NCBI GenBank assembly: GCA_036984305.1
Contig: BQWY01000001.1
Span: 2,935,501-2,999,500 of the forward strand
Length of the DNA stretch: 64,000 nucleotides
Reading direction: 5' to 3'
From: Nitrospira sp.
GTDB lineage: Bacteria > Nitrospirota > Nitrospiria > Nitrospirales > Nitrospiraceae
Below, piece by piece: positions 1-64,000 of the stretch; position 1 is the first letter of the stretch, and each line of letters opens with the position of its first letter. The notes below the pieces were generated by a model, which was given only the letters and a program-made list of their open reading frames with translations, was not told where the DNA came from and ran no database searches. The position numbers and the translations under genes are program-made.

Positions 1-1827
1 GGCCCACTTGAACCAACGCCGCGCGGCCTTTTCGACCGCCGCCGCATCCCCGACATGTGCCCAGCTCTCGGAAAGAAACTTCAAGGCTTCCCCTTTCATC
101 TCACCCAAGGGGAACTCCAGGAGGTACCGGTCGAAGACATTGCGGGCGGCCAGGCCGTCCCGCTGGTCTAGATACGCGCGACCAAGACCGAGCAGCGCGT
201 GCTGCCTCCATTCGGCCTCGCGCGCCATACGCAGGACCTGCTGGTAGAGTGCGATGGATGGCTCGGCAAATCCGAGGCGCCGATGGGACTCGGCCAAATG
301 AAGAATGAGGTCGAGGTGCTCACTTTCCCAATCCGGGCAGGGGCCGAATCGATGGAAGACTTCTACGACGTGATAGTCGTCGGCCTCACGAATGGCCTCC
401 ACCAATTTAGGGCGAAGAATTTCCGCCAGGCGGCGGCGTGCCCGCATCGGCCAGTCGTCGCCGACTACCCGCCCTTCCCGTTGACAGACGGCCTGCAACG
501 TCCTCTGGGCCTGCTTCGACTGGTCCGCCTCGAGATCGAGTTCGGCCAACCGAACCAAGGCCTCGCTGGCCACCATCTTATCGGGATGAGCTGCACTGAT
601 CGATTCGAGGATCTCACGCTGACCCTCCGGGGACAGCGGCGCCCGAAGCCCTGTCGCGAACTGGTCGGCCACATCGAGCGCCAAGGGGTGTCGGGGCTGA
701 CGATCGGCCAACTCTTTGCCCAATTCAGCCAGGCGCAATCGAGCGACCTGGGCCTCCTCGGCTGTAGCGTATTGCTCGATCGTGAGGCCGTAAATCAGTT
801 CGGCCTGGGTGAGGAGCCCGGCCTTCTTCAGACTGTCACCAAGTTGCACCAGCGTAGGCGGAGCCTCGCGATGACGCGGGTAGAGGTTATGAAACGTCAG
901 GAGCAGGCCCCGGGCCACGTCCTCATGGCCTTGCCGGCGCTCGACCTCCGCCACATGCAGCAAGGCCTCCGGGCTTCCTCGCAATCTCTCCGGCCAGTGC
1001 TCCTGGAGCTGGCGGTATAAATCGGCGGCCTCGCTCAGCCGTTGCAGCCCGTAATATCCCTCGGCCAGACCGAACATCACCCAACTTCTCGTCTGCTCGT
1101 CGATTGCTTGGTAACGGAGCCCTTTCAACGTTTCCACAGCCTGACGCGCACGACCTGAATGGAGCTGCATCAGGCCAAGACCTAAAAATGCGCGGGCCTT
1201 GTCCGACGGTTCGGCCGCATCTTTCGCCGCCCTCTCATAGGCCGCCTGGGCCTCCACCTGCCAGCCTTGCTCAGCGTACAGATCTCCGACTCGCCATGCC
1301 GCCCGTGAGGCGTTGAGCGAATCTGGAAACTCGCGAATCAGCGTCTGATAGATCGCGATGGCGTCGAACCGAAACTGGGTCCCGACCTGTTGTGTGTAGA
1401 CCGCCTCCGCTCGATAGGCTCTCGCGATGGGGACCACACCAAATTTCGTGCCCTGTTGCTCGATTCGTTCAAGGGCCGATATCGCCGCGTCGAATTGCCC
1501 GGTGCGCAACTGTGCTTTCGCGGAATCCAAGCTCGCCGCTTCGGCGGTCGTCAGATTGGGCTCGACCCGGGGCCCTGGATCGGGCAAGCTCGAGTCATTC
1601 TTCGCTGTCGGGATCACGCCAGACGACATGGGGGGCAACGATGCGCCGACGCTCGCAGTCTTGTCTCCGAACTCCGCGGCTGACTCATTGGCCCGTCCGG
1701 GAGAGCACAGCAGCGCCACGTCAAGCATCGACGCCGCCAACCAGAATGCGATCGGCCTCGTCATCCAAGAGACACCCGCGCAGGGTGGCCGCTGAAAATC
1801 CTCTTTTGCTGTCGTTGGTCCCGCCAT
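1..1827 (-). CDS. TPR-repeat exported protein, C-terminus cut off by window edge
   Basis: A single leftward frame stays open for 609 codons from the ATG at 1827 to base 1, so the 3' end lies outside the window. The translation is built of helical pairs typical of tetratricopeptide repeats (for example ARAFLGLGLMQLHSGRARQA and RWFKWA-like ends), which mediate protein-protein contacts. A hydrophobic segment after a second ATG at 1764 (MTRPIAFWLAASMLDVALLC) resembles a Sec signal, so 1764 may be the true start; neither ATG has a good Shine-Dalgarno sequence. This is probably a periplasmic scaffold or assembly protein; the specific role is unknown. The apparent plus-strand frames here are antisense shadows. 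Confidence 0.75.
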   Translation of the reverse strand, partial: MAGPTTAKEDFQRPPCAGVSWMTRPIAFWLAASMLDVALLCSPGRANESAAEFGDKTASVGASLPPMSSGVIPTAKNDSSLPDPGPRVEPNLTTAEAASLDSAKAQLRTGQFDAAISALERIEQQGTKFGVVPIARAYRAEAVYTQQVGTQFRFDAIAIYQTLIREFPDSLNASRAAWRVGDLYAEQGWQVEAQAAYERAAKDAAEPSDKARAFLGLGLMQLHSGRARQAVETLKGLRYQAIDEQTRSWVMFGLAEGYYGLQRLSEAADLYRQLQEHWPERLRGSPEALLHVAEVERRQGHEDVARGLLLTFHNLYPRHREAPPTLVQLGDSLKKAGLLTQAELIYGLTIEQYATAEEAQVARLRLAELGKELADRQPRHPLALDVADQFATGLRAPLSPEGQREILESISAAHPDKMVASEALVRLAELDLEADQSKQAQRTLQAVCQREGRVVGDDWPMRARRRLAEILRPKLVEAIREADDYHVVEVFHRFGPCPDWESEHLDLILHLAESHRRLGFAEPSIALYQQVLRMAREAEWRQHALLGLGRAYLDQRDGLAARNVFDRYLLEFPLGEMKGEALKFLSESWAHVGDAAAVEKAARRWFKWA

Positions 1828-1991
1828 GGTGATGCCCAATCGGAGGTCAGCTTCCTAGGCAGCAACTTCCATGCCTCGGCAGACACGGTGAAGATAGCGG
1901 CAATTCTGGCCACGGTGGCCTGCGTCGCGGGCTCACGTTCAAGAATCTGACAGGAGGGGTGTCAACGTGGAGGACAAACGGGACCGAACGG

Positions 1992-3449
1992 TCAAATGAT
2001 TGACGGCTGGTCGATCACGGACGCACTCGATGGACGGACAGAGAGATCCTGTTCGGCAGGGGCTTTCACGTCCAACTTTTTCCGTTTCAGTTTCTCGACA
2101 AGCGTCGTGCGATTGAGACGCAGCAACCGCGCCGCCTTGCTGGTAATGCCGCCGGCTTGATTGAGGGCGGTGATAATCAGTCGATTTTCATACCGTTCGA
2201 GTTCCTTCATCAGGTCGATGCCCTCCTGTGACAGGCTCGGGGGGACGGTCACTCGGGTGTCCGGGGTCGGGCGCGCGGTCTGTACGGTCTCCGGCAGGTC
2301 GACGCTCTCGATCAGCCCTTCCCGCTTGAGGACGACCACGCGTTCGATGAGATTTTCCAGTTCGCGGACGTTCCCCGGCCACTGGTATTCCTCCAGCGCG
2401 GCAAGCGCGGCGTCATCGATACCAACGACCGACGCTCCCTTGCGAGCGTTCAGCCGTTCGATGAAATAGTGAACCAAGAGGGGGATGTCGCTGGCACGAT
2501 GACGCAGAGGAGGCACGACGATCGGAATCACATTGAGTCGATAGTAGAGGTCCTTTCGGAATCGGCCATCCCGTACGGCTGCCTCGAGATCCGCATTCGT
2601 AGCGGCGACAATGCGAACATCGACCTTCACCGCCCGCGCACCACCGACCCGCTCGAAGCTTCGCTCCTGCAATGCGCGCAGTAGCTTCACCTGAAGGGGC
2701 AGGGGCATCTCCCCGATTTCGTCGAGGAACAGTGTGCCGCCATGTGCCAACTCGAAGCGGCCCGCCCGTGCATGATGAGCCCCGCTGAAGGCCCCGCGTT
2801 CGTGGCCGAACAATTCGGATTCGAGAAGGGCTTCTGGAATCGCCGCGCAGTTGACCGGCACGAGTGGACCACGGTGACGACGACTCTGGGTATGCAACGC
2901 CCGAGCGAGGACTTCCTTACCTGTTCCGCTCTCACCCGTGATCAATACCGTACTGTCGCTGTCAGCCACTTTCCGAACGAACTCGACTAGATCCCGCATG
3001 ACGGGACTCTCCCCCACGAGCCCGCTCGCACTGCTTGCCATTTCAGCGGAGGCCTTTGGGGCAACGTTCCGTTTATGCGGCACCCGGACAGCCATCGCCT
3101 GATTGACCGAAGCCATCAGGACCTTCAAGTCCAATGGCTTCCGGATGAAATCCACGGCGCCGGTCCGCATGGCCTCCACGGCCCGCTCGACCGTGCCAAA
3201 ACCGGTCATCACGATAGTCGTGTGCGACGGATCGTCAGCGAGAATACGTTCGACGACGGCAACCCCATCCATGTCCGGGAGTTGCAAATCCGTGAGGACG
3301 AGGTCGGTCGAGTGCTCCTCGAGATACTCCAGCGCCGCACGTCCCGTCGAGACGCTGGCGACGTCCCATCCTTCATTCTCAAAGAGCCGGGTCAGCAGAC
3401 CCTGAATCGCATGATCGTCCTCAACCACCAGCACTCGTCGCGGATGCAT
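1992..3449 (-). CDS. Sigma-54-dependent response regulator, NtrC class
   Basis: The 485-residue protein has the three NtrC-family domains in order. An N-terminal receiver has acidic residues near 10-12, phospho-acceptor D54 and a conserved lysine near 104. A central AAA+ domain has Walker A GESGTGKE at 172-179 and a Walker B ending FLDEIGEM near 241-248. A C-terminal Fis-type helix-turn-helix follows. The sigma-54 contact loop reads GAFSGA (219-224) instead of the common GAFTGA, a conservative change. A GGAG stands five bases before the ATG. It activates transcription from -24/-12 promoters when phosphorylated. It lies downstream of a hybrid kinase and a receiver protein on the same strand, its probable partners. 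Target genes cannot be seen. Confidence 0.93.
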   Translation of the reverse strand: MHPRRVLVVEDDHAIQGLLTRLFENEGWDVASVSTGRAALEYLEEHSTDLVLTDLQLPDMDGVAVVERILADDPSHTTIVMTGFGTVERAVEAMRTGAVDFIRKPLDLKVLMASVNQAMAVRVPHKRNVAPKASAEMASSASGLVGESPVMRDLVEFVRKVADSDSTVLITGESGTGKEVLARALHTQSRRHRGPLVPVNCAAIPEALLESELFGHERGAFSGAHHARAGRFELAHGGTLFLDEIGEMPLPLQVKLLRALQERSFERVGGARAVKVDVRIVAATNADLEAAVRDGRFRKDLYYRLNVIPIVVPPLRHRASDIPLLVHYFIERLNARKGASVVGIDDAALAALEEYQWPGNVRELENLIERVVVLKREGLIESVDLPETVQTARPTPDTRVTVPPSLSQEGIDLMKELERYENRLIITALNQAGGITSKAARLLRLNRTTLVEKLKRKKLDVKAPAEQDLSVRPSSASVIDQPSII

Positions 3450-3722
3450 ATGACTCCATCATGAGACCTGCAAGGTAATGAGACTGACTAGCGCAGGCAG
3501 CCCGTCTCTGGGAGGGCACCGGACGGCCTATGACGCCGACTGGGCGGGATGCTTGATCCCAGCGCCTCGTATGTATGACAGTTCTAAAGATAGTAGACAT
3601 ACTAATATTGAGAAGAATCGAATGATTCTGTGGAGAGGAAGAAAACAGACCTAGTATAATAGAATCCTAATACCCTATAGTTTTCTCGTATATAGAGTAT
3701 ACATTCATAGGCTTTTATGCAC
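3450..3722. other. AT-rich intergenic island between kinase and sigma-54 regulator genes
   Basis: No gene is supported here. From about 3570 to 3720 the sequence is strikingly AT-rich compared with its surroundings and holds short inverted repeats: AGAATC/GATTCT at 3614-3629 and GTATA/TATAC at 3688-3702. Read leftward it contains TATTATACT and TATA-rich strings that could serve as -10 elements for the regulator gene starting at 3449. I cannot fix a single promoter. It may also carry the 3' end of the kinase transcript. Confidence 0.5.
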
Positions 3723-5354
3723 CTAGCTCACAAGGCTCCCGGCTGAGGTTTCTGGAGATACCGAGTCGGCGGCCTGGACGGATTCCCCGTCCAGTACCTT
3801 CCGAACGCGACTGGCCAACATATACGGTGTAAATGGTTTCGGTAAAAAATCGAGACTGGCTGAGCTGATTCCATGACGAACGATTTCGTCGTCCGTATAC
3901 CCGGACATAAACATCACTTTGCTATCAGGCCAACGTCCCCTGAGGTGTCCGGCCAGCTCTCGGCCTCCCATTTGAGGCATGACAATATCGGTTAAGACTA
4001 AATCGATCGGTTCACTGTAGTGACTCACCAAGAGGAGCGCTTCGATCCCATCACGTGCCTCCAATACGCGGTATCCGCGTCCCCGAAGCGTATCCCGAAC
4101 CAGAGCCAAGACAGCCGGCTCGTCCTCCACCACCAAAATGCCCTCCGTCCCGCGCAGTTGCTCCATTCGGGGCGGGTCTTTGATCTCCACGGTCGCCGGC
4201 GCATCGACCCGCGGAAAATAGATCGAGAACGTCGTACCGCGTCCCAGTTCGCTGCTCACCGTCAGAGAGCCGCCGCTTTGCTTGACGACTCCAAAGACCG
4301 TGGACAGCCCAAGCCCCGTGCCCTTCCCTTTTGGCTTCGTCGTAAAGAACGGCTCGAAAATATGCGGCAGCACCTTTGAATCGATTCCTGTTCCGGTGTC
4401 GGAGACGTGCACGACGACGTAAGGGCCGGGCGGAGTTTCCAATTTGGCGACCTTGATCGCCTGCTCTGTGAGCTCTTCATTGTCGATACTGATGACAAGT
4501 CGACCGCCTTCCGGCATGGCATCACGGGCATTGACTGCAAGATTCAAGAGCACCTGCTCCAGCTGTCCAGGATCCACTTTGATGCGGCCCACTTGCTCCC
4601 GCGGCTCCAGAATCAGTTGAATGCTGTCGCCTGCCAGCGTCCGCAACATCTGAGCCATGCCCTTGAGCACGTTATTGACGTCCACCACCTTGGGCTGGAG
4701 GACTTGGCGCCGACTGAACGCCAAGAGCTGAGACGTGAGCCCGGCCGCCCGCTGTCCCGCTTGAGCGATCTGATCAATGCTCTGCCGTTGGAATTCGTCG
4801 AGCGTTCCCTCCTCGAGAAGAAGTGCGCTATGGCCGTTGATAACGGTCAGCATGTTGTTAAAATCGTGCGCGATGCCACCGGCTAACTTTCCGACCGCTT
4901 CCATTTTTTGTGCCTGCCGCATCTGCGCTTCGAGCTTTCGATGCGCGGTCACGTTGTGCAGGACAATTTGCATCGGGCCGCCCGGATCGTGGGTGAGCGG
5001 GCCGGCGCACAGCTCCACGTCGACAGTCTGGCCATCGCAGGACAACATTTTTCGATACACGGCTGGGACCGGCTCGCCACGGCCGAAGGTTGCCTGCAAG
5101 GCCCGTGTTGTCTCGGGGTCGTGTTCGGGGTGAACAAAATCCCAAAATACGCGACCGATCAACTGCTCTCGATCGACAATGGCAAACAGCGACAGCGCGG
5201 CTCGATTCGCCTGGAGGATCCGCCCACCCTGAACCACCAAGATTCCATCGGGCGACAGTTCGACGAGGCGCTCATACCAGGACTCGTGATCCACCGGCGG
5301 ACTTCCTGCTATCGACGGGATTTCAGGACCCATGGACCGATTCGGCGTTCCCAC
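3723..5354 (-). CDS. PAS-domain hybrid histidine kinase with C-terminal receiver
   Basis: The protein has 543 residues and no obvious membrane segment, so it is probably cytoplasmic. Order: a PAS domain (about 25-140), a HisKA dimerisation domain with the phospho-acceptor in GGIAHDFNN (H163), an ATP-binding domain with N box near N275, DTGTG near 319, FEPFFTTK near 333 and GTGLGL near 345, then a receiver domain with D456. The GTG start is preceded by AAGGGGA. The architecture is that of kinases which sense small ligands or redox state through PAS. The neighbours are a NtrC-class regulator downstream and a single-domain receiver upstream, suggesting a phosphorelay. The signal is unknown. Confidence 0.92.
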   Translation of the reverse strand: MGTPNRSMGPEIPSIAGSPPVDHESWYERLVELSPDGILVVQGGRILQANRAALSLFAIVDREQLIGRVFWDFVHPEHDPETTRALQATFGRGEPVPAVYRKMLSCDGQTVDVELCAGPLTHDPGGPMQIVLHNVTAHRKLEAQMRQAQKMEAVGKLAGGIAHDFNNMLTVINGHSALLLEEGTLDEFQRQSIDQIAQAGQRAAGLTSQLLAFSRRQVLQPKVVDVNNVLKGMAQMLRTLAGDSIQLILEPREQVGRIKVDPGQLEQVLLNLAVNARDAMPEGGRLVISIDNEELTEQAIKVAKLETPPGPYVVVHVSDTGTGIDSKVLPHIFEPFFTTKPKGKGTGLGLSTVFGVVKQSGGSLTVSSELGRGTTFSIYFPRVDAPATVEIKDPPRMEQLRGTEGILVVEDEPAVLALVRDTLRGRGYRVLEARDGIEALLLVSHYSEPIDLVLTDIVMPQMGGRELAGHLRGRWPDSKVMFMSGYTDDEIVRHGISSASLDFLPKPFTPYMLASRVRKVLDGESVQAADSVSPETSAGSLVS

Positions 5355-5552
5355 TCAGTTCCCCTTCCATTGAGGCTGAACAGTGCGCTTGAAGCGGGGC
5401 GCGTGCATGTCTGAAGCCCCTGGAGCAGCAGTGGTGACGGCGTGGCGGTGAGGAGCCGGCACGTTCCACTCCTCCAACCGCCGCCGTGATAGTGCCGATT
5501 TTCTACTTCACAGCCGACGCACATGGTCGCTCTGACCGGCGAAGCACAGCCC

Positions 5553-5948
5553 CTAGCCCGCCCGGCCCGACACGCTCGCTGGCAAGGCCGCGGCCCCCAG
5601 TGCCCGCGAGAGAGCATCGCCGAGACGGTGCAACGAAAACTCCTTCGGCAAGAAGTCCACGACACCGAGCTCACGTGCCTCGTCCTGTGCGGTTTCCGAC
5701 CCCCCGCCGGTCAGCATCACGACCGGGGCCGAAGGATTCACGGAGCGTATTTTTTTGAGGACGGAAATCCCATCCATATCGGGAAGATTGAGGTCGAGAA
5801 TGGTGACCTGCGGATGCTCCTTCACGAAAGTCTCAATACCTCGGTGGCCCATGCTGGCCAAGATGACCTCATGGCCCTTGCGCTTGAGGACCGTATTCAA
5901 CAGTTCCAGCACGAATGGCTCGTCATCGATGACTAGAATCTTGGCCAT
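5553..5948 (-). CDS. Single-domain response regulator (receiver only)
   Basis: The 131-residue protein is essentially one CheY-like receiver: D8/D9 acidic pair, phospho-acceptor D52 in the string TILDLNLPDMDG, a T/S near 83 and a lysine in PKEF near 105. No output domain follows, only a short Ala-rich tail. I chose the ATG at 5948 because AAAGGGGAA lies just upstream; an in-frame ATG eight codons earlier lacks this. It could be a phosphate shuttle for the kinase encoded at 3723-5354 or an allosteric regulator. Pairing is inferred from adjacency only. Confidence 0.88.
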   Translation of the reverse strand: MAKILVIDDEPFVLELLNTVLKRKGHEVILASMGHRGIETFVKEHPQVTILDLNLPDMDGISVLKKIRSVNPSAPVVMLTGGGSETAQDEARELGVVDFLPKEFSLHRLGDALSRALGAAALPASVSGRAG

Positions 5949-6312
5949 AGAATTCCCCTTTGTAGACTTCATCGGCAGAAGGACGGAGAACCTTTAGTGA
6001 AACAGGTCGTACCTGTCGTTACAACCGAGCTCACGACACCCCAACGCCCATTCGGAGCCGATCCGGCACTCCACGCCGAGGTGGAAGATCTAAACTCGCG
6101 ATCAGACGCGTAGGCCGAGCGAGCAGCCCTCCCTGCGCCAGACGCCGTCCGGCTCTATACAGACGAAGCTATCCGTTCTCGAGGTCGCGTAGCAGTGAGT
6201 CACGCGGCGTGGGATTGAATCAACCGACTCGCACCAATAAATGGTCGATGGGGAACAGGCCGCCAGACCTACGCATAGTGAGTCACCCTGTGGGCAGTAA
6301 AAGCAGACGCGC
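5949..6312. other. Intergenic region, no supported gene
   Basis: Between the receiver gene and the terminator of the cytochrome gene I see no coding region with plausible composition or ribosome-binding site. A 70-codon leftward frame at 6102-6314 is rich in Cys, Ser and Arg and resembles no protein. It probably carries the promoter of the receiver gene, but no clear -35/-10 pair was found. Confidence 0.4.
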
Positions 6313-6348
6313 AAAAGGAAAAGGGCGACGGATACACATCCGTCGCCC
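6313..6348 (-). terminator. Rho-independent terminator of the cytochrome c gene
   Basis: A perfect 11-base stem (GGGCGACGGAT at 6323-6333 with ATCCGTCGCCC at 6338-6348) closes on a four-base loop. Read leftward, it is followed by TTTTCCTTTT (complement of 6313-6322). It lies about 38 bases past the stop codon of the cytochrome gene, so it ends that leftward transcript. Confidence 0.88.
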
Positions 6349-6385
6349 TCATGCTCGCCCTCACAAGCCCGTGAGGAAGAGTGTC

Positions 6386-6829
6386 TTACTTCTTGCAGAA
6401 GCTCCGCTCGTAGTTGATGATCGTCCAGGCCTCTTCCTCATTGATGGCCGAACCGATCAAGGGCACCATACCCGTGCCCGGGCTGCCGTTCTTGATGACC
6501 CAGAACAGTTCGCCGTCCTTCCGCTTCTTATGGAATGCGCAATTGGTGAAGTTGCGGGGGCTCGGATTCAGAATCGCACCCGCCGGGCCCTTGCCGTCTC
6601 CGTCTTTACCATGGCAATTCACGCAGGTGCCCTTGCCTTCGAACAACGCCTTGCCCTTGGCGATGTTTTCCGGGCTGGCAGCTACGGGGTTCTTCATCTG
6701 CTTAGCTTCAGACATTTGGTCCGATGGAACACGTGGCTTCAACGGATCCTTTTCCTCGGCCAAGGAAACCGAGGCCGTCATGAATACGCCGACCGCTGCA
6801 ACTGCAAAAACCCTCGCAAGATAACCCAT
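6386..6829 (-). CDS. Exported monohaem cytochrome c
   Basis: The 147-residue protein starts with a Sec signal peptide (MGYLARVFAVAAVGVFMTAS, cleavage near residue 24) and carries one haem-binding motif C69-V-N-C72-H73. A likely axial methionine is M121 in GTGMVPL, giving a class I periplasmic c-type cytochrome. The gene has a strong AAAGGAGG before the ATG, its own promoter at 6965-6994 and a terminator at 6323-6348, so it is probably a single-gene transcript. It should shuttle electrons between periplasmic partners or form a module of a respiratory complex; the partner is not encoded nearby. Upstream in-frame codons are not counted because of the ribosome-binding site. Confidence 0.92.
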   Translation of the reverse strand: MGYLARVFAVAAVGVFMTASVSLAEEKDPLKPRVPSDQMSEAKQMKNPVAASPENIAKGKALFEGKGTCVNCHGKDGDGKGPAGAILNPSPRNFTNCAFHKKRKDGELFWVIKNGSPGTGMVPLIGSAINEEEAWTIINYERSFCKK

Positions 6830-6953
6830 CACACTCCTCCTTTGTGGTAAACCCTGACAGGCGACACTGTGAACGCTCGTGCCGATGAACTCCGCGCCCA
6901 TTCCCCCTGACAAAGAGAGACGATACGCCCATAAGGCTCTATAACGACGGGAG

Positions 6954-6981
6954 AAAGGCGTTGAAATATAACAACGCCCTT
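6954..6981. promoter_or_regulatory. Inverted repeat overlapping the -10 of the cytochrome promoter
   Basis: GGCGTTG at 6957-6963 and CAACGCC at 6972-6978 form a perfect 7-base inverted repeat with an 8-base AT-rich centre. The symmetry extends outward to about 10 bases with one mismatch (AAAGGCGTTG against AAGGGCGTTG). The centre contains the -10 hexamer, a typical position for a repressor operator. The cognate regulator is unknown. Confidence 0.5.
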
Positions 6982-6994
6982 CCAATCTTGTCAA
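6965..6994 (-). promoter_or_regulatory. Sigma-70-type promoter of the cytochrome c gene
   Basis: Read leftward: TTGACA (complement of 6989-6994), an 18-base spacer, then TATATT (complement of 6965-6970). Both hexamers are near consensus. The transcript would have a leader of roughly 125 bases before the ATG at 6829. Confidence 0.75.
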
Positions 6995-7377
6995 CCCAAC
7001 TGGATAGACGAATAATACGCTATCCACTTGATACCGCCGGCTAAATCGAACGCGACGGCTCGAGTTGTACTCGCGCTTCCGGCCCTGGTCTTAATCAAGA
7101 GTCGTGCCCGGTTGCCAACCACAATTTTAATGAGGTTTTGCGCACTTCCGGTATATGCTGAGAGTGTGAACGTAGTTGCCGCAATTCCTGAGGTGATTTT
7201 CCGCCTCATCGGCTCACGAACGCCTCACCCACCGAGCTCAGGAAACTGAGTGCAAGTCGTCGACAGGCTCACTCGCATAGTCTAAGGGGAACTGTATGAG
7301 AAAGAGATTAAGGGAGGACGCTGTGATCTTGGCGGGAAACGACAAGGCCTCGGGGTCGGCTGTCTCCTTTGGCTATT
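6995..7377. other. Intergenic region, no supported gene
   Basis: No convincing gene, RNA or terminator was found between the cytochrome promoter and the end of the RodZ-like gene. Short frames on both strands (for example plus 7028-7249) lack ribosome-binding sites and family-like sequence. Confidence 0.4.
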
Positions 7378-8298
7378 TTAGCTATCTCGTTTCAGTATCA
7401 CATCTCGCACGACCTTCCCACTCGGGCCGAACGGCTTCTGGGGTTTGCCGTTCAATTCCGCCTTCACGCCCCCCGCATTGCCGAGGGTCAGAGCAAATTG
7501 ATCCATCGCCTTCCACTGGGCTCGTTCACCGGGACGCATGAGGGCTTCGACGGGACTTCCTCCATCGATTTGGACGACGACCCAGCTAAGTTCCACCGCC
7601 TCCAGATCGAGCAAAAGCGGATCCCCGGAACTTGGCCCATCAACCGACAGACCAGCAAGAGGTCCTTCCGTCCCCCCACCCGTTTGGGCGGAGGGTGCCG
7701 ACTGGATCGGTGTCTGTGGCGCGGACGACTCGACGGGTGCGGCGGCGGCGTGGGGTTTTGTCGGAGGGAGCGGGGCAGAATTGACCTCTTCGGCCAGAGC
7801 ATCAGATTCTCCCGGTGACTGCGCGCCGGCCGACGCAACGTCCTTGCCGGTACGGGCCGTGGCCGCCGCCTTGGTCGGAGGCGTGAAGTCCTGGGAGGCG
7901 CGCTTGAGGAGCTGGCCGGACTGCTGCCGAGTCAACAAGATCACCAATACGCCGAGGGCCACGGCAATGGCAAACCCGACCGCCTTTCGGCTCGATCGCT
8001 TCCGCCGATCTTCCTCTTCCTGTTTTTGTCGGAGCCGTTCCCGCTCATTTTGCTTGTCGTAGTAGGACCCGGCCGACTGCACGAACCGCTGTATGGCATC
8101 CTCTTCGTCCAGCCCAAGGGACCGCGCGTACGATCGGACGAATCCGCGGGCGAACACCTGGTCCGGCAGCTTGGCATAGTTCCCCTCCTCGATGGCGCGC
8201 ACAAAGTCCGCACGGATCCTGGTTTTGAGGGCAACTTCCTCCACACTCAGACCTTTGGTCTCTCGTACCTGCTTGAAGAATTCGCCAATCGAGTCCAT
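7378..8298 (-). CDS. rodZ: RodZ-like helix-turn-helix membrane protein
   Basis: The 306 residues show the RodZ layout: an N-terminal Xre/Cro-type helix-turn-helix of about 70 residues (MDSIGEFFKQVRETKGLSVE onward), a basic stretch, one transmembrane helix near 105-122 (AVGFAIAVALGVLVILL), a Pro/Ala-rich linker and a C-terminal periplasmic domain of about 75 residues like DUF4115. RodZ anchors MreB to the membrane and maintains rod shape. GGAGGAG precedes the ATG. It closes the long leftward series that starts with tolQ, which fits an envelope role. Assignment rests on architecture; the periplasmic part is divergent. Confidence 0.8.
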   Translation of the reverse strand: MDSIGEFFKQVRETKGLSVEEVALKTRIRADFVRAIEEGNYAKLPDQVFARGFVRSYARSLGLDEEDAIQRFVQSAGSYYDKQNERERLRQKQEEEDRRKRSSRKAVGFAIAVALGVLVILLTRQQSGQLLKRASQDFTPPTKAAATARTGKDVASAGAQSPGESDALAEEVNSAPLPPTKPHAAAAPVESSAPQTPIQSAPSAQTGGGTEGPLAGLSVDGPSSGDPLLLDLEAVELSWVVVQIDGGSPVEALMRPGERAQWKAMDQFALTLGNAGGVKAELNGKPQKPFGPSGKVVRDVILKRDS

Positions 8299-8358
8299 CC
8301 AACGCTCCTCCGACGCCCCAGTCCAACGACCTCCATCGCATCGATGCCGAGAAATCCG

Positions 8359-9042
8359 CTAGTACTGCTTGAGATTCCTCAGTAGTTCCTCGGCGGCCAC
8401 CCCGTACTCGCCCCCTTTGTCCATGGCGGCAACCTTTTTCAAGGTCTCCTTCGCCCGCTGCTCGAACCCCAGTCCGAGATAGGCCCGGCCGAGCTCCAGG
8501 TTCAACATGGCCGGCGGAATGTTCGGTGGCTTGACCAGCGCCGCGTCTTCAAACGCACCGACTGCGGCCTTCATATCTCCCGTTTTGACCAACGCTCGCC
8601 CTAAATGAAATCGAGCGAGGTCCGGAGTCTCGTATAAGGGATTGGCCAATGCCTTGCGATACTCCACGATGGCTTCGTCCCACCGGTCCTGTTGGGCAAG
8701 GATCTGCCCCAAATACGTGTGCGAGGCCGAGTGCTCATCATCCAATCGCAGCACCCTCTTGAATTCGTCTTCAGCCTCGCGATACTTCCCCTGTTGCGCG
8801 TAGATATGTCCCAAGCCGTAGTGCGCGTCGCGGTTATCCGGATTGAGCTGGACCGCCTTCTGAAACGACACGAACGCCCGCTGACGGTCGGTGCTCAGAT
8901 TGGCCAGCCCCTCGCGGTAGTAGCCTTCCGACTTGCGCAGGTCCTGCTGCGAGGGCGCGCACGCGGAGGCCAGACACACCGTCAGGGCCAACACGCTCGC
9001 TCGCCACCTATTCCCCTGATAGTCGCTGCAGTGGTGATTCAT
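8359..9042 (-). CDS. TPR-repeat lipoprotein
   Basis: The 227-residue protein begins with a signal peptide ending in a lipobox (LASAC at about 24-28), predicting lipid attachment at the cysteine. The mature part is about five tetratricopeptide repeats, with signatures such as AHYGLGHIYAQQGKYREAED and DEAIVEYRKALANP. Its ATG overlaps the stop of the PfkB-kinase gene by four bases, implying translational coupling. Proteins of this kind (PilF/NlpI-like) scaffold envelope or pilus assembly; I cannot decide which partner applies. Confidence 0.85.
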   Translation of the reverse strand: MNHHCSDYQGNRWRASVLALTVCLASACAPSQQDLRKSEGYYREGLANLSTDRQRAFVSFQKAVQLNPDNRDAHYGLGHIYAQQGKYREAEDEFKRVLRLDDEHSASHTYLGQILAQQDRWDEAIVEYRKALANPLYETPDLARFHLGRALVKTGDMKAAVGAFEDAALVKPPNIPPAMLNLELGRAYLGLGFEQRAKETLKKVAAMDKGGEYGVAAEELLRNLKQY

Positions 9043-9956
9043 GGGGAAAGATCTTCGAAATGAGTCAGCCGTTTGAATTCGCGGAACCGGCCCTCGATCT
9101 CTTTGTAATCCAGGACTCGCAAACGGTCAAGGCTAAAGGCTTCTACTGTAAATGAGGCCATCACGCTTCCAAAGATCACGGCCTGCCGCAACGCGTCCGG
9201 AGAGCGGTTCCCCGTTGCCGCCAGATAGCCCAAGAACCCGCCCGCAAACGTGTCCCCCGCCCCGGTTGGATCGAGTACCTGTTCGAGCGGATACGCCGGA
9301 GCGCCGAAGCTTCCCCGACCATCGAACATCAGCACCCCGTATTCCCCCCGTTTAATAATGAGGTGTTTGGGACCTCTGGCGAGAATCGTCTTTGCAACCT
9401 GCACGAGATTGGGGTGTTCCCCCAAGGCCCGAGCCTCGCCGTCGTTGATGATGAGAATGTCGATTTCCTTGAGTACCTTCCACAGGGCATCCCGTTTCCC
9501 ATTGATCCAGAAGTTCATCGTATCGCAGGCGACCAGATTAGGCCGTTTGACCTGGCGTAACACCTCCAATTGCAGTTCCGGATCGATATTCCCGAGAAAG
9601 AGGACGTCCGGAGACATATAGTGCGCGGGGATTTTCGGTCGAAATGTCTCGAAGACGTTGAGGCGCGTGTCCAGAGTCTGCGCTTCGTTGAGCTGATGGC
9701 TATACTGGCCCTTCCAACGAAACGTTTCTCCCGCGCGTCGCTCCAGTCCCGACAGGTCGATGCCGCGGCTCTTCAAGAACGTCAAGTGTTTCTCGGGAAA
9801 GTCTTCCCCGATGACCGCGATGAGATCCACCTGCGTGAAATAGCTGGCCGAGGTCGAAAAATAGGTGGCGGATCCTCCTAAGACTTCGGCGGCTTCCCCG
9901 AAGGGCGTCGTGATCGTATCCAATGCAACTGAACCGACAACGAGCAGTTTTCCCAT
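9039..9956 (-). CDS. PfkB-family sugar/nucleoside kinase
   Basis: The 305 residues carry both PfkB signatures: an N-terminal substrate region with GGSATYFSTSASYF near 28-41, and the C-terminal DPTGAGDTFAGG near 228-239, whose aspartate is the catalytic base. The family phosphorylates ribose, adenosine, fructose-6-phosphate and similar substrates. Placement directly after the methylthioadenosine phosphorylase gene (three-base gap) suggests a nucleoside or ribose substrate from that salvage path, such as adenosine; this is inference from context. AAAGGT precedes the ATG. Confidence 0.9.
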   Translation of the reverse strand: MGKLLVVGSVALDTITTPFGEAAEVLGGSATYFSTSASYFTQVDLIAVIGEDFPEKHLTFLKSRGIDLSGLERRAGETFRWKGQYSHQLNEAQTLDTRLNVFETFRPKIPAHYMSPDVLFLGNIDPELQLEVLRQVKRPNLVACDTMNFWINGKRDALWKVLKEIDILIINDGEARALGEHPNLVQVAKTILARGPKHLIIKRGEYGVLMFDGRGSFGAPAYPLEQVLDPTGAGDTFAGGFLGYLAATGNRSPDALRQAVIFGSVMASFTVEAFSLDRLRVLDYKEIEGRFREFKRLTHFEDLSP

Positions 9957-9959
9957 CGC

Positions 9960-10862
9960 TCATACCTTTCGTGTGTGTGCGGGCAAGTATTTCTCCAGGA
10001 GGACGCGTAGGCGCCGCCGAGCGGCGGCGCCGATCATGCGCGGATCCGTGATGATCGCCCCTTGAAGCGCCTGTGGGCAAGCACACACGGAGGGAGGTTC
10101 CAGATTGGGAACCACCTCACGCAGCAGGCGTTTGGCCAGCGCCACATTCTGCCGAAGCACTGACAGGATCGTGTCGACACTGACTGCCGTCTCGCTCTCA
10201 TGCCAGCAATCGTAATCGGTCACCATGGACACCGCGGCGTAACAGAGCTCGGCCTCACGGGCGAGCTTGGCTTCCGGCATGTTCGTCATGCCAATGACGC
10301 TCACGCCCCAACTCCGGTACAACAGCGACTCGCCTTTGGTGGAAAATTGAGGGCCCTCGATGCAGAGATAGGAGCCGCCACGATGGACGCGTGCATCGAC
10401 GCCCCGAGCGGCCTTCTCCAACACCGGTCCCAATCGAGGGCAAACGGGCATGCCCAACCCAACGTGGGCCACGAGATCCGAATCGAAGAAGGAACCGGTT
10501 CTGTGTTTGGTCAAGTCCAGAAACTGATCCGGTAGAACGATGTCCCCTGGTTTGATCGACTCCTGCATGCTGCCCACGGCACCGATGGACACGACCTGGC
10601 GTACCCCTACCGACTTCAGCGCATAGATATTCGCCCGATAGTTGATGGTCGTAGGACTGAATCGATGCCCGCGTCCATGCCGCGACAGAAACGCCACCCG
10701 ACGCGACCCGATGGTCCCAAACACGATGACATCCGATGGGCGGCCGAATGGGGTCGTCACACGCAGCTCATGGACATCCGCCATCCCCTCGATATCGTAT
10801 AGCCCGCTCCCTCCGATCACCCCGATGTCGGCCGTCGTCTCTCGACGCGTCGTGAATGCCAC
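9960..10862 (-). CDS. mtnP: S-methyl-5'-thioadenosine phosphorylase
   Basis: The product cleaves methylthioadenosine with phosphate to adenine and methylthioribose-1-phosphate, the first step of methionine salvage. The roughly 300-residue sequence starts with the family motif IGVIGGSGLYDI, contains IGAVGSMQESIKPGDIVLPD and the MTAP-type active-site string MTNMPEAKLAREAELCY followed by TDYDCW. I chose the GTG at 10862 because AGGGAGGAG lies just upstream. A longer frame to 10904 would overlap miaA by 38 bases. With this start it begins four bases after the miaA stop. A short basic C-terminal tail exceeds the usual family length. Confidence 0.92.
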   Translation of the reverse strand: MAFTTRRETTADIGVIGGSGLYDIEGMADVHELRVTTPFGRPSDVIVFGTIGSRRVAFLSRHGRGHRFSPTTINYRANIYALKSVGVRQVVSIGAVGSMQESIKPGDIVLPDQFLDLTKHRTGSFFDSDLVAHVGLGMPVCPRLGPVLEKAARGVDARVHRGGSYLCIEGPQFSTKGESLLYRSWGVSVIGMTNMPEAKLAREAELCYAAVSMVTDYDCWHESETAVSVDTILSVLRQNVALAKRLLREVVPNLEPPSVCACPQALQGAIITDPRMIGAAARRRLRVLLEKYLPAHTRKV

Positions 10863-10866
10863 GGAT

Positions 10867-11880
10867 TTAGACTCCTCCCTCCACCGGGACCGACGTTGGT
10901 CCAATGGGAACCTCGTCGAGAAATCGTCGGATCATGTCGAGCGCGCGCGCCACCCCCTGATCCTCTGCTCGCGCGTTTCCGTCGCTCTCGAGTGTCAGCC
11001 AATGAATACCCGGTTCCTTTCGGAACCAGGTCAACTGCCGCTTTGCAAACCGGCGGGTATCTCGTTTCAATAGCCGGACGGCTTCATCGCGGTCGTAGTC
11101 TCCGACCAGATAGCCGGCGATCTGTTTGTAGCCGAGACCTTTCATCGCACCCAACTCGCGACCGTACCCTTTGGCAAGCAAGTGAGCCGTCTCTTCGATC
11201 ACTCCCTGCCTCAGCATGGAGTCGATCCGCTCCTCGATTCGAGCGTAGAGCGCCTGCCGATCGCGTTGAAGGCCGATGAGCAACGCCCTGTACGGTCGCT
11301 GCGCAAACGCGTGCCCTTTGTGCCAGACCGAGAGCGGTTGCCCCGTCCGGTCATAGACCTCAAGCGCCCGAATGACCTTTCTCCGGTCATTGGGATGGAC
11401 GCGAGCCGCCGCAATCGGATCCCGTTCGGCCAAGCGCCGATGCAGCACGGTGGAACCGAGTCGATCCGCCTCCGATTCCAACTCCGCGCGCAATGCGGGA
11501 TCGGCTTCCGGCCCACCGCACAATCCGTGTAGGAGCACCCGAACATAAAGCCCCGTACCGCCCACGATCAAGGGAAGTTTCCCCGCCGCATGAAGGCGGG
11601 CAATCTCCTTCTCGGCTGCCCGACGGTAGGACCCGGCATTGAAGGGTTCGTCCGGATCGACGAGATCGATCAGCCGATGCGGCACGATTGCTTGCTGCTC
11701 CGGATTCGGCTTGTCGGTGGCAATATCCATCCCGCGGTAGACCTGCCGTGAATCGGCCGCTAAGACCTCGGTGTTCAGCGCGCGCGCGACGCGCAGCGCG
11801 ACGGCCGACTTGCCCACGGCCGTGGGTCCCACAAACACGACAATCGGCCTTTCGTTCGCATGGGGCAACCGCTCGATCAT
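10867..11880 (-). CDS. miaA: tRNA dimethylallyltransferase
   Basis: MiaA transfers a dimethylallyl group to A37 of tRNAs reading UNN codons. The P-loop reads GPTAVGKSAVA, followed by the substrate motif DSRQVYRGMDIATDKP, then GGTGLYVRVLLHGL and the C-terminal RRFAKRQLTWFRKEPGI, all diagnostic. The frame is open back to 11964, but the ATG at 11880 leaves about 17 residues before the P-loop, like known MiaA proteins; neither start has a strong ribosome-binding site. It follows mutL on the same strand with a gap of about 120 bases, an association seen in many bacteria. Confidence 0.93.
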   Translation of the reverse strand: MIERLPHANERPIVVFVGPTAVGKSAVALRVARALNTEVLAADSRQVYRGMDIATDKPNPEQQAIVPHRLIDLVDPDEPFNAGSYRRAAEKEIARLHAAGKLPLIVGGTGLYVRVLLHGLCGGPEADPALRAELESEADRLGSTVLHRRLAERDPIAAARVHPNDRRKVIRALEVYDRTGQPLSVWHKGHAFAQRPYRALLIGLQRDRQALYARIEERIDSMLRQGVIEETAHLLAKGYGRELGAMKGLGYKQIAGYLVGDYDRDEAVRLLKRDTRRFAKRQLTWFRKEPGIHWLTLESDGNARAEDQGVARALDMIRRFLDEVPIGPTSVPVEGGV

Positions 11881-11999
11881 GCATCCCGTCCATCCGTATT
11901 CGTGACGCCACTCTGCGTAATTCGCTTGAGGGGAAGGTTCAGCATGGTCCCCCCCGGATATCATCCGATCATGGTAGCGCGAGGGACTGGTCCGGAGGA

Positions 12000-13802
12000 C
12001 TAGTCGCGTCCGAAAATCCTGTCCAACTCCTCACCCGGCAAGCGCAACGCCACCCGTCGGCCATGAGGACACGTCATCATCATGCCTTCGGCGGCCCAGT
12101 CCTCGATCAGTCCGCTGATCTCGGACAGCGCCATGTGCCGGCCGGCCCGAACGGCGGAATGGCAGGCCAACGTCGCGATCACTGGATGCATCTTGCTGGC
12201 CATGGACGCGTAGTTGCGCCACTCGTCCATATCCTCCAGCAAACCCTGCACGAGCGCCAGTCCGTCGGCAGTGCCCAGCGCCGCCGGGACGGACCTCAAG
12301 AGGAAGGAGTCGAGGCCGAATGGCTCGATCGTCAGACCGAGACGTCCGAGTTCTTCCACATGCGGCTCGATCAGCGCTCGTTGGTGCGCGGGCAGCTCCA
12401 GCGGGATCGGCTCGAGGAGGGCCTGAGCCTGAGCGGATTCGGCCTGCCGGGCGCGCCACAACCGCTCGTACAACACCCGCTCGTGCGCGGTGTGTTGATC
12501 GATAATCTGAAGTTCGTCGCCCACGCGCGCGATCAGGTACGTACGATCCATTTGCCCGAACGGCACCACCTCGACGGGGGCTCCTCTCGCGACCGGCGCC
12601 GTCGATGACATCTCGGATCCGACTGATGCAGGGAACAACGGCTCCGTTGCGATTCCAGCTCTCGGCTGGGCGCTGTGCGACGGTTCCGCCACCCGCGAAG
12701 CGTCTCCAGCCCAACGGGGAGCTACACGAAGCGACTCGCCGATGACCCGAGCCAGTGCCGCACCGCCGCCAGAGGACGCCGACACGGTGTCCGCTCCGTC
12801 ACCCAGAGCCTCCTTAACGGCCTGTCGCACGAGACGATGCACCGCTTCAGTATCCGAAAATCGTATTTCTCGCTTGGTCGGGTGAACGTTGACGTCGATG
12901 CGCGCCGGATCGATGTCGAGGAACAGAACGAACCGCGGGTAGCGTCCTCTGGGTAGCAGAGGTCCGTAGGCATCCGTCACGGCATGGAGAATGGTCGCAT
13001 TCTTGACCGGTCGGCGATTGACGAAAATCTCTTGAGGCGTTCGAGATCCGCGTAGGTGCTCCGCTCCGATCGTGACCCCGTCGATACGCAGTCCGGGGCT
13101 CTCCCGGTGCACCGACACCATCTCACCCAATGCGGAAGCGCGATAGATCTGCATGAGGCGCTCGCGGAACGAGGTCACTGCCCCACAATGGAGCACCTCC
13201 TGGCCGTTTCGAGTCAAACGAACGTGCACGGTGGGCCAGGCGAGCGCCGCCTGTTGCACGGCTTGCAGAATGTGGGAAAACTCTGTGGCCGGAGTCTTGA
13301 GAAATTTTTTCCTGGCCGGCGTGTTGAAGAACAGTTCCCGCACGTCGATGTGCGTGCCGGCCGGCACGGCGGCGTCTTCGATCGATTCGATGGACCCTGC
13401 CCGTACCCGAAGCCTCGTGCCGACCGAGGCACCGGGCACCGTCGTCACGAGTTGGATCTGAGCCACGGCGGCCATGCTTGGCAGTGCTTCGCCTCGAAAG
13501 CCGAGGGTCCGGATCGCCAACAGGTCCTGATCCGACCGAATCTTGCTGGTGGCATGCCGCGTGAAGGCCAGCACGGCATCCTCCCGCTGCATCCCTTCAC
13601 CGTTGTCGGTGACGGTGATACGCGCCAAGCCGCCGTCTTCCACCTCGATCGAGACGAAGGTGCTGCCCGCATCGAGACTGTTGTCGACCAGTTCCTTGAC
13701 GACCGCAGCCGGCCGCTCCACCACCTCGCCTGCGGCAATCCGACCGACGAGATCGCCCGGCAACACGTGGATTTTGGGGTGGGTCGTACGGGTCACCATC
13801 AT
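12000..13802 (-). CDS. mutL: DNA mismatch repair protein MutL (endonuclease type)
   Basis: The 600 residues contain the GHKL ATPase motifs at the N-terminus: EVVERPAAVVKELVDNSLDAG-like helix, DNGEGM, ATSKI and GFRGEAL. The C-terminal domain has DQHTAHERVLYE, close to the metal-binding DQHA(X)2E(X)4E motif of nicking MutL proteins, and CPHGRR, another element of that type. This suggests a latent endonuclease rather than the MutH-dependent E. coli form. ATG at 13802 or 13799 fits the family N-terminus (HVLPGDLVGRIAAGEVVERP); the frame continues upstream inside ybgF but without family sequence. No mutS lies in the window. Confidence 0.95.
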   Translation of the reverse strand: MMVTRTTHPKIHVLPGDLVGRIAAGEVVERPAAVVKELVDNSLDAGSTFVSIEVEDGGLARITVTDNGEGMQREDAVLAFTRHATSKIRSDQDLLAIRTLGFRGEALPSMAAVAQIQLVTTVPGASVGTRLRVRAGSIESIEDAAVPAGTHIDVRELFFNTPARKKFLKTPATEFSHILQAVQQAALAWPTVHVRLTRNGQEVLHCGAVTSFRERLMQIYRASALGEMVSVHRESPGLRIDGVTIGAEHLRGSRTPQEIFVNRRPVKNATILHAVTDAYGPLLPRGRYPRFVLFLDIDPARIDVNVHPTKREIRFSDTEAVHRLVRQAVKEALGDGADTVSASSGGGAALARVIGESLRVAPRWAGDASRVAEPSHSAQPRAGIATEPLFPASVGSEMSSTAPVARGAPVEVVPFGQMDRTYLIARVGDELQIIDQHTAHERVLYERLWRARQAESAQAQALLEPIPLELPAHQRALIEPHVEELGRLGLTIEPFGLDSFLLRSVPAALGTADGLALVQGLLEDMDEWRNYASMASKMHPVIATLACHSAVRAGRHMALSEISGLIEDWAAEGMMMTCPHGRRVALRLPGEELDRIFGRD

Positions 13803-13872
13803 TCCGCTCGTGAGAAGGCCATGCGCCGACCCTCTAGCAAGGCAGTGATGGCATGGGGCGACCAGGGGCCGG

Positions 13873-14667
13873 TCATCGAAGGTCCGCGAGCTTGGACTTA
13901 GCGAGTTTGGCCTCTTCCGAAACGGAGAATTCTTCGAGCACACGTTTGAAATACTTGCGGGCCTTCCCCGTATCACCCGTCTCCAAGGCACAGAGACCGA
14001 TCTTGTAGAGCGCGGAGGGGACTTTCTCGCTGGCCGGGTGTTCCACCACGACCTGATCATAGGCCTGCATGGCGCGGACGTAGTCTTTCAAGTTGTAATA
14101 CGACTCCCCCAGCCAGTAATAGGCGTTGGGGACAAGGGAAGCGGAGGGAAAGTCCTTGGTGAACTTTTGAAACCCGGTGACGGCCATGTCGTATCGGCCG
14201 TTCAGGTAGTCGTTGTAGGCCAGATTGAATGCCGAGGTGGGTGACAACCCCGGAACACCCGGGATCAAGGCTCCGGTTCCCGCCTCTGGGATCGTCGACG
14301 GCTTGACCGGTTTCACAACCTTGCTCAGTTCGGAAGCCGGAGGCGGTTCCGGCCGGGAGGCCACCGCGGGCGAGGGAGATTCCTCCGCCCTCGACACTCT
14401 GGACTCAAGCCTCGACAGACGGGCGCTGAGATCTTCGAGTCGCTGTCGAGTCGGATCGGTATCTTTTTCCCGCGCGGCCTCCAACGTCTGAACTCGCCGC
14501 TGCACGCCTTCCAGACGCTTCTGCTCCTGCTCTTGAGTTTTGACGACCGTCCGGAGCTCTTCCCGAAGATCGATGAAATCCGAGTGCTTCGCACACCCGG
14601 CCACTACCAATCCCATCGAAACGACTCCGAACGTCACAGCCGCAGACATGCCCGCTGGTCTCACCAT
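13873..14667 (-). CDS. ybgF: CpoB/YbgF Tol-Pal lipoprotein-type protein (short copy)
   Basis: The 264 residues start with a signal and lipobox VVAGC (about 21-25). A coiled coil of about 90 residues follows (EELRTVVKTQEQEQKRLEGV onward), then a Pro-rich linker, then three TPRs ending in the typical YbgF pattern AYYWLGESYYNLKDYVRAMQ. CpoB/YbgF links the Tol machine to peptidoglycan synthesis at the septum. E. coli CpoB is soluble, so the lipobox is a variation. It lies directly downstream of a longer paralogue. Confidence 0.9.
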   Translation of the reverse strand: MVRPAGMSAAVTFGVVSMGLVVAGCAKHSDFIDLREELRTVVKTQEQEQKRLEGVQRRVQTLEAAREKDTDPTRQRLEDLSARLSRLESRVSRAEESPSPAVASRPEPPPASELSKVVKPVKPSTIPEAGTGALIPGVPGLSPTSAFNLAYNDYLNGRYDMAVTGFQKFTKDFPSASLVPNAYYWLGESYYNLKDYVRAMQAYDQVVVEHPASEKVPSALYKIGLCALETGDTGKARKYFKRVLEEFSVSEEAKLAKSKLADLR

Positions 14668-14682
14668 AAATTCCGTAATTCC

Positions 14683-16485
14683 TTATCGATCCCGCTTCAG
14701 CTGTGCGAGTTTTTCCGTCGCTTTACCCGCCTCGTTGGTCTTGGGATAGCGGGTGACTAACTGCTGGAACGCCGCCGTGGCCTGGCGAGCATCTCGAAGA
14801 GCCAAAAAGGCATATCCCTTCTTGAGCAGCGCGGCTGGGACCTTCTCACTATTGGGATGGTCGCGCTCTACGCGTTCGTATGCGTCAATGGCGCGACGAT
14901 AGTCTTTCTTCCCGTAGTACGACTCTCCAAGCCAGAACTTGGCGTTGGGCGTCAACTCGGAGGAGGGATGATCCGTCAAAAACGCCGTGAATCCTTCCTG
15001 GGCGTAATCGAGGTCGCCCTCCCGCATACGAGCCAACACCTGTTCGTAGCGCGCGCGAACCGTATCGCGAGTGGACGGGGCGGACAGCGTAGCCGCATGC
15101 GCGGCCGATTTTCCCAGTTTGGTTGCCGCCGCTTTGCCATCGCTTGGAACCTCCCCGGATCCGTTCCGAGTTGACGAGGCAAGGCTGGCTTGGCCGTCTA
15201 GCTGCTTGACCACGTCCCGCAGCCATTCGATTTGCTTGGCCATGTCCTGCATCCGCTGGTCCTGCGCCTCCATCCGAGGAACGTATCGGTCGCCCGACAA
15301 CTCCAGTTCTTTCGCGGCATCCTGCAGCCAGGCGATTTGCTTGGTCAGCTGTTCAACACGCTGATCCTGTTCTTCCATCCGCGACGTCACCTTGGAGCCG
15401 CCGGTATCGAGCGCCTTGGCCGCCTCCTGCAGCCACGTCACCTGCTTGCCCAATTGCTCGATTTTCTGCTCCTGCGTATCGAGCCGTCCCACGAATCGGT
15501 CCCCGGCGGTCTCCAGAGCCTTCTTGACGTTTTGGCTGCTCTTATTCACATCGTCCAAATGCTGATTGGTACTCCGACTGACCTCGTTCATGTGTTGAGT
15601 AATAGACTTGACCTCGGCCGCAAGCTCGTCGACCCGATTTCCGAGCGCGGCCGTTTGCTGCGATATTGATCCGGACAAATCCGTCGTCGACTTGTCCTGC
15701 GCCACAATCTTTTCTCCCAACCCGGTCAAGGTGCTTTTGAACTGGCCGAGGGCGTCCCGCACTTCGGTCAACGCCTTGTCCTGAGCCTCGAGGCGCTGCA
15801 GGAAGGCCGTCGAGCGATGCTCCGCGGATTGCAATCCCCGGCTCTGCTCATCGATGCGCTCGCTGATTTTCTTGTTGAAATTTTCCAAGCCCGTGAGACG
15901 CGTTTCCAGTTCTCCGGCCCGGAGGTTGAGCTTCGCCAGCTGTGCCGCGGAGTCACCGGACAGTTTGGACAGGTCCTTCGTCACCGCCTCACGGAAATCG
16001 CTGCGGAAACGCTCCTGATCCGACCGCAACCGTTCCTGCTCCGTCTTGATATCCCCACGAAATTTGTCCTGTTCAGTCCGCAAATCGTTCTTGGCGGCGG
16101 TCAATAGATTGGATTGCTCGCGAATCTCCTTGGAGGTCCGATCAAGACGGGCCAGCAGGTCGTCCTGGTTCTGCCTGAGCTTCTCGCCCTCATGCGCTCG
16201 CTTTTCGAGTTCGTTGCGAACCGTCGCCAACTCGCGCTCTCGAATTTGCGTAATGTCTTCGTTGAGCCTGGCACGCGTTTGATTCACGACACGATCCAGC
16301 TCCGTCTTGGCCGCCTGTATCTGGCTGTTCAAGTCCTTCTTGGCGGCTTCGATCTGCCCCTTGAGCTGTTTGCTGGTATTTTTCAGATCGGCTTGCTGAG
16401 CCAGACATCCGGCCAGCGTCAACATGCTGAGCGCACCCAGCACATGGAAGGTGCGCCAATAACCCAGGGTCGCATGGTACTTCAT
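14683..16485 (-). CDS. Long coiled-coil lipoprotein with CpoB/YbgF-type C-terminus
   Basis: From the ATG at 16485 (GAGGGAAG upstream) the protein has 600 residues. It has a signal and lipobox LTLAGC (about 22-27), then about 430 residues of nearly continuous coiled coil, then a linker and a C-terminal TPR block of about 120 residues (AKFWLGESYYGKKDYRRAID, LKKGYAFLALRDARQATAAF) like the neighbouring YbgF. Residues 331-432 are three tandem 35-residue repeats. It sits between pal and ybgF, so it is probably a second, extended CpoB-like factor able to span the periplasm. I know of no named family for this form. Confidence 0.85.
   Translation of the reverse strand: MKYHATLGYWRTFHVLGALSMLTLAGCLAQQADLKNTSKQLKGQIEAAKKDLNSQIQAAKTELDRVVNQTRARLNEDITQIRERELATVRNELEKRAHEGEKLRQNQDDLLARLDRTSKEIREQSNLLTAAKNDLRTEQDKFRGDIKTEQERLRSDQERFRSDFREAVTKDLSKLSGDSAAQLAKLNLRAGELETRLTGLENFNKKISERIDEQSRGLQSAEHRSTAFLQRLEAQDKALTEVRDALGQFKSTLTGLGEKIVAQDKSTTDLSGSISQQTAALGNRVDELAAEVKSITQHMNEVSRSTNQHLDDVNKSSQNVKKALETAGDRFVGRLDTQEQKIEQLGKQVTWLQEAAKALDTGGSKVTSRMEEQDQRVEQLTKQIAWLQDAAKELELSGDRYVPRMEAQDQRMQDMAKQIEWLRDVVKQLDGQASLASSTRNGSGEVPSDGKAAATKLGKSAAHAATLSAPSTRDTVRARYEQVLARMREGDLDYAQEGFTAFLTDHPSSELTPNAKFWLGESYYGKKDYRRAIDAYERVERDHPNSEKVPAALLKKGYAFLALRDARQATAAFQQLVTRYPKTNEAGKATEKLAQLKRDR
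15190..15495 (-). repeat. Three tandem 105-bp repeats encoding 35-residue coiled-coil units
   Basis: Within the long lipoprotein, units starting near residues 331, 366 and 401 share the pattern R-x-E/D-x-Q-[ED]-Q-[RK]-[VI]-[EQ]-[QD]-x-x-K-Q-[IV]-x-W-L-[QR]-[DE]. The period is exactly 35 residues, five heptads, so duplication keeps the coiled-coil register. Confidence 0.85.
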
Positions 16486-16556
16486 GGCTTCCCTCTTCTC
16501 ACCCACGTCGTGGTACATCGTTGGAATCCGACGGACGACCGACAGCGGTCCCCAGA

Positions 16557-17426
16557 TCAGTTCTTCCTGACGACGAGGTGACCGCGCCGATTCTGCTGAT
16601 AGCAACTTTCCGCACGTTCATGGCAGAACGGACGCTCCTTCCCATAGGACACCACCGCCAACTGATTGGCTGGGACTCCAAGCTCAACAAGATAGTTGCG
16701 AACCGCCTTCGCCCGTTTTTCACCGAGCACTAAATTATAGGCCTCAGTGCCTCTCTCGTCGCAGTGTCCCTCAACTTTGACGAGAACGCCAGGATTCCCG
16801 CGAATCCATTCGGCGTCCTCCGCCAGCGCGTGTTTGCCCTCCTCATTGATTCGCCAACTGTCAAACTCGAAGAAGACATCCAGCAGTCCCGCTGAGGCGG
16901 CCGCCATTTGCTCTTGTCGCAGTTCCTCTGCCTGGCGGCGTGCGGTCTCGCCGGGCTGGACTTTCGCCAACATCGTCCCACCGCCGAGCCGCTCTTCCGA
17001 AGGAGGTGCGCCGGGCCGGAACGTATCCAGACCGCTGAGCGGGCCGGTGTCGGCGCCGTACATACCGCTCCCAGTGTTCATGTCACCGCCCGAATCCATG
17101 GCTCCCCGTCCTCCGCCTGCGGAACCACCGCCGACTCCCGCCCCGCCGGCACTGTCCGTGCTGCCACCACCCATGTCGCTCCCCGAGAGAGAGAGACTGG
17201 GCGCATTGGTATTGTAGTCCGGCTCAAAACTCTTTCCCGAGCCCACGGACTGATCGGACATCCCGCCTGAATCGTAACTGCTCCCCGCGGCGGCGGCCCG
17301 CTTCGCGGCTTCGGATGCCTTGGATCCGGAGCTGGCCTGAACGGATTTCTTCGAACAGCCTGCAGCGGTCAGCATCATGCAAGCGAGACCGAGTGCGAGA
17401 CAGGCTGAGGTGAAACCAATTTTCAT
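16557..17426 (-). CDS. pal: Peptidoglycan-associated lipoprotein Pal
   Basis: Pal ties the outer membrane to peptidoglycan and binds TolB. The protein has a lipobox TAAGC (about 20-24), a long Gly/Ser-rich low-complexity stretch (roughly 40-160), and a C-terminal OmpA-like domain with the peptidoglycan-binding pattern VEGHCDERGTEAYNLVLGEK and RAKAVRNYLVELGV. I start at the ATG 17426 because GAGGAG lies just upstream. At 289 residues it is longer than E. coli Pal (173) owing to the low-complexity linker. Confidence 0.95.
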   Translation of the reverse strand: MKIGFTSACLALGLACMMLTAAGCSKKSVQASSGSKASEAAKRAAAAGSSYDSGGMSDQSVGSGKSFEPDYNTNAPSLSLSGSDMGGGSTDSAGGAGVGGGSAGGGRGAMDSGGDMNTGSGMYGADTGPLSGLDTFRPGAPPSEERLGGGTMLAKVQPGETARRQAEELRQEQMAAASAGLLDVFFEFDSWRINEEGKHALAEDAEWIRGNPGVLVKVEGHCDERGTEAYNLVLGEKRAKAVRNYLVELGVPANQLAVVSYGKERPFCHERAESCYQQNRRGHLVVRKN

Positions 17427-17495
17427 CGTCGTGCTCCTCAAGTGGACGGAGACGCCAGGCGGCGCTCCAAAGTCGGTCGGCCCTGCCTCAATGGG

Positions 17496-18821
17496 TTAGG
17501 CAGGCGACCATGTCGGTGAGCTGTTCTGGGTGCCCTCGAACGTAATGCGCTCGAGGTCCTTGCCATCTGCATTTATCATATAGATATGGCTTTTTCCATC
17601 GAGCAGGGAACTGAAGACCAGATGCCGACCGTCCGGCGACCAGGCCGGCGAATCGTCGAGTCCTTGCCCGCTGGTGACTTGCTGGCGTTTCTGACCGTCG
17701 GGAGTGATCAGGCAGATCTTGTATTCCCGCCGCGCCGTGCGGCAGACGTAAGCAATCCAATTGCCTTTCGGCGACCAGGCCGGCGCCGCATTGTAGTCCC
17801 CGTCATACGTCAACCGCCGGACGTTGGATCCGTCCGCGCTCATGACATAGAGCTGCGGCCCCCCGCCTCGGTCCGAGACGAACGCGATCTCTCGGCCGGT
17901 CGGCGACCAGGTCGGTGAAAGATCGCCGGCGGGGTTGCTGGTGAGCCGCGTGAACGCCTTGGATCTCGTGTCTTGCTTATAAATCTCCGAGTTGCCGTCC
18001 TCGCTGGAGGCAAACGCCAAAAAGTTGCCATCGGGCGACAAGGAGGGCGTAATGTTCAATCCCCGCTTCGAAATCAACGTCCATCGTTTGCCGGTCGCCA
18101 ATTCGATCATATCGATATCCTGCGTATTACGACTCCGGTATGCCGTAAAGATCAAGAACCGCCGGTCGGCCGACCAGCGCGGCATGAGGTTCAAATACCC
18201 GTCCGCCGTCACCTGCCGGGGATCGTGCCCGTCGTAATCCATGACGAAGAGTTCGCGCGCGCCCTTCTGCTCCGCCACGTAGGCGATTTTGGTTCGCGCG
18301 ATGCCTTGCTCACCGGTATACCGAAAGACGAGCTCGTCCGCGAAACGATGCGCCATCAGGCGGGCCACCCCGCTGGTCCCCACATAACGCTTCCCGCTGA
18401 TCACCTCGTTGCTCCCGCCGTCGTAGACAAACCCGTCAATCAACGCCTCGGTCTCCTTGCCACCGTCCCGCGTAGACGCCTTGCCCCAGACCATCACGGA
18501 CACCCCATTGTCCGTCGCTTGACGGAACACGTCCTTTTCGTCGCCCTTCAGCTCGCGGACCTTGATGCCGATGCTCGGCAGATCCACCAGCGAAAAGACC
18601 AGGGAACGGCGCAAGTCGGCTTTTAACACTTCTTCGATTCGGCTCCCCAGCCAATCGGCTCCGTTGAGCCCGCGAAAGCCCACGATCCCGAGTGGAATCT
18701 TTTGTACATCCGACCGTGTCGCTTCCAGAAATACATCCGTGGCGCGCGAGTCCAGAATGGATCCCAGCCCAAACGCCACTGCCAAACCGATCGATATCGC
18801 CACCCATCGTGCCGTCTTCAT
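17496..18821 (-). CDS. tolB: Tol-Pal system protein TolB
   Basis: The 441-residue protein has a signal peptide ([20 protein letters not shown]), an N-terminal alpha/beta domain and a C-terminal six-bladed beta propeller with repeated SPDG/WSPxG units ([34 protein letters not shown]). TolB is periplasmic and binds Pal and TolA. Its start overlaps the TonB/TolA-like gene by four bases. A 7-base hairpin (CCTGCCT/AGGCAGG, 17482-17504) overlaps the stop codon, without a T-run. Confidence 0.96.
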
Positions 18822-20179
18822 CCCGTCTGTCCTCTAAATGCAAAGCTGTAATCGATGTCGTAATAGGGTTTCGTTAAATGCTTCGGCACCGGGGGCACGC
18901 GCTGAGTTGCCCGCACGGCCCGCAAGGCGGCCATGTCGTAGTAATCGTTGCCCGAGGATCGCTTCAGTTCGACGCTCATGATGGTTCCATCGCGCGCCAA
19001 TCGGAGACCGATGATGACAGCGGTTCCGGCCGGCATGTCAACCTGCGTTCCATCCCAGTGGCTGGCAATCCGGGGCTGAACCACCTGAGTAAAATACGGA
19101 TCGACGTTTCCCCCAGCGCCCTCGACCTGAATGTTCATGTCCGGGCGGGACTGCGACAGGGACGCGGTCGTTGCCGGGGCGGGCTTTTCCTCCCGTTCCG
19201 GTAGGGTCGGCCGTGTGTCCGCCGTCTTGACCTCGGCGGTCTCGAACTTGGTCGGTTTCGGGAGATCCGACGCGCGTTGGCGATCTTGTTGAAGCTTCTG
19301 CTTCACTTTTTCCTGATCGCGAACGAAGTCCTCTTCGAGCCGACGTTGCGGTGGAGTCTCCCGGGCTTCCTCGATCGGCGGCGACGGGAGCACCACACGT
19401 TTCTGTTCAGGTACCTTCAATTTCTCCAGTAAGCTCTGCACCTCTTGTTGGGTGCGGTCCGGCACGGACGGCTGCGCCTTCTGCTGCGCCACCGGCTTTG
19501 GAGGCACCGGCTTTGGCCGCTCCGGGGTCAGATCGCCAAACTTGGGCGCCTCGCGAGGAAGATCGATGTCCTTCAAGGCACCGCGAAAGGGATTGTCTGT
19601 GCGCGGACTGGGCCTGGCGGCATTCAAGGTCGGCTGGGGCGGCAGGGTCGGCGTACGAGGTGCCGACCGAGCTGATTTCGGTGGTGTGAGCGTTGGAGGA
19701 GGCGGCAACGACTTGGCGCGCGGGATCGATGGGAGCGGGGCCGATGCGGGACCAACCGGCTCAGGCGGCAGCGGAGCACGTTGCGGAACCGGAGGCGCCG
19801 GCGCTGCCGCCACAGGAGCTGGAGTTGGGACGGACGCCTTGACCGGAGGAACCGGCAGGGTGACCGGCTTGGGCATCTCTACTTTCGGCTGTGGAGCGGG
19901 CTCCACCTTCGGCGCCGGTTGCGGCTTGGGCGCCGCCTTGGTAGGCGCCACTTTCGGAGTCGGCGGGAGAGACACCAACGACACCTGAACGGCCGATCCC
20001 AGGGGACGGTCGGCAGACGATTTCCATGACAGGGCCAACACGACCAGAAAGACCCCGAGATGCAACAGCAGCGACCACCCGAGCGTCCGCTTGACGGGCG
20101 AGTGAAATCCACGGCCCTCAGACGACCCAAACGCCAGGCTATAGAGACTAGACGATGCTGGGAGAGGAACTGCCATCAT
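18818..20179 (-). CDS. TolA/TonB-like energy-transducing protein
   Basis: The 453 residues have a cytoplasmic tail of about 30 residues, one transmembrane helix (LGWSLLLHLGVFLVVLALSW, about 32-51), a long Pro/Ala/Lys-rich periplasmic linker and a C-terminal TonB-fold domain of about 90 residues (QPRIASHWDG through YDIDYSFAF). The SXXLH element of TonB/TolA proteins is present as SLLLH. Because it lies between tolR and tolB it should take the TolA role, carrying proton-motive force from TolQR to TolB-Pal. The C-terminal domain resembles TonB more than E. coli TolA, so the symbol is left open. Confidence 0.88.
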   Translation of the reverse strand: MMAVPLPASSSLYSLAFGSSEGRGFHSPVKRTLGWSLLLHLGVFLVVLALSWKSSADRPLGSAVQVSLVSLPPTPKVAPTKAAPKPQPAPKVEPAPQPKVEMPKPVTLPVPPVKASVPTPAPVAAAPAPPVPQRAPLPPEPVGPASAPLPSIPRAKSLPPPPTLTPPKSARSAPRTPTLPPQPTLNAARPSPRTDNPFRGALKDIDLPREAPKFGDLTPERPKPVPPKPVAQQKAQPSVPDRTQQEVQSLLEKLKVPEQKRVVLPSPPIEEARETPPQRRLEEDFVRDQEKVKQKLQQDRQRASDLPKPTKFETAEVKTADTRPTLPEREEKPAPATTASLSQSRPDMNIQVEGAGGNVDPYFTQVVQPRIASHWDGTQVDMPAGTAVIIGLRLARDGTIMSVELKRSSGNDYYDMAALRAVRATQRVPPVPKHLTKPYYDIDYSFAFRGQTG

Positions 20180-20209
20180 GGTACCGGCGTCACAGCCATC
20201 GCATCGGCT

Positions 20210-20668
20210 CTAGGGTGCGCGACGCTTCCGCTCTCCAAGTTTGATGGTATCCTGAGTGACCTGCTCGCTTCCACCCGGCTCCGTCACCATTCCAAGCTTC
20301 TCGATCCCCGCCTTTTTGACGGCATCCATCACCATCACCACGATCCCATACGGGACGTCGCGGTCGGCGCGCATGTAGATCGACACGTCCGCATCCGAAT
20401 CTTTGGCAGCCCGAAGCCGGCGTTCCAATTGGACGACGCTGACGGCATCCTTGTCGAGATAGATCTTCTGGTCTTTTTCGACGGTCAGCACCATCCGCAT
20501 CTCCGGCTTGATGTTATTCGTGGCCGAATTGGGCAGCTTGATGTCGATCCCGCGATACAGCATCGGGGCCGTGATCATGAAGATGACGAGCAATACGAGC
20601 ACGACATCCACCAAGGGGATGACGTTGATCTCCGCCATGAAGCGGCGTTGTCGAGATTCGAACATCAT
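20210..20668 (-). CDS. tolR: Biopolymer transport protein TolR/ExbD
   Basis: The 152 residues form an ExbD/TolR protein: short cytoplasmic N-terminus, one transmembrane helix ([20 protein letters not shown], about 18-37) that includes the conserved proton-conducting aspartate, and a periplasmic domain ending near [13 protein letters not shown]. It works with TolQ as a proton-driven motor. The start overlaps the tolQ stop by four bases. Confidence 0.94.
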
Positions 20669-21381
20669 CGCGGCGAGTCCGTGGTCAGCATCCGTCGGTA
20701 GAGGGCATTGAGGACTTCCACGCTAAAGGTCTCGAGCCTGAATGAGGCCCGCCTGATCCGCGTTAAAAAATAGTTATAGGCGACAACCGCCGGGATAGCG
20801 GTAAACAGCCCCGCCGCCGTGGCGACCAACGCCTCGGCAACACCCGGCGCGACCGCGGCGATACTGGCCGTCCCTTGCTGCCCAATCTCCTTGAAGGAGT
20901 CGATGATACCGAGGACCGTCCCCAGAAGGCCGACGAACGGAGTAATGTTTCCGGTAGTCGCCAGAAACGGTAGATATGACTCCATTTTGGCCAGTTGTCC
21001 CTGCACAATGTATACCACCGCCTTTTCCAAGAAATGACGATCGCTTTGCGTCAGGACCACCTCTCCCGCTTTGTCCCTTCCCGCACGGGATGGGTTGTCT
21101 CCAGGCTCGGGTAACCGGTCCAGAATTCCACTCATCAGAACGGCGGCAGGGCTCTCCCCTACTGACCGTCTGGCTTGGCGTCGCATTTCCTCCACATCCG
21201 TCAGCTTTGCGACACTTCCAAGGAACCGCTGATCCTCTCGGTCGCTTCTCTTGAACACGCGCCATTTGTAGATGATGATCGCCCAAGAGACCACCGAGAA
21301 CAGCAGGAGGACAAACAGAATGATTTTTGATACAGCGCCCAGAGAGCCGAACATTCCGACCGAAGCGACTTGTGGGTTCAT
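20665..21381 (-). CDS. tolQ: Proton channel protein TolQ (MotA/TolQ/ExbB family)
   Basis: The 238 residues show three transmembrane helices: [20 protein letters not shown] near 17-36, [20 protein letters not shown] near 138-157 and a third near 183-205, in the usual TolQ spacing. The [13 protein letters not shown] signature of the family is present. This is the first gene of the leftward series, and the Tol complex energises outer-membrane constriction during division. A GGGGGGATC string lies upstream of the ATG. Confidence 0.95.
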
Positions 21382-21465
21382 TCGCTTATAAGATCCCCCC
21401 TGTGTGACCCGCGCGACGGGCAGTGGGGCAGCGACCGCGCTCGGACCCTGACAAGATTAAAGAAG

Positions 21466-21544
21466 TGGCGGGGCCGACGGGATTTGAACCCGCGACCTCC
21501 AGATTGACAATCTGGCGTCCTAAACCAGGCTGAACGACGGCCCC
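21466..21544 (-). tRNA. tRNA-Asp (anticodon GTC)
   Basis: Read leftward the sequence folds as a full cloverleaf: acceptor GGGGCCG/CGGCCCC, anticodon arm CCAGA-TTGTCAA-TCTGG giving GTC, T arm with GGTTCAAATCC, discriminator G and encoded CCA. Confidence 0.96.
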
Positions 21545-21670
21545 GCTCTGTTCGGAGAGATGAGATCGACCGACGCATCCGACAAATGGGCGGAAGAGAC
21601 GGTAGTGAGTCGATATCTATACCACTGGACACTATGTGTTGACGTCTACACCAGGAGCCCAGCCTACATG

Positions 21671-21746
21671 TGGTAGGCGGAACAGGGATCGAACCTGTGA
21701 CCCCTGCCTTGTAAGGGCAGTGCTCTGCCAGCTGAGCTATCCGCCT
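21671..21746 (-). tRNA. tRNA-Val (anticodon TAC)
   Basis: Leftward cloverleaf of 76 bases: acceptor AGGCGGA/TCCGCCT, D arm GCTCAGCTGGCAGAGC, anticodon arm CTGCC-CTTACAA-GGCAG giving TAC, T arm with GGTTCGATCC, and encoded CCA. Confidence 0.96.
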
Positions 21747-21774
21747 AAAACTTTGTAATCACCAATAGTTGCGC

Positions 21775-21803
21775 ATGCTACCAAGACGCGAAATCGAAGT
21801 CAA
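21775..21803 (-). promoter_or_regulatory. Promoter of the tRNA-Val/tRNA-Asp pair
   Basis: Read leftward: TTGACT (complement of 21798-21803), a 17-base spacer and TAGCAT (complement of 21775-21780). It lies about 29 bases before the 5' end of tRNA-Val, the right distance for a tRNA transcript. The two tRNAs, 124 bases apart, could share it. Confidence 0.6.
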
Positions 21804-21852
21804 CCAATCACACAGGATGTCGCAAACGCCGTTTCGTCAGTGCCCCCATCGA

Positions 21853-22773
21853 TCACCGTGGCTTCCGCCGGGGAAAGTATCGTTCATGAACGTGCTTGAG
21901 ACGACCGCGCTCGATATGCGTGTAAATCTGCGTAGTGGAAACACTGGCATGCCCCAGCATGGTTTGCACGGCGCGGAGGTCGGCTCCGCGATCGAGCAGG
22001 TGGGTCGCAAATGAATGTCGGAGCATGTGTGGGGAGATCTCGGATCGAATGCCCGCAAGCCGGGCACGCCGGCGGAGAAGAACCCAAAAATTCTGACGTG
22101 TCAATGGGCCGCCGCGCCGCGTCACGAACAGAAACGGCGACGCCCGCTTCTTGAGCAGCACGGGACGCACGTGCTCCAGATACCGCACGAGTGCCTCGCG
22201 GGCGGCGTCGCCGATCGGAGCAACCCGCTGCTTGCGGCCCTTGCCGGTCACGAGGAGATACCCGACATCCAGCTTGAGATCCGACACCCGTAACGTGACG
22301 AGTTCCGACACGCGAAGACCCGCTGCGTACAACACCTCCACCATCGCCGCGTCACGGACTTGCTCGGGGCGCGTCCCTCCGGGGGTCTCCAAGAGAGCGG
22401 TCACCTCCTGCATGGACAACGCTCGGGGCAACGTCAGCCCCGCTTTGGGTCCTGTGATCGTGTCCATTGGATTTCGAGGTATGACTGCTTCGCGACATAA
22501 ATAGGCAAACAGTCCTCGCAGCGCGGCCACGTAGCGCATGCGCGAACGCGGGGACCGCCCCTGGCGATGGACGGTCTCCAGGAATGTCGCCACGTGGGCC
22601 GCCTCAACACGGCGTATGTCGCCGATCCCCCCGCGTTCCAAAGAGCGCACGAATTGCTGGAGATCGGACCGGTAGGATTCGATGGTATTGGTCGCGAGCC
22701 CCCCCTCTACGCGTAGGTGCGACAGATATCGGTCGAGGTGCGGCCAGGCGGGATGGAACGTCGCTGCCGGCAT
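21853..22773 (-). CDS. xerD: Tyrosine recombinase XerD/XerC type
   Basis: From the ATG at 22773 the protein has about 306 residues, the usual XerC/D length. It has an N-terminal SAM-like core-binding domain (HLDRYLSHLRVEGGLATNTI) and a catalytic domain with R in YAAGLRVSELVTL, K in VTGKGRKQR, HxxR in HMLRHSFATHLLDRG, then LGHASVSTTQIYTHI with the nucleophilic tyrosine. It resolves chromosome dimers at dif. The frame runs on to 22971, but a plus-strand promoter lies there and no family sequence does. XerC versus XerD cannot be settled by eye. Confidence 0.9.
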   Translation of the reverse strand: MPAATFHPAWPHLDRYLSHLRVEGGLATNTIESYRSDLQQFVRSLERGGIGDIRRVEAAHVATFLETVHRQGRSPRSRMRYVAALRGLFAYLCREAVIPRNPMDTITGPKAGLTLPRALSMQEVTALLETPGGTRPEQVRDAAMVEVLYAAGLRVSELVTLRVSDLKLDVGYLLVTGKGRKQRVAPIGDAAREALVRYLEHVRPVLLKKRASPFLFVTRRGGPLTRQNFWVLLRRRARLAGIRSEISPHMLRHSFATHLLDRGADLRAVQTMLGHASVSTTQIYTHIERGRLKHVHERYFPRRKPR

Positions 22774-22915
22774 CACGTTCCGCCCGGTTCCGGATAGGTT
22801 CGCACCCACGATGAAAGCCCCCTCTCGCGAGCGGTGCTCCGTGACTATACTCAAGGCCTTATCCGAAGACAAATGCACCGGAACTGCCGTGCCCCGTCCC
22901 GATCGACCGAGTTTC

Positions 22916-22944
22916 TTGACAACACTTCGGAGCGACTCTATAGT
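22916..22944 (+). promoter_or_regulatory. Sigma-70-type promoter of the LpoA-like gene
   Basis: TTGACA at 22916-22921, a 17-base spacer and TATAGT at 22939-22944 match consensus very well. The start codon at 22986 is about 35 bases downstream of the expected transcription start. Confidence 0.8.
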
Positions 22945-22985
22945 CGGGCTGATACTCCGACGGATCTCCACATGTCTCCATTCCC

Positions 22986-24944
22986 ATGTTCATCGGCGCC
23001 GCTCCACCGTTGCTCTGCCGCACGCTTGCCCTGACCGGTATCGTCCTGCTGGGTCCCAGCCTCGACGCACTCGGTGAAACTGGTTCACCGTCGTCGCCGC
23101 CGGCACCCGTCCCGGCGACCGCATCGATTCCGGAACGTCCCCTGCCTCCTACGCTGCAAAAAGCCAAACGCCTCATCGATTCCCAACGTCCCGAAGAAGC
23201 GTTGACGCTCTTGAAACCGTTCGTCAACGCCTCACCCCGCCCGCCGCATCTCGACCAAGCCTATTTCTTGATGGCCGCGGCCTATAAGGGCACGAAGCAG
23301 TACAACGAGTCGCTGGCAGCGCTGAATTTCCTGCTGGGCGAATTTCCCACGACGACGTTGACCGAACGAGCCAAGCTGCTCATGGCCATGGACCATGCGG
23401 CGCTCAACCACCTCGAACAGGCGCTGTCGCTCCTCGCCGAAATTCGAGGGACCACGCAGGATCTCGACACGAAACGAGAAGCGCTTGCACTGACCGGCTC
23501 GGTGCTGATTCAGAGAAAGGATGTCCCTCGGGCCATCCAGGCATGGCTCGAGGAAATGGAGTTGGGCGCGGGGGAGGGGCGCGATGACGCGGCGGCCAGA
23601 ATCCGTGCGGTCATTCGGGACCAGCTCGACCGCAAGGCGTTGACGCAAATCCGCGATATCTACCCCACGTCGTTCCCGGGCGACGTCGCACTCATTCGCT
23701 TGATCGACTATTACTCGGCCCGCGGCGAAGATCATCTCATGGAGCGCCAACTCCAGCTCTTCATCACTCGGTTTCCCTCCCACGAATACGCTCCGCGAGC
23801 GAGCGAGCTACTGGCCGGGCTCACGGCGAAGCTCCGTGGCAGTCAGGCCATCATACTGGCGTATCTCCCTATCACGGGCAAACTCGCGTTGTATGGGAAC
23901 GACGCCCTCAACGGGGTGCAGGTGGCGCTCGAGAAAGCGCGCGATACGTTCGGTCAAACCTCCATCGGTCTGGTCGTCAAGGACTCGGGAGGAAATCGGA
24001 ACCCTACGGCCCACGATATCGCGCAGGCGATCGACAACTACGGACCGATCGCGGTCGTCGGTCCCATGGTGTCCAAACAATTGCCGGCTTTGTCCGAGGT
24101 GGCCGATCGCACATCGACCCCCTTCATCACCCCCGCCGCCACGGTCCCTGACGTGCGACGGTACGGCAGCTATCTCTTCAGCTCGGCCCTGACCTATCCG
24201 CTTCAGGTGAAACGTCTCGTCGAGTACGCGATGAGCACGCTCGGCTACAAACGCTTTTGCATTCTCCATCCTGACGCCACCTACGGTCGAGAACTGGCGG
24301 CACTGTTCAGTCGCGAGGTTTCGCAGCGAGACGGGGAAATCGTCGCGGTCGATTCGTACAAGGAAGGCGATACCGATTTCGGCCAAGCGATCAAGCGGAT
24401 CAAAGCCGCGGACCTCAAGAAATACGGCGTGCTCACGCCGATGTCGACACCGAAGGGTTTGAAGCGGGATCTCTACTCGCCCGGATTCGATGCCTTGTTC
24501 ATTCCCAGTCGAGCGGCCGACGTCGCCCTTCTCGCCCCTCAGTTGGTGTATCATGACATCAAGCTGCCGCTGTTAGGAATCAATAGCTGGAACACCTCTC
24601 CCCCGCAGCTCTTGACTGACGAACTGACAGAAGGCTCGGTCTTCGTCGACGGGTTCCTCCTCGACAGCCCGGACCCGGCGTTGCAGGAATTCGTGGATCG
24701 GTACCGTCGGCGATTTCAAACGATGCCAAGCGTCTTCGCAGCTCAGGCCTATGACGCGACCATGATCATTCTTGAAGCGATTCGGAAAGGGGCGACGTCC
24801 GGCTACGGCGTGCGCGACTATCTGATCACGCAACCCGACCTTCCCACATTGTCGGGTCCGGCTCGGTTCGACGCTACCGGCACACTCGATCGTCGCGTCT
24901 TCGTGATCGGCGTGAAACAACGCCACTTCGTACAGTTGGAGTAG
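22986..24944 (+). CDS. LpoA-like TPR plus periplasmic-binding-protein fold, exported
   Basis: The 652 residues start with a signal peptide (PLLCRTLALTGIVLLGPSLD). About 270 residues of TPR-like helices follow (AYFLMAAAYKGTKQYNESLA), then a complete type-1 periplasmic-binding domain of about 350 residues (YLPITGKLALYGNDALNGVQ, PIAVVGPMVSKQLPALSEV, YGVRDYLITQPDLPTLSGP). That combination is the architecture of LpoA, the outer-membrane activator of a class A penicillin-binding protein. Unlike LpoA I see no lipobox at the expected place, so anchoring may differ. An amino-acid ABC-type binding protein is the alternative, but no transporter genes are adjacent. Confidence 0.82.
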   Translation: MFIGAAPPLLCRTLALTGIVLLGPSLDALGETGSPSSPPAPVPATASIPERPLPPTLQKAKRLIDSQRPEEALTLLKPFVNASPRPPHLDQAYFLMAAAYKGTKQYNESLAALNFLLGEFPTTTLTERAKLLMAMDHAALNHLEQALSLLAEIRGTTQDLDTKREALALTGSVLIQRKDVPRAIQAWLEEMELGAGEGRDDAAARIRAVIRDQLDRKALTQIRDIYPTSFPGDVALIRLIDYYSARGEDHLMERQLQLFITRFPSHEYAPRASELLAGLTAKLRGSQAIILAYLPITGKLALYGNDALNGVQVALEKARDTFGQTSIGLVVKDSGGNRNPTAHDIAQAIDNYGPIAVVGPMVSKQLPALSEVADRTSTPFITPAATVPDVRRYGSYLFSSALTYPLQVKRLVEYAMSTLGYKRFCILHPDATYGRELAALFSREVSQRDGEIVAVDSYKEGDTDFGQAIKRIKAADLKKYGVLTPMSTPKGLKRDLYSPGFDALFIPSRAADVALLAPQLVYHDIKLPLLGINSWNTSPPQLLTDELTEGSVFVDGFLLDSPDPALQEFVDRYRRRFQTMPSVFAAQAYDATMIILEAIRKGATSGYGVRDYLITQPDLPTLSGPARFDATGTLDRRVFVIGVKQRHFVQLE

Positions 24945-24948
24945 GACG

Positions 24949-25671
24949 ATGAATTCGCTCTCACAGGTGCTGCATACCCTGTCCTACATGGGGCTTCCGC
25001 TCTTGCTGGCCATGGTGCTGCACGAGTATGCGCACGGGTGGGTGGCGAATCATTACGGCGATCCCACTGCGCAACGCATGGGGCGCTTGACGCTCAACCC
25101 GCTCGCCCACATCGATCCATTCGGCAGCGTCATTCTTCCGTTGATGTGCCTGCTGATCCCCGGTGGGTTTTTTATTGGCTGGGCCAAACCCGTGCCCGTG
25201 GATCCCCGGAACTTGTTCAATCCTCGCCGCCATATGGCGCTGGTCGCCGCGGCCGGACCGGGTATGAACCTCGTCCTGGCCATCGGGAGTGCCTTCCTCT
25301 TAGGCGGAATCCTCGCCGTCGATCCATCCTTGATGGCGTCGTGGCCGCCTCAACCAGGACAAGAGCCTCGGCGCGACCTGCTCGGCATGATTCTGTTACC
25401 CCTGGCCGCCATGGCTCTCTACTCGGTCTTCATCAACGTGTTGCTGATGACGTTCAATCTGATTCCCATCCCACCGCTGGACGGGGGACGCGTCCTCACG
25501 AGCCTGCTTCCGCTGCGACCTGCCCTGGCCCTGGTGCGGTTGGAACCCTATGGGATGCTGATCATCGTGCTCCTGCTCGTACTGGATCCGCAGATTCATG
25601 TCATTGGAACGATTACGGGCTCGTTGGTCACCCTCATGGCTAAAACCATTCTGACCACGGTGCTCTCATGA
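24949..25671 (+). CDS. Site-2 protease family (M50) membrane metalloprotease
   Basis: The 240-residue protein has several hydrophobic helices, the zinc-binding HEYAH at 25-29 and the second motif NLIPIPPLDGGRVL near 166-179, where the aspartate is the third metal ligand. The short form without PDZ domain matches the YwhC/Rip-like subfamily that cuts transmembrane segments. The ribosome-binding GGAG overlaps the upstream stop codon, and its own stop overlaps the trpS start. The substrate is unknown. Confidence 0.9.
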   Translation: MNSLSQVLHTLSYMGLPLLLAMVLHEYAHGWVANHYGDPTAQRMGRLTLNPLAHIDPFGSVILPLMCLLIPGGFFIGWAKPVPVDPRNLFNPRRHMALVAAAGPGMNLVLAIGSAFLLGGILAVDPSLMASWPPQPGQEPRRDLLGMILLPLAAMALYSVFINVLLMTFNLIPIPPLDGGRVLTSLLPLRPALALVRLEPYGMLIIVLLLVLDPQIHVIGTITGSLVTLMAKTILTTVLS

Positions 25672-26660
25672 CGACCGGAACGCGCAAGCGCGTGCTCAGC
25701 GGCATGCAACCCAGTGGCCTGTTGCACCTCGGGAACTGGCTGGGCGCGCTCGAAAACTGGAAAGCGCTGCAGGCCGAATACGACTGTTTCTTCTTTGTCG
25801 CGGACTGGCACGCCCTGTCGACGAACTATGAGAATACGGCCAGGCTACGCGAGTTCTCTCGAGAACTGGTGATCGACTGGCTCGCTGCGGGCATCGACCC
25901 GTCCCAGGCCACCGTGTTCGTTCAATCCCGTGTGCCCGATCACGCAATCCTCCATCTCCTGCTGTCGATGATCATCCCTCTCTCCTGGCTCGAGCGCAAC
26001 CCGACCTACAAGGAGAAGCAAGAGGAAATCAAGGAGAAGGACCTGACGACCTACGGGTTTCTCGGCTACCCGGTGCTGCAAGCCGCCGACATTCTGATTT
26101 ACAAACCGGAATTTGTCCCGGTCGGCAAGGACCAATTGCCGCATCTGGAATTGACGCGAGAGCTCGCGCGCCGTTTCAACAGTCTCTACAAACCCGTCTT
26201 CACGGAACCGATGGAGCGGCTGACCCAATTTCCGAAGGTGCCGGGCACGGACGGACGGAAAATGAGCAAGAGTTACGGCAACACCATCAATCTCTCGGAT
26301 GCGGAACCGGTGGTCCGCCAGAAATTGAAGACCATGATGACCGATCCGGCCCGCGTGCGGCGGACGGACCCCGGCAATCCGGACCTATGTCCGGTGTACG
26401 ACTTCCACAAGATTTTTTCCACGCTCCCGGTGATCGATCAGGTGGCGGACGAGTGCCGCACCGCCGCCATCGGGTGCATCGACTGCAAGAAACGGGTGGC
26501 GGATGCGATCGTGGAACGGATGGCTCCCATATGGGACGCACGCGCCCAGTTGGTCGATAAACCTGGACAGGTCGAGGAGATTGTGGGAGAAGGAAGTCGT
26601 CGGGCGGCCGCCGTGGCCCATCGCACGCTCGAAGCGGTCAACGAGGCGATGAACATCTAA
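25668..26660 (+). CDS. trpS: Tryptophanyl-tRNA synthetase
   Basis: The 330-residue class I synthetase has the usual TrpS length. The nucleotide-binding HIGH-like motif reads PSGLLHLGNW, and the KMSKS motif is intact as GRKMSKSYGN. PVGKDQLPHLELTRELARRF is also typical. It charges tRNA-Trp. The ATG overlaps the preceding stop (ATGA), so expression is coupled to the M50 protease. Confidence 0.97.
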   Translation: MTTGTRKRVLSGMQPSGLLHLGNWLGALENWKALQAEYDCFFFVADWHALSTNYENTARLREFSRELVIDWLAAGIDPSQATVFVQSRVPDHAILHLLLSMIIPLSWLERNPTYKEKQEEIKEKDLTTYGFLGYPVLQAADILIYKPEFVPVGKDQLPHLELTRELARRFNSLYKPVFTEPMERLTQFPKVPGTDGRKMSKSYGNTINLSDAEPVVRQKLKTMMTDPARVRRTDPGNPDLCPVYDFHKIFSTLPVIDQVADECRTAAIGCIDCKKRVADAIVERMAPIWDARAQLVDKPGQVEEIVGEGSRRAAAVAHRTLEAVNEAMNI

Positions 26661-26674
26661 CCGGAGGGGTGCGC

Positions 26675-27067
26675 ATGGTCCACGCCGTGGTCTCGCGTCG
26701 AACCGGCACCTGGCTGCTCGTCGGCGCCCTCTGTGGCCTGCTCCTCGGGTGCGGAGGGATGATGCACGGCGACCGTCAATCCGTCACGGTCTTCACCGAT
26801 CCTCCAGAGGCCGCCGTCTTGGTCGACGGGCGCGTCCACCTTACCAGCCCCGGCCGTGTCACGCTCAGCAGGAACGAAGATCACACGGCGAGGGTGGAAA
26901 AAGACGGGTACGCTCCGGTGGATCTTCGCATCGAACGCAGCATGTCGAATTGGGAATATGCGAATGCCGCCTGCCTGATCTTTATCTACTGGTGCGTCAA
27001 GAGCGATCGGGAGAACGGCAGTTATTGGACCTTCGACGATGAGGTCCACGTCGATCTGAGCCGGTAA
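26675..27067 (+). CDS. Small PEGA-type lipoprotein
   Basis: About 130 residues, with a signal and lipobox LLLGC. The mature part carries a PEGA-like fold (VTVFTDPPEAAVLVDGRVH... VEKDGYAPVDLRI) often found on surface-exposed or envelope-linked proteins. It ends with a hydrophobic patch (AACLIFIYWC). I chose the ATG at 26675 because GGAGGGG stands five bases upstream; a GTG two codons earlier is possible. The function is unknown. Confidence 0.78.
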   Translation: MVHAVVSRRTGTWLLVGALCGLLLGCGGMMHGDRQSVTVFTDPPEAAVLVDGRVHLTSPGRVTLSRNEDHTARVEKDGYAPVDLRIERSMSNWEYANAACLIFIYWCVKSDRENGSYWTFDDEVHVDLSR

Positions 27068-27131
27068 CGGCTGAAGAATCGGCGCCCGGCCGCTCTCGCG
27101 CCGCCCGCCACCTGCGCGTCCGCACGACGCC

Positions 27132-27761
27132 TCATTCCACCAGACGATGCTGCAGCGCGTACCGGGTCAATTCCGCGTTGTTCTTCATGTGCATCTTGTC
27201 CAGGATCCGCGCCCGATACGTACTGACGGTCGTGACGCTGAGTCCCAGCAGCTCGGCCACTTCCGATACGGTTTGACCCGACGCGATCAGGCGTAGCACT
27301 TCGTATTCGCGATCCGACAACTGCTCATGCGCCCGATCGGCCGGCACGGTGACCGAGGCACGGGCCAGACGCTCCGCGACGGTGGGGCTCACATACTGCC
27401 CGCCGTCCACGACCTTGCGCACGGCGCTCACCAGTTCTTGCGGCGCGCTGGCCTTGTTCAGGTAGGCCGCCGCGCCCGCCCGCACCATGCGGACCGCATA
27501 TTGGTCTTCGGGGTGCATGCTCAGCACGATCACCGGCAGGGATGGGCATTCCGCCTTCACGCGCTTGAGGGCTTCCGTCCCGGTCGTCCCGGGCATGCTG
27601 ATGTCCATCACCAGCACATCCCAGGTTCGCTTGCGCACTTGCTCCAACAGTTCCGGCGCGCTCGCGGCCTCGCCATATTTGACGGCGCCGATTCCTTCGC
27701 TCAACATTTCCTTCACCCCGCGTCGGAACAGCGGAAAATCGTCGGCAATGAGAACGTTCAT
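27132..27761 (-). CDS. NarL/UhpA-type response regulator
   Basis: The 209 residues combine a receiver (DD at 7-8, phospho-acceptor near D54 in LVMDISMPG, KASAP lysine near 104) with a LuxR-type helix-turn-helix at about 145-205 (LSDREYEVLRLIASGQTVSE, VTTVSTYRARILDKMHMKNN). AAGGAGGG precedes the ATG. It follows the multi-PAS kinase gene by 11 bases, so the two form a two-component pair of the NarX-NarL type. Confidence 0.95.
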   Translation of the reverse strand: MNVLIADDFPLFRRGVKEMLSEGIGAVKYGEAASAPELLEQVRKRTWDVLVMDISMPGTTGTEALKRVKAECPSLPVIVLSMHPEDQYAVRMVRAGAAAYLNKASAPQELVSAVRKVVDGGQYVSPTVAERLARASVTVPADRAHEQLSDREYEVLRLIASGQTVSEVAELLGLSVTTVSTYRARILDKMHMKNNAELTRYALQHRLVE

Positions 27762-27772
27762 GATACCCTCCT

Positions 27773-30700
27773 TTATGCTCGCGTCCGCATGTCCATTGTC
27801 ACAGTGGTTCCAACGCCCGCTTCCCCCGTCACGCGCAGCGTGCCCTGAAAGGCCTGTGCGCGTTCTTGCATACCGATCAACCCGAAGGCTTTCGAATCGG
27901 ACAGTTTATTCTGGGGGATCCCGGCCCCGTTATCCCGCACTTCCAGCCGCACGTGCTCGCCATCCTGACGAAGCCCGACCGAGACCGCCGTCGCTCCCGC
28001 ATGCCGGGCAACATTCGTCAGCGCTTCCTGGCAAATACGGAACACCGCGGTCGCCCGGTCGGGATCGACGGTCATGTCCTCGGTGTTCGTCGTAAAGCGG
28101 CATGCGAGACCCGAGCGGCGCTCGAAATCCCGGCATTGCCATTCAATGGACGCGACCAACCCCAAGTCGTCCAGGACCCCCGGCCGCAGCTCCGCCACAA
28201 TACGTTGAACGGCCAGGATCGTCCCATCGATCTGCGAGGTCATTCCTTGGAGTCGTTCCAAGACGGCGTGCTGGCCATCACCGGCCGTCGCCGACTCCAC
28301 AAGCCCATGCACCCGAGCCAGATCCATCTTCAGGCACGTCAGCCCGACGCCGAGTTCGTCATGCAGCTCGCGCGCAATGCGGGTCCGTTCTTCTTCCCGA
28401 ACGTGTTCGAGCCGCACGGATAACATCCGCAAGCGCTCCAGCGTCTCCTGGAGCCGACTCTGCGCCTCACGTCGCTCCGTGATGTCCTCGACCATCCCCT
28501 CGTAGCACACCATGCCGCCCCTTCCATCCCGTACCGCACGGGCATGCTCCGAGACCCAGAAGCGCGACCGATCCTTTCGATACAACTGATACTCAAACCC
28601 GCGAACGACCCCATCCTCCTCGATGCGACGACGGAACGTCTCCCGATCGCCTGGCTCCACGTACAGCTGGGCGGCGATGTCGTTCACGGACTCCATCAGG
28701 TCCTGAGAGGAATCGTATCCGCACATGCTCGCCAGAGCCGGATTGGCATCCAGGAATCGTCCTTCTGCGGTCGTTTGGTAGATGCCCTCCACCGCATGCT
28801 CGAAGATGCTCCGGTATCGAGCCTGGGCTCGCGCAAGCTCCGCCTCGGCGCGTTTTCGTTCCGTGATGTCACGCGCCACCACTTGAATCGACCGCTGAGC
28901 GTGATCCATGACCTGCGTCGCGGTCACCTCCACGTCTACGATCGCACCATCAAGCCGCACGTACCGTTCCTGCTCCAATGGCACAGTGCGAACCTCTCCA
29001 TCCAGGCTGCGCATGCGCGCGTCAGTCTTTGCGCGGCAGTCCGGGTGCACGAGATCGAGCGGAAACTTTCCCAGGATTTGATCGGGATGAGAGGCACCGA
29101 ATAGGTTGACACCTTGCTCGTTGATGAAGACGACTCGCCCGCCGCGAATGACGAAGATGCAGTCCGGCGAGACATGCACCAGCCGCCGATACCGTTCTTC
29201 GCTCTCCCGCAGGGCCTGCTCCGTGCGGGCCTTTTCGGTAACATCAATGGCTATTCCACCAATCAAGAGAGGGACGCCCTCGCCTCCGCCGATCTGAAAC
29301 TTGCTGACCAGGGCGTGTCGAACCCGCCCGTCCTGAAGATACGATTCGACGCGTTGCCAAGGAGCTGCGGCCGCCACGACCTCCTGATCGTGCGCCTGAT
29401 ATTGATCGGCGATTTCCCTGGGCCACAGCTCATGGGCGGTTTTTCCCTGCCAGTCCATGCCACGAACGAGCGTCTGCCGGAACATCCGATTCGCATAGAG
29501 GTGGCGCCCCTGCGCGTCCTTGATCCAGGCGAAGCCGGGAAGGTGGTCCATGAACGCCGCAAAGCGCTGTTCGGTCTTGCGGAGCACCTCCTCCGCACGG
29601 CGCCGCTCCGTAATGTCACGAAACGTGACGACGGCCCCGACGATGTCCCCACGATCGAGAATGGGTGTCGAGGCATACTCAACCGGGAAGCACGTGCCAT
29701 CCCGGCGCCAGTACACCTCCTCAGCCGACGAATGGGCGACCCCCTCCCGTAACGTTCGATAGACGGGGCATTCGTCCGACGGGTACGCCGTCCGGTCGGC
29801 CCGGCAATAGTGGATCAAGGCGTGCATAGGGCGTCCGATCAGCTCGACCACCGGCCACCCTAACATCGTCGAGGCCGACGGATTGAGAAACGTCACGTTC
29901 CCTTCCAAGTCCACGCCATAGAGCCCATCCCGGACGGACGTCAGGAGCAGCTCGTAATCCCGACGAAGCCGTTCCAGCCGGGCCTCGGCCACGTCGCGTT
30001 GGATCACATGGGCAATGACGGTTCGCTCATGCATGGACAGGAGCTGATGCAAGACCTTCGCCTCCGTGCGCATGGATCCCTCGGCGACGGGAGACGGTCG
30101 TTTCAGGGATCGTCCGGCACGTTTGGGACCCGTCTTCGCCGCCGCCTCGTCCAATTTCGGATCATGAGACAACAACGCGAGCTTGACGGCCATCGCCAAC
30201 GTTCGGAAATGATCGGCGGTCTCCGGTGGAATTCGGACAGTGGCAAAGAGAATCACCACAAAGAGGTGTCCTGACGAGAGAGCGCCACCAAAGCCGAGGA
30301 CGGACCTGACCCCGTGTGGACACACGAATTCCTCTTGAACCGGCACGTACGGACTCCCCACCGCGTCGGGAACATAAAACACGTTGTGCCCCTCTTCTTC
30401 CCAATCGAGCAGCAGGTCGGAATCCGGTTGGAGGGTGGGCTTCAGTTCGACACCTAATTGTTTGAGGAGTTGAGCGAACATCGGGAAACGAGCCACGAAC
30501 TGTTGGCTAATGAGCGGAATCGCCCGATATCGGCGCGACTGCGTCCGATCGTTCCATTCCGGCCGCGCCCCTGCCGTGCCCATCAGCATCAAGCACTTCA
30601 TGGCGGGCGAGCGCGGTGGACGTCCGAGCGCCGACTGCGCCAGGGCGCGATCGGTCGCCGGCAACTCCCCGAATGGACGCGTGGCGAAGCCTCGCACGAG

Positions 30701-30907
30701 CACGCATTGCTCCGAGGACGTTACACGGCCTCTGAGATGGGTGAAGAGGTACTGGGCCACCCGCTGCATGGCGTCCGGCAAATCGGCAGCCCCGGTCCCA
30801 AGGGTGCGGAGAACCGCCCCGCATTCGGTCATATCGCGAAGAGAGAAATCGGTGAGATCGAATGAGCGGCTGCCGGGATAGGAGGATTGGCCTGGCTGTC
30901 GAGGCAT
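27773..30907 (-). CDS. Multi-PAS sensor histidine kinase (HisKA_3/NarX-like transmitter)
   Basis: The 1044 residues have no evident membrane segment. Order: a GAF-like N-terminal domain (about 1-250), a linker, four PAS domains (about 318-435, 440-560, 565-685 and 690-810), a coiled-coil stretch, the HisKA_3 box with RIARELHDELGVGL, and a HATPase with EALTNVARHAGA and DNGAGIPQNK. This is the NarX/DegS transmitter class, which pairs with LuxR-type regulators such as the one directly downstream. GAGGTGAGGG lies before the ATG. Stacked PAS domains imply intracellular ligand, redox or oxygen sensing; the ligand is unknown. Confidence 0.93.
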   Translation of the reverse strand: MPRQPGQSSYPGSRSFDLTDFSLRDMTECGAVLRTLGTGAADLPDAMQRVAQYLFTHLRGRVTSSEQCVLVRGFATRPFGELPATDRALAQSALGRPPRSPAMKCLMLMGTAGARPEWNDRTQSRRYRAIPLISQQFVARFPMFAQLLKQLGVELKPTLQPDSDLLLDWEEEGHNVFYVPDAVGSPYVPVQEEFVCPHGVRSVLGFGGALSSGHLFVVILFATVRIPPETADHFRTLAMAVKLALLSHDPKLDEAAAKTGPKRAGRSLKRPSPVAEGSMRTEAKVLHQLLSMHERTVIAHVIQRDVAEARLERLRRDYELLLTSVRDGLYGVDLEGNVTFLNPSASTMLGWPVVELIGRPMHALIHYCRADRTAYPSDECPVYRTLREGVAHSSAEEVYWRRDGTCFPVEYASTPILDRGDIVGAVVTFRDITERRRAEEVLRKTEQRFAAFMDHLPGFAWIKDAQGRHLYANRMFRQTLVRGMDWQGKTAHELWPREIADQYQAHDQEVVAAAAPWQRVESYLQDGRVRHALVSKFQIGGGEGVPLLIGGIAIDVTEKARTEQALRESEERYRRLVHVSPDCIFVIRGGRVVFINEQGVNLFGASHPDQILGKFPLDLVHPDCRAKTDARMRSLDGEVRTVPLEQERYVRLDGAIVDVEVTATQVMDHAQRSIQVVARDITERKRAEAELARAQARYRSIFEHAVEGIYQTTAEGRFLDANPALASMCGYDSSQDLMESVNDIAAQLYVEPGDRETFRRRIEEDGVVRGFEYQLYRKDRSRFWVSEHARAVRDGRGGMVCYEGMVEDITERREAQSRLQETLERLRMLSVRLEHVREEERTRIARELHDELGVGLTCLKMDLARVHGLVESATAGDGQHAVLERLQGMTSQIDGTILAVQRIVAELRPGVLDDLGLVASIEWQCRDFERRSGLACRFTTNTEDMTVDPDRATAVFRICQEALTNVARHAGATAVSVGLRQDGEHVRLEVRDNGAGIPQNKLSDSKAFGLIGMQERAQAFQGTLRVTGEAGVGTTVTMDMRTRA

Positions 30908-30946
30908 CCCTCACCTCGTTCCCGAGTGAAAGACCTTACGCGTGGC

Positions 30947-30976
30947 AGTCTAAGGAATTGCGAAAGATCGTGTCAA
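30947..30976 (-). promoter_or_regulatory. Probable promoter of the multi-PAS kinase/regulator pair
   Basis: Read leftward: TTGACA (complement of 30971-30976), an 18-base spacer, then TAGACT (complement of 30947-30952). The kinase ATG at 30907 is about 35 bases downstream of the expected start. Confidence 0.5.
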
Positions 30977-31014
30977 TGAATCTGGACAGCGCAAGTGTGC
31001 TATTCTGTCGGCTA

Positions 31015-31341
31015 ATGGATCGATCCTCTCGTACCCAGCGCGTACTGAGTATACTCTTCCTCGTCGGAGGGCTCCTTCCTAGCGTGGGCCTCTGCCTCGG
31101 CGCGGATCCTCCATGTGACCGCTATCCCAGTAATAAGCAAGGTCGGTGCCAAGTTATTTGGAAGGAGCTCAACGATCAGGCGGTTGCGGAGATTGCCCAG
31201 TTTGGATTGGCGCAACAGCGACGCCGGGACGCGGGTCAACTCACGCCGGAGCAGCACCTGGCGGAGAACATGGCGTTCATCAAGCAGTCGACCGACCGAC
31301 GCCTGAAACGGCTCAGCGACCGGATGGCCGCTGAGAAGTGA
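31015..31341 (+). CDS. Small exported hypothetical protein
   Basis: Starting from the ATG at 31015, the 108-residue product has a clear Sec signal (VLSILFLVGGLLPSVGLCLG) and a mature part of about 75 residues that is highly charged and helical, with two cysteines (PPCDRYP and GRCQVI). Longer in-frame starts (30976, 30862) overlap the kinase promoter and lack the signal at the N-terminus. No ribosome-binding site is obvious. I do not recognise a family. Confidence 0.6.
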   Translation: MDRSSRTQRVLSILFLVGGLLPSVGLCLGADPPCDRYPSNKQGRCQVIWKELNDQAVAEIAQFGLAQQRRRDAGQLTPEQHLAENMAFIKQSTDRRLKRLSDRMAAEK

Positions 31342-31350
31342 GACACCTTT

Positions 31351-31857
31351 TTAAAGTTGGTGCTGCTTGGGCTTCGTCGGCTCCACCCCTGCCGACTCGA
31401 CAACCTCTCGCGGGACCAGGATAGGGGCCTTAAAATGGACTGCCAAGGCAATGGAGTCCGACGAGCGACTGTCGAAAATCGTCTCCCGACCTTTGAAGGA
31501 CACGCTCAACGCTCCATAGAAGGTTCCCGCCTTCAGAGTGATGACCGTTTGCGTCACCCGCGCACCGTACGTCTCCATAATCGTGTGCATGAGATCGTGC
31601 GACATGGGGCGGGGCAACTTCTCTCCAGTGAGTGCTCCCTGGATGGACCCGGCCACGGTCATGTCCACAAAGATCGGAATAGCCCTGCTGTCGACCATGA
31701 GCAGGACAACCGGCCCTCGATCGGTCACCTGCACCTTCACGTCTTCTACCCGGACCAATTCACCGGGTGTCGTCGACGGCTCGGCCCGCGGCCCGGCCGC
31801 GCTGCCCATCGACACGAGGAGACCCGCCACCGTCAACGCGATCCGCATGACGTGCAT
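31351..31857 (-). CDS. Exported DUF151 (bifunctional-nuclease-type) protein
   Basis: About 168 residues. The C-terminal 120 match the DUF151/BFN fold: VVLLMVDSRAIPIFVDM, RPMSHDLMHTIMETYGA and the signature DSRSSDSIALAVHFKAPILV. The N-terminus is a signal peptide (MRIALTVAGLLVSMGSAAG), so the domain is exported, whereas most DUF151 proteins are cytoplasmic. AAGGGAGGG lies upstream of a GTG-ATG pair. Nuclease activity is known only for plant members; here it is not implied. Confidence 0.85.
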   Translation of the reverse strand: MHVMRIALTVAGLLVSMGSAAGPRAEPSTTPGELVRVEDVKVQVTDRGPVVLLMVDSRAIPIFVDMTVAGSIQGALTGEKLPRPMSHDLMHTIMETYGARVTQTVITLKAGTFYGALSVSFKGRETIFDSRSSDSIALAVHFKAPILVPREVVESAGVEPTKPKQHQL

Positions 31858-31920
31858 CACGCCCTCCTTCCCTCGCTTCGGGCGGCCTCCGGCCGTACGG
31901 GCAGTGTCCCGCCGGAAGGT

Positions 31921-32559
31921 CTATCCCCGTACAAATCCATTAGTTCGCCGCTCCGTCCCGATCGTGGTCTCCGGTCCATGCCCCGTGATGACCACCGTGT
32001 GCTCGGCCAGCACATACAGCCGATCGCGAATGGATCGTTCGATCGCATCAACATCACCACCCCAAAGATCCGTCCGTCCGATCGAACCCCGGAACAGTGT
32101 ATCGCCGGCGAGCACGACGTCGGCCGTCGGAATGTAGAAGCTCATCGACCCGGGCGTATGTCCCGGCGTGTGAAGGGCCGCCACAGCGACGTGACCAACC
32201 GAGAGCGCCTCCTCATCCTTGAGCCAATAATCGGGCGGCGGCACCGGCGTATAGGACACCCCAAACATGCCGCATTGTTCTTCGAGAATGTCCCACAGGG
32301 GTCGATCCATGGGATGAAGACAGAGTTTGGCTCCGGTCGCCTCCTGCATACGGCCGGATGCGAGGAAGTGATCGAAGTGAGCGTGGGTATGCAGAATGTG
32401 CGTGACGCGGAGCCCGAGGTCCGAGACCTCCCGGAGGATCCGCTCATGCGCCCCGCCGGGATCGACAACGACGCCCCAGTTGGTCTCGGGATCGCCGATG
32501 ATCGAGCAATTGCACCCGAGGGGTGGGACGGGAAACGTCTTACGAACGATCGTACTCAC
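31921..32559 (-). CDS. MBL-fold metallo-hydrolase, YcbL/glyoxalase II-like
   Basis: From the GTG at 32559 (GAGAGGAG upstream) the protein has 212 residues, the size of YcbL-type thioester hydrolases. Metal ligands are visible: HTHAHFDH, HTPGHTPGSM, GDTLFRGSIGRTD and a final histidine in VITGHGPET. CNCSIIGDPET and VVVDPGG are also typical. It probably hydrolyses S-lactoylglutathione-like or related esters. Its start lies just inside the end of the upstream gene. A longer frame to 32673 has no family sequence. Confidence 0.88.
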   Translation of the reverse strand: MSTIVRKTFPVPPLGCNCSIIGDPETNWGVVVDPGGAHERILREVSDLGLRVTHILHTHAHFDHFLASGRMQEATGAKLCLHPMDRPLWDILEEQCGMFGVSYTPVPPPDYWLKDEEALSVGHVAVAALHTPGHTPGSMSFYIPTADVVLAGDTLFRGSIGRTDLWGGDVDAIERSIRDRLYVLAEHTVVITGHGPETTIGTERRTNGFVRG

Positions 32560-33232
32560 GGATAGACGACTCCTCTCCCGCAGGCTGCGCGACCCACAGC
32601 ACGTCGGTTTCGACAAGGGCCCACTCGCCGGCCGGTCGATGCAGCCACAGAAGAAAGCCGGCTCCGCTCCCATCCGGACGATCGTTTACGACGTAGACCA
32701 ACGCCTGATTCGCGGCGAGATTGAATCCCACACGTGAAAAGGCCAGACGGTCCAGCGTCGGCGGAGGCCCATGTGTCTCCTGCTCGACCAATCGTGGCAT
32801 CCATCGTCTTGGCCGTGGCGCGAACCGAATGTCCGGCTCGGCCAATCCCTCCGGTGTGACGAAACGTATGTGGACGCCGAATCGAAATCGATCCTCCAGG
32901 CGTGCGGCCTGCTGATTCTTGACGACGAAATCGGCGATGAGATCCTCGGGCAGCCGTCCCGAGAACGGTTGCGCGGATTCAAACCACCCGACAGTGGGAG
33001 GCACCGGGATCTCGGGATGCAGGTATCGAACGGTGGGCCGTTCGACGACCACGAGACGCGTGCGGGAGGTTAGAAACTTAGACTCGACAACTCTATCGAA
33101 AACAGGATACTCTTCAGGCGGTACAAGCGCGCCCCCCTCGCGTGAAACTCCGGCTGGCTCAGCCAATCCCTGTCCAAGCAGTCCCGCACAGGCCATCAGG
33201 GAGCCTGCGAATATGGCCAGCCCACGCTGCAT
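32540..33232 (-). CDS. Exported hypothetical protein
   Basis: From the ATG at 33232 the product has 230 residues with a signal peptide (MQRGLAIFAGSLMACAGLLG). The mature part mixes beta-rich segments (WMPRLVEQETHGPPPTL, FLLWLHRPAGEWALVETDVL) and ends with a charged tail. No known family is recognised. Its start is only 19 bases from the divergent start of the lipoprotein gene, and no ribosome-binding site is visible, so the start is uncertain. It overlaps the metallo-hydrolase gene start by 20 bases. Confidence 0.6.
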   Translation of the reverse strand: MQRGLAIFAGSLMACAGLLGQGLAEPAGVSREGGALVPPEEYPVFDRVVESKFLTSRTRLVVVERPTVRYLHPEIPVPPTVGWFESAQPFSGRLPEDLIADFVVKNQQAARLEDRFRFGVHIRFVTPEGLAEPDIRFAPRPRRWMPRLVEQETHGPPPTLDRLAFSRVGFNLAANQALVYVVNDRPDGSGAGFLLWLHRPAGEWALVETDVLWVAQPAGEESSIREYDRS

Positions 33233-33251
33233 AGGGGGAGCATAAGCCGCT

Positions 33252-34058
33252 ATGACCCGACCCGTCAAACCCCGCGCTATCGCCTTTTCCGAGCCTTTCC
33301 CTGATGCACCGCTCATTCGCACGGCGCGACGAGTCGGTCCCGCCGTGGCACTGCTCTGTTGCGTCAGCTTGGCCGGATGTAAACCCGACGACTCTCCGCT
33401 CAAGGCGGAGAACGACACGCTGCGACGACAGATCTCGAAACAAGAATCCGTGCTCAACTCGCTGCAAGACGGCACGAAAGTGATGCAACAGCAGATCGAC
33501 CTGCTCAATCAGGAATTGCGCGACGCGAAGAAGGAAACCGAGCGGGCGCAGCACGAAACGGAACAGGCGCAAAGCGAAACAAAGGAAGTGGCGGCCAAAC
33601 TCACCGCGCAGATCGGCCAAACGAAAAAGCTCACCGCGGAGGTGCAGCGGACCGCCGCTGCGCAGGCGGCCTCAACGGTGAAGTCGCACGACAAGGGCGG
33701 CCAAACAGAAGAGTTCCCGAGACCGCTGACCCAGATTGCCAAGGCCACCGAGGAGGCGCTGGCCCGGAACGGCTATGCGTTGAAGGTCAGCGTGCGGTTG
33801 GAACAAAAGGCCGTGTACGTAACGGAGCGCAAGGTCTCGTCCCCGGCGTCGTTGGAGTCAGCCGGCTTCCGCAATCAATTCCTCGTGTCGATTCAGGCGC
33901 TGCCGACCAATGTGGTCCGCATGACCGTCAAAGCCGAATTCGAAAAGCTTGCGCAGGGAAACCGCATCCTGCCGGCCGGCGCCGAGGAAGCCGCCGAGAT
34001 CGAGCGGCGCCTCATCGAAGAAATCAACAAGACCGTATCGTCGCAGACGAAATTGTAG
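33252..34058 (+). CDS. Coiled-coil lipoprotein
   Basis: The 268 residues carry a late signal with lipobox VSLAGC (about 38-43), followed by a Glu/Gln/Lys-rich coiled coil of about 100 residues (LRRQISKQESVLNSLQDGTK). The globular C-terminal domain is about 130 residues (EEALARNGYALKVSVRLEQK and LVSIQALPTNVVRMTVKAEF). GGGGGAG is 11 bases before the ATG. It forms a tight pair with the sulfatase-modifying-factor-like gene 12 bases downstream, suggesting a shared envelope task. The family is not recognised. Confidence 0.78.
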   Translation: MTRPVKPRAIAFSEPFPDAPLIRTARRVGPAVALLCCVSLAGCKPDDSPLKAENDTLRRQISKQESVLNSLQDGTKVMQQQIDLLNQELRDAKKETERAQHETEQAQSETKEVAAKLTAQIGQTKKLTAEVQRTAAAQAASTVKSHDKGGQTEEFPRPLTQIAKATEEALARNGYALKVSVRLEQKAVYVTERKVSSPASLESAGFRNQFLVSIQALPTNVVRMTVKAEFEKLAQGNRILPAGAEEAAEIERRLIEEINKTVSSQTKL

Positions 34059-34070
34059 CGACGGGACCGC

Positions 34071-34982
34071 ATGATGTCCGGACGGTTCCGCACGGTCGCG
34101 CGCTCCATCCTCAGCGCCGTCTCACCGGTGCTGCTCGTGGTTCCCCTGCTTGCCGGAACTCCGACGCCGCACGCCGACCTGCGCGACAAACTTCCGCCCC
34201 ATCTGTCCGGTATTGCGCGGGACAATCAGCCTTCCCCGACGATCGCGGTTCCAGAAGGATGGTTTCTCATGGGCACGAACCGTAAAGACGATGAGCCCTA
34301 TGCCATGGAGACGCAATACGACAACACCGAACTGCCGCAACATCGTGTATGGCTCGACGCGTATCGCATCGATCGAGACGAGGTGAGCATCGGCGAGTAT
34401 CTGTCGTTCCTCCTCAGCGAGGGTCGGCCGGTGTCGGTGGAGATGCAGAAACTGCTGTGGCACGTGATCTCCGTTCACCTGATGCCGGATGCCGCCCTGG
34501 CGCGATGGCCCGCCCTCTACGTGACGTGGAACGAGGCGTCGGACTTCTGCCACAGTCGCGGCAAGCGGCTCCCGACGGAAGCCGAGTGGGAAAAGGCCGC
34601 ACGCGGCCCGGACGCCAACTTGTTTCCGTGGGGTTCGAAGGATCCCGCACCCGGGCTGGCCGTCTTCGGCCAGTACCACGTGCACGAAATTCCGCTGGTG
34701 GCCGCCGTGGACAGCGGAGAAGACGGCCAAAGCACGTACGGCATTCGTCACCTCTCGGGCAACGTCGCGGAATGGGTGGAGGATTGGTTCGGCTTTGACT
34801 ATTACGCGGTGACGCCGGAGCGCAATCCGCCCGGACCGTCGACCGGGCGATACAAGGTCGTGCGCGGTGGGTCGTGGAAAAGCAAACCCAACATGCTGCG
34901 GGCCGCGACGCGAGGAGGCGCCTCGGCAGACCAACGTGCACCCACCGTGGGGTTTCGTTGCGCCGCCACGACCGTGCGATGA
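34071..34982 (+). CDS. Formylglycine-generating-enzyme-like (SUMF1 fold) exported protein
   Basis: The 303 residues have a signal region, then the SUMF1/FGE fold: GWFLMGTNRKDDEPY, LPTEAEWEKAARGPD, LFPWGSKDPAP, GNVAEWVEDWFG and VVRGGSWKSKPNMLRAATRG-VGFRCA. The two cysteines that make up the FGE active site, expected after GGSW, are absent, so sulfatase activation is unlikely. Cysteine-free relatives act as binding or chaperone modules or as components of other pathways. It follows the coiled-coil lipoprotein in the same direction. Confidence 0.85.
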   Translation: MMSGRFRTVARSILSAVSPVLLVVPLLAGTPTPHADLRDKLPPHLSGIARDNQPSPTIAVPEGWFLMGTNRKDDEPYAMETQYDNTELPQHRVWLDAYRIDRDEVSIGEYLSFLLSEGRPVSVEMQKLLWHVISVHLMPDAALARWPALYVTWNEASDFCHSRGKRLPTEAEWEKAARGPDANLFPWGSKDPAPGLAVFGQYHVHEIPLVAAVDSGEDGQSTYGIRHLSGNVAEWVEDWFGFDYYAVTPERNPPGPSTGRYKVVRGGSWKSKPNMLRAATRGGASADQRAPTVGFRCAATTVR

Positions 34983-35016
34983 GTGAGCAGCCCGAACCTC
35001 GCCAGCGCCGCCGGGC

Positions 35017-35688
35017 TCACGAGGCGCGCTCCAATAGGCTGGAAAGATCCCCTCGAATTTTCGCCGCCAGCGCGCCGTATCGTCGCCCGATGCGGCGATA
35101 CCGCTCGAGGCTTGCGCTGCCTGGTGGGCAGCGCATCGCCACTCTGATACAGCGCTTCCACGCCGCCTCGTAGACCATTCCCAAGGAGGCCTGAATGTCC
35201 ACCATTCGTGCCCGACGGCTGGCGATCATGCTCGACAGATCGTGCCGCCTCAATTGCTGGAGAAGACGCTCCGCACGATGGCGGCTGGTACGGGCCTCCC
35301 GGCCCCTGCGATAGCCCGCTTCCGCGATCGCCGTTCGCTCGGCGGGACGTCGTCGATAATAGTCCACCGCAGCCACGATCTCCTCGAGATTGCCGCGTTC
35401 GTAGCCGACATAGTGATGCCCTTCCTGAAAGAGGTCCGTCAAGCCGTTGCCGATTCGCTCGGTGAGCAGCAGCGCCCCGCACGCCATTGCCTGAAAGGTT
35501 CTGAAATTGAGATCGTTCGAGCACGACTGGTTCAACGCGATCTGTGAGCGGTTGAAAGTCCCCACATAGGAACCTGTCCGCACCTCAATGGGTATGCGCT
35601 CGCGAAGCGACGCAAGCAAAGCGACGCGCTCGGGATTCCAGGTCGGGTTCAGGGTCCCGACAAAGCACACCGGGATATCGCGAACCAT
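35017..35688 (-). CDS. CgeB-type glycosyltransferase, C-terminal half only, possibly frameshifted
   Basis: The 223 residues match the C-terminal nucleotide-sugar half of group-1 (CgeB-like) glycosyltransferases: DIPVCFVGTLNPTWNPERV, ALNQSCSNDLNFRTFQAMAC and the E-rich GALLLTERIGNGLTDLFQ. The N-terminal half is missing. Coding-like sequence continues upstream in another frame (35689 to about 35865, with SCYVYVKERATMVDLI), which reads into a stop after a one-frame change near 35690. So it may be a decayed or split gene, or a sequencing error. It lies divergent from the AAA+ ATPase gene. Confidence 0.65.
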   Translation of the reverse strand: MVRDIPVCFVGTLNPTWNPERVALLASLRERIPIEVRTGSYVGTFNRSQIALNQSCSNDLNFRTFQAMACGALLLTERIGNGLTDLFQEGHHYVGYERGNLEEIVAAVDYYRRRPAERTAIAEAGYRRGREARTSRHRAERLLQQLRRHDLSSMIASRRARMVDIQASLGMVYEAAWKRCIRVAMRCPPGSASLERYRRIGRRYGALAAKIRGDLSSLLERAS

Positions 35689-35864
35689 ATCAAGTCGACC
35701 ATCGTCGCGCGCTCCTTCACATACACATAGCAGCTTTCCTCGCCGGTCAAGAAAAAGGGCAAAGAACCGCGCGGAACCGGATGGTTGTGCTCCCCTCCGT
35801 CCAATGCCTGCTCCGGAACGGGCTTTTCTTTGACAGGGTGCCGCGCTCTGGCTAGCATCGGCGG

Positions 35865-37424
35865 GTGAGCCGGCTCTCCACCAGCGTGCACGACCTTCGG
35901 TCCTTGATTCGATCCTTCCACCCGCTGATCGTGATCGAAACGGTCGAAGAAGATCGGGTGCAATCCCTGCTCGCGTCGGTCGCCGCTCAGGAACGGCTCC
36001 CCATTTTTGAATGGTCGATCACGCGCGGTCTGACCAAACTCGAGGACCACCACACGCTCAGTCGCATGACGGCCACCCCGTTAGCCGTGCTGCAGCATCT
36101 TGGGGGTCTGACCGTGGAGGCGATCTTCTGGCTCAAGGATCTCTCCGCGCATCTGAGCGACCCGGCGGTCGCCCGGCAGCTTCGAGAAGTGAGCCATCGA
36201 TTCGGCCATACCCGCGCGACCTGCCTCCTCACGGGTGACCCTCTGACACTGCCCCAAGATCTCGACAAGGTTGCCGTACGATACGAACTCCAGCTTCCGG
36301 ATCGCGACGAACTGGATCGAGTCGTCCAGAATGTGCTCCACTCCCTCGCCCCCGGCAGCGGCACGGGCGAGGCTGGCTCGACCACGGTCGTGCCGGCCAT
36401 GGTCCGAGCAGCCGGACGTACACGCACACCGTCGGTGCATCCCGAGCAATACCAGGCGATCCTGCGGGCGTTGCAAGGATTGACGCTGCATCAAGCCCGC
36501 CAAGTTGTGTCGCACTGCATCATCGAGGACGGATCCCTGACCGCCGCGGACGTCCAGACCATCCTGGCTCGGAAAGCACAAGCCATCAAGGAAGGAGGTC
36601 TGCTGGAGTACTATCCGGTGGAAGACAATCGCTATGAACTGGGCGGGTTTCGCAACCTAAAAGCGTGGCTCGATCGCGCCAAGGTCGGCTTCACCTCAGA
36701 GGCAAAAGCGCTCAATCTGACGCCGCCCCGCGGCATCCTGCTCGTGGGAGTTCCTGGGTGCGGCAAATCGTTGGCCGCCAAATCGATCGCCCGTGAATGG
36801 GTGCTGCCGTTACTGAAACTCGATGCCGGCCGTTTGTTCGACAAATACATCGGAGAATCAGAAAAGAACTTCAGAAAGGCGATTGGGCTTGCCGAGTCTC
36901 TCGCGCCGATCGTCCTCTGGATCGATGAAATCGAGAAAGCGATGGTCGCCGGGGGTGGGAGCGGCGACGCCGACGCGGGGTTGAGCCGTCGGCTATTCGG
37001 CGCGTTCCTGACGTGGCTGCAGGAAAAGAAGCACGAAGTGTTTGTCGTCGCCACGGCGAACGATCTGACGGTACTGCCTCCGGAATTGCTTCGAAAAGGA
37101 CGGTTCGACGAGATCTTCTTCGTGGACCTTCCGAACGAGGCGGAACGCGAGGCAATCTGGGCCATTCACCTGCGTATACGGAAGCAAGATCCCGCCACAT
37201 TTCGGCTTTTGGAAATCGTGGCCGCCAGCGAGGGGTTCAGCGGCGCCGAGATCGAACAGGCGGTGATCGCCGCGCTGTACCGCGCGTTGCACGACAAAGA
37301 GCCGCTCGGCACCCAGCATCTCATCGAAGAACTCAAGCAGACCGTTCCTCTCTCGGCTTCGCGACGAGAAGATATCGCCCAACTACGCGCGACAGCACAG
37401 TCCCGGTTCGTGAGCGTGCGCTGA
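35865..37424 (+). CDS. Ycf46-like AAA+ ATPase
   Basis: The 519 residues have an N-terminal domain of about 250 residues (LRSLIRSFHPLIVIETVEED) that matches the Ycf46-type family, then an AAA+ module with Walker A GVPGCGKSLAAK (about 296-307), Walker B LWIDEIEKA and arginine-finger region LLRKGRFDEIFFVDLP. The GTG start at 35865 gives the family N-terminus. These proteins are widespread in cyanobacteria and other groups, but their function is undefined. No HExxH protease motif is present. It is divergent from the damaged glycosyltransferase. Confidence 0.85.
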   Translation: MSRLSTSVHDLRSLIRSFHPLIVIETVEEDRVQSLLASVAAQERLPIFEWSITRGLTKLEDHHTLSRMTATPLAVLQHLGGLTVEAIFWLKDLSAHLSDPAVARQLREVSHRFGHTRATCLLTGDPLTLPQDLDKVAVRYELQLPDRDELDRVVQNVLHSLAPGSGTGEAGSTTVVPAMVRAAGRTRTPSVHPEQYQAILRALQGLTLHQARQVVSHCIIEDGSLTAADVQTILARKAQAIKEGGLLEYYPVEDNRYELGGFRNLKAWLDRAKVGFTSEAKALNLTPPRGILLVGVPGCGKSLAAKSIAREWVLPLLKLDAGRLFDKYIGESEKNFRKAIGLAESLAPIVLWIDEIEKAMVAGGGSGDADAGLSRRLFGAFLTWLQEKKHEVFVVATANDLTVLPPELLRKGRFDEIFFVDLPNEAEREAIWAIHLRIRKQDPATFRLLEIVAASEGFSGAEIEQAVIAALYRALHDKEPLGTQHLIEELKQTVPLSASRREDIAQLRATAQSRFVSVR

Positions 37425-37657
37425 CCATCACCGCTGCCTCCACTGTTCTTCTTTCCCTACAGCCTCTCCATGCAACCGCGTTCCAACAATCGAGCGATTC
37501 GGCATCCAGGGTGTCCTAAGTACCGAATAGCATGAGCGTTCCTGCGACGCCGGGGGCGGAGGCTAGCTCTGGGCGCGTAACTTGAAGCAGTCAGGTGACG
37601 AATGCCGTCAAGGCAGTACGTCAAACCAACCCGACAATGAACGAGAGGAGACGTGTG

Positions 37658-38155
37658 ATGAAACCTACACTGCGAACTTTGGCAACGATCATGCTCGCAT
37701 GGGGCATGATCGCGATGGGCATTCCCAGGGCCGATGCCGCCACCGAGCCCACGATCGCAAATGGGGCCTCCGTGGTGATCAAGATGACGATTCAGATTCC
37801 CGAAGATCACATGATGATTCCCGAGCAATTGAGCGAATACACTCACGGTCACCAGGAGTTGTTCCCCGCCTTGGAAGAGGCATTGGAAGGCAAGCGCGTC
37901 GGGGACAAGGCCCAACTCGATCTTAACGCCGAACAAGCCTTTGGCCCTTACGACCCTGCCAAACGATTTACGATCTCGCGCAGTGAGTTGCCCTCTGATG
38001 CAAAAATCGGGGACGTGGGTGAGACTCCCGAGGGCCACCTCTATACAATCGTCGATCTCGCGGATGCGGCTGCCATCCTCGACTTCAACCATCCGCTGGC
38101 TGGAAAGCGTATCGTTTTGAACGTCACGGTCGTGAAGGTTGACCCGGAAACCTAG
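37658..38155 (+). CDS. Exported FKBP-type peptidyl-prolyl isomerase (SlyD-like)
   Basis: From the ATG at 37658 (GAGAGGAG upstream) the 165 residues have a signal peptide (TLATIMLAWGMIAMGIPRAD) and an FKBP domain with the inserted flap seen in SlyD: GASVVIKMTIQIPED, LFPALEEALEGKRVGDKAQL, AEQAFGPYDP, then NHPLAGKRIVLNVTVVKV. No histidine-rich metal tail is present. It should assist folding in the periplasm. Most SlyD proteins are cytoplasmic, so the signal is notable. Confidence 0.9.
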   Translation: MKPTLRTLATIMLAWGMIAMGIPRADAATEPTIANGASVVIKMTIQIPEDHMMIPEQLSEYTHGHQELFPALEEALEGKRVGDKAQLDLNAEQAFGPYDPAKRFTISRSELPSDAKIGDVGETPEGHLYTIVDLADAAAILDFNHPLAGKRIVLNVTVVKVDPET

Positions 38156-38243
38156 GGTGGAGCCTCAGAAGTAGCTGGGCGCCAGCACAGGCACCACTCA
38201 AGCGAGACGCCTGAGACGCGTGTACCGAGAAACCGGCGAGGGC

Positions 38244-38271
38244 TTGTTTGGGGGCCCAGGGGGTGTAGAAT
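38244..38271 (+). promoter_or_regulatory. Possible promoter of the small exported protein
   Basis: TTGTTT at 38244-38249, a 16-base spacer and TAGAAT at 38266-38271 (five of six consensus bases in the -10). The start codon at 38333 follows after about 55 bases. Confidence 0.35.
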
Positions 38272-38332
38272 ACAGCCAGGGAAGAGAAGGGCTCGTCACA
38301 GTGCCCACCCGTCGCCATGTGGGAGGTGTGCC

Positions 38333-38680
38333 ATGAATGGTAGAACACTGCTCGTCGCTGCGTTCATTGCGTGTGTATCGATCGCGCCGCTTGGCGGCAC
38401 CCCACATGTGCGGGCCTCCACGGAGGATCTCGGCAGTGCGATCGACGATTTTGTCGTGCATCAGTTCCCCCAGGCACGCGCCCACCACTGGGTGGTGAAT
38501 CAGACCCTCGTGGAGAACGAAGAAGTGACGGTGGACGTCAAAGCCGTCGTCACGGTTCCGTCACGCACGACACCGCTCGAGGAGCGGTTTCTGTTGCTCT
38601 TTGTGAAGGGAAAGCTGGCCGCCGCCCAATTTATTCCATTGGACGGGGATCCCGAATGCGAACCTGAACAACAGGCATAG
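38333..38680 (+). CDS. Small exported hypothetical protein
   Basis: The 115 residues have a signal peptide (LLVAAFIACVSIAPLGG) and a compact alpha+beta mature part of about 85 residues (DDFVVHQFPQARAHHWVVNQ, VTVDVKAVVTVPSRTTPLEE). A good GGAGGT lies before the ATG. The pattern suggests a single small domain with an amphipathic beta sheet. The family is unknown to me. Confidence 0.7.
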   Translation: MNGRTLLVAAFIACVSIAPLGGTPHVRASTEDLGSAIDDFVVHQFPQARAHHWVVNQTLVENEEVTVDVKAVVTVPSRTTPLEERFLLLFVKGKLAAAQFIPLDGDPECEPEQQA

Positions 38681-38978
38681 CCGCGAGTCTTCGACCCGCG
38701 GGGCACTACCGTCCCGCTGAGACTAATATCCCTCATACTTGAGGTGTGCGCCGAACACCCGTACCCTTTTATTGGCTCGCCTGACCTCCCGCGTATAAAC
38801 CTGCATCGCGCCCTTCGACTCATCATGCCATGAGGTAAGCGTGGATGGCTGACCCCTCATTCGTGTCGCAGGCTGATAGGGCACGCCACCGGTCGAGTGA
38901 CGGAACCGGTGTCACTGGTGAGAGGAGGTCGCGCCGAACGACGCCTCTACGAGTAAAAGGGCGGCTACAGCGGCCATG
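38681..38978. other. Intergenic region, no supported gene
   Basis: No gene with plausible composition was found. An imperfect palindrome with arms CACC...AGTGAC (38887-38901) and GTCACT...GGTG (38911-38920) sits near 38900. No T-run follows on either strand. Confidence 0.4.
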
Positions 38979-39761
38979 TCACAGAGTGCCGTGGGGCTGC
39001 TTCGAGAGGCTCTCCTTCCAACTTTGTTGGAGAGCATGGGCCGCCTGGTAGAGTGCTTCCTCATACGCCAGGCTTCGCACTGCATCCTGGGCCTCCACGG
39101 GATTGCGCGGGGCCGCGATGCGTTGCTGGCCACCTTGCCGATAGATCGAGGGGAAGGCATTGGATTCTAGACCGTTCGCCAATTGCTCGAGGGTCACAAC
39201 CGATCGCCCTTCACTGCGCCACGGACTTCTGCCAGAGCGGCCATCCACGAGCGCCATTTCGGCCAACGCGTAAACGGAGGTCACTGTACCGGGCAGCGTA
39301 CCCATCGCCCCGCCGCCCGCTCGATTGCCGTCCATCGCGAAGGGTTGTGGCTCCTGAAGCTCAATTGCCGAGAGCACCACCACCGCAAGCCATTCGACCT
39401 GACGCGTCTCGGCAAGCGTCGTGAGCGGCAATCGGCCGTCCCTCGTCGCTATGACCTCTTCATCAGGCACGACGGCACCGACGTGGATCGGCACCGCTTC
39501 CTCGACACGAGCCCGCGCCTGCCGCCTCACGAATTCAAGGCCCTGAGGCGATAGCGCCGACTCCTCACCCTGCTTCTGATCGGCTATGACGACCACCAAG
39601 GCGACCGGACTCGCCGAGATAGTCCGCGGTTCAACCACGGACGGATCACTAGCCCGTGAATTCAAATAGCTATTGAGACGAGGCGCAGGCAGCCCGGGTC
39701 CACAGGCCGTGAGGAATACTGCGACGATCCAAATCACCACCGACACGCCGAAACGATCCAT
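38979..39761 (-). CDS. Lipoprotein, hypothetical
   Basis: From the ATG at 39761 (CTGGAGGG upstream) the protein has 260 residues and a lipobox FLTAC (about 15-19). The mature part has an alpha/beta segment (VALVVVIADQKQGEESALSP, VEWLAVVVLSAIELQEPQPF) and a predicted helical C-terminus. The LAEMALVDGRSGRSPWRSEG stretch suggests a peripheral binding surface; the overall fold resembles small TolB-N/CsgG-like lipoproteins. It follows the DUF5069 gene with 16 bases between. Confidence 0.68.
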   Translation of the reverse strand: MDRFGVSVVIWIVAVFLTACGPGLPAPRLNSYLNSRASDPSVVEPRTISASPVALVVVIADQKQGEESALSPQGLEFVRRQARARVEEAVPIHVGAVVPDEEVIATRDGRLPLTTLAETRQVEWLAVVVLSAIELQEPQPFAMDGNRAGGGAMGTLPGTVTSVYALAEMALVDGRSGRSPWRSEGRSVVTLEQLANGLESNAFPSIYRQGGQQRIAAPRNPVEAQDAVRSLAYEEALYQAAHALQQSWKESLSKQPHGTL

Positions 39762-39777
39762 GGCACCCTCCAGGTTG

Positions 39778-40215
39778 CTACAGTCGACCTTCATCGAGTT
39801 CGATCGCGTCCACCCACGTACTGGCCGGAGGCAACGAATCGATGGGCACGCCCCGCTTCGCGGCAACGGCGGCGAGACGACCGCGGTACCGCTCGACGGC
39901 AGCCGCATCACCTGGCTTGGCCGTCAGGACGTGTTTCGTCCAGGCCTGTATGTCCGCTTGACGGAGGGGGCGACCGTGTACGCGAACCCAATCGAGAAGT
40001 TCGTCATCGGTCGCTCCTGACAACACCCGCTCTTCGAACTCCTGCGGATCGACTTGAAGAAAATCCAATAGAGCCTTGTCGAAACCGGAGGTGAGATAGT
40101 TGTAGTCGGCAATGCCGCCTGCATGGCGAAGACGGACCTTGTCGATCAAGCGAGCCAAATGCGCCATGCCCCCCAGCAGCACCTTCGGACTTCTCGGATA
40201 TCGCTCATTGGACAT
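39778..40215 (-). CDS. DUF5069 protein
   Basis: From the ATG at 40215 (GAGAGG upstream) the protein has about 145 residues. The features RSPKVLLGGMAHLARLIDKV, ADYNYLTSGFDKALLDFLQV and DDELLDWVRVHGRP are typical of the DUF5069 family, small helical proteins of unknown role in many bacteria. It is cytoplasmic. It lies before the lipoprotein gene on the same strand. Confidence 0.8.
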   Translation of the reverse strand: MSNERYPRSPKVLLGGMAHLARLIDKVRLRHAGGIADYNYLTSGFDKALLDFLQVDPQEFEERVLSGATDDELLDWVRVHGRPLRQADIQAWTKHVLTAKPGDAAAVERYRGRLAAVAAKRGVPIDSLPPASTWVDAIELDEGRL

Positions 40216-40357
40216 ATCAACCTCTCGGTCTGCGCACATCCCTCTTCCTGATTCCTCTCCCGCATGATCGCGAACGTTAATTGACTCGCGGCGTCGGCCT
40301 CCCCGTGGTAGCCTCCATCTCGATACTCACGGCACGTTGAGGAAAGGATTCCCCACC

Positions 40358-40699
40358 ATGGCACTTCCGGCGATGAAACAGGCCGACAGCCGACAAGATA
40401 AACGCGGCCAGATTCACTATCGTATCCACTTTTCCGCCCACGGGCGCCGCCACGCGGGAGACGGCCACCTCGCCGACCTGTCTGCTTCGGGATGTTGCAT
40501 CAAGAGTTCGGTCGCCGTCCAGCAGGGGGAGGTGCTCGAGTTGACCATTCAGGCCAACGACGGGAAAATCGTCATCGTCGACGAATCCGTGGTTCGGTGG
40601 GTACGACCGGACGGCTTCGGTGTTGCGTTCAAGCAAATGCGCAGGCCGGCCGCGCTCTGGGTCGCCGACGTCTGCCGCCGCCTCGCGCTCTATCGTTGA
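40358..40699 (+). CDS. PilZ-domain protein
   Basis: About 113 residues form one PilZ domain. The cyclic-di-GMP binding motif is present as QIHYR (a QxxxR form of RxxxR) and DLSASG (DxSxxG) downstream, followed by the beta strands GEVLELTIQANDGKIVIVDE and VVRWVRPDGFGVAFKQM. AGGAAAGG lies upstream of the ATG. It should bind c-di-GMP and relay it to an unknown partner. It is convergent with the next leftward gene. Confidence 0.82.
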   Translation: MALPAMKQADSRQDKRGQIHYRIHFSAHGRRHAGDGHLADLSASGCCIKSSVAVQQGEVLELTIQANDGKIVIVDESVVRWVRPDGFGVAFKQMRRPAALWVADVCRRLALYR

Positions 40700-40709
40700 C
40701 GTCCTCTTC

Positions 40710-41441
40710 TCAGGGGCCTTCGCGCGATGGTGTACGGCCAGGATCGTCGTCCAGACCGATGAGCACGAGCCCAACGGCCGCCTCCTGTGGTGACGCATTG
40801 GTCAGCCGCAGCCTATTGTCCTTCACCGTCTGCACGCGAACCCAATGAAAGCCCGCGCGAGGAAACTCGAGCTCATGCTCGACTGTCGTCGTTCCGGTAG
40901 TGCCAGAGCCCAGGAGGGAACAGGCTCGATCGATATAGACCAGAAACAACGTCTCCTTCGTATCCAAATCGACCAACACCGTCTGATCGAAGAAGCGCTC
41001 GTTGCCGGCCCGTAGACTCAGTGTCCCCAGACGCACGACGTGAGCCTCGCGAGCTGATATGGCGAGGGGGCGATACAGCGCACTGTCCTCCCAGGGCAGG
41101 GCGGCCGATTGGAGCCGCCGCTCCAAGGTGTCCATATTGAAGCGAAGCCGGTCCCCGATCCGCACCGTTTTTCGAATCGCGGTCCCCTCTTCGGACTCGC
41201 CCAACAGCGTCCCCGCCAAAAATGGGAAGAGCAGGGTTATGTCCTCCGTGAACGTGGCGTCGGGAAGTGGATTGCGGGCACCGTCGAGCAACCGGACGGT
41301 CATTGTGACGTCGCGGCCGGCGTCCGGAGCGCCCGCCCTGGCCCCTTGCCCAGCAACAGCTAAAGACGTCCCTATCAACCAGCACGCCAGTCCGACGGCC
41401 GGCCAGGCGAGCCGAAGCCCCGCCTGCTGCAACCAGTTCAT
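40710..41441 (-). CDS. Exported hypothetical protein
   Basis: From the ATG at 41441 (GAGGGAAG upstream) the 243 residues have a signal peptide (AWPAVGLACWLIGTSLAVAG). The mature part is beta-rich: VTMTVRLLDGARNPLPDATF, RAGNERFFDQTVLVDLDTKE and AGFHWVRVQTVKDNRLRLTN, suggesting an immunoglobulin-like or jelly-roll fold. No catalytic motif stands out. Divergent from the beta-propeller lipoprotein. Confidence 0.65.
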   Translation of the reverse strand: MNWLQQAGLRLAWPAVGLACWLIGTSLAVAGQGARAGAPDAGRDVTMTVRLLDGARNPLPDATFTEDITLLFPFLAGTLLGESEEGTAIRKTVRIGDRLRFNMDTLERRLQSAALPWEDSALYRPLAISAREAHVVRLGTLSLRAGNERFFDQTVLVDLDTKETLFLVYIDRACSLLGSGTTGTTTVEHELEFPRAGFHWVRVQTVKDNRLRLTNASPQEAAVGLVLIGLDDDPGRTPSREGP

Positions 41442-41780
41442 TCTTCCCTCAACAAGCCTCGATGCGGTGAGAGGGTGGTCCCCGGCCCACGTGTAGCGGT
41501 TGGGCAACCGACGTACCCTGATCCTCGGAGAGGTATCAGACAAGGTCCGACTCTGTCTACATCTCCTTCATCGAGCGGCCAACGCGCTGAGCATCAACAT
41601 CCGGCCTGCTATCATCGTGACCAGCGGAACCGGGTCGAGGCTACTCCTTTCGCATATGACCGGACCCTGACGTTCGGGGCCCCATGCCGGCCCGGGAAGC
41701 GGGATGAGCCACGGAGCGCCTCTTGGAGGGTTGCGAAACAAAACCTGGATTGTCTAATGTGCTCGAAGGATGTGGACCCA

Positions 41781-43238
41781 ATGAGCCCCACCATGACAGG
41801 CCCTCGACCTACCCCAGGATTCCGTAGGGGCTATGTCGTGGCGTCCATAATCGGGATCGTAGCGTGTGCGGCCCTTCTTTACGGCTGTCACGAGGTAGAG
41901 AAGGATCAGGACGCCGGTAGCGCCACCACACGCGTATCGGTCTCCACGACGACATCGGTTCAGTCAAACGGGGGGAGCGGGGACGGGACGCGTGTATCCA
42001 TCGGAATCCCGTTGAGCACGAATCGACGGCCGGGGATGAGCGCCGACGGCCGGTTTGTCGCCTTCGATTCCGTGGCCACGAATCTCGTTCCCGGTCTCAA
42101 TACCAACAATCGCCGGCAGGTCTACGTGCGAGACCGGCAGACGAATATCACCGAGCTTGTGTCCGTCAATTCTCAGGGGTTGCCGGGAAACGGGGACAGC
42201 TTCGCGCCCGTCATCAGCGACGACGGCCAAACCGTCGTGTTCGAATCGCTGGCGAGCAATCTGATCTTCGGAGACACCAACGATGCGAGTGATATCTTCC
42301 TGCGCGATCGCACCACCCGACTGACCGAGCGCATCTCTCAGTTTACGAGTGGAATCCAGGGCACGTGTTCGGGAACCGGCTTGGCCTGCTCGAGTTTTGA
42401 ACCCTCGATCAATTCCGATGCCACGGTGATCGCCTTCGGCTCGGCGTCGCGGCTCGTCAATGACGACGTCGACAACCAGACCGACATCTATGTCCTCCAG
42501 AGAGGCGGCACCTTGGAGATGCAGCGGATCACAGTGCCGGCCGGGCTTTCCTCGCCCCCGCCTAATCAGGGCAATCCTTCGGTCAGCGCCGACGGACAGT
42601 TCGTCGCGTTCGCCTCCACGAGCAGCCAACTCGCGACTGTGGTGAACACCACGGACACCGTATCAGATATCTTCCTGTATGAAATCTCCACAAAGACGAC
42701 CCGGAAGGTAACGATCCCCTTCTCCGGCTTCCCTGCTGACGGGAACAGTTTTTGGCCTTCCATCAGCGGCGACGGTCGCTTCGTGGCCTTTTGGTCCAAT
42801 GCCACGAATCTGACGGCGACCTTTCGGCCAACGACGGGTCTTGCCAACGTCTTCGTCGCGGACATGCAGACGTCCGTCCCGTCGATCTCAATTATTTCCC
42901 TGGGGCTTGGAAACCAGTCCGGCAACGGCGACAGTCAGTTTCCGTCAATCAGCCGGGACGGCAACTTCATCACCTTCGTGTCGAACGCCAACAATTTCGA
43001 CACCGCGACGACCGATTCAAACTCGCTGTTCGATGTGTACCGTTCAGAACGCGCCTGCATGCCCTGTCGGACTACCCGTGTAACGATCGCGCTTGCGGGA
43101 CGGGACGTCGACTTGAACAGCTATGGTCCAACCATTAGCGAGGACGGCCGGACCATCGCCTACTTCTCGGATGCCACGACACTCGTCCCAGCCGATACGA
43201 ACGGCGTTCGAGATGCGTTCCTCCGGGTCATGCCGTAA
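41781..43238 (+). CDS. Beta-propeller (TolB/PD40-type) lipoprotein
   Basis: From the ATG at 41781 the protein has 485 residues. A signal with lipobox-like LLYGC (about 34-38) leads into a Thr/Ser-rich stretch, then about 400 residues of repeated propeller blades of the PD40 kind with SADGRFVAFDSVATNLVPG, SDDGQTVVFESLASNLIFG, SGDGRFVAFWSNATNLTATF and SEDGRTIAYFSDATTLVPA. These repeats also occur in TolB but the surroundings here have no Tol genes. It is probably a surface or periplasmic binding protein. A start further upstream (41475) is possible but lacks the signal. Confidence 0.8.
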   Translation: MSPTMTGPRPTPGFRRGYVVASIIGIVACAALLYGCHEVEKDQDAGSATTRVSVSTTTSVQSNGGSGDGTRVSIGIPLSTNRRPGMSADGRFVAFDSVATNLVPGLNTNNRRQVYVRDRQTNITELVSVNSQGLPGNGDSFAPVISDDGQTVVFESLASNLIFGDTNDASDIFLRDRTTRLTERISQFTSGIQGTCSGTGLACSSFEPSINSDATVIAFGSASRLVNDDVDNQTDIYVLQRGGTLEMQRITVPAGLSSPPPNQGNPSVSADGQFVAFASTSSQLATVVNTTDTVSDIFLYEISTKTTRKVTIPFSGFPADGNSFWPSISGDGRFVAFWSNATNLTATFRPTTGLANVFVADMQTSVPSISIISLGLGNQSGNGDSQFPSISRDGNFITFVSNANNFDTATTDSNSLFDVYRSERACMPCRTTRVTIALAGRDVDLNSYGPTISEDGRTIAYFSDATTLVPADTNGVRDAFLRVMP

Positions 43239-43636
43239 CCATTCGTGCGTGCCAGGGGACAGGCTCCACCATGTCCCGGTCGGCCTACCAATGGCGCACC
43301 CATTTCACTCCTGCGGAAGCGTGACGCATCCCCTCTGGAACCTCGCTTCCCCGGTGTCGATACACAAGAATGGACTCCCGCGCGCTGCTTGTCGCCGATC
43401 CGACCTGCTCCTGGAGGCGACCAGCCAATCTGAGCAGTCAGGTGGCGTGCTCAACATCAACGCATCAGGGCGAGGCTGGCGCGGCTCACCACTCGCCAGC
43501 CGACCGAGTTTCACGACACCATCCCGCCACTGTTGATGTAGCAATTTTGAGATAGGCTCTAGATAGGGAACCGTGTGCGACCGGACCACCTGGAGCGGAA
43601 CCAGGAGGTCCGATCAGGAGGGAAATCAGGGGGAGA
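43239..43636. other. Intergenic region with two palindromes
   Basis: No gene is supported. GGGACA (43256-43261) and TGTCCC (43272-43277) flank a GGCT string, like the GGGGACAGGCT elements seen at 56.7 and 60.6 kb. Further on GGACCACCTGG (43583-43593) and CCAGGAGGTCC (43601-43611) form an 11-base stem with one central A:A mismatch, 26 bases past the stop of the leftward membrane-protein gene. Confidence 0.55.
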
Positions 43637-43963
43637 TCAGAAGGTCGAACTCCGGGGACCGACCCAGCGGACGCCCTTGGGGCGCATCGGGGCACCGACC
43701 AGCGCCCCCAATGATGCGAAGAGCGCAATCACCCCGACCGCGAAAGCAATGGCAAACCCACCAACCGGCACCGGCTGACGCGGCTTGACGTTGGCCGCCA
43801 CACCTTGGGCTTGATGCTCCACGTTCATCGTTTGAACCGCCGCCTCGGCCTCGCCGATCACGACAGGTCCGGGTGGCAGAGTGAGAAACAGATAGCCCGC
43901 GAGAACGGCCACCAGGGTCGCCAGCCAAATAATACTCGTACCGCTTTCGAATGGATGTCGCAT
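43637..43963 (-). CDS. Small membrane protein, hypothetical
   Basis: The 108 residues have two hydrophobic helices: IIWLATLVAVLAGYLFLTLP (about 11-30) and VGGFAIAFAVGVIALFASLG (about 67-86), with a hydrophilic loop between. GGAGGTGA lies just before the ATG, giving good support. No family is recognised. Confidence 0.7.
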   Translation of the reverse strand: MRHPFESGTSIIWLATLVAVLAGYLFLTLPPGPVVIGEAEAAVQTMNVEHQAQGVAANVKPRQPVPVGGFAIAFAVGVIALFASLGALVGAPMRPKGVRWVGPRSSTF

Positions 43964-44432
43964 CGCGTCACCTCCGCGTCACATCGCTTGCCAGCGATCT
44001 CTATGCATCGTCGCTCGATCTGATGCATCTCTTACGCAACACTCGTACCATCTGGGACCCTCCCTTCGCCCATCGTCTATAAGTGACTTGAAAACAAGAC
44101 GAAATATGGCTATCAGGCAGCTGCGTGAACACGCGGCGCGTGTCTCGTCAACAGTATCAAAAAAGATAAGAGTGTGACGGAAGTGATACGGGACCGAACG
44201 AACCGGGACGATGGTCAGACCTCATCGCGTGGCAACCTCATCCACGAGTCGGACAGACGCTGCGGCCCACCATCGTGACGGGAACTACATGTTGTGCGAA
44301 AGTCGGTTCGGTGACGCTCCCGATCATGTTTCTGGGGCGCGGCATCGGTACGGAGGCGGTCGCGCGCGCAGGCCAAAAAAGGATATGATTTCACTCAAGC
44401 CCTGACGCACCGCGCGTCCACTCGCACTCAGG
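43964..44432. other. Intergenic region, no supported gene
   Basis: No coding region with a plausible start or composition was found. A short hairpin (ACACGC/GCGTGT near 44129-44145) and an AT-rich stretch near 44160 occur. It probably holds the promoters of the flanking genes. Confidence 0.4.
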
Positions 44433-45215
44433 ATGCCACGGAACCCGTTGCGCATTGCACTCTTGCACCTTGCCCCCGTCCTCGGCGAGATCACGCGGAA
44501 TCGCGATCTCATCCAACGTGCGGTCGTCACCGCGGCGGAGGCCGGCGCCACATGGATTGTGACACCGGAGCTGAGTGTCTGTGGCTACGGTTTCGCCGAC
44601 CTCATTGGTACGCGGTGGATTGTGCCGCAACCCGACGATTGGATGTCGTCCATGTGCCGCGTATCGGCACAGCGAAGGATTACCCTTTTTCTGTCGCACC
44701 CCGAGCAAGACCGGCGATCGGCCCGCCTCTACAACTCATTGTTCGTCCTGACACCGGACGGCACGATTGCCGGCGTCCATCGCAAGATCAACGCCCTCCG
44801 CACCGGCTCGGAATCCTGGTCCACCCCGGGCAGGCTGGCGACGCCCGTCCCGGCTCCTCCCCTGCCTCGCGTCGGCTTGCTCATCTGCGCCGATGCATTC
44901 ACGCGGCGGATCGCATGGAGCCTCCGCGCGCAGGGCGCCAAATTCCTGGTTTCGGCTGCAGCCTGGGCCCCGGGGTTCCACGGGCCGAATGGAGAATGGG
45001 AGCAATGTACGCGCGACACCGGGCTCCCGCTGATCGTCTGCAATCGGACCGGTACCGACTCCGTCCTCGACTTCACCGCGGCGGAGAGCGTCGTGGTCGC
45101 CGACGGCCGGCGCCTCCTTTCCCTTTCGTCCGCTGGTTCGGTCGCCTTCCTCTTCGACTGGGATCTTTCGTCTCAGTCCGTGGTACCGGGGTCGGAACGG
45201 CGCCTTCCGCTCTGA
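44433..45215 (+). CDS. Nitrilase-superfamily carbon-nitrogen hydrolase
   Basis: The 260 residues contain the Glu-Lys-Cys triad of the family: E46 in IVTPELSVCGYG, K118 in GVHRKINAL and C152 in GLLICADAF. The following histidine/aromatic elements look normal. The family hydrolyses amides and nitriles or transfers acyl groups; the subfamily cannot be told by eye. The stop region overlaps the end of the convergent DUF488 gene by 143 bases. Confidence 0.9.
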   Translation: MPRNPLRIALLHLAPVLGEITRNRDLIQRAVVTAAEAGATWIVTPELSVCGYGFADLIGTRWIVPQPDDWMSSMCRVSAQRRITLFLSHPEQDRRSARLYNSLFVLTPDGTIAGVHRKINALRTGSESWSTPGRLATPVPAPPLPRVGLLICADAFTRRIAWSLRAQGAKFLVSAAAWAPGFHGPNGEWEQCTRDTGLPLIVCNRTGTDSVLDFTAAESVVVADGRRLLSLSSAGSVAFLFDWDLSSQSVVPGSERRLPL

Positions 45216-45651
45216 GTGGTCGTGAGCGCCTGTCTCCATACGCCGCATCGGTCGTTTTCCGACGAGTTCGAGTCTTCGTCGGAGCGGATCGCAGGAGGGC
45301 CTGGATGAAGCTTCGCAGGGCGTTCGCCTGATTGTGCCGCTCATCGCGGGCCGAATAGACCAGCGTCACGATGCCTCGCCGTGCACGGTCCGCCAACGAG
45401 GCGAGTGCCGCCTCTTGCGAGGCCAATTCGGCGTGGTAGCGACGCTGAAACTCGGCCCACTTGGCGGGATCGTGCGCGAACCAAGCCCTCAATCGTGTTG
45501 AGGGTGCGACCTCCTTCAGCCACAGATCGATCTGCGCCCCGGATCGAGAAACCCCACGCGGCCACAAGCGGTCGACCAATACGCGGTAGCCGTCTGACTT
45601 CGCCCGTGGCTGATAGACTCGTTTGATCTGAATCGTCATGCGCTCGCTCAT
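45073..45651 (-). CDS. DUF488 protein with long basic C-terminal extension
   Basis: The core of about 115 residues matches DUF488: IQIKRVYQPRAKSDGYRVLV, DRLWPRGVSRSGAQIDLWLK, YHAELASQEAALASLADRAR and VTLVYSARDERHNQANAL. It then continues about 75 residues in a very basic, Arg/Lys/Pro-rich tail, antisense to the nitrilase gene. Family members normally stop near the core. I take 45651 as the start; an ATG four codons further in is equally possible. The function is unknown. Confidence 0.78.
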   Translation of the reverse strand: MSERMTIQIKRVYQPRAKSDGYRVLVDRLWPRGVSRSGAQIDLWLKEVAPSTRLRAWFAHDPAKWAEFQRRYHAELASQEAALASLADRARRGIVTLVYSARDERHNQANALRSFIQALLRSAPTKTRTRRKTTDAAYGDRRSRPLRAEGAVPTPVPRTETKDPSRRGRRPNQRTKGKGGAGRRRPRRSPPR

Positions 45652-45786
45652 TGTATGAAGGATCGAAACCGGGAACAATCTCCCCGGCGGTCCGGACCCG
45701 CTCGATGTCCCGTGGAGACTTCCCCATTTAAACTGTGTACAATCGCCCCGGTCCATGGCTCACTCCCACGCCACGCCCCGCCCCCC

Positions 45787-46170
45787 ATGCTGAACGTGTT
45801 GCTTGTCGGAGCGGGGGGATTCCTCGGCTCGGCTCTGCGCTATCTCATCGGCGGAGTCGCGCAGTCGTTCGCGGGAAGTCCGGCGTTTCCTTACGGCACG
45901 CTGGTCGTCAACGCCCTCGGTTGCTTCGCGATCGGCTTTGTGTCCGAACTCGCCGAGAGCCACGGGGCCTTCAGTTCGGAGACTCGGCTTTTTCTCGTGA
46001 CCGGCATCTTGGGCGGTTTTACAACCTTTTCCGCATTTGGAAACGAAACCATGAACCTGCTGCGCGACGGCGAAATGTTGCTGGGTGGGATCAATATCGG
46101 TCTGCAGCTCGTGCTTGGTCTCCTCGCGGTCTGGGGAGGCTATACGGTGGCGTACCTGCTCTGGAGGTAA
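45787..46170 (+). CDS. crcB: Fluoride channel CrcB/FluC
   Basis: The 127 residues have four hydrophobic helices and the family marks GAGGFLGSALRYL near 8-20, VVNALGCFAIGF with N42, and GGFTTFSAFGNE near 76-87 (the Phe and Thr pore residues). The dimer exports fluoride. No ribosome-binding site is visible and I find no crcB fluoride riboswitch motif upstream. TACAAT at 45738-45743 may be the -10. The DUF190 gene follows directly. Confidence 0.93.
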   Translation: MLNVLLVGAGGFLGSALRYLIGGVAQSFAGSPAFPYGTLVVNALGCFAIGFVSELAESHGAFSSETRLFLVTGILGGFTTFSAFGNETMNLLRDGEMLLGGINIGLQLVLGLLAVWGGYTVAYLLWR

Positions 46171-46174
46171 CCGG

Positions 46175-46513
46175 ATGTCTGCGTCGGACGGATGCCTGCT
46201 GCGAATCTTTGTCGGCGAATCCGATCGCCACGACAAGCGTCCCCTGTACGAGTGGATCGTCACCCAGGCGAAAGCACAGGGCCTGGCCGGTGCCACCGTC
46301 GTACGCGGCTTGATGGGATTCGGGGGCGACACCGGTGTGATTCACACGTTCAAGATCGAGCGATTGGCGGAAGATCTGCCGATCATCGTGGAAATCGTGG
46401 ACTCCGAGGAGAAGCTCGATGCCTTCCTCCGCTCCATCGAGCCTCAGATCGACGCCGGCTGGATGGCCACCAAGGAGCGCGTTCATATCCGCCGCTATCA
46501 CGGAAAGCGCTAG
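46175..46513 (+). CDS. DUF190 protein
   Basis: The 112-residue protein starts at 46175, with GGAGGT overlapping the crcB stop codon. It has the DUF190 features: LRIFVGESDRHDKRPLYEWI, GLAGATVVRGLMGFGG and PIIVEIVDSEEKLDAFLRSI. DUF190 is related to PII-like proteins and often sits next to crcB, so it probably supports fluoride export or its regulation. That role is an inference from neighbourhood. Confidence 0.9.
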   Translation: MSASDGCLLRIFVGESDRHDKRPLYEWIVTQAKAQGLAGATVVRGLMGFGGDTGVIHTFKIERLAEDLPIIVEIVDSEEKLDAFLRSIEPQIDAGWMATKERVHIRRYHGKR

Positions 46514-46570
46514 CGCGCGGCCCGTGCATTGATTCCGTGATATCAGACCGAGAAAGTGACCTGGCCGACC

Positions 46571-47125
46571 ATGCTGCCTCGCCGATTCCCGCTCATCGTC
46601 GCATTCGCCATACCCTGTTGGGCGTGGCTTCCGGATTGGTCGTGGGGCACCGAGAAGGCTGCGTCGGTCGTCGAGGAGCGCTTCCTCCCCTCGCAGTTTC
46701 GAGGCGCCTCTGACGTTGGATTGGAAGGATGCGCAGCCAACTCCGGCGAATACACGTTATGGGTCTATTCGTCCAAAGGGATCTGCGGGGTGAGTCGAAC
46801 CGAGGCCGATGAGGTCGTCCTGGTCAGGCAACCATTGCCGGGGGTGGCGCCGCTCCGCACGACGATTTCGATTCCCGGCGACACCTACCGGCTGTGGATC
46901 TACGGGTCGGGAGAGAAAGGGCACCCGTGGTTGCATATCTGCGGGCGCAATTGCCTCAAAGCCGAACTGCCGCCGTCGCCCGGCTGGGTGTCCTTCGGCG
47001 AGGTGACCGTGCGGGACATGCAGTCCATTTTCATTCGAACGTTGGAGGTGCCCTATGGGCACACGCTCCGAATCTCGGCCATGTTCCTGACCACCTCCGA
47101 CTCGCCCCCCGGTTGGATCCCATAG
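46571..47125 (+). CDS. Exported hypothetical protein
   Basis: The 184 residues from the ATG at 46571 have a signal peptide (PLIVAFAIPCWAWLPDWSWG). The mature part is a compact mixed domain with four cysteines, two of them in HICGRNC. No ribosome-binding site is clear; a GTG at 46556 is an alternative. No family is recognised. It is convergent with the following TPR gene, with two bases between. Confidence 0.6.
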   Translation: MLPRRFPLIVAFAIPCWAWLPDWSWGTEKAASVVEERFLPSQFRGASDVGLEGCAANSGEYTLWVYSSKGICGVSRTEADEVVLVRQPLPGVAPLRTTISIPGDTYRLWIYGSGEKGHPWLHICGRNCLKAELPPSPGWVSFGEVTVRDMQSIFIRTLEVPYGHTLRISAMFLTTSDSPPGWIP

Positions 47126-47127
47126 GG

Positions 47128-47850
47128 TCACTCCCGCTCGAAGATCCCATGCAACATATTTTTCGCCGATTGCTGCAGCGCGGTCGGATCGTCACGATGC
47201 GCGAGCAGCATCTCCATCAAGCGATGCACGTCGGCGCCGTCCGGCCGAAGCAGCAGAGCGCGCTCGATTGACCGCTCCGCGGCCTCGCCCCTACCCAGCG
47301 CCATGCGCACCAACCCCAAGTCGGCATAGGCTTCGGGATCGTCGGGATTCAATTGAGTCGCACGCAGCAGCGCCGTTTCGGCGAGATCGAGTCGTCCGAC
47401 ACCCATCTGCGCGCGGCCAAGCCAGTACATGAGGATGCCATCCTCGAGACCGAGCCGCACACCATTCTGTAACGCGTCGGCCGCCTCCGCATACTCGTGA
47501 TGATCCAGCAGGACCTGACCCAATCCGCGATAGGCCCACGCAAGATCCGGCTGCAGACGAATCGCAGCACGGTACTCCTCCTTGGCGCCGTTGACGTCTC
47601 CCCGGTGAGCCAACAGCTCGGCCAGCCGGAAATGCGCGTCAGCGTCCCCCGCGGAGAACTCCGGTGACGTTCGAAGCGTATTCCGGATACCACGAAATTC
47701 CTCCTCGAGTCCGGCCTCAGTGGGCATTCCACTCCCGGACACCTCCGACGGCACCGTGCCCTCGTCGGCACCTGCGAGGTCCGCATTCCCTCCCATCAGC
47801 ATCAGGTTGAAGACCGCTGTCACGATCGCTAGAAAGCCCCCGCCGATCAT
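47128..47850 (-). CDS. TPR-repeat protein
   Basis: The 240-residue protein has a signal or anchor (GGGFLAIVTAVFNLMLMGGN), then four to five TPRs: AHFRLAELLAHRGDVNGAKE, AWAYRGLGQVLLDHHEYAEA, WLGRAQMGVGRLDLAETALL and AYADLGLVRMALGRGEAAER. A scaffold role is likely. No ribosome-binding site stands out at the ATG. Confidence 0.78.
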   Translation of the reverse strand: MIGGGFLAIVTAVFNLMLMGGNADLAGADEGTVPSEVSGSGMPTEAGLEEEFRGIRNTLRTSPEFSAGDADAHFRLAELLAHRGDVNGAKEEYRAAIRLQPDLAWAYRGLGQVLLDHHEYAEAADALQNGVRLGLEDGILMYWLGRAQMGVGRLDLAETALLRATQLNPDDPEAYADLGLVRMALGRGEAAERSIERALLLRPDGADVHRLMEMLLAHRDDPTALQQSAKNMLHGIFERE

Positions 47851-48004
47851 GCCGTCATATTAGGCAGTCGACACGAGCAGGACAAGAACACATCCAGTCC
47901 TTCAGCGCGTGGGTGGCGCTTGGCGATACCCCGTCAATTGTGACAGAATTAATTGCTTGTCGATTCCCGATACCAAACATCCACCACGAGACGGATCATC
48001 ACTC

Positions 48005-49129
48005 ATGACGTCCATCCCATCACGGCGGCACACCCCCACGTTTGGAAGGCGCATCGCACAGGGTCTCATCCTGGCGTCCGTGTACGTGACCTCGTGGCTC
48101 GCTCCCGCCGACGCACGCCGCGAGGTACTGACGGAGAACGACAAGGCACGTCTGCGTCAGATCGATCGCATCAACCTGGACGTGCTGGCACTGACCGAGA
48201 CGGGGCCGGCGGATCATGCCGGGATCGCCTCCGCGGTCGCCGCACGGTTGAAATCGGTGGGCTATCAGGTCGGACAGGACCCCACCCAGGCACAGGATGC
48301 AGTCCTCAAGGTGAAATGCGAGGAGCACAAAACCTGGGAGGGTACCGCGCGTTCCGGAGGAGATGCCGATGCCCCAGGCGCTTCGTCACGATTATGGCGT
48401 GGACCGGCTTGTCAGTTCTCCTATCGGCTTGAAGGACTGCGGTCAGACTGGCGCTACGAAGTACGCGCCGCTCTTCTTGAAAATCCAAAGGCCGGCGGGA
48501 ATGCTCCCGCGGCGGATTCCGGCGCGGCCGCCCTGGCCCTGCTCGCGGATCGCCTGACGACGGACGCCTTTCCGTTCTTGCTGGCGGCGGAGTGGGGGCA
48601 ATCGGCGCGTCTGCTGGCGGTCCTGGACAAACCTGAGACCGATGCCGCCGCACGAGCGAAGATTATCGGCCTTCTCGGTGGGATGTTTGCAACCGACGCC
48701 ATGCCCGCCTTGGCCACATCACTCCAAGACCAAGACATCGACGTCGCCAAAGCCGCTGCCGTCGCCATTGGAACCATTGGACATGAGGATGGCATTCCAC
48801 TGCTCTTGGACGTATTCAAGAACGGACGCCCCGAGTTGCACCAAGCCGCCGCGCAGGGATTGGGCCGGCTCGCTGCGCTCCACCCCCAGGCCGATATCGT
48901 ACCGACCCTCTTGGATCGCTTGCCGAGCGCGCCGGTGCCCGTGCAAACGGAGATCGTCCGCGCGCTGGCAACGACCTCAGACCGCCGATCTTTCGACCCA
49001 TTGCAGAAGCTGAATCGTGACATCCAAGCACACCATGCGACGGACCGGTCTCCCGAGATGCAGGCCCTCAAGCGTGCGCTCGGCACCGCACTGGACCAAG
49101 TCGGGAACACGCACGGCGCAGACGAGTAA
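48005..49129 (+). CDS. HEAT-repeat exported protein
   Basis: From the ATG at 48005 the 374 residues have a signal peptide (IAQGLILASVYVTSWLAPAD), an N-terminal globular domain of about 150 residues with two cysteines (VKCEEHK and PACQFSYR), then HEAT-like repeats (IIGLLGGMFATDAMPALATS, AVAIGTIGHEDGIPLLLDVF, AAQGLGRLAALHPQADIVPT). These are protein-binding solenoids of the kind found in phycocyanobilin lyases and other scaffolds. Its partner is unknown. A 6-base hairpin (CACCCG/CGGGTG) lies just past the stop. Confidence 0.75.
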   Translation: MTSIPSRRHTPTFGRRIAQGLILASVYVTSWLAPADARREVLTENDKARLRQIDRINLDVLALTETGPADHAGIASAVAARLKSVGYQVGQDPTQAQDAVLKVKCEEHKTWEGTARSGGDADAPGASSRLWRGPACQFSYRLEGLRSDWRYEVRAALLENPKAGGNAPAADSGAAALALLADRLTTDAFPFLLAAEWGQSARLLAVLDKPETDAAARAKIIGLLGGMFATDAMPALATSLQDQDIDVAKAAAVAIGTIGHEDGIPLLLDVFKNGRPELHQAAAQGLGRLAALHPQADIVPTLLDRLPSAPVPVQTEIVRALATTSDRRSFDPLQKLNRDIQAHHATDRSPEMQALKRALGTALDQVGNTHGADE

Positions 49130-49247
49130 CACCCGGTCGCGCGGGTGCGAACGATACAGACTACTTTCGTTTCTTCGGCAGCCGGAACCATCGCGGGGGA
49201 GATTCGTCTCCCACGGCACGATGGCTCGGCTACCCTTGGGCCGTGCG

Positions 49248-50123
49248 TCAGATTGCCGTTCGCCCCATTCGTCCAACGGACAGGAACAGGCTGAAAAACG
49301 CCGTGAAGCCGAGGAGAACCGACCAAAGCGCCACAGTCGACGGATCCGGCCGGAACGACATGGACGTGCGACCAACCGACGCGTAGACCGGCGGCAACGG
49401 CGCAGGATCCAGTGACATCAAGTGTGCGAAGAGATCAGCGCGCGCTTCCGTCCTGGTGGCGGCGCCCATCAGAGCCGTCATTTGCTCTCGATTGCGTGTC
49501 AGCGCATGGCCGTACGTCGACTGGGTCGTGGCAATGGTTCCAATCACTCGACCGAGCCGCTCCTGGACACGACCGGACGAGGCCATCCATCCCCGACTGG
49601 CTTCCACGATGGCCGCGCCGAGATTCGCTTCTCTGGCGGCGAAATACGCCTCATCCATGCTCGCGCCCCAACCGTGAGCCTGCGCCACGAGGCGTCGCGT
49701 GTACCCGTGTGTCTTCGTCGCCAACGGTACGAAGCCCGCGTGGATGCCGCGTTGCGTCCCATTGACGATGGCTCGTCCCAGCACATACTGCACGCGGGCG
49801 GCATGGTTCGCATCGTCCCTTGCACTCGCTTCACGCACCACATCCAACCAGGCCATCGGGCGCCGCGCCATTTCGGCCTGCTTCGCCAAGGTCCGATTCA
49901 AATCCGTGACCGCGCCGCCCATCGCGCCCGTCAAGTCACGTTCGAGCCGGGCTTGCTCCACGATCGCCTCCCCGATCGCCGGCTGGATCCAATACATTGC
50001 CGTCATCACCCCTTGGGTATGCTCGGCTCGTGCCGGCGCACACATCAGAAGCATCGAGCCGGCCACGGTGAAGCCGGACAACATGACGCCGACAAGCCAC
50101 GACCTTGTGCATGAGTGTGTCAT
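49248..50123 (-). CDS. Exported/membrane hypothetical protein
   Basis: From the ATG at 50123 (AAGGAGGT upstream) the protein has 291 residues: a signal peptide (LVGVMLSGFTVAGSMLLMCA), a helical body rich in Ala, Arg and Gln (IVEQARLERDLTGAMGGAVT, GYTRRLVAQAHGWGASMDEA) and one C-terminal transmembrane helix (VALWSVLLGFTAFFSLFLSV). A membrane-anchored periplasmic helical domain is likely. The family is not recognised. Confidence 0.72.
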   Translation of the reverse strand: MTHSCTRSWLVGVMLSGFTVAGSMLLMCAPARAEHTQGVMTAMYWIQPAIGEAIVEQARLERDLTGAMGGAVTDLNRTLAKQAEMARRPMAWLDVVREASARDDANHAARVQYVLGRAIVNGTQRGIHAGFVPLATKTHGYTRRLVAQAHGWGASMDEAYFAAREANLGAAIVEASRGWMASSGRVQERLGRVIGTIATTQSTYGHALTRNREQMTALMGAATRTEARADLFAHLMSLDPAPLPPVYASVGRTSMSFRPDPSTVALWSVLLGFTAFFSLFLSVGRMGRTAI

Positions 50124-50489
50124 GATGGACCTCCTTGCTGGAATTGACCCAGCACGCATGTCCAGAAGTGCCGTCATCGATTTGGCTACGCTCATTCTGA
50201 ACAAGGAAGAGGCAACAGCCGTACCAGGGGACAACAAGGCAGGGAGTCGGAGGAAACACTAATGAAATGTAAGTGAACGGGCCCGCTAGCCTGATCCAAC
50301 CCGGTGACATGTACGACGTGGCTGGTATCGAAACCGATACAGCAGAAATTGGAGCGTTATTGGATCGGATACAGCAGGCAGGGGTTCACAGGCAGAACAA
50401 ATTGAGAAGTTGACTCGCCCGTTTGCTGCACATAGTGCCCACTTCGGACTGCCTGTCGCGTGAACCGTCTACGAACCTGAAATGGCATG
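50124..50489. other. Intergenic region with a direct repeat and a short frame
   Basis: No established gene. GATACAGCAG occurs twice (50336-50345 and 50368-50377). A 34-codon rightward frame at 50309-50413 covers both, starting MYDVAGIETDTAEIGALLDR; it looks amphipathic but has no visible ribosome-binding site, so I do not call it a gene. Confidence 0.4.
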
Positions 50490-51398
50490 CTAGGCGATGA
50501 CGTCCTGAGCCGGCGTCTGACGCCCAGACGCCTCGCTTGCCACTTCCAGCAGAAAGCCCGCCAAATTGGCTATCTGCCAGACGCCGGTCAGCACAAGCAT
50601 TCGAAGCGACCGCCGGAGCGGAAGATCGGACAGGATCCGGCGGCACACGCTGGCATAGAGCCCGGTATCGGGTCGGAACCGGTGGCCGCCTCGCCGTTTC
50701 CGTGCCTGGTGGAATCGGCGCGCTCCGCGCCCGTAGCTAGAATGCTGCCGCCAGAATGTGCTCAACGTCAGCACGTGATAATGATGAACGACCGCCTCGG
50801 GAGCGTATACCAGCGGTAAGCCCAGCCCGGTCCACCGGTCGCACAGATCGCGATCCTCGGACACTCGAAACGCCGGATCGAACCCGCCGATGCGGCGGTA
50901 CTGATCCGCCGACAGGAGCATATTATTCGACGCAAAAAATGCCAACTCACTCTTCCGGCCGTGTAGATAGCTGTACGCTTCCTCGACGATGACCTGGCTC
51001 AGGCTCGAGTAGAGATTGCCGCCCAGTCCATTGACCGTCCTTCCCCCGATCATGCCGGTCGGTGCCGCCTGGGCGACTTCCACTAACCGCTGCAGCCATT
51101 CCCGCGCAGGGCGGCAGTCGTCGTCGGTAAACGCCAAAAATTCTCCCCGAGCCTGTGACACTCCTAGATTTCTGGCTGCTGAAGGGCCGGCATTACACTC
51201 GCGAAGCACCGTCACACGTGGATGGCCTTGGATGTCGTGCAAGGACGAGGCAATTGGGACCGGACTGCCGTCGTCCACGACGAGAATTTCAAATCGATCG
51301 CGGGGGTAGGTGGACGACCGCAATGCAGCGACACAGTCCGCGATGGCATGAGGCCGGTTATAACTAGGGACGATAACCGAGACAAATGGAAACGTCAT
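50490..51398 (-). CDS. Family-2 glycosyltransferase
   Basis: About 302 residues with the GT-A features VSVIVPSYNRPHAIADCVAA, EILVVDDGSP, FLAFTDDDCRPARE (the DxD-type metal site) and FRVSEDRDLCDRW. The start at 51398 follows a weak AGGT and leaves four bases after the oxidoreductase stop. It adds a sugar from a nucleotide donor to a glycan acceptor; the donor is not determinable. A C-terminal hydrophobic patch (LRMLVLTGVWQIANLAGFLL) suggests membrane association. Part of the compact leftward cluster 50.5-54.5 kb. Confidence 0.9.
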   Translation of the reverse strand: MTFPFVSVIVPSYNRPHAIADCVAALRSSTYPRDRFEILVVDDGSPVPIASSLHDIQGHPRVTVLRECNAGPSAARNLGVSQARGEFLAFTDDDCRPAREWLQRLVEVAQAAPTGMIGGRTVNGLGGNLYSSLSQVIVEEAYSYLHGRKSELAFFASNNMLLSADQYRRIGGFDPAFRVSEDRDLCDRWTGLGLPLVYAPEAVVHHYHVLTLSTFWRQHSSYGRGARRFHQARKRRGGHRFRPDTGLYASVCRRILSDLPLRRSLRMLVLTGVWQIANLAGFLLEVASEASGRQTPAQDVIA

Positions 51399-51402
51399 GG
51401 CG

Positions 51403-52500
51403 TCAGACCTGTGAAACCGGGACCTCAGCGGCAATCAGTTTGATCGCTCGTCCCGTCGCCGCCGATTCGATCGCGGCCAGCGCAATCGCCAGAGCACGCC
51501 GCCCTTCTTCCAAGCCGCACTCAACACGGGCGCCCCTCTGGATTGATTCGACGAAGTGCCGCCACTGTTCCACATACGACTGCTGCCATTCGCCGCCGCG
51601 ACGAAGCGTCGAGAGCCCGCGAGGGAATTCGCGTAGCGTGCGGCCAATGGCGCCGATCCGGGACGGGATATTTCCGGGAATCTCCGTCACCGTCTGGAGC
51701 TCCAATCCGTCGAACTGGTAGAACGACACCCTGAGCGATCCCGATCGTCCAAAGACCTCCAGCCGATTCTGTTGACTGGTTCGCTCGGCAAAACTGCCCG
51801 ATGCCAGGGCACCGCACCGCAGGCGTGCCGTGACCGTCGCCACCTCGTCATCCCACGTTCCGGACTTGGTATGGGCGCTGATCTCCTCGACTTCCGAATC
51901 GAGCAGGAATTGCCACAGATCGAAGTGATGAATCGCCATCTCCAAGAGCGCGCCGCCGCCGGTCGCGCGTCGTTCCCGCCAAGGAGGCACCTCTCGATGA
52001 TAGCTGGTGAGAACGCTTTCGACGACGTCGGGGAATCCAATCGCCTGTTCCTGGATCAGCGCACGAGCCTGGCGGGCCAGCCGGTGCCAGCGGGTGTTAA
52101 ACCCGACCATGACGCGGCGGGTCGTGCCTTGCGCACCCTCGAGAAGACGGTCGCACTCTTCGAGAGAGAGCGCGAGCGGCTTTTCGACAAGTACGTGTTT
52201 GCCTGCCTCGAGCGCCGCCAAGGCAATGGCCACATGTGATTGCGCGGGCGTACACACCGCGATGGCGTCAATGGTCCGATCGTCCAGCAGCACACGATAA
52301 TCGCCCACGCACGGGATCTGCGGCAGGCGGCCGGCGAGGCGTTGCCGGGCTTCCTGATCCGACTCGGCAATCCCGACGATATTCGCACCGGGAACGGACG
52401 AGAGCGCCGGCAGATGAAGCATGGTCGTGGCTCGCCCGCCGCCGACGATCCCGATCCTAATGGGAGGCGACGTCTCGGCATACCTGTTAGGCCCCGTCAT
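51403..52500 (-). CDS. Gfo/Idh/MocA-family oxidoreductase
   Basis: About 365 residues with a Rossmann start (IRIGIVGGGRATTMLHLPAL), the family motif KHVLVEKPLALSLEECDRLL (EKP lysine), and a C-terminal sheet domain (GGALLEMAIHHFDLWQFLLD). The family oxidises or epimerises sugars with NAD(P). Its ATG overlaps the upstream glycosyltransferase stop, so it is translationally coupled and probably provides a sugar donor for the cluster. The precise sugar is unknown. Confidence 0.92.
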   Translation of the reverse strand: MTGPNRYAETSPPIRIGIVGGGRATTMLHLPALSSVPGANIVGIAESDQEARQRLAGRLPQIPCVGDYRVLLDDRTIDAIAVCTPAQSHVAIALAALEAGKHVLVEKPLALSLEECDRLLEGAQGTTRRVMVGFNTRWHRLARQARALIQEQAIGFPDVVESVLTSYHREVPPWRERRATGGGALLEMAIHHFDLWQFLLDSEVEEISAHTKSGTWDDEVATVTARLRCGALASGSFAERTSQQNRLEVFGRSGSLRVSFYQFDGLELQTVTEIPGNIPSRIGAIGRTLREFPRGLSTLRRGGEWQQSYVEQWRHFVESIQRGARVECGLEEGRRALAIALAAIESAATGRAIKLIAAEVPVSQV

Positions 52501-53507
52501 GCTTCGCACCCCAGCAACTCCAACCGATCCTGTTCGCGCACATGCGCGAACCGATCGACTTCATAGGTCGCCACCTTGTCCAGTGCATTGCCGGCCCCCA
52601 GCGCGTATCCGACCAACTGCCCAATGCCGTCGATCGTTAGCCCGACGATCAGCGCAGGCGTGCTGCGTAGGAAGTGGGCCCGCAGGTCCGTCGATGGCAG
52701 GCCGGCCCAAATGCGTGCCAGGCGCACGAGAGGAATGAGCGGCGCGCCAATGATAAACATGCTCCGCCACAGCAGGGACTTGTCGCGGGCGCGAAGCCCC
52801 GCGAACAGTCGCCCGTTGAAAAATTGTGCCGGGATCCATGACGACCACAGGGAGAAATTCGTATGGGCCACGCTCGCGTCGGCTTCCATGTAAAGGCGTT
52901 GTCCCTGTGCCCGAAGGTCCCAATGCAAGAGCGTTTCGGCTTCCATCATGGGCTCCAGACGCTCTCCATATCCGAGAAGCACCTCGCGTTTGTAGCTCGT
53001 ATTGTGACCGGGGAGAAACTCGGCCTCCCGCGAAGGGGAGGGCGTCAGCCACGGACCATAACCGATCAACAGATCGGCCCAACTGACAGCCGTGCCCGGA
53101 TTCGCATTCCGAACACCGGGTCCGACCGCGGCCCACGAGGCCTGGTGCGCGGCAATCAACCGGTCGGCCCATTGCGGGTCCGGGAAACAATGGTCCTCGG
53201 CGAGCGCAACGATCGGTCCGCGCGCGTGGCGGATGCCGGCGGCATTGGCCCGGCCGATGGATTCGAACCGACCGATCTCCACCACCTGCCAGCCGGCAAA
53301 ATCGACGAGCTGGCTCTCATCCAATTGCAACATCGCGCGCGCCGGCGCCACGATGACGAGTTCGACTGTGGCGCAGACCGTCTGCTTCCGCAGGCAGGTC
53401 ACGGTTTTTCTGATCGTGGAATACTTTTCCGGAGTCGCCAGAATCACAGAGAGGTCCGGCATTGCTTGGCTCTGGGTGTCGGCCCGATTCTCACGAAGAT
53501 TTTTCAT
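52497..53507 (-). CDS. Family-2 glycosyltransferase
   Basis: The 336 residues have the GT-A core (DLSVILATPEKYSTIRKTVT, RHARGPIVALAEDHCFPDPQ) with the acidic metal site in AEDHC. The C-terminal half has hydrophobic stretches (WRSMFIIGAPLIPLVRLARI) compatible with membrane association. GAGGATCC precedes the ATG. It belongs to the same operon-like group as the oxidoreductase and the other transferase. Confidence 0.88.
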   Translation of the reverse strand: MKNLRENRADTQSQAMPDLSVILATPEKYSTIRKTVTCLRKQTVCATVELVIVAPARAMLQLDESQLVDFAGWQVVEIGRFESIGRANAAGIRHARGPIVALAEDHCFPDPQWADRLIAAHQASWAAVGPGVRNANPGTAVSWADLLIGYGPWLTPSPSREAEFLPGHNTSYKREVLLGYGERLEPMMEAETLLHWDLRAQGQRLYMEADASVAHTNFSLWSSWIPAQFFNGRLFAGLRARDKSLLWRSMFIIGAPLIPLVRLARIWAGLPSTDLRAHFLRSTPALIVGLTIDGIGQLVGYALGAGNALDKVATYEVDRFAHVREQDRLELLGCEA

Positions 53508-53513
53508 GGATCC

Positions 53514-54464
53514 TCATTGCTCCCGTCCCCATCGTGCACCGTCTTGGTTGGAACGCCAGGATTCGAGCCGATATCTAAGACCGTACAGGTCCACGCCGGC
53601 GATCTTATACAAATCGTGTCTGTGCGGCTGAACGTCGCCGCCAAGCCAGACACAGACGCCCATACGGCCAACGTTCACGGCATGCGCAATGCCTCTCGTC
53701 GTGCACAGCCGGCGCCAAAGCTGCCCCATCTCGGTCGACCAGTAGATATCGTCAAAAATGATCACACCGCCCGGGTTCACGTGCGGGGAGATACGATCGA
53801 ACAGAACCACGTTCTCGCGCAAGGACTTGCTGCCGTCGACATACACCAGATCCAGACTATCCGTCAGCCTCGGGAGCAGCTTGTCGAGGGCGTGATGGAA
53901 GGAATCGACCACCACCTCGGCATACGGAGCAATCGTCGCCAGATGGTAAGTGGCAAGTTTCGCTCGTGATGAGCTCCCTTCGATGGTGACGAATCGCCGG
54001 CATCGTGGGGATGAGGCCAGGTAGCAGCCGGAAATCCCGGTCGCACCGCCGAGTTCCAAGATCGTCTTGGCGCCGCTGGCTTCCGCACAGAGCATCAGGA
54101 AGGCTCCCCACACGGGTTGCACGCTGGAGATCCAGGCGACTTCGTCGAGCGTTCGACTCCCGACCGTTGCGTTCTCATCCTCCTCGGTCTCCGAGTAGAC
54201 ACCGACTCGCTCCTGGTTCCGTTTGGCCATGTCCGCCCGCAATCGCTCAACCGCCTGAACACGGCAGGCATCCGCAGTCGAGAGCGATCGTCCCAGCAGA
54301 AATTCTAAAGGTTTTTCGAGAATCGCAGGTAGCCCGGATCTCCGCATGATCCGCAACCGGCGTCGTCCAATGGCTGAAGCGACCGCAAACGCCACGGTAC
54401 CTTCCGGGGCCAATTGCGGCACGGCAGACCTAGCCATATCTTCTCTTGCCGTCACTTCTATCAT
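53514..54464 (-). CDS. Class I SAM-dependent methyltransferase (O-methyltransferase-like)
   Basis: About 316 residues. The N-terminal 110 form an accessory region. The Rossmann core has GAKTILELGGATGISGCYLA as the SAM loop, FVTIEGSSSRAKLATYHLAT with the acidic residue after strand 2, and SLDLVYVDGSKSLRENVVLF followed by GGVIIFDDIYWS. This layout resembles class-I catechol-type O-methyltransferases and the glycan or peptide methylases of similar clusters. ATG 54464 or 54437 both fit; ribosome-binding sites are weak. It is the first gene of the leftward cluster. Confidence 0.85.
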   Translation of the reverse strand: MIEVTAREDMARSAVPQLAPEGTVAFAVASAIGRRRLRIMRRSGLPAILEKPLEFLLGRSLSTADACRVQAVERLRADMAKRNQERVGVYSETEEDENATVGSRTLDEVAWISSVQPVWGAFLMLCAEASGAKTILELGGATGISGCYLASSPRCRRFVTIEGSSSRAKLATYHLATIAPYAEVVVDSFHHALDKLLPRLTDSLDLVYVDGSKSLRENVVLFDRISPHVNPGGVIIFDDIYWSTEMGQLWRRLCTTRGIAHAVNVGRMGVCVWLGGDVQPHRHDLYKIAGVDLYGLRYRLESWRSNQDGARWGREQ

Positions 54465-54620
54465 GCGGATGGTGCAGCCTCGCATGCTGCTAATTGTATC
54501 CAAACCGCCTTCTCAATGGTGCATCACGCTACTACAGTCGGATCCTGAGGACACATCCCTACGGAGGGGGGCACGAACCCCAACTATAGACCATTCTCGA
54601 CCGCAGTCCGTACCGCCATG

Positions 54621-55598
54621 TCAGAGGACGTAGCGCTTGCCGACCGCCGAGGGTACCAGGGTATTGCCGAACGCCTTGGTCATCGCGCCAACAGCCCGCC
54701 AGCCCGTGCAATGGCCGGGGGCGAGCATCTTCAATCCAAACTTCTGTAAGTCGGAGACGGTCTCCGGAATGATCGGTTCGGTCGTTCCCGAGAGATGGAA
54801 TCCACCGAATGCGCCATAGAGGGGTACGGAGGGCAGTACAGTGCGTGCCTGTGTCAGCACATTCACGATTCCGGCATGGGAGCAGGCGGAGAACACAACC
54901 TGCCCCTTGTTCTTGACATGAACAGAAAGGAATTGCTCATCGAGGATCAACGGGTCCGGTTCCCAGCTCTGCCCGTCCTCGCGTCGCCGGACGTGACTCG
55001 GAAACCCGACTTCATAGGAAGTCACCCGCGGAATCTCTCCACTGAGATAGAACGTGCCGCCCCCGAGTACTTGTGGCTCGCGGGTGTTGATGACCGTCGC
55101 CCCCGCGCCGGCCAACGCGTCTGGTTGCGGCACCGGCTCGAACTTGAGGTACTCCCCGCTCGACAGCTTCATGGCGCGCTCGGCAAACACACCCGGATGG
55201 ACGAAACAATCCACGTTCGAACCTCGATCCTTCGAGATTTCCTCGATCGCCGCCACGAGCCCGCCGGCATGGTCCCAGTGCCCATGTGACAAGACGACCG
55301 TGCCGACGGTCGAAAGGTCCACGTCGAGGATCTCTGCATTGCGCACGAAGGTGGCCCCTTCCGGACCGGCATCGAACAACAGCGTGTGCGACGAATTCCC
55401 GACGTGCGCCGTCAATAGCAGGGACAACCCATGATGCGCACAGCACGTGGCGCGCCCGGAGAGCCGTGGCAACCGACCCATCTTCGAGAGTCCGATCCAT
55501 TCGGACGCCACGCACTCCGGATTGGTGCTGAGGCTGTCCGTCACATTGTCGACGATCACCAACACGTCGAGACGATCAGCGGGGAGAAGACCGGTCAC
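54621..55598 (-). CDS. MBL-fold metallo-hydrolase (ribofuranosyl-aminobenzene-phosphate-synthase-like)
   Basis: About 325 residues. It starts with DVLVIVDNVTDSLSTNPECV and carries SHGHWDHAGG, HPGVFAERAM and VVFSACSHAGIVNVLTQA, as in the large MBL subfamily that includes methanopterin-related synthases. GTG at 55598 has GGAAGGA about 11 bases upstream; longer starts carry this ribosome site inside the frame. The true substrate is unknown; the subfamily name comes from distant archaeal homologues. One half of a diverged repeat pair lies just upstream. Confidence 0.85.
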   Translation of the reverse strand: MTGLLPADRLDVLVIVDNVTDSLSTNPECVASEWIGLSKMGRLPRLSGRATCCAHHGLSLLLTAHVGNSSHTLLFDAGPEGATFVRNAEILDVDLSTVGTVVLSHGHWDHAGGLVAAIEEISKDRGSNVDCFVHPGVFAERAMKLSSGEYLKFEPVPQPDALAGAGATVINTREPQVLGGGTFYLSGEIPRVTSYEVGFPSHVRRREDGQSWEPDPLILDEQFLSVHVKNKGQVVFSACSHAGIVNVLTQARTVLPSVPLYGAFGGFHLSGTTEPIIPETVSDLQKFGLKMLAPGHCTGWRAVGAMTKAFGNTLVPSAVGKRYVL

Positions 55599-55643
55599 GG
55601 AGTATGCGCTTCCTTCCAATACGGTTTACGCGGGACGAATCGA

Positions 55644-55679
55644 GCCGGTATCGTGCCTGTATTCAAGCTGTCCGTCAAA
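55644..55679. repeat. Copy A of a 36-base diverged repeat
   Basis: 36 bases starting GCCGGTATC and ending TGTCCGTCAAA match 29 of 36 bases with another stretch at 62286-62321. Each copy stands just upstream of a leftward gene start (55598 and 62215). Neither is part of a recognised gene. Confidence 0.6.
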
Positions 55680-55733
55680 TCCCGGCGAACTCAGACTCGT
55701 TCGTACCGCAGATCGCACGCCCGATGGGTAAAC

Positions 55734-56570
55734 TCAGCCGCTGGTGGTCCAAATGCCCACCTCGGAGCGTCCGACGATGACACTGTGATGTGCCGCCACG
55801 TCTTTGCTCAACCGGTCCCGGAGCGTCGATACATCGACCTCCTCAGGTGTGGCCACCTGTTGTTGTTCAATGGTGGGGAGAAGGGACTCAACCATGTCTC
55901 CGACCGCCATCAGCCACTCATGGGCATGGGGAGCGGTCGCGACGAACGTGGACATCCGCAGAGTCGGCGCGGGAAGTCCCGCTCGAAGAAACGTCGGGTA
56001 GACCTTGTCGAGGAAACTCCACGATTGCCCGCTCAAACGCGTCGTGTCGACGATCCAACGGCAGGCTCGATCATAGAGGGGGACGGGCGGAAACGATCGC
56101 ACGCACGAAAAGTCTGGTTCGTGAAAGACGAGGAACCCTCCGTCGACCAGATGCCGGGCGAGCCCGCGCAGCATGGTCGCGGGATCGGCCTGGAAAGGCA
56201 GGACATACCTTCCCACCACCGCGTCGAACGGGACGTCGAACGCCATCTCAGCCGGATCGCCCTGCTGGAACTGAACGTTGCGGAGACCACGGCTCTGGGC
56301 GGTGCGGGTCGCTGCCGTGACGGCGGCCGGCGCTCTGTCAATGCCGATCACCTCGCCGGTCGCCCCAACCAGATCGGCTGCCAGAAACGCGACGTCGCCT
56401 GCCCCGCTCCCCACGTCGAGCACCCGCATACCATGCATGATCCCCGCTTCTTGCAGAAACCGCCGCGTGACCGGCGCCAGGAAGGTCGCTTGCGCGCGAA
56501 GACGCTGCGACTCACGCTCGGAGTGACCGAGGACGTACGGAGGGTCCGATTGGTTCCTGGCGTTCGTCAT
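55734..56570 (-). CDS. Class I SAM-dependent methyltransferase
   Basis: About 278 residues from the ATG at 56570. The SAM motif reads MRVLDVGSGAGDVAFLAADL, followed by GEVIGIDRAPAAVTAATRTA and FQQGDPAEMAFDVPFDAVVG. This is a UbiE/methyltransferase-11-like layout. A C-terminal region of about 100 residues may bind the acceptor. No strong ribosome-binding site is visible. The acceptor is unknown; neighbours are the MBL enzyme and the membrane protein. Confidence 0.87.
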   Translation of the reverse strand: MTNARNQSDPPYVLGHSERESQRLRAQATFLAPVTRRFLQEAGIMHGMRVLDVGSGAGDVAFLAADLVGATGEVIGIDRAPAAVTAATRTAQSRGLRNVQFQQGDPAEMAFDVPFDAVVGRYVLPFQADPATMLRGLARHLVDGGFLVFHEPDFSCVRSFPPVPLYDRACRWIVDTTRLSGQSWSFLDKVYPTFLRAGLPAPTLRMSTFVATAPHAHEWLMAVGDMVESLLPTIEQQQVATPEEVDVSTLRDRLSKDVAAHHSVIVGRSEVGIWTTSG

Positions 56571-56720
56571 GCGTGAGACTTCGATTGTACGATTGGATCG
56601 ATCATACACACACATCGAGGATGGTGCCAGACGGGAAGCGTGACCGACGAGGTAGGTTCAATCAGACAGAGCAGAAGAGGGGATGGAATCCCTTTGCTTA
56701 GATCTCGGCGGAAACGAAGA

Positions 56721-56772
56721 AACGGGGACAGGCTGAGCTGACCCCGTTTTCGACACGAGTTTCAAACGTGTC
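56721..56772. repeat. GGGGACAGGCT palindromic element (RAYT/REP-like) with second hairpin
   Basis: AACGGGG (56721-56727) with CCCCGTT (56742-56748) form an inverted repeat, with an inner CAG/CTG pair. It includes GGGGACAGGCTGAG. A second hairpin follows: GACACG (56752-56757) with CGTGTC (56767-56772). It lies just downstream of the small membrane protein gene. The GGGGACAGGCT string resembles elements found next to Y1 REP-type transposases. Confidence 0.6.
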
Positions 56773-56785
56773 CGATTACTTCGGC

Positions 56786-57208
56786 CTAGTAGTACCTGGC
56801 GCGGTCTCCCGCAAAAAACGCCGTCGAGTCCCGAATGTCCAAGACGAGCGAAATCGTGTTGGTCACGATAACCCAACCGAGCCACGCCTTGAACCATCCG
56901 CTGGCGCCGGGAGGTAGATCCATCCACCGGAACGCGAGCCATGGCAGGACGAACAGCCACAGGGCGTGACCTGCACCGAGCAGTCTCACGAACCCCATGG
57001 CCTGATACACCCGGACCATGAATACGAGCCCCAGCACAATGGAGATCCACAGCACCACCGCTTCCATTCTTGGGAAGAACAGGAACCCCGCGGTGTTCGC
57101 CGCGACCAGGTTCCAGACAAACGCACGCGGCCCTGGTTTGAATCGCACCAGAGAAATGTAAAACAGGCAGTACAATGCCCGGACGAACGACACATTTGAG
57201 GACGACAT
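56786..57208 (-). CDS. Small multi-pass membrane protein
   Basis: 140 residues with about four hydrophobic helices: FVRALYCLFYISLVRF, AFVWNLVAANTAGFLFF, VVLWISIVLGLVFMVRVYQ, ALWLFVLPWLAFRW and a terminal WLGWVIVTNTISLVLD. GGAGGT lies at normal spacing before the ATG. It follows the diiron gene with a gap of about 29 bases and probably belongs to the same transcript. An overlapping frame (56658-57227) is a shadow. No family is recognised. Confidence 0.8.
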   Translation of the reverse strand: MSSSNVSFVRALYCLFYISLVRFKPGPRAFVWNLVAANTAGFLFFPRMEAVVLWISIVLGLVFMVRVYQAMGFVRLLGAGHALWLFVLPWLAFRWMDLPPGASGWFKAWLGWVIVTNTISLVLDIRDSTAFFAGDRARYY

Positions 57209-57237
57209 GGCGAGGAACCTCCTTCAATACACGCCGC

Positions 57238-58149
57238 TCAGCAAAACGCCGGCGCGATTGATTCGACGCGTGCCCTTGCCGCCGGGCTGAGGCGCTCCAG
57301 TGTCGAGAGAACCTGTTCGTGAGTCATGGCGGAGCCAAGATAGGTCCAACGATTGGCCTGCAACTGTGCTCGTTCGAACTGATCCTTCTCCCCTGCATTC
57401 AGCCCGCGCCCGGTCGCCCGCGTGAACGCCTCGAGGTCGAAACTGACCTGCTGCTTGAGGCCCGTGTCGATCAGGCCGCCGATCTCCAGGTACTCGTCAA
57501 CCACCCGGTCGATCTCGGGAGCGCTGCGCCCCTCAGCCAGCGCGACGACCATGAGCGTATCGAGCTTGGCGTGTTGCGCCTCCTCCATCCAGTGATGCTT
57601 GAGCAGGCTCTTGAACTGCGCATCGAGCTGCCGATCTTCCCGGATGCTGTCGATATAATGACGCTGCGTCATCCACTCGATGTGCAGGATCACAAGCCCG
57701 ACCGCCAGCGGATCGTGCGCCAACACGGCTTTCGCGATCTCTTCTGGCGGACCGATGACCGCGCACGCAGTCCCGAATCCGCGCGCGAATTCCTCGCGGA
57801 AGCGCTTGAACAACTGAATGTGCTTCGCCTCCTCACCGGCGAACTGCAAGAGGGCTCGCGTGCGGTAATCGTCCGGCTGAAGGTGCGGACGTGCCTGGTC
57901 CAGCACGTAGGGCAGGATAAACTCTTCGACGAGGCCGAAGATGGACAGATAGGCGTTCCCCCTGATCTGGTTCAACACCCGCTGCTCCTCCGGGGTCAGG
58001 AATGAAAGCTGTTCCACCCGCGCCAATGACTCGGGCATGAACGGTTTCGAGAAGTCGAGGCGCTTGCCTCCTCCGATCAGATCCTCGACGCGCCAATGAA
58101 TGCCCTCCGCCGTCGCAAGGGCCGATTGATAGGTATACGTTTGACTCAT
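57238..58149 (-). CDS. Ferritin-like diiron carboxylate protein
   Basis: 303 residues from the ATG at 58149 (GGAGG upstream), no signal peptide. All six ligands of a ribonucleotide-reductase-type diiron site can be placed: E75/E76 in GLVEEF, E107 and H110 in GEEAKH, E158 in HIEWMT, E190 and H193 in MEEAQH. This is the E...ExxH...E...ExxH pattern of a four-helix bundle that activates O2. Without a tyrosine radical signature, a diiron oxygenase/oxidase is more likely than a reductase. Substrate unknown; a divergent AraC regulator suggests inducible use. Confidence 0.85.
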   Translation of the reverse strand: MSQTYTYQSALATAEGIHWRVEDLIGGGKRLDFSKPFMPESLARVEQLSFLTPEEQRVLNQIRGNAYLSIFGLVEEFILPYVLDQARPHLQPDDYRTRALLQFAGEEAKHIQLFKRFREEFARGFGTACAVIGPPEEIAKAVLAHDPLAVGLVILHIEWMTQRHYIDSIREDRQLDAQFKSLLKHHWMEEAQHAKLDTLMVVALAEGRSAPEIDRVVDEYLEIGGLIDTGLKQQVSFDLEAFTRATGRGLNAGEKDQFERAQLQANRWTYLGSAMTHEQVLSTLERLSPAARARVESIAPAFC

Positions 58150-58316
58150 GACATGCCTCCTGGTGTGGGTGATTGGTTTCACGGGCGGTCTCGCCTCGTG
58201 CTGGCGAAAGTATCCGCGATATGAGCCAATGAGACTATGACTGAGACTCCGTGAGTATTGATTGGAACGCCAAAATCTGTTCGAATCAGGGCCCCACGGA
58301 ACAGTCGCGAGAACTC

Positions 58317-59315
58317 ATGGATGTCCTGTCCGATGTCTTGCGTGTGATTCGGCTGACCAGCGCCGTCTTTTTCACGGCCAGGCTTTCTTCACCCTGGTCG
58401 ATCGCCTCTCCGCCCTCAGACGACCTCGTGCGGTACTTACGGCTGCGTGCCGAGAGCATTGCGCTGTTCCACGTGTTGGTCGAGGGAGAGGGCTGGATCT
58501 CCATCGAGGGACACGCCCCGCTCAGGATGGAAGCGCACGACGTCGTCATCTTTCCGCATGGCGATCCGCACGTCATGTGCAGTCACCTCGGCGCAAAGCC
58601 TCATCCGATCGGTAGCCTGTTGCCAACCCAGCACTCAGAAGAGATCCTGCGGCTCGATCACGGCGGAGGCGGAGCCACCACGCGGTTCGTCTGCGGATAT
58701 CTTCACTGCGACCAGCGCTTCAATCCGCTGATCGGCGCATTACCGCCGATGCTGTACGTGTGCGGGCGGGATCGCGCCGGGCGAGGAGAGACGACCGAAC
58801 GCGCCGACGTCGCCTGGGTCGACGCAACCGGCTGGCTCGCCACTACGCTGGGGCATACGATCGAGGAGGCCGACGGGTTGCGCCCCGGCAGTCCCGCGAT
58901 GTTGGTGCGATTGACGGAGTTAATGTACGTGGAGGTCCTGCGGCGTCACATGGAGCAACTGCCGTCCGGCCATAGAGGTTGGCTAGCCGGCGTGAAGGAT
59001 CCGGAGGTGGGACGGGCGTTGAAACTGCTCCACGCCCGACCTGAGCATCAATGGACCGTGGAGAACTTGGCGCGCGAGGTCGGCGTGTCGCGTTCCGGAT
59101 TGGCGCAACGGTTTGCCGAGTTGACTGGGGAGGCGCCCATGCGATACTTGACCGGCTGGCGTATCCAACTGGCTAAACATCTCATCCTGCAAGCGGACCT
59201 TTCGATCGCAGAGGTGGCGGATCGTGTGGGGTACGAATCGGAGGCGGCCTTCAATCGCGCGTTCAAACGTCACGTTGGAATCCCGCCGGTCGCATGGCGC
59301 AAGAAAAGCTCCTGA
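58317..59315 (+). CDS. AraC-family regulator with N-terminal cupin
   Basis: From the ATG at 58317 the 332 residues start MDVLSDVLRVIRLTSAVFFT, typical of AraC regulators with a cupin sensing domain (VLVEGEGWISIEGHAPLRM). The C-terminal 100 residues form the two helix-turn-helix motifs (VENLAREVGVSRSGLAQRFA, IAEVADRVGYESEAAFNRAF). It is divergent from the diiron gene, 167 bases apart, so it is the likely regulator of that operon. A GTG at 58251 is an alternative start. Confidence 0.9.
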   Translation: MDVLSDVLRVIRLTSAVFFTARLSSPWSIASPPSDDLVRYLRLRAESIALFHVLVEGEGWISIEGHAPLRMEAHDVVIFPHGDPHVMCSHLGAKPHPIGSLLPTQHSEEILRLDHGGGGATTRFVCGYLHCDQRFNPLIGALPPMLYVCGRDRAGRGETTERADVAWVDATGWLATTLGHTIEEADGLRPGSPAMLVRLTELMYVEVLRRHMEQLPSGHRGWLAGVKDPEVGRALKLLHARPEHQWTVENLAREVGVSRSGLAQRFAELTGEAPMRYLTGWRIQLAKHLILQADLSIAEVADRVGYESEAAFNRAFKRHVGIPPVAWRKKSS

Positions 59316-59454
59316 GCACCTGTAATTTGAAAAGAAAACACGTGGTCGCCCAGTCAATCTTCCGACGAGCTTACAGCGAGCCAGAAAACGGAAGTCAGGG
59401 TACGGAGCTGGCTTCATCTTCTAGAATCAAGTTAGACATCACGAGGTAGGCGCG
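59316..59454. other. Intergenic region at the start of the accessory segment
   Basis: No gene seen. It carries the string GTTAGAC at 59431-59437, which recurs at 60413-60419 on the other side of the next gene. No clear inverted repeat surrounds it. Confidence 0.35.
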
Positions 59455-60405
59455 GTGCTTGCTTTCGACACGGTCTTAGATCCCAACGCGAGGCGCTTCA
59501 TCGAAATGGTCGACCAGCTCGGCATTCGCGGCTGGCGCACCCGTTATTCTTTTTACCCGAACGATAAATACAAGGCACTTATTCAGACTGATCGGAGTCG
59601 AGGAATGCAGATTTACTGGAAGGAGATCCTGGCCCGTGCCCACCTAGCCTCAGCCACCGCTATTCTAAGGAGCACGCAGTGGATAGAAGGCATGCGGGTG
59701 GCTACAACGGCAGGTAACCTTCTTTCGTTTGCGGCTTGTTTTCGAGGTCTGATCGAATCTGCTGCAGACTCGTCAAGTGCTCTCAAGTTGGTTGCGCTGT
59801 CGCTCGCACGGGACCATGGTTATGTAGTTCAAGCCTTGACAGGTCAACTAAAGTCACAGACGTTTCTCGCCCCAGAACTCGAGGAAACGTTGATCCACTA
59901 TGCCTATGCGCGGCATCTTACGAAGGCAGAGCTCCTGGCAGCTCCTCTGACCCATAAGGCGCTGAAGGTCCGGGATTACATCGACCTGTTGGTACAGGGG
60001 AAAGTAACTGACGTGGCACCTTGCTACCAGGCGCTCTGCGACTTGACCCATCCGGGCGCGACGTCGGTCTGGATGTGGCTTCGGCCAGATAATGATCACG
60101 CAATGCACATTCAGGCCGACCAAGACAATGCAATCATCCGGGACTTTTTGGCCGAATGGACCACGACGTTTTCGGAACTGCTTATGTTTGCGTTCAATCC
60201 AGCGCTAGCAACCCTACGCGTTTTGAACTACTTCCCGCTCACGTCATGGCATACGCCGGCATTGGATAAGTGGGAGATGTCAGGCATTCCACTATGGAAG
60301 AAGTGCGGCGAGCAGCTCAAAGGTGTGCGGCCCCGAACGCAGGGCCGCTTGAGCATCGTGAAGCCTACTCCTCGCAACGTGACACCGAGGAAGCAGCGCG
60401 GCTGA
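59455..60405 (+). CDS. Hypothetical protein, probably acquired
   Basis: 316 residues from a GTG, with GAGGTAGG five bases upstream. The protein is helical: FIEMVDQLGIRGWRTRYSF, YGFIES-like surface residues in AACFRGLIESAADSSSALKL, YQALCDLTHPGATSVWMWL with conserved-looking aromatic and His residues, and a basic C-terminus (PTPRNVTPRKQRG). No family is recognised. GC content and codon use are lower than in the preceding 59 kb, suggesting transfer. Flanking GTTAGAC strings are discussed as a finding. Confidence 0.7.
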   Translation: MLAFDTVLDPNARRFIEMVDQLGIRGWRTRYSFYPNDKYKALIQTDRSRGMQIYWKEILARAHLASATAILRSTQWIEGMRVATTAGNLLSFAACFRGLIESAADSSSALKLVALSLARDHGYVVQALTGQLKSQTFLAPELEETLIHYAYARHLTKAELLAAPLTHKALKVRDYIDLLVQGKVTDVAPCYQALCDLTHPGATSVWMWLRPDNDHAMHIQADQDNAIIRDFLAEWTTTFSELLMFAFNPALATLRVLNYFPLTSWHTPALDKWEMSGIPLWKKCGEQLKGVRPRTQGRLSIVKPTPRNVTPRKQRG

Positions 60406-60567
60406 GTGGGACGTTAGACCGTCGCGGATCGGAAAAATGTCATACGACCCAAGTGGCAGGAGTCTTGAAAGAAGTCCGCCAAATAGCCTTCCAGCGAGGT
60501 CAGGCAGGCGATTTGATCGACAACAATCCGGGTCAGAATGCAGATTTAGAGTGATCTACGTGGGCAG

Positions 60568-60589
60568 AAATGGGGACAGGCTACTTTTT
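60568..60589. repeat. GGGGACAGGCT element (RAYT/REP-like)
   Basis: The string AAATGGGGACAGGCTACTTT, continuing in T, matches elements known to flank Y1 REP-type transposases. No transposase is nearby. Confidence 0.6.
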
Positions 60590-60644
60590 AGGGTGGAGGG
60601 TTGTCAATGATGCAACCTTGGTAGAGGCCGTTCATCATCACATC

Positions 60645-61037
60645 TCATTGCACCGGCGCCAGCATATTGGCATCACGTGCGAGGACCCATTTACCGTATT
60701 GCTTCTTCAAGATGGAGAGTGTGTGCCCGGCCCTCGTCATGGACTGGGCCCCGCCGGGCGGGGTGACAACAACCGTCAGCTTCGTCCACATGAACGCCCA
60801 GTCGCCGATCACTTTGATCTCCTGAATATCGCTCGATCCGTCGAACTGCGGCGCATTGGGGCCGGACTGCGCGTTCGCGGTGGCGACAAACTCCGCTTTG
60901 CGCATGGCCGGCCGACCGGCCATCAGAAACACCACATCGTCCGCCATGAGTGAGACAACTGTGTCGATATCTCCCGCCTTGCTCGCCATCATCCATGTGG
61001 ACACCAATTGCCGGATTTCTTGCTCATCGTTCGACAT
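60645..61037 (-). CDS. SnoaL/SgcJ-like NTF2-fold protein
   Basis: 130 residues from the ATG at 61037 (GGAGG upstream). EIRQLVSTWMMASKAGDIDT, VSLMADDVVFLMAGRPAMRK and IGDWAFMWTKLTVVVTPPGG are typical of the SgcJ/EcaC family of NTF2-like proteins, which range from ketosteroid isomerase-like to polyketide cyclase-like enzymes or simple binding proteins. A conserved Asp or His active site cannot be assigned. It lies downstream of creA on the same strand. Confidence 0.82.
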   Translation of the reverse strand: MSNDEQEIRQLVSTWMMASKAGDIDTVVSLMADDVVFLMAGRPAMRKAEFVATANAQSGPNAPQFDGSSDIQEIKVIGDWAFMWTKLTVVVTPPGGAQSMTRAGHTLSILKKQYGKWVLARDANMLAPVQ

Positions 61038-61113
61038 GTCACTGCCTCCAGATTCTGGAACGTGTATGCAACTCTGCCCTACAGAGCAAGACCGCGCGGC
61101 ACGCTCCGGCAAC

Positions 61114-61581
61114 TTATGGGCTTGACCAGGCCTGAACCGGCACGGTCGAGATGGCATTTTGCGGCGAGCCTTCGATCACTCTATCGCTATAGGCGAGATA
61201 AATGTACGTCTGACGCTTCTTGTCGAAAAATCTGACCACCTGGAGTTTCTTGAATATCAGGGATCGACTCTCCTTGAACACCCTTTCCCCGTCTTCCAAC
61301 TCCTCGACAACCCGAATGGGACCGACCTGGCGACAAGAGATTGAAGCATCGGAGGTTTCCTCTGCCACCCCGATCATACCTTTGAAACCACCTTTTTTTG
61401 TTCGACTCAGATGACACGTGATGCCTTCGATCTTGGGATCGTCAAACGCTTCAACTACAATCTTGTGATCCGGCCCAAACATTTTGAATTCCGTATCCAC
61501 ATGCCCGATTTCCTCGGCATACGCCGCCGAGGCAATCGTTATCGTGCACAGCACCGCGTTCACGAATATAGTTGCCTTCAT
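61114..61581 (-). CDS. creA: CreA family protein
   Basis: 155 residues with a signal peptide ([20 protein letters not shown]). The features [38 protein letters not shown] and [15 protein letters not shown]-like (here [20 protein letters not shown]) identify CreA, with four cysteines probably forming disulfides. CreA is periplasmic and its function is poorly known. GGGAGAA precedes the ATG. It is followed by the SnoaL-like gene on the same strand. Confidence 0.93.
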
Positions 61582-61642
61582 CAACGTATTCTCCCGTTTG
61601 TTTAAGTCCAGCATCCTAAAAGTGATAGGTGGGATCACAGGG

Positions 61643-62215
61643 TTAGCCAGCGCCCGGCGGTGCCTCCGAACGAACTCGATAGTGCAATTCGGCAAAGCCT
61701 GTGCCGACCTGCCTGACCGTCATCAATTCCAGCGGCGGGCTGGTGAGCCGACGGGGAAAAAGCGGCTTACCCCTGCCTAAAGTGACAGAGCCCACTTGGA
61801 CGATGATCTCATCCAGCAGACCTGCGTCGTAGAACTGCCCCGCAAGATCACCGCCCCCGACGATCCAAATATTGGAAGCCCCAGCCGCAGTCCGCATCGC
61901 TGAATGAACCGGCCGAACGTCTCCTCGTACGAAGTGCACGTCGGCTCCTTGGACCGCCGGCAGGACTCGGGTGGAGAAGACCCATGTTGGTTGGCTGTAC
62001 GGCCACGCGGAACTGGTATCGGCTGCGCCGGTCAGCGCGTGACGTAGCATCCATTCGTAGGTGACAGACCCCATCGCGAGGGCGCCTACCTTCGCGATGA
62101 AAGCCGGATAGCTCGTCTCGTTCACGTCACCGAGCGGGAACAGCCATTCGAGGGAATCATCCTCTGTCGCGATGAACCCATCGAGACTCGTCGCCGTGTA
62201 GTACTGGGTCTTCAT
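61643..62215 (-). CDS. Dihydrofolate-reductase-like (RibD C-terminal-type) reductase
   Basis: 190 residues: [63 protein letters not shown] and [19 protein letters not shown] match the RibD_C/DHFR-like family found as stand-alone YwjB/YyaP-type proteins. It should use NADPH; the physiological substrate is not known. The ribosome site is weak. Copy B of the 36-base repeat lies upstream. Confidence 0.9.
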
Positions 62216-62285
62216 AATAGGCCGGGAGATCCGTCACGAAACGGTGGCGCTGCTTACCGATGGGGTTTGTGTCGAATGCAACCGC

Positions 62286-62321
62286 GCCGGTATCCTGCCC
62301 TCATTTGAGTTGTCCGTCAAA
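62286..62321. repeat. Copy B of the 36-base diverged repeat
   Basis: 29 of 36 bases match copy A at 55644-55679, with the last 11 bases (TGTCCGTCAAA) identical. Some differences are silent if read in frame as GI[VL]P..[F]..LSVK, so it may be a remnant of a coding sequence; no gene is supported. Confidence 0.6.
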
Positions 62322-62387
62322 CGCCAGCGGTGGCTACTTCCGGCGCTGCTTACGACCTTAGGCTGCATTGACTGCTTGGAGTGCGCT

Positions 62388-62942
62388 TTAGGAAAAGTTG
62401 AGAGCAAAAAAGGGAGCGCCTGGCGGAACCTTCGCCTCTGTCACTGCTTGAATGATATCCTTGGCTTTAGCAAAGTCAGTGCCCTTTGCTTCACCCTGAT
62501 GGAACAGGCCTCTCAGCTCATCCTCTGTGATCTTGGTACGTTGACTCACGATACTCGCAATCTTCCCCTCATCTCCCTTAAAGCGACTTACGGTCTCTTG
62601 CAGTTGCGACCATGAAAGTTGAACTCCCTGCCCGAACCCCCACTGAATCCCATGAAATAGGAATGTGGAATTCTCATTCGCATAACGTTCGTCTGCTGCA
62701 AGGAAGACGACGTTTGCGATCGAGTCAATGCTTCCGATGTTATGCATCACAAGGGGGACTGGCAGCGCCCGCAGGTAGTTATGCAGAGTAATACCTGCGT
62801 CTACAGATCCGCCTGTAGAAGAAAACAAGAAGTAGAGCTTTGTGGCATTGGTCTGAGTGAGCACCTGTGCACACGCCTGCATGAGGCTCTTCGCCTTCTG
62901 CTCATTAATGTTGTCATAGTAACTCACATACGCGATGGACAT
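62388..62942 (-). CDS. ClpP-like serine protease family protein
   Basis: 184 residues with the ClpP/SppA core: LYFLFSSTGGSVDAGITLHN (oxyanion STGG near 42-45), MHNIGSIDSIANVVFLAADE (candidate nucleophile S74, S71 less likely), and STFLFHGIQW (candidate H97). There is no signal peptide. The protein lacks ClpX/ClpA partners in the window and is distant from housekeeping ClpP, so it is a stand-alone paralogue, possibly of plasmid or defence origin. Composition is less GC-rich than the average. Neighbour: a DUF4145 gene. Confidence 0.85.
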   Translation of the reverse strand: MSIAYVSYYDNINEQKAKSLMQACAQVLTQTNATKLYFLFSSTGGSVDAGITLHNYLRALPVPLVMHNIGSIDSIANVVFLAADERYANENSTFLFHGIQWGFGQGVQLSWSQLQETVSRFKGDEGKIASIVSQRTKITEDELRGLFHQGEAKGTDFAKAKDIIQAVTEAKVPPGAPFFALNFS

Positions 62943-63065
62943 ACTCTATTTGCGCCCTCAACTATTAAGTGAACTGCTGGGCCAGCGAGAACAGAATTGC
63001 GTGTATCGCATTTGAGTTCTTGGCTGTTGTGGCGATACGCACCCCAGTATGCCTTGAACTGCAGG

Positions 63066-63623
63066 TCAGGTGGCCGCCTGTGGAACGCGAGCTGGAAATT
63101 CATAGATGAACTTCAACAGCATTTCGGTGAAAGCAATCAGTTCTTCCGCGTCCGCCTGACTCATAAGTGTGATTTCGTGCGTCGCCTCGTTTCCTTTTTT
63201 TCGTATGTGATCGACCCAACCTTTGCCATTTGGTGGGATGAAGCCATTGTCTGCCAGGTAGCTAACGTACTCAATGAACTTCAGTCCTTCCTTCGCTCCT
63301 TGTTTGACGGCGATGTTCATGAGCATCTTCCGCGAGGTGAGTACGGACGCGGTGAACGCTGAGGCCCCACAGCAGTTGCGCGCTTCTCGGTACAGGCTCG
63401 CGAGCTCTTGCGGGACGTGAGCGACTTCATTGCCCGGCACGACACCTGGCACTTGGCTGGACTTGCCTTCAAAGTATGAGGGTTTGTCACAGTGAGGGCA
63501 GATGTAAATGCGCAATTGTGCGTTGTTGTGGTGATAACCACGATCATTGGCTACGTTGAAGCCGCAGTACCCACAACGGAATGGTCGTGACCCAATTCCC
63601 CCAACGCCGTTCCATCCGCTCAT
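63066..63623 (-). CDS. Zinc-ribbon DUF4145 protein
   Basis: 185 residues. C17/C20 (CGYC) and C42/C45 (CPHC) form a zinc ribbon, followed by the DUF4145 helical domain: LYREARNCCGASAFTASVLT, WVDHIRKKGNEATHEITLMS and ADAEELIAFTEMLLKFIYEF. DUF4145 often occurs in restriction or other defence loci but its own role is not known. AGGAGG lies before the ATG. The ClpP-like gene lies downstream on the same strand, 123 bases away. Confidence 0.88.
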   Translation of the reverse strand: MSGWNGVGGIGSRPFRCGYCGFNVANDRGYHHNNAQLRIYICPHCDKPSYFEGKSSQVPGVVPGNEVAHVPQELASLYREARNCCGASAFTASVLTSRKMLMNIAVKQGAKEGLKFIEYVSYLADNGFIPPNGKGWVDHIRKKGNEATHEITLMSQADAEELIAFTEMLLKFIYEFPARVPQAAT

Positions 63624-63818
63624 ACTGGGCGCCTCCTATGGCAGGTGAGCCGAAGGATCACCACCTATGGCTTGCAGAACTATTCCGCCTTGACCCTTAA
63701 CTATTGTGGCGAAATCGGCCCAATAGAGCCAGGTGGCTAACTGATATCAAACCTCACTCCTATAGCAACCCGCCGAGCAGGCAGTGTACCCGGATACGTC
63801 AGCCCTTTGCCTAGTCCG
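63624..63818. other. Intergenic region, no supported gene
   Basis: I see no gene, hairpin or promoter that stands out. A 60-codon rightward frame at 63784-63966 lies antisense to the truncated gene at the edge and is not supported. Confidence 0.35.
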
Positions 63819-64000
63819 CTACATTTGCTTGTATATAGTCCATTCCAATTGGAATCCGAATGTCGCTGCCAGGTCGACAACATCGGCCGGGAATGCAAAT
63901 GACATCACTACTATGTTTTCACCCGGATCACCAATACCAAAATCGACTGTCCAACCTTGCTTATGAAGGTAGCGCCGAACCCGCCGTAGCTCTCTATCAT
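63819..64000 (-). CDS. C-terminal fragment of a gene continuing beyond the window
   Basis: An open leftward frame enters at base 64000 and stops at 63819-63821 (TAG). The roughly 60 residues read DRELRRVRRYLHKQGWTVDF then GIGDPGENIVVMSFAFPADV with a final IYKQM. It looks protein-like (alternating helix and strand, normal composition). The family and full length cannot be judged. Confidence 0.55.
   Translation of the reverse strand, partial: DRELRRVRRYLHKQGWTVDFGIGDPGENIVVMSFAFPADVVDLAATFGFQLEWTIYKQM

Follow-up and report, generated by a model that had tools for sequence, protein, structure and literature searches.

Within the window, a 64,000-nucleotide stretch of a Nitrospira sp. genome that was analysed as a whole, a gene for an AurF-like diiron protein lies divergent from a gene for a Cupin_6/AraC regulator, and comparison with related loci supports the reading of this pair as a putative switch-plus-enzyme unit. 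It is fairly probable that the unit is inducible, with the regulator sensing a signal, binding a direct repeat and switching on an O2-activating enzyme of the AurF type, and that it forms part of a mix-and-match detoxification kit. We infer a series of steps. The Cupin_6/AraC protein would sense a small-molecule or redox signal, bind a direct repeat with half-sites 21 bp apart between the divergent genes and turn on the diiron gene; the diiron enzyme would activate O2 at a three-histidine/four-carboxylate site and oxygenate a small compound, probably a toxin or xenobiotic. Peroxidic or electrophilic products would fall to an OsmC protein that has one conserved cysteine and, in some bacteria, the oxidised product would be capped by a SAM methyltransferase of class I. 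No description of an AraC/AurF-like diiron unit was present among the open-access literature matches listed. The features of the locus are:

54621-55619: metallo-hydrolase, neighbour beyond the methyltransferase
55734-56615: methyltransferase, neighbour beyond the membrane protein
56786-57208, minus strand: small multi-pass membrane protein of 140 aa, 29 nt after the diiron stop, not a conserved partner
57238-58149, minus strand: AurF-like diiron protein of 303 aa, with predicted ligands E75, E107, H110, E158, H186, E190 and H193
58150-58316, no strand: divergent promoter region of the diiron and AraC genes, between ATG 58149 and ATG 58317
58235-58267, minus strand: putative AraC operator, direct repeat CAATCA-n15-CAGTCA with half-sites 21 bp apart (33-bp matrix, 19.9 bits)
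58317-59315, plus strand: AraC-family regulator with Cupin_6 sensor and HTH_18, likely start M23 (ATG 58317), mechanical GTG start 58251

The three open reading frames that a preliminary description had placed here were recovered at 56786-57208 and 57238-58182 (or 58149) on the minus strand and at 58251-59315 on the plus strand. The diiron frame has an alternative GTG start at 58182, which would give 314 aa, and the similarity of its relatives starts at ATG 58149 (303 aa), 6 nt upstream of which sits AGGAGG. For the AraC gene, M23 is the likeliest start: among the 15 AraC loci described below, 10 show similarity only from residue 23 or 24 onwards, and the operator-like site overlaps the GTG start. 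The regulator scores well above the Pfam cut-offs for Cupin_6 (138.1 bits, cut-off 26.7) and for a C-terminal HTH_18 (84 bits, cut-off 33.6), and its best NCBIfam match is the RclR-type AraC regulator (NF040475), at 91.1 bits against a cut-off of 400.

A scan of species genomes returned at least 492 confirmed relatives of the diiron protein among at least 593 pattern matches, so that the family is not a chance grouping, with a best identity of 72% among the confirmed relatives. The set of 92 loci used for comparison comprises plasmids (10 records), two same-family genomes and the best 80 of the at least 492 relatives; gene calls in these loci come from our own scripts rather than from annotation, and many of the contigs are short. 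The protein is annotated in three of the plasmid records, as a 'hypothetical protein'. Alignment of the 92 sequences with that of the window showed E75, E107, H110, H186, E190 and H193 to be invariant in 93/93 and E158 to be kept in 92/93. The preliminary description had listed the metal ligands as complete, and its E75, E107, H110, E158, E190 and H193 are indeed conserved; it missed H186, and its alternative of position 76 for the first carboxylate falls away, as that position is variable (82 E, 9 R and 2 Q) and E75 is the ligand. The predicted pattern, read from sequence, is thus E, ExxH, E, HxxxExxH, with four carboxylates and three histidines.

The same order is given for DnfA, where it is described as identical to that of AurF and CmlI (PMC9478400). 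With these three-histidine diiron N-oxygenases and the hydroxylamine oxidase, the diiron protein shares the seven-ligand sequence pattern, at similar spacings, although identity to AurF and CmlI in structural alignments is 10-13%, and the OsmC and methyltransferase partners and the many regulator types (see below) belong to the new family and set it apart. Against the Pfam AurF model (PF11583) the window protein scores 27.6 bits, just under the cut-off of 29.6, while several orthologues in relative genomes reach ~29.5 to 39 bits and 45 of 54 family members match at E<=1e-3; there was no NCBIfam match at E<=1. The predicted model of the protein (pLDDT 95.2) was aligned by VIA-align most closely with CmlI (Z 19.9 over 268 residues, rmsd 3.7) and AurF (Z 19.6 over 272 residues, rmsd 4.0). 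The structure alignment took in 53 of the 80 scanned loci and the window. Ribonucleotide reductase R2 and the R2-like ligand-binding oxidases have the ferritin-like helical diiron fold in common with it, but R2-type proteins score lower in VIA-align (Z 16.5 or less, against 19-20), and their chains match the protein weakly by sequence (best E 0.015). Foldseek ranked R2-like oxidases first by E-value, with AurF (chain 2jcd) at rank 21, although by TM-score AurF reaches 0.65 against 0.40-0.46 for ranks 1-19. The comparison with the AurF and R2 families that had been suggested for the protein hence comes out on the side of AurF, and the model supports a predicted fold nearest CmlI and AurF and nearer AurF than R2.

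PF11583 also matches other proteins (L117-L120, L137-L140, L143 and L144), which were collected from 20 relative genomes and have this model in common with the new family. The eight of them that were aligned differ in having no third histidine, none being found by eye four residues before the last ExxH, and hhalign of the diiron family against these eight gave weak matches (probability 1.3% and 21%), which counts against a near relationship. The three-histidine pattern, the fold near CmlI and AurF and this weak profile match together suggest that the diiron protein belongs to a separate, uncharacterised AurF-like subfamily. The gene is present in 3 of 295 phylum genomes, its own included (the others being G194 and G250), and this sparse distribution, together with a best identity of 72%, makes horizontal acquisition the simplest reading. 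In a quick tree with a single support measure, the window protein clusters (support 98) with four Pyrinomonadaceae proteins, one with an ECF sigma factor and three for which no regulator was found. Viral or phage spread was considered and set aside: the 12 pattern matches in viral contigs included no relative, and there was no phage match. Ammonia monooxygenase was found neither in the own genome nor in the controls of that search, which therefore carries no weight.

The preliminary description had the diiron protein divergent from a cupin-AraC regulator, and this pairing recurs: a Cupin_6-AraC gene is directly divergent from the diiron gene in 15 of the 92 relative loci (the AraC of L084 spans two reading frames). 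A Pfam scan of 87 of the 90 upstream genes, with L032, L081 and L084 left out and L075 replaced by its AraC, detected Cupin_6 in 13. Beside the other diiron genes stand BTAD-type regulators (15/92), ECF sigma factors (12/92, often with a Ser/Thr kinase), sigma-54 activators (6/92) and, more rarely, DJ-1-type AraCs (two), a kinase alone (two) and a LysR (one), and no regulator was found in 39. These labels were assigned by BLAST to chosen representatives, with L070 relabelled LysR, the DJ-1/PfpI-type AraCs counted apart (L089 by Pfam, L096 because it clusters with L089) and L054 taken as BTAD by BLAST, where Pfam shows a hydrolase domain only. The diiron enzyme thus adjoins at least five unrelated regulator classes. 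On the tree, the AraC label changes six times, at least five of these changes, which may be gains or losses, being forced by well-supported branches, against 15.0 changes in shuffles.

A second line of evidence comes from the gap between the two genes. Relaxed half-sites occur at a spacing of 21 in 8 of the 15 AraC/diiron intergenic regions, and no other spacing between 10 and 39 is seen in more than one region; in the intergenic region of the window they occur at 21 only. A 33-bp matrix was built from the 15 AraC/diiron intergenic regions of other bacteria, with the window left out. When both strands of the whole window are scored with it, the best position (19.9 bits, the next being 8.3) is 58235-58267; none of 2000 shuffles of the window's intergenic region reached this value. 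Across 1.13 Mb of relative loci the 15 training sites inevitably come out on top; outside them three positions reach 19.9 bits, two of which are not before a diiron gene (L089 and L073). The third lies ~120 bp before the diiron gene of L070, where the regulator is the LysR, and weaker sites precede the diiron genes of L072 (16.0 bits) and L045 (14.1 bits). By our own arithmetic from the 1.13-Mb rate, ~0.0004 chance sites would be expected in the ~280 positions of the window gap. The own genome contains the window-derived pattern once without mismatch and once with three mismatches. Repeats of TGAGAC in the gap were rejected as an operator, as the 15 other gaps hold no forward copy and one reverse copy (L095).

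Relatives of the regulator bear on what such a site denotes. The window AraC is 42-44% identical to its best 14 same-phylum AraCs and farther from the diiron-linked AraCs (32-40%), and no diiron gene was found in the ~1.5-kb flanks of those 14. As judged by eye, the divergent neighbour is a SAM methyltransferase in 12 of the 14 loci, with a CMD/AhpD-like gene visible beyond it in five (one confirmed by Pfam). Among plasmids, 1,900 records matched, the two diiron-linked Novosphingobium AraCs occupying only rows 14 and 15 of the 30 listed. Six of these 30 loci were inspected, and the AraC faces OsmC in L162, a methyltransferase in L164 and L166, a DsrE-like gene in L165, and GFA followed by a methyltransferase in L163 and L167. 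Operator-like sites are present at L162 (25.4 bits, in the gap separating AraC and OsmC in Bradyrhizobium) and L165 (29.4 bits), weaker in L163, L164 and L167 (9.6-15.3 bits) and absent from L166. Since related AraCs without a diiron neighbour carry such sites, the operator-like site, as judged from sequence, is a mark of the regulator family and not peculiar to diiron genes, and its presence in the window indicates a promoter that would be under that regulator.

Downstream of the diiron gene, partners recur in other bacteria. The gene directly after it is OsmC in 31 of 86 cases by Pfam, and the downstream operon genes include OsmC in 38 of 103 and methyltransferases in 13 of 103 (nine of the 112 genes, eight long ones and one short one, were left out). 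The 103 control genes, taken from 448 in the same loci, contained no family of more than three members; the OsmC and methyltransferase models were not among the 25 families listed of 165, so that neither has more than two members in the control. A profile of the close OsmC subtype, which was derived from the loci under comparison (the Pfam tallies provide the independent count), is positive in 40 of the 92 loci and not in 52, some of which have short contigs; a shorter OsmC occurs in three more (L055, L056 and L058; L055 confirmed). Of the AraC loci, 14/15 have OsmC, the exception being L083; at L093 the AraC, diiron, OsmC and methyltransferase genes all occur together. The aligned OsmC partners have one conserved cysteine (37/37) and a serine at the second site (37/37), which we take to be the usual position of the resolving cysteine, and the further cysteines of single members are unconserved. 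A methyltransferase HMM was trained on 11 AraC-linked loci that are not among the 92, one being the second AraC locus of the own genome. Of the 92 loci it matches nine with 192-364 bits, eight of these on the diiron strand, and five more at 38-48 bits. An AhpD profile gave no match in the 92 loci at E<=1e-8. Separately, CMD/AhpD-like proteins were seen near the relatives in L015 and L016.

The alternative favoured by the preliminary description was a triad in which the regulator, the oxygenase and the small membrane protein act jointly on a membrane or hydrophobic substrate. The 29-nt gap and the good ribosome-binding site of the membrane-protein gene (AAGGAGG before its ATG) make its co-transcription with the diiron gene plausible here; a conserved unit it is not, as a tblastn search of the 92 relative loci (E<=1e-3) did not detect the membrane protein, so that among these loci the triplet does not recur as the AraC-diiron pair does. 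Relatives of the membrane protein, which has no Pfam or NCBIfam match at E<=1, lie elsewhere: 7 of the 198 genomes of the phylum, its own among them, have one, a paralogue is present in the own genome, and no diiron gene was found in the ~1.5-kb flanks of the nine other such loci. The argument for a membrane substrate loses its support along with the conserved membrane protein, and we regard the triad as improbable. The two genes beyond it, likewise proposed as pathway partners, are doubtful in that role: the methyltransferase at 55734-56615 was rejected as the linked methyltransferase, having only generic similarity (57 bits or less) to the methyltransferases linked to the diiron enzyme elsewhere, and the metallo-hydrolase at 54621-55619 is doubtful too. 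The claim that no reductase context is present was borne out, with no ferredoxin or reductase among the six neighbouring genes scanned with Pfam. Least probable of all the readings considered is a chance neighbourhood, in which a horizontally acquired diiron gene landed beside an unrelated AraC. The rarity of the diiron gene in the phylum, the nearest diiron relatives, beside which no AraC was found, and the likeness of the window AraC to same-phylum AraCs with other neighbours would all fit such an accident, but the AraC-diiron pairing appears on separate branches, with at least five forced label changes, and the gap holds a site common to other diiron/AraC gaps that scores far above the rest of the window.

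Two further alternatives concern the chemistry. The diiron protein may be a ferritin-like stress protein rather than an oxygenase, its site consuming O2, peroxide or free Fe2+ (as an oxidase, a peroxidase or an iron buffer), with OsmC as a second remover of peroxide. The OsmC partner with its single conserved cysteine and serine at the second site, the CMD/AhpD-like proteins of L015 and L016 and the R2-like oxidases at the top of the Foldseek list are consistent with this role, which we nevertheless hold to be unlikely, since the three-histidine pattern is that of AurF, CmlI and DnfA, since CmlI and AurF come first in VIA-align, and since the enrichment of downstream methyltransferases fits modification of a product better than storage of iron. 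A detoxifier of one inorganic toxin, which would oxidise organoarsenicals or arsenite or act as a DnfA-like hydroxylamine oxidase, is in our view slightly less probable than the triad. Two same-family genomes do carry a relative of 31-35% identity inside arsenic-type clusters, which hold LMWPc and a methyltransferase (both), an SBF permease (L015) and an ArsA ATPase (L016), and DnfA has the same seven-ligand pattern; however, both relatives fall in a clade of their own that is set off by a long branch, an ArsA neighbour was found for a single diiron gene of 86 (that of L016), and the common partners include no arsenic family.

The preferred reading of an AraC-switched diiron oxygenase extends to a kit that appears to be dispersed in the own genome over at least three loci: the AraC-diiron pair, a second AraC with a methyltransferase, and a sigma-54 activator with OsmC. 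No OsmC lies directly beside the window diiron gene, so that the diiron-OsmC operon of other bacteria is absent here. The own genome has five OsmC matches, two of which fit the partner profile at 172-174 bits, and one of these two sits just after a sigma-54 activator with 62% identity over 639-645 residues to the activators beside diiron-OsmC in L023, L038 and L043. The second AraC is 43% identical to that of the window and faces a methyltransferase with 54% identity to the one that immediately follows the diiron gene of the acidobacterium L020. We infer that the three loci may act together. It is conceivable, though we put it forward tentatively, that a widespread and previously unrecognised pathway exists, in which a diiron oxygenase, a one-cysteine OsmC and a dedicated SAM methyltransferase would act sequentially on one class of toxic compounds, repeatedly brought under the control of one sensor or another (AraC, BTAD, ECF sigma with kinase, sigma-54 activators) and, in this genome, split over three loci with separate regulators.

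If the proposed explanation is right, a widespread family, with at least 492 relatives, becomes testable, with a probable operator, candidate partners and an expected chemistry to start from. The OsmC subtype would gain a concrete partner reaction, and the whole would represent one enzyme kit that has been recruited by many types of regulator.

The small membrane protein encoded next to the diiron gene belongs to a family present in 7 of the 198 genomes of the phylum, its own genome being counted in, and its own genome also carries a paralogue, which is without a Pfam match. An inverted repeat separates the membrane protein from the methyltransferase gene, and a search across the window for a second copy of this 31-bp stretch, allowing up to three mismatches, returned none.

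Window 56720-56750: 8-bp inverted repeat (AAACGGGG...CCCCGTTT)
G000:C1:1592439-1592840 (L111, own genome): membrane-protein paralogue, 37% identical

For two ORFs near the end of the window, a resemblance to known protein types was seen by eye.

Window 62388-62942 (-): resembles a ClpP-type serine protease
Window 63066-63623 (-): resembles a DUF4145-type zinc-ribbon protein

Among the loci with diiron relatives, four (L027, L033, L048 and L070) share a gene pair that lies 3' of either the diiron gene or its commonest downstream partner, OsmC: a small globin-like gene (PF01152) and, after it, one of the guanylate-cyclase type. PF01152 has four members in the Pfam tally of downstream operon genes, of which the one in L027 was confirmed. 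Tandem duplications were seen at two loci, with two diiron-OsmC copies flanking another gene in L094 (7001-12060) and a second OsmC gene in L076 (7001-11305).

In two same-family genomes, an arsenic-type cluster contains a diiron relative (31-35% identity), and both relatives lie near genes for an ECF sigma factor and for a CMD/AhpD-like protein.

G194:C6:164000-177000 (L015): diiron relative locus, arsenic-type cluster
G250:C18:29500-42500 (L016): diiron relative locus, arsenic-type cluster

These two relatives possibly represent a separate branch of function.
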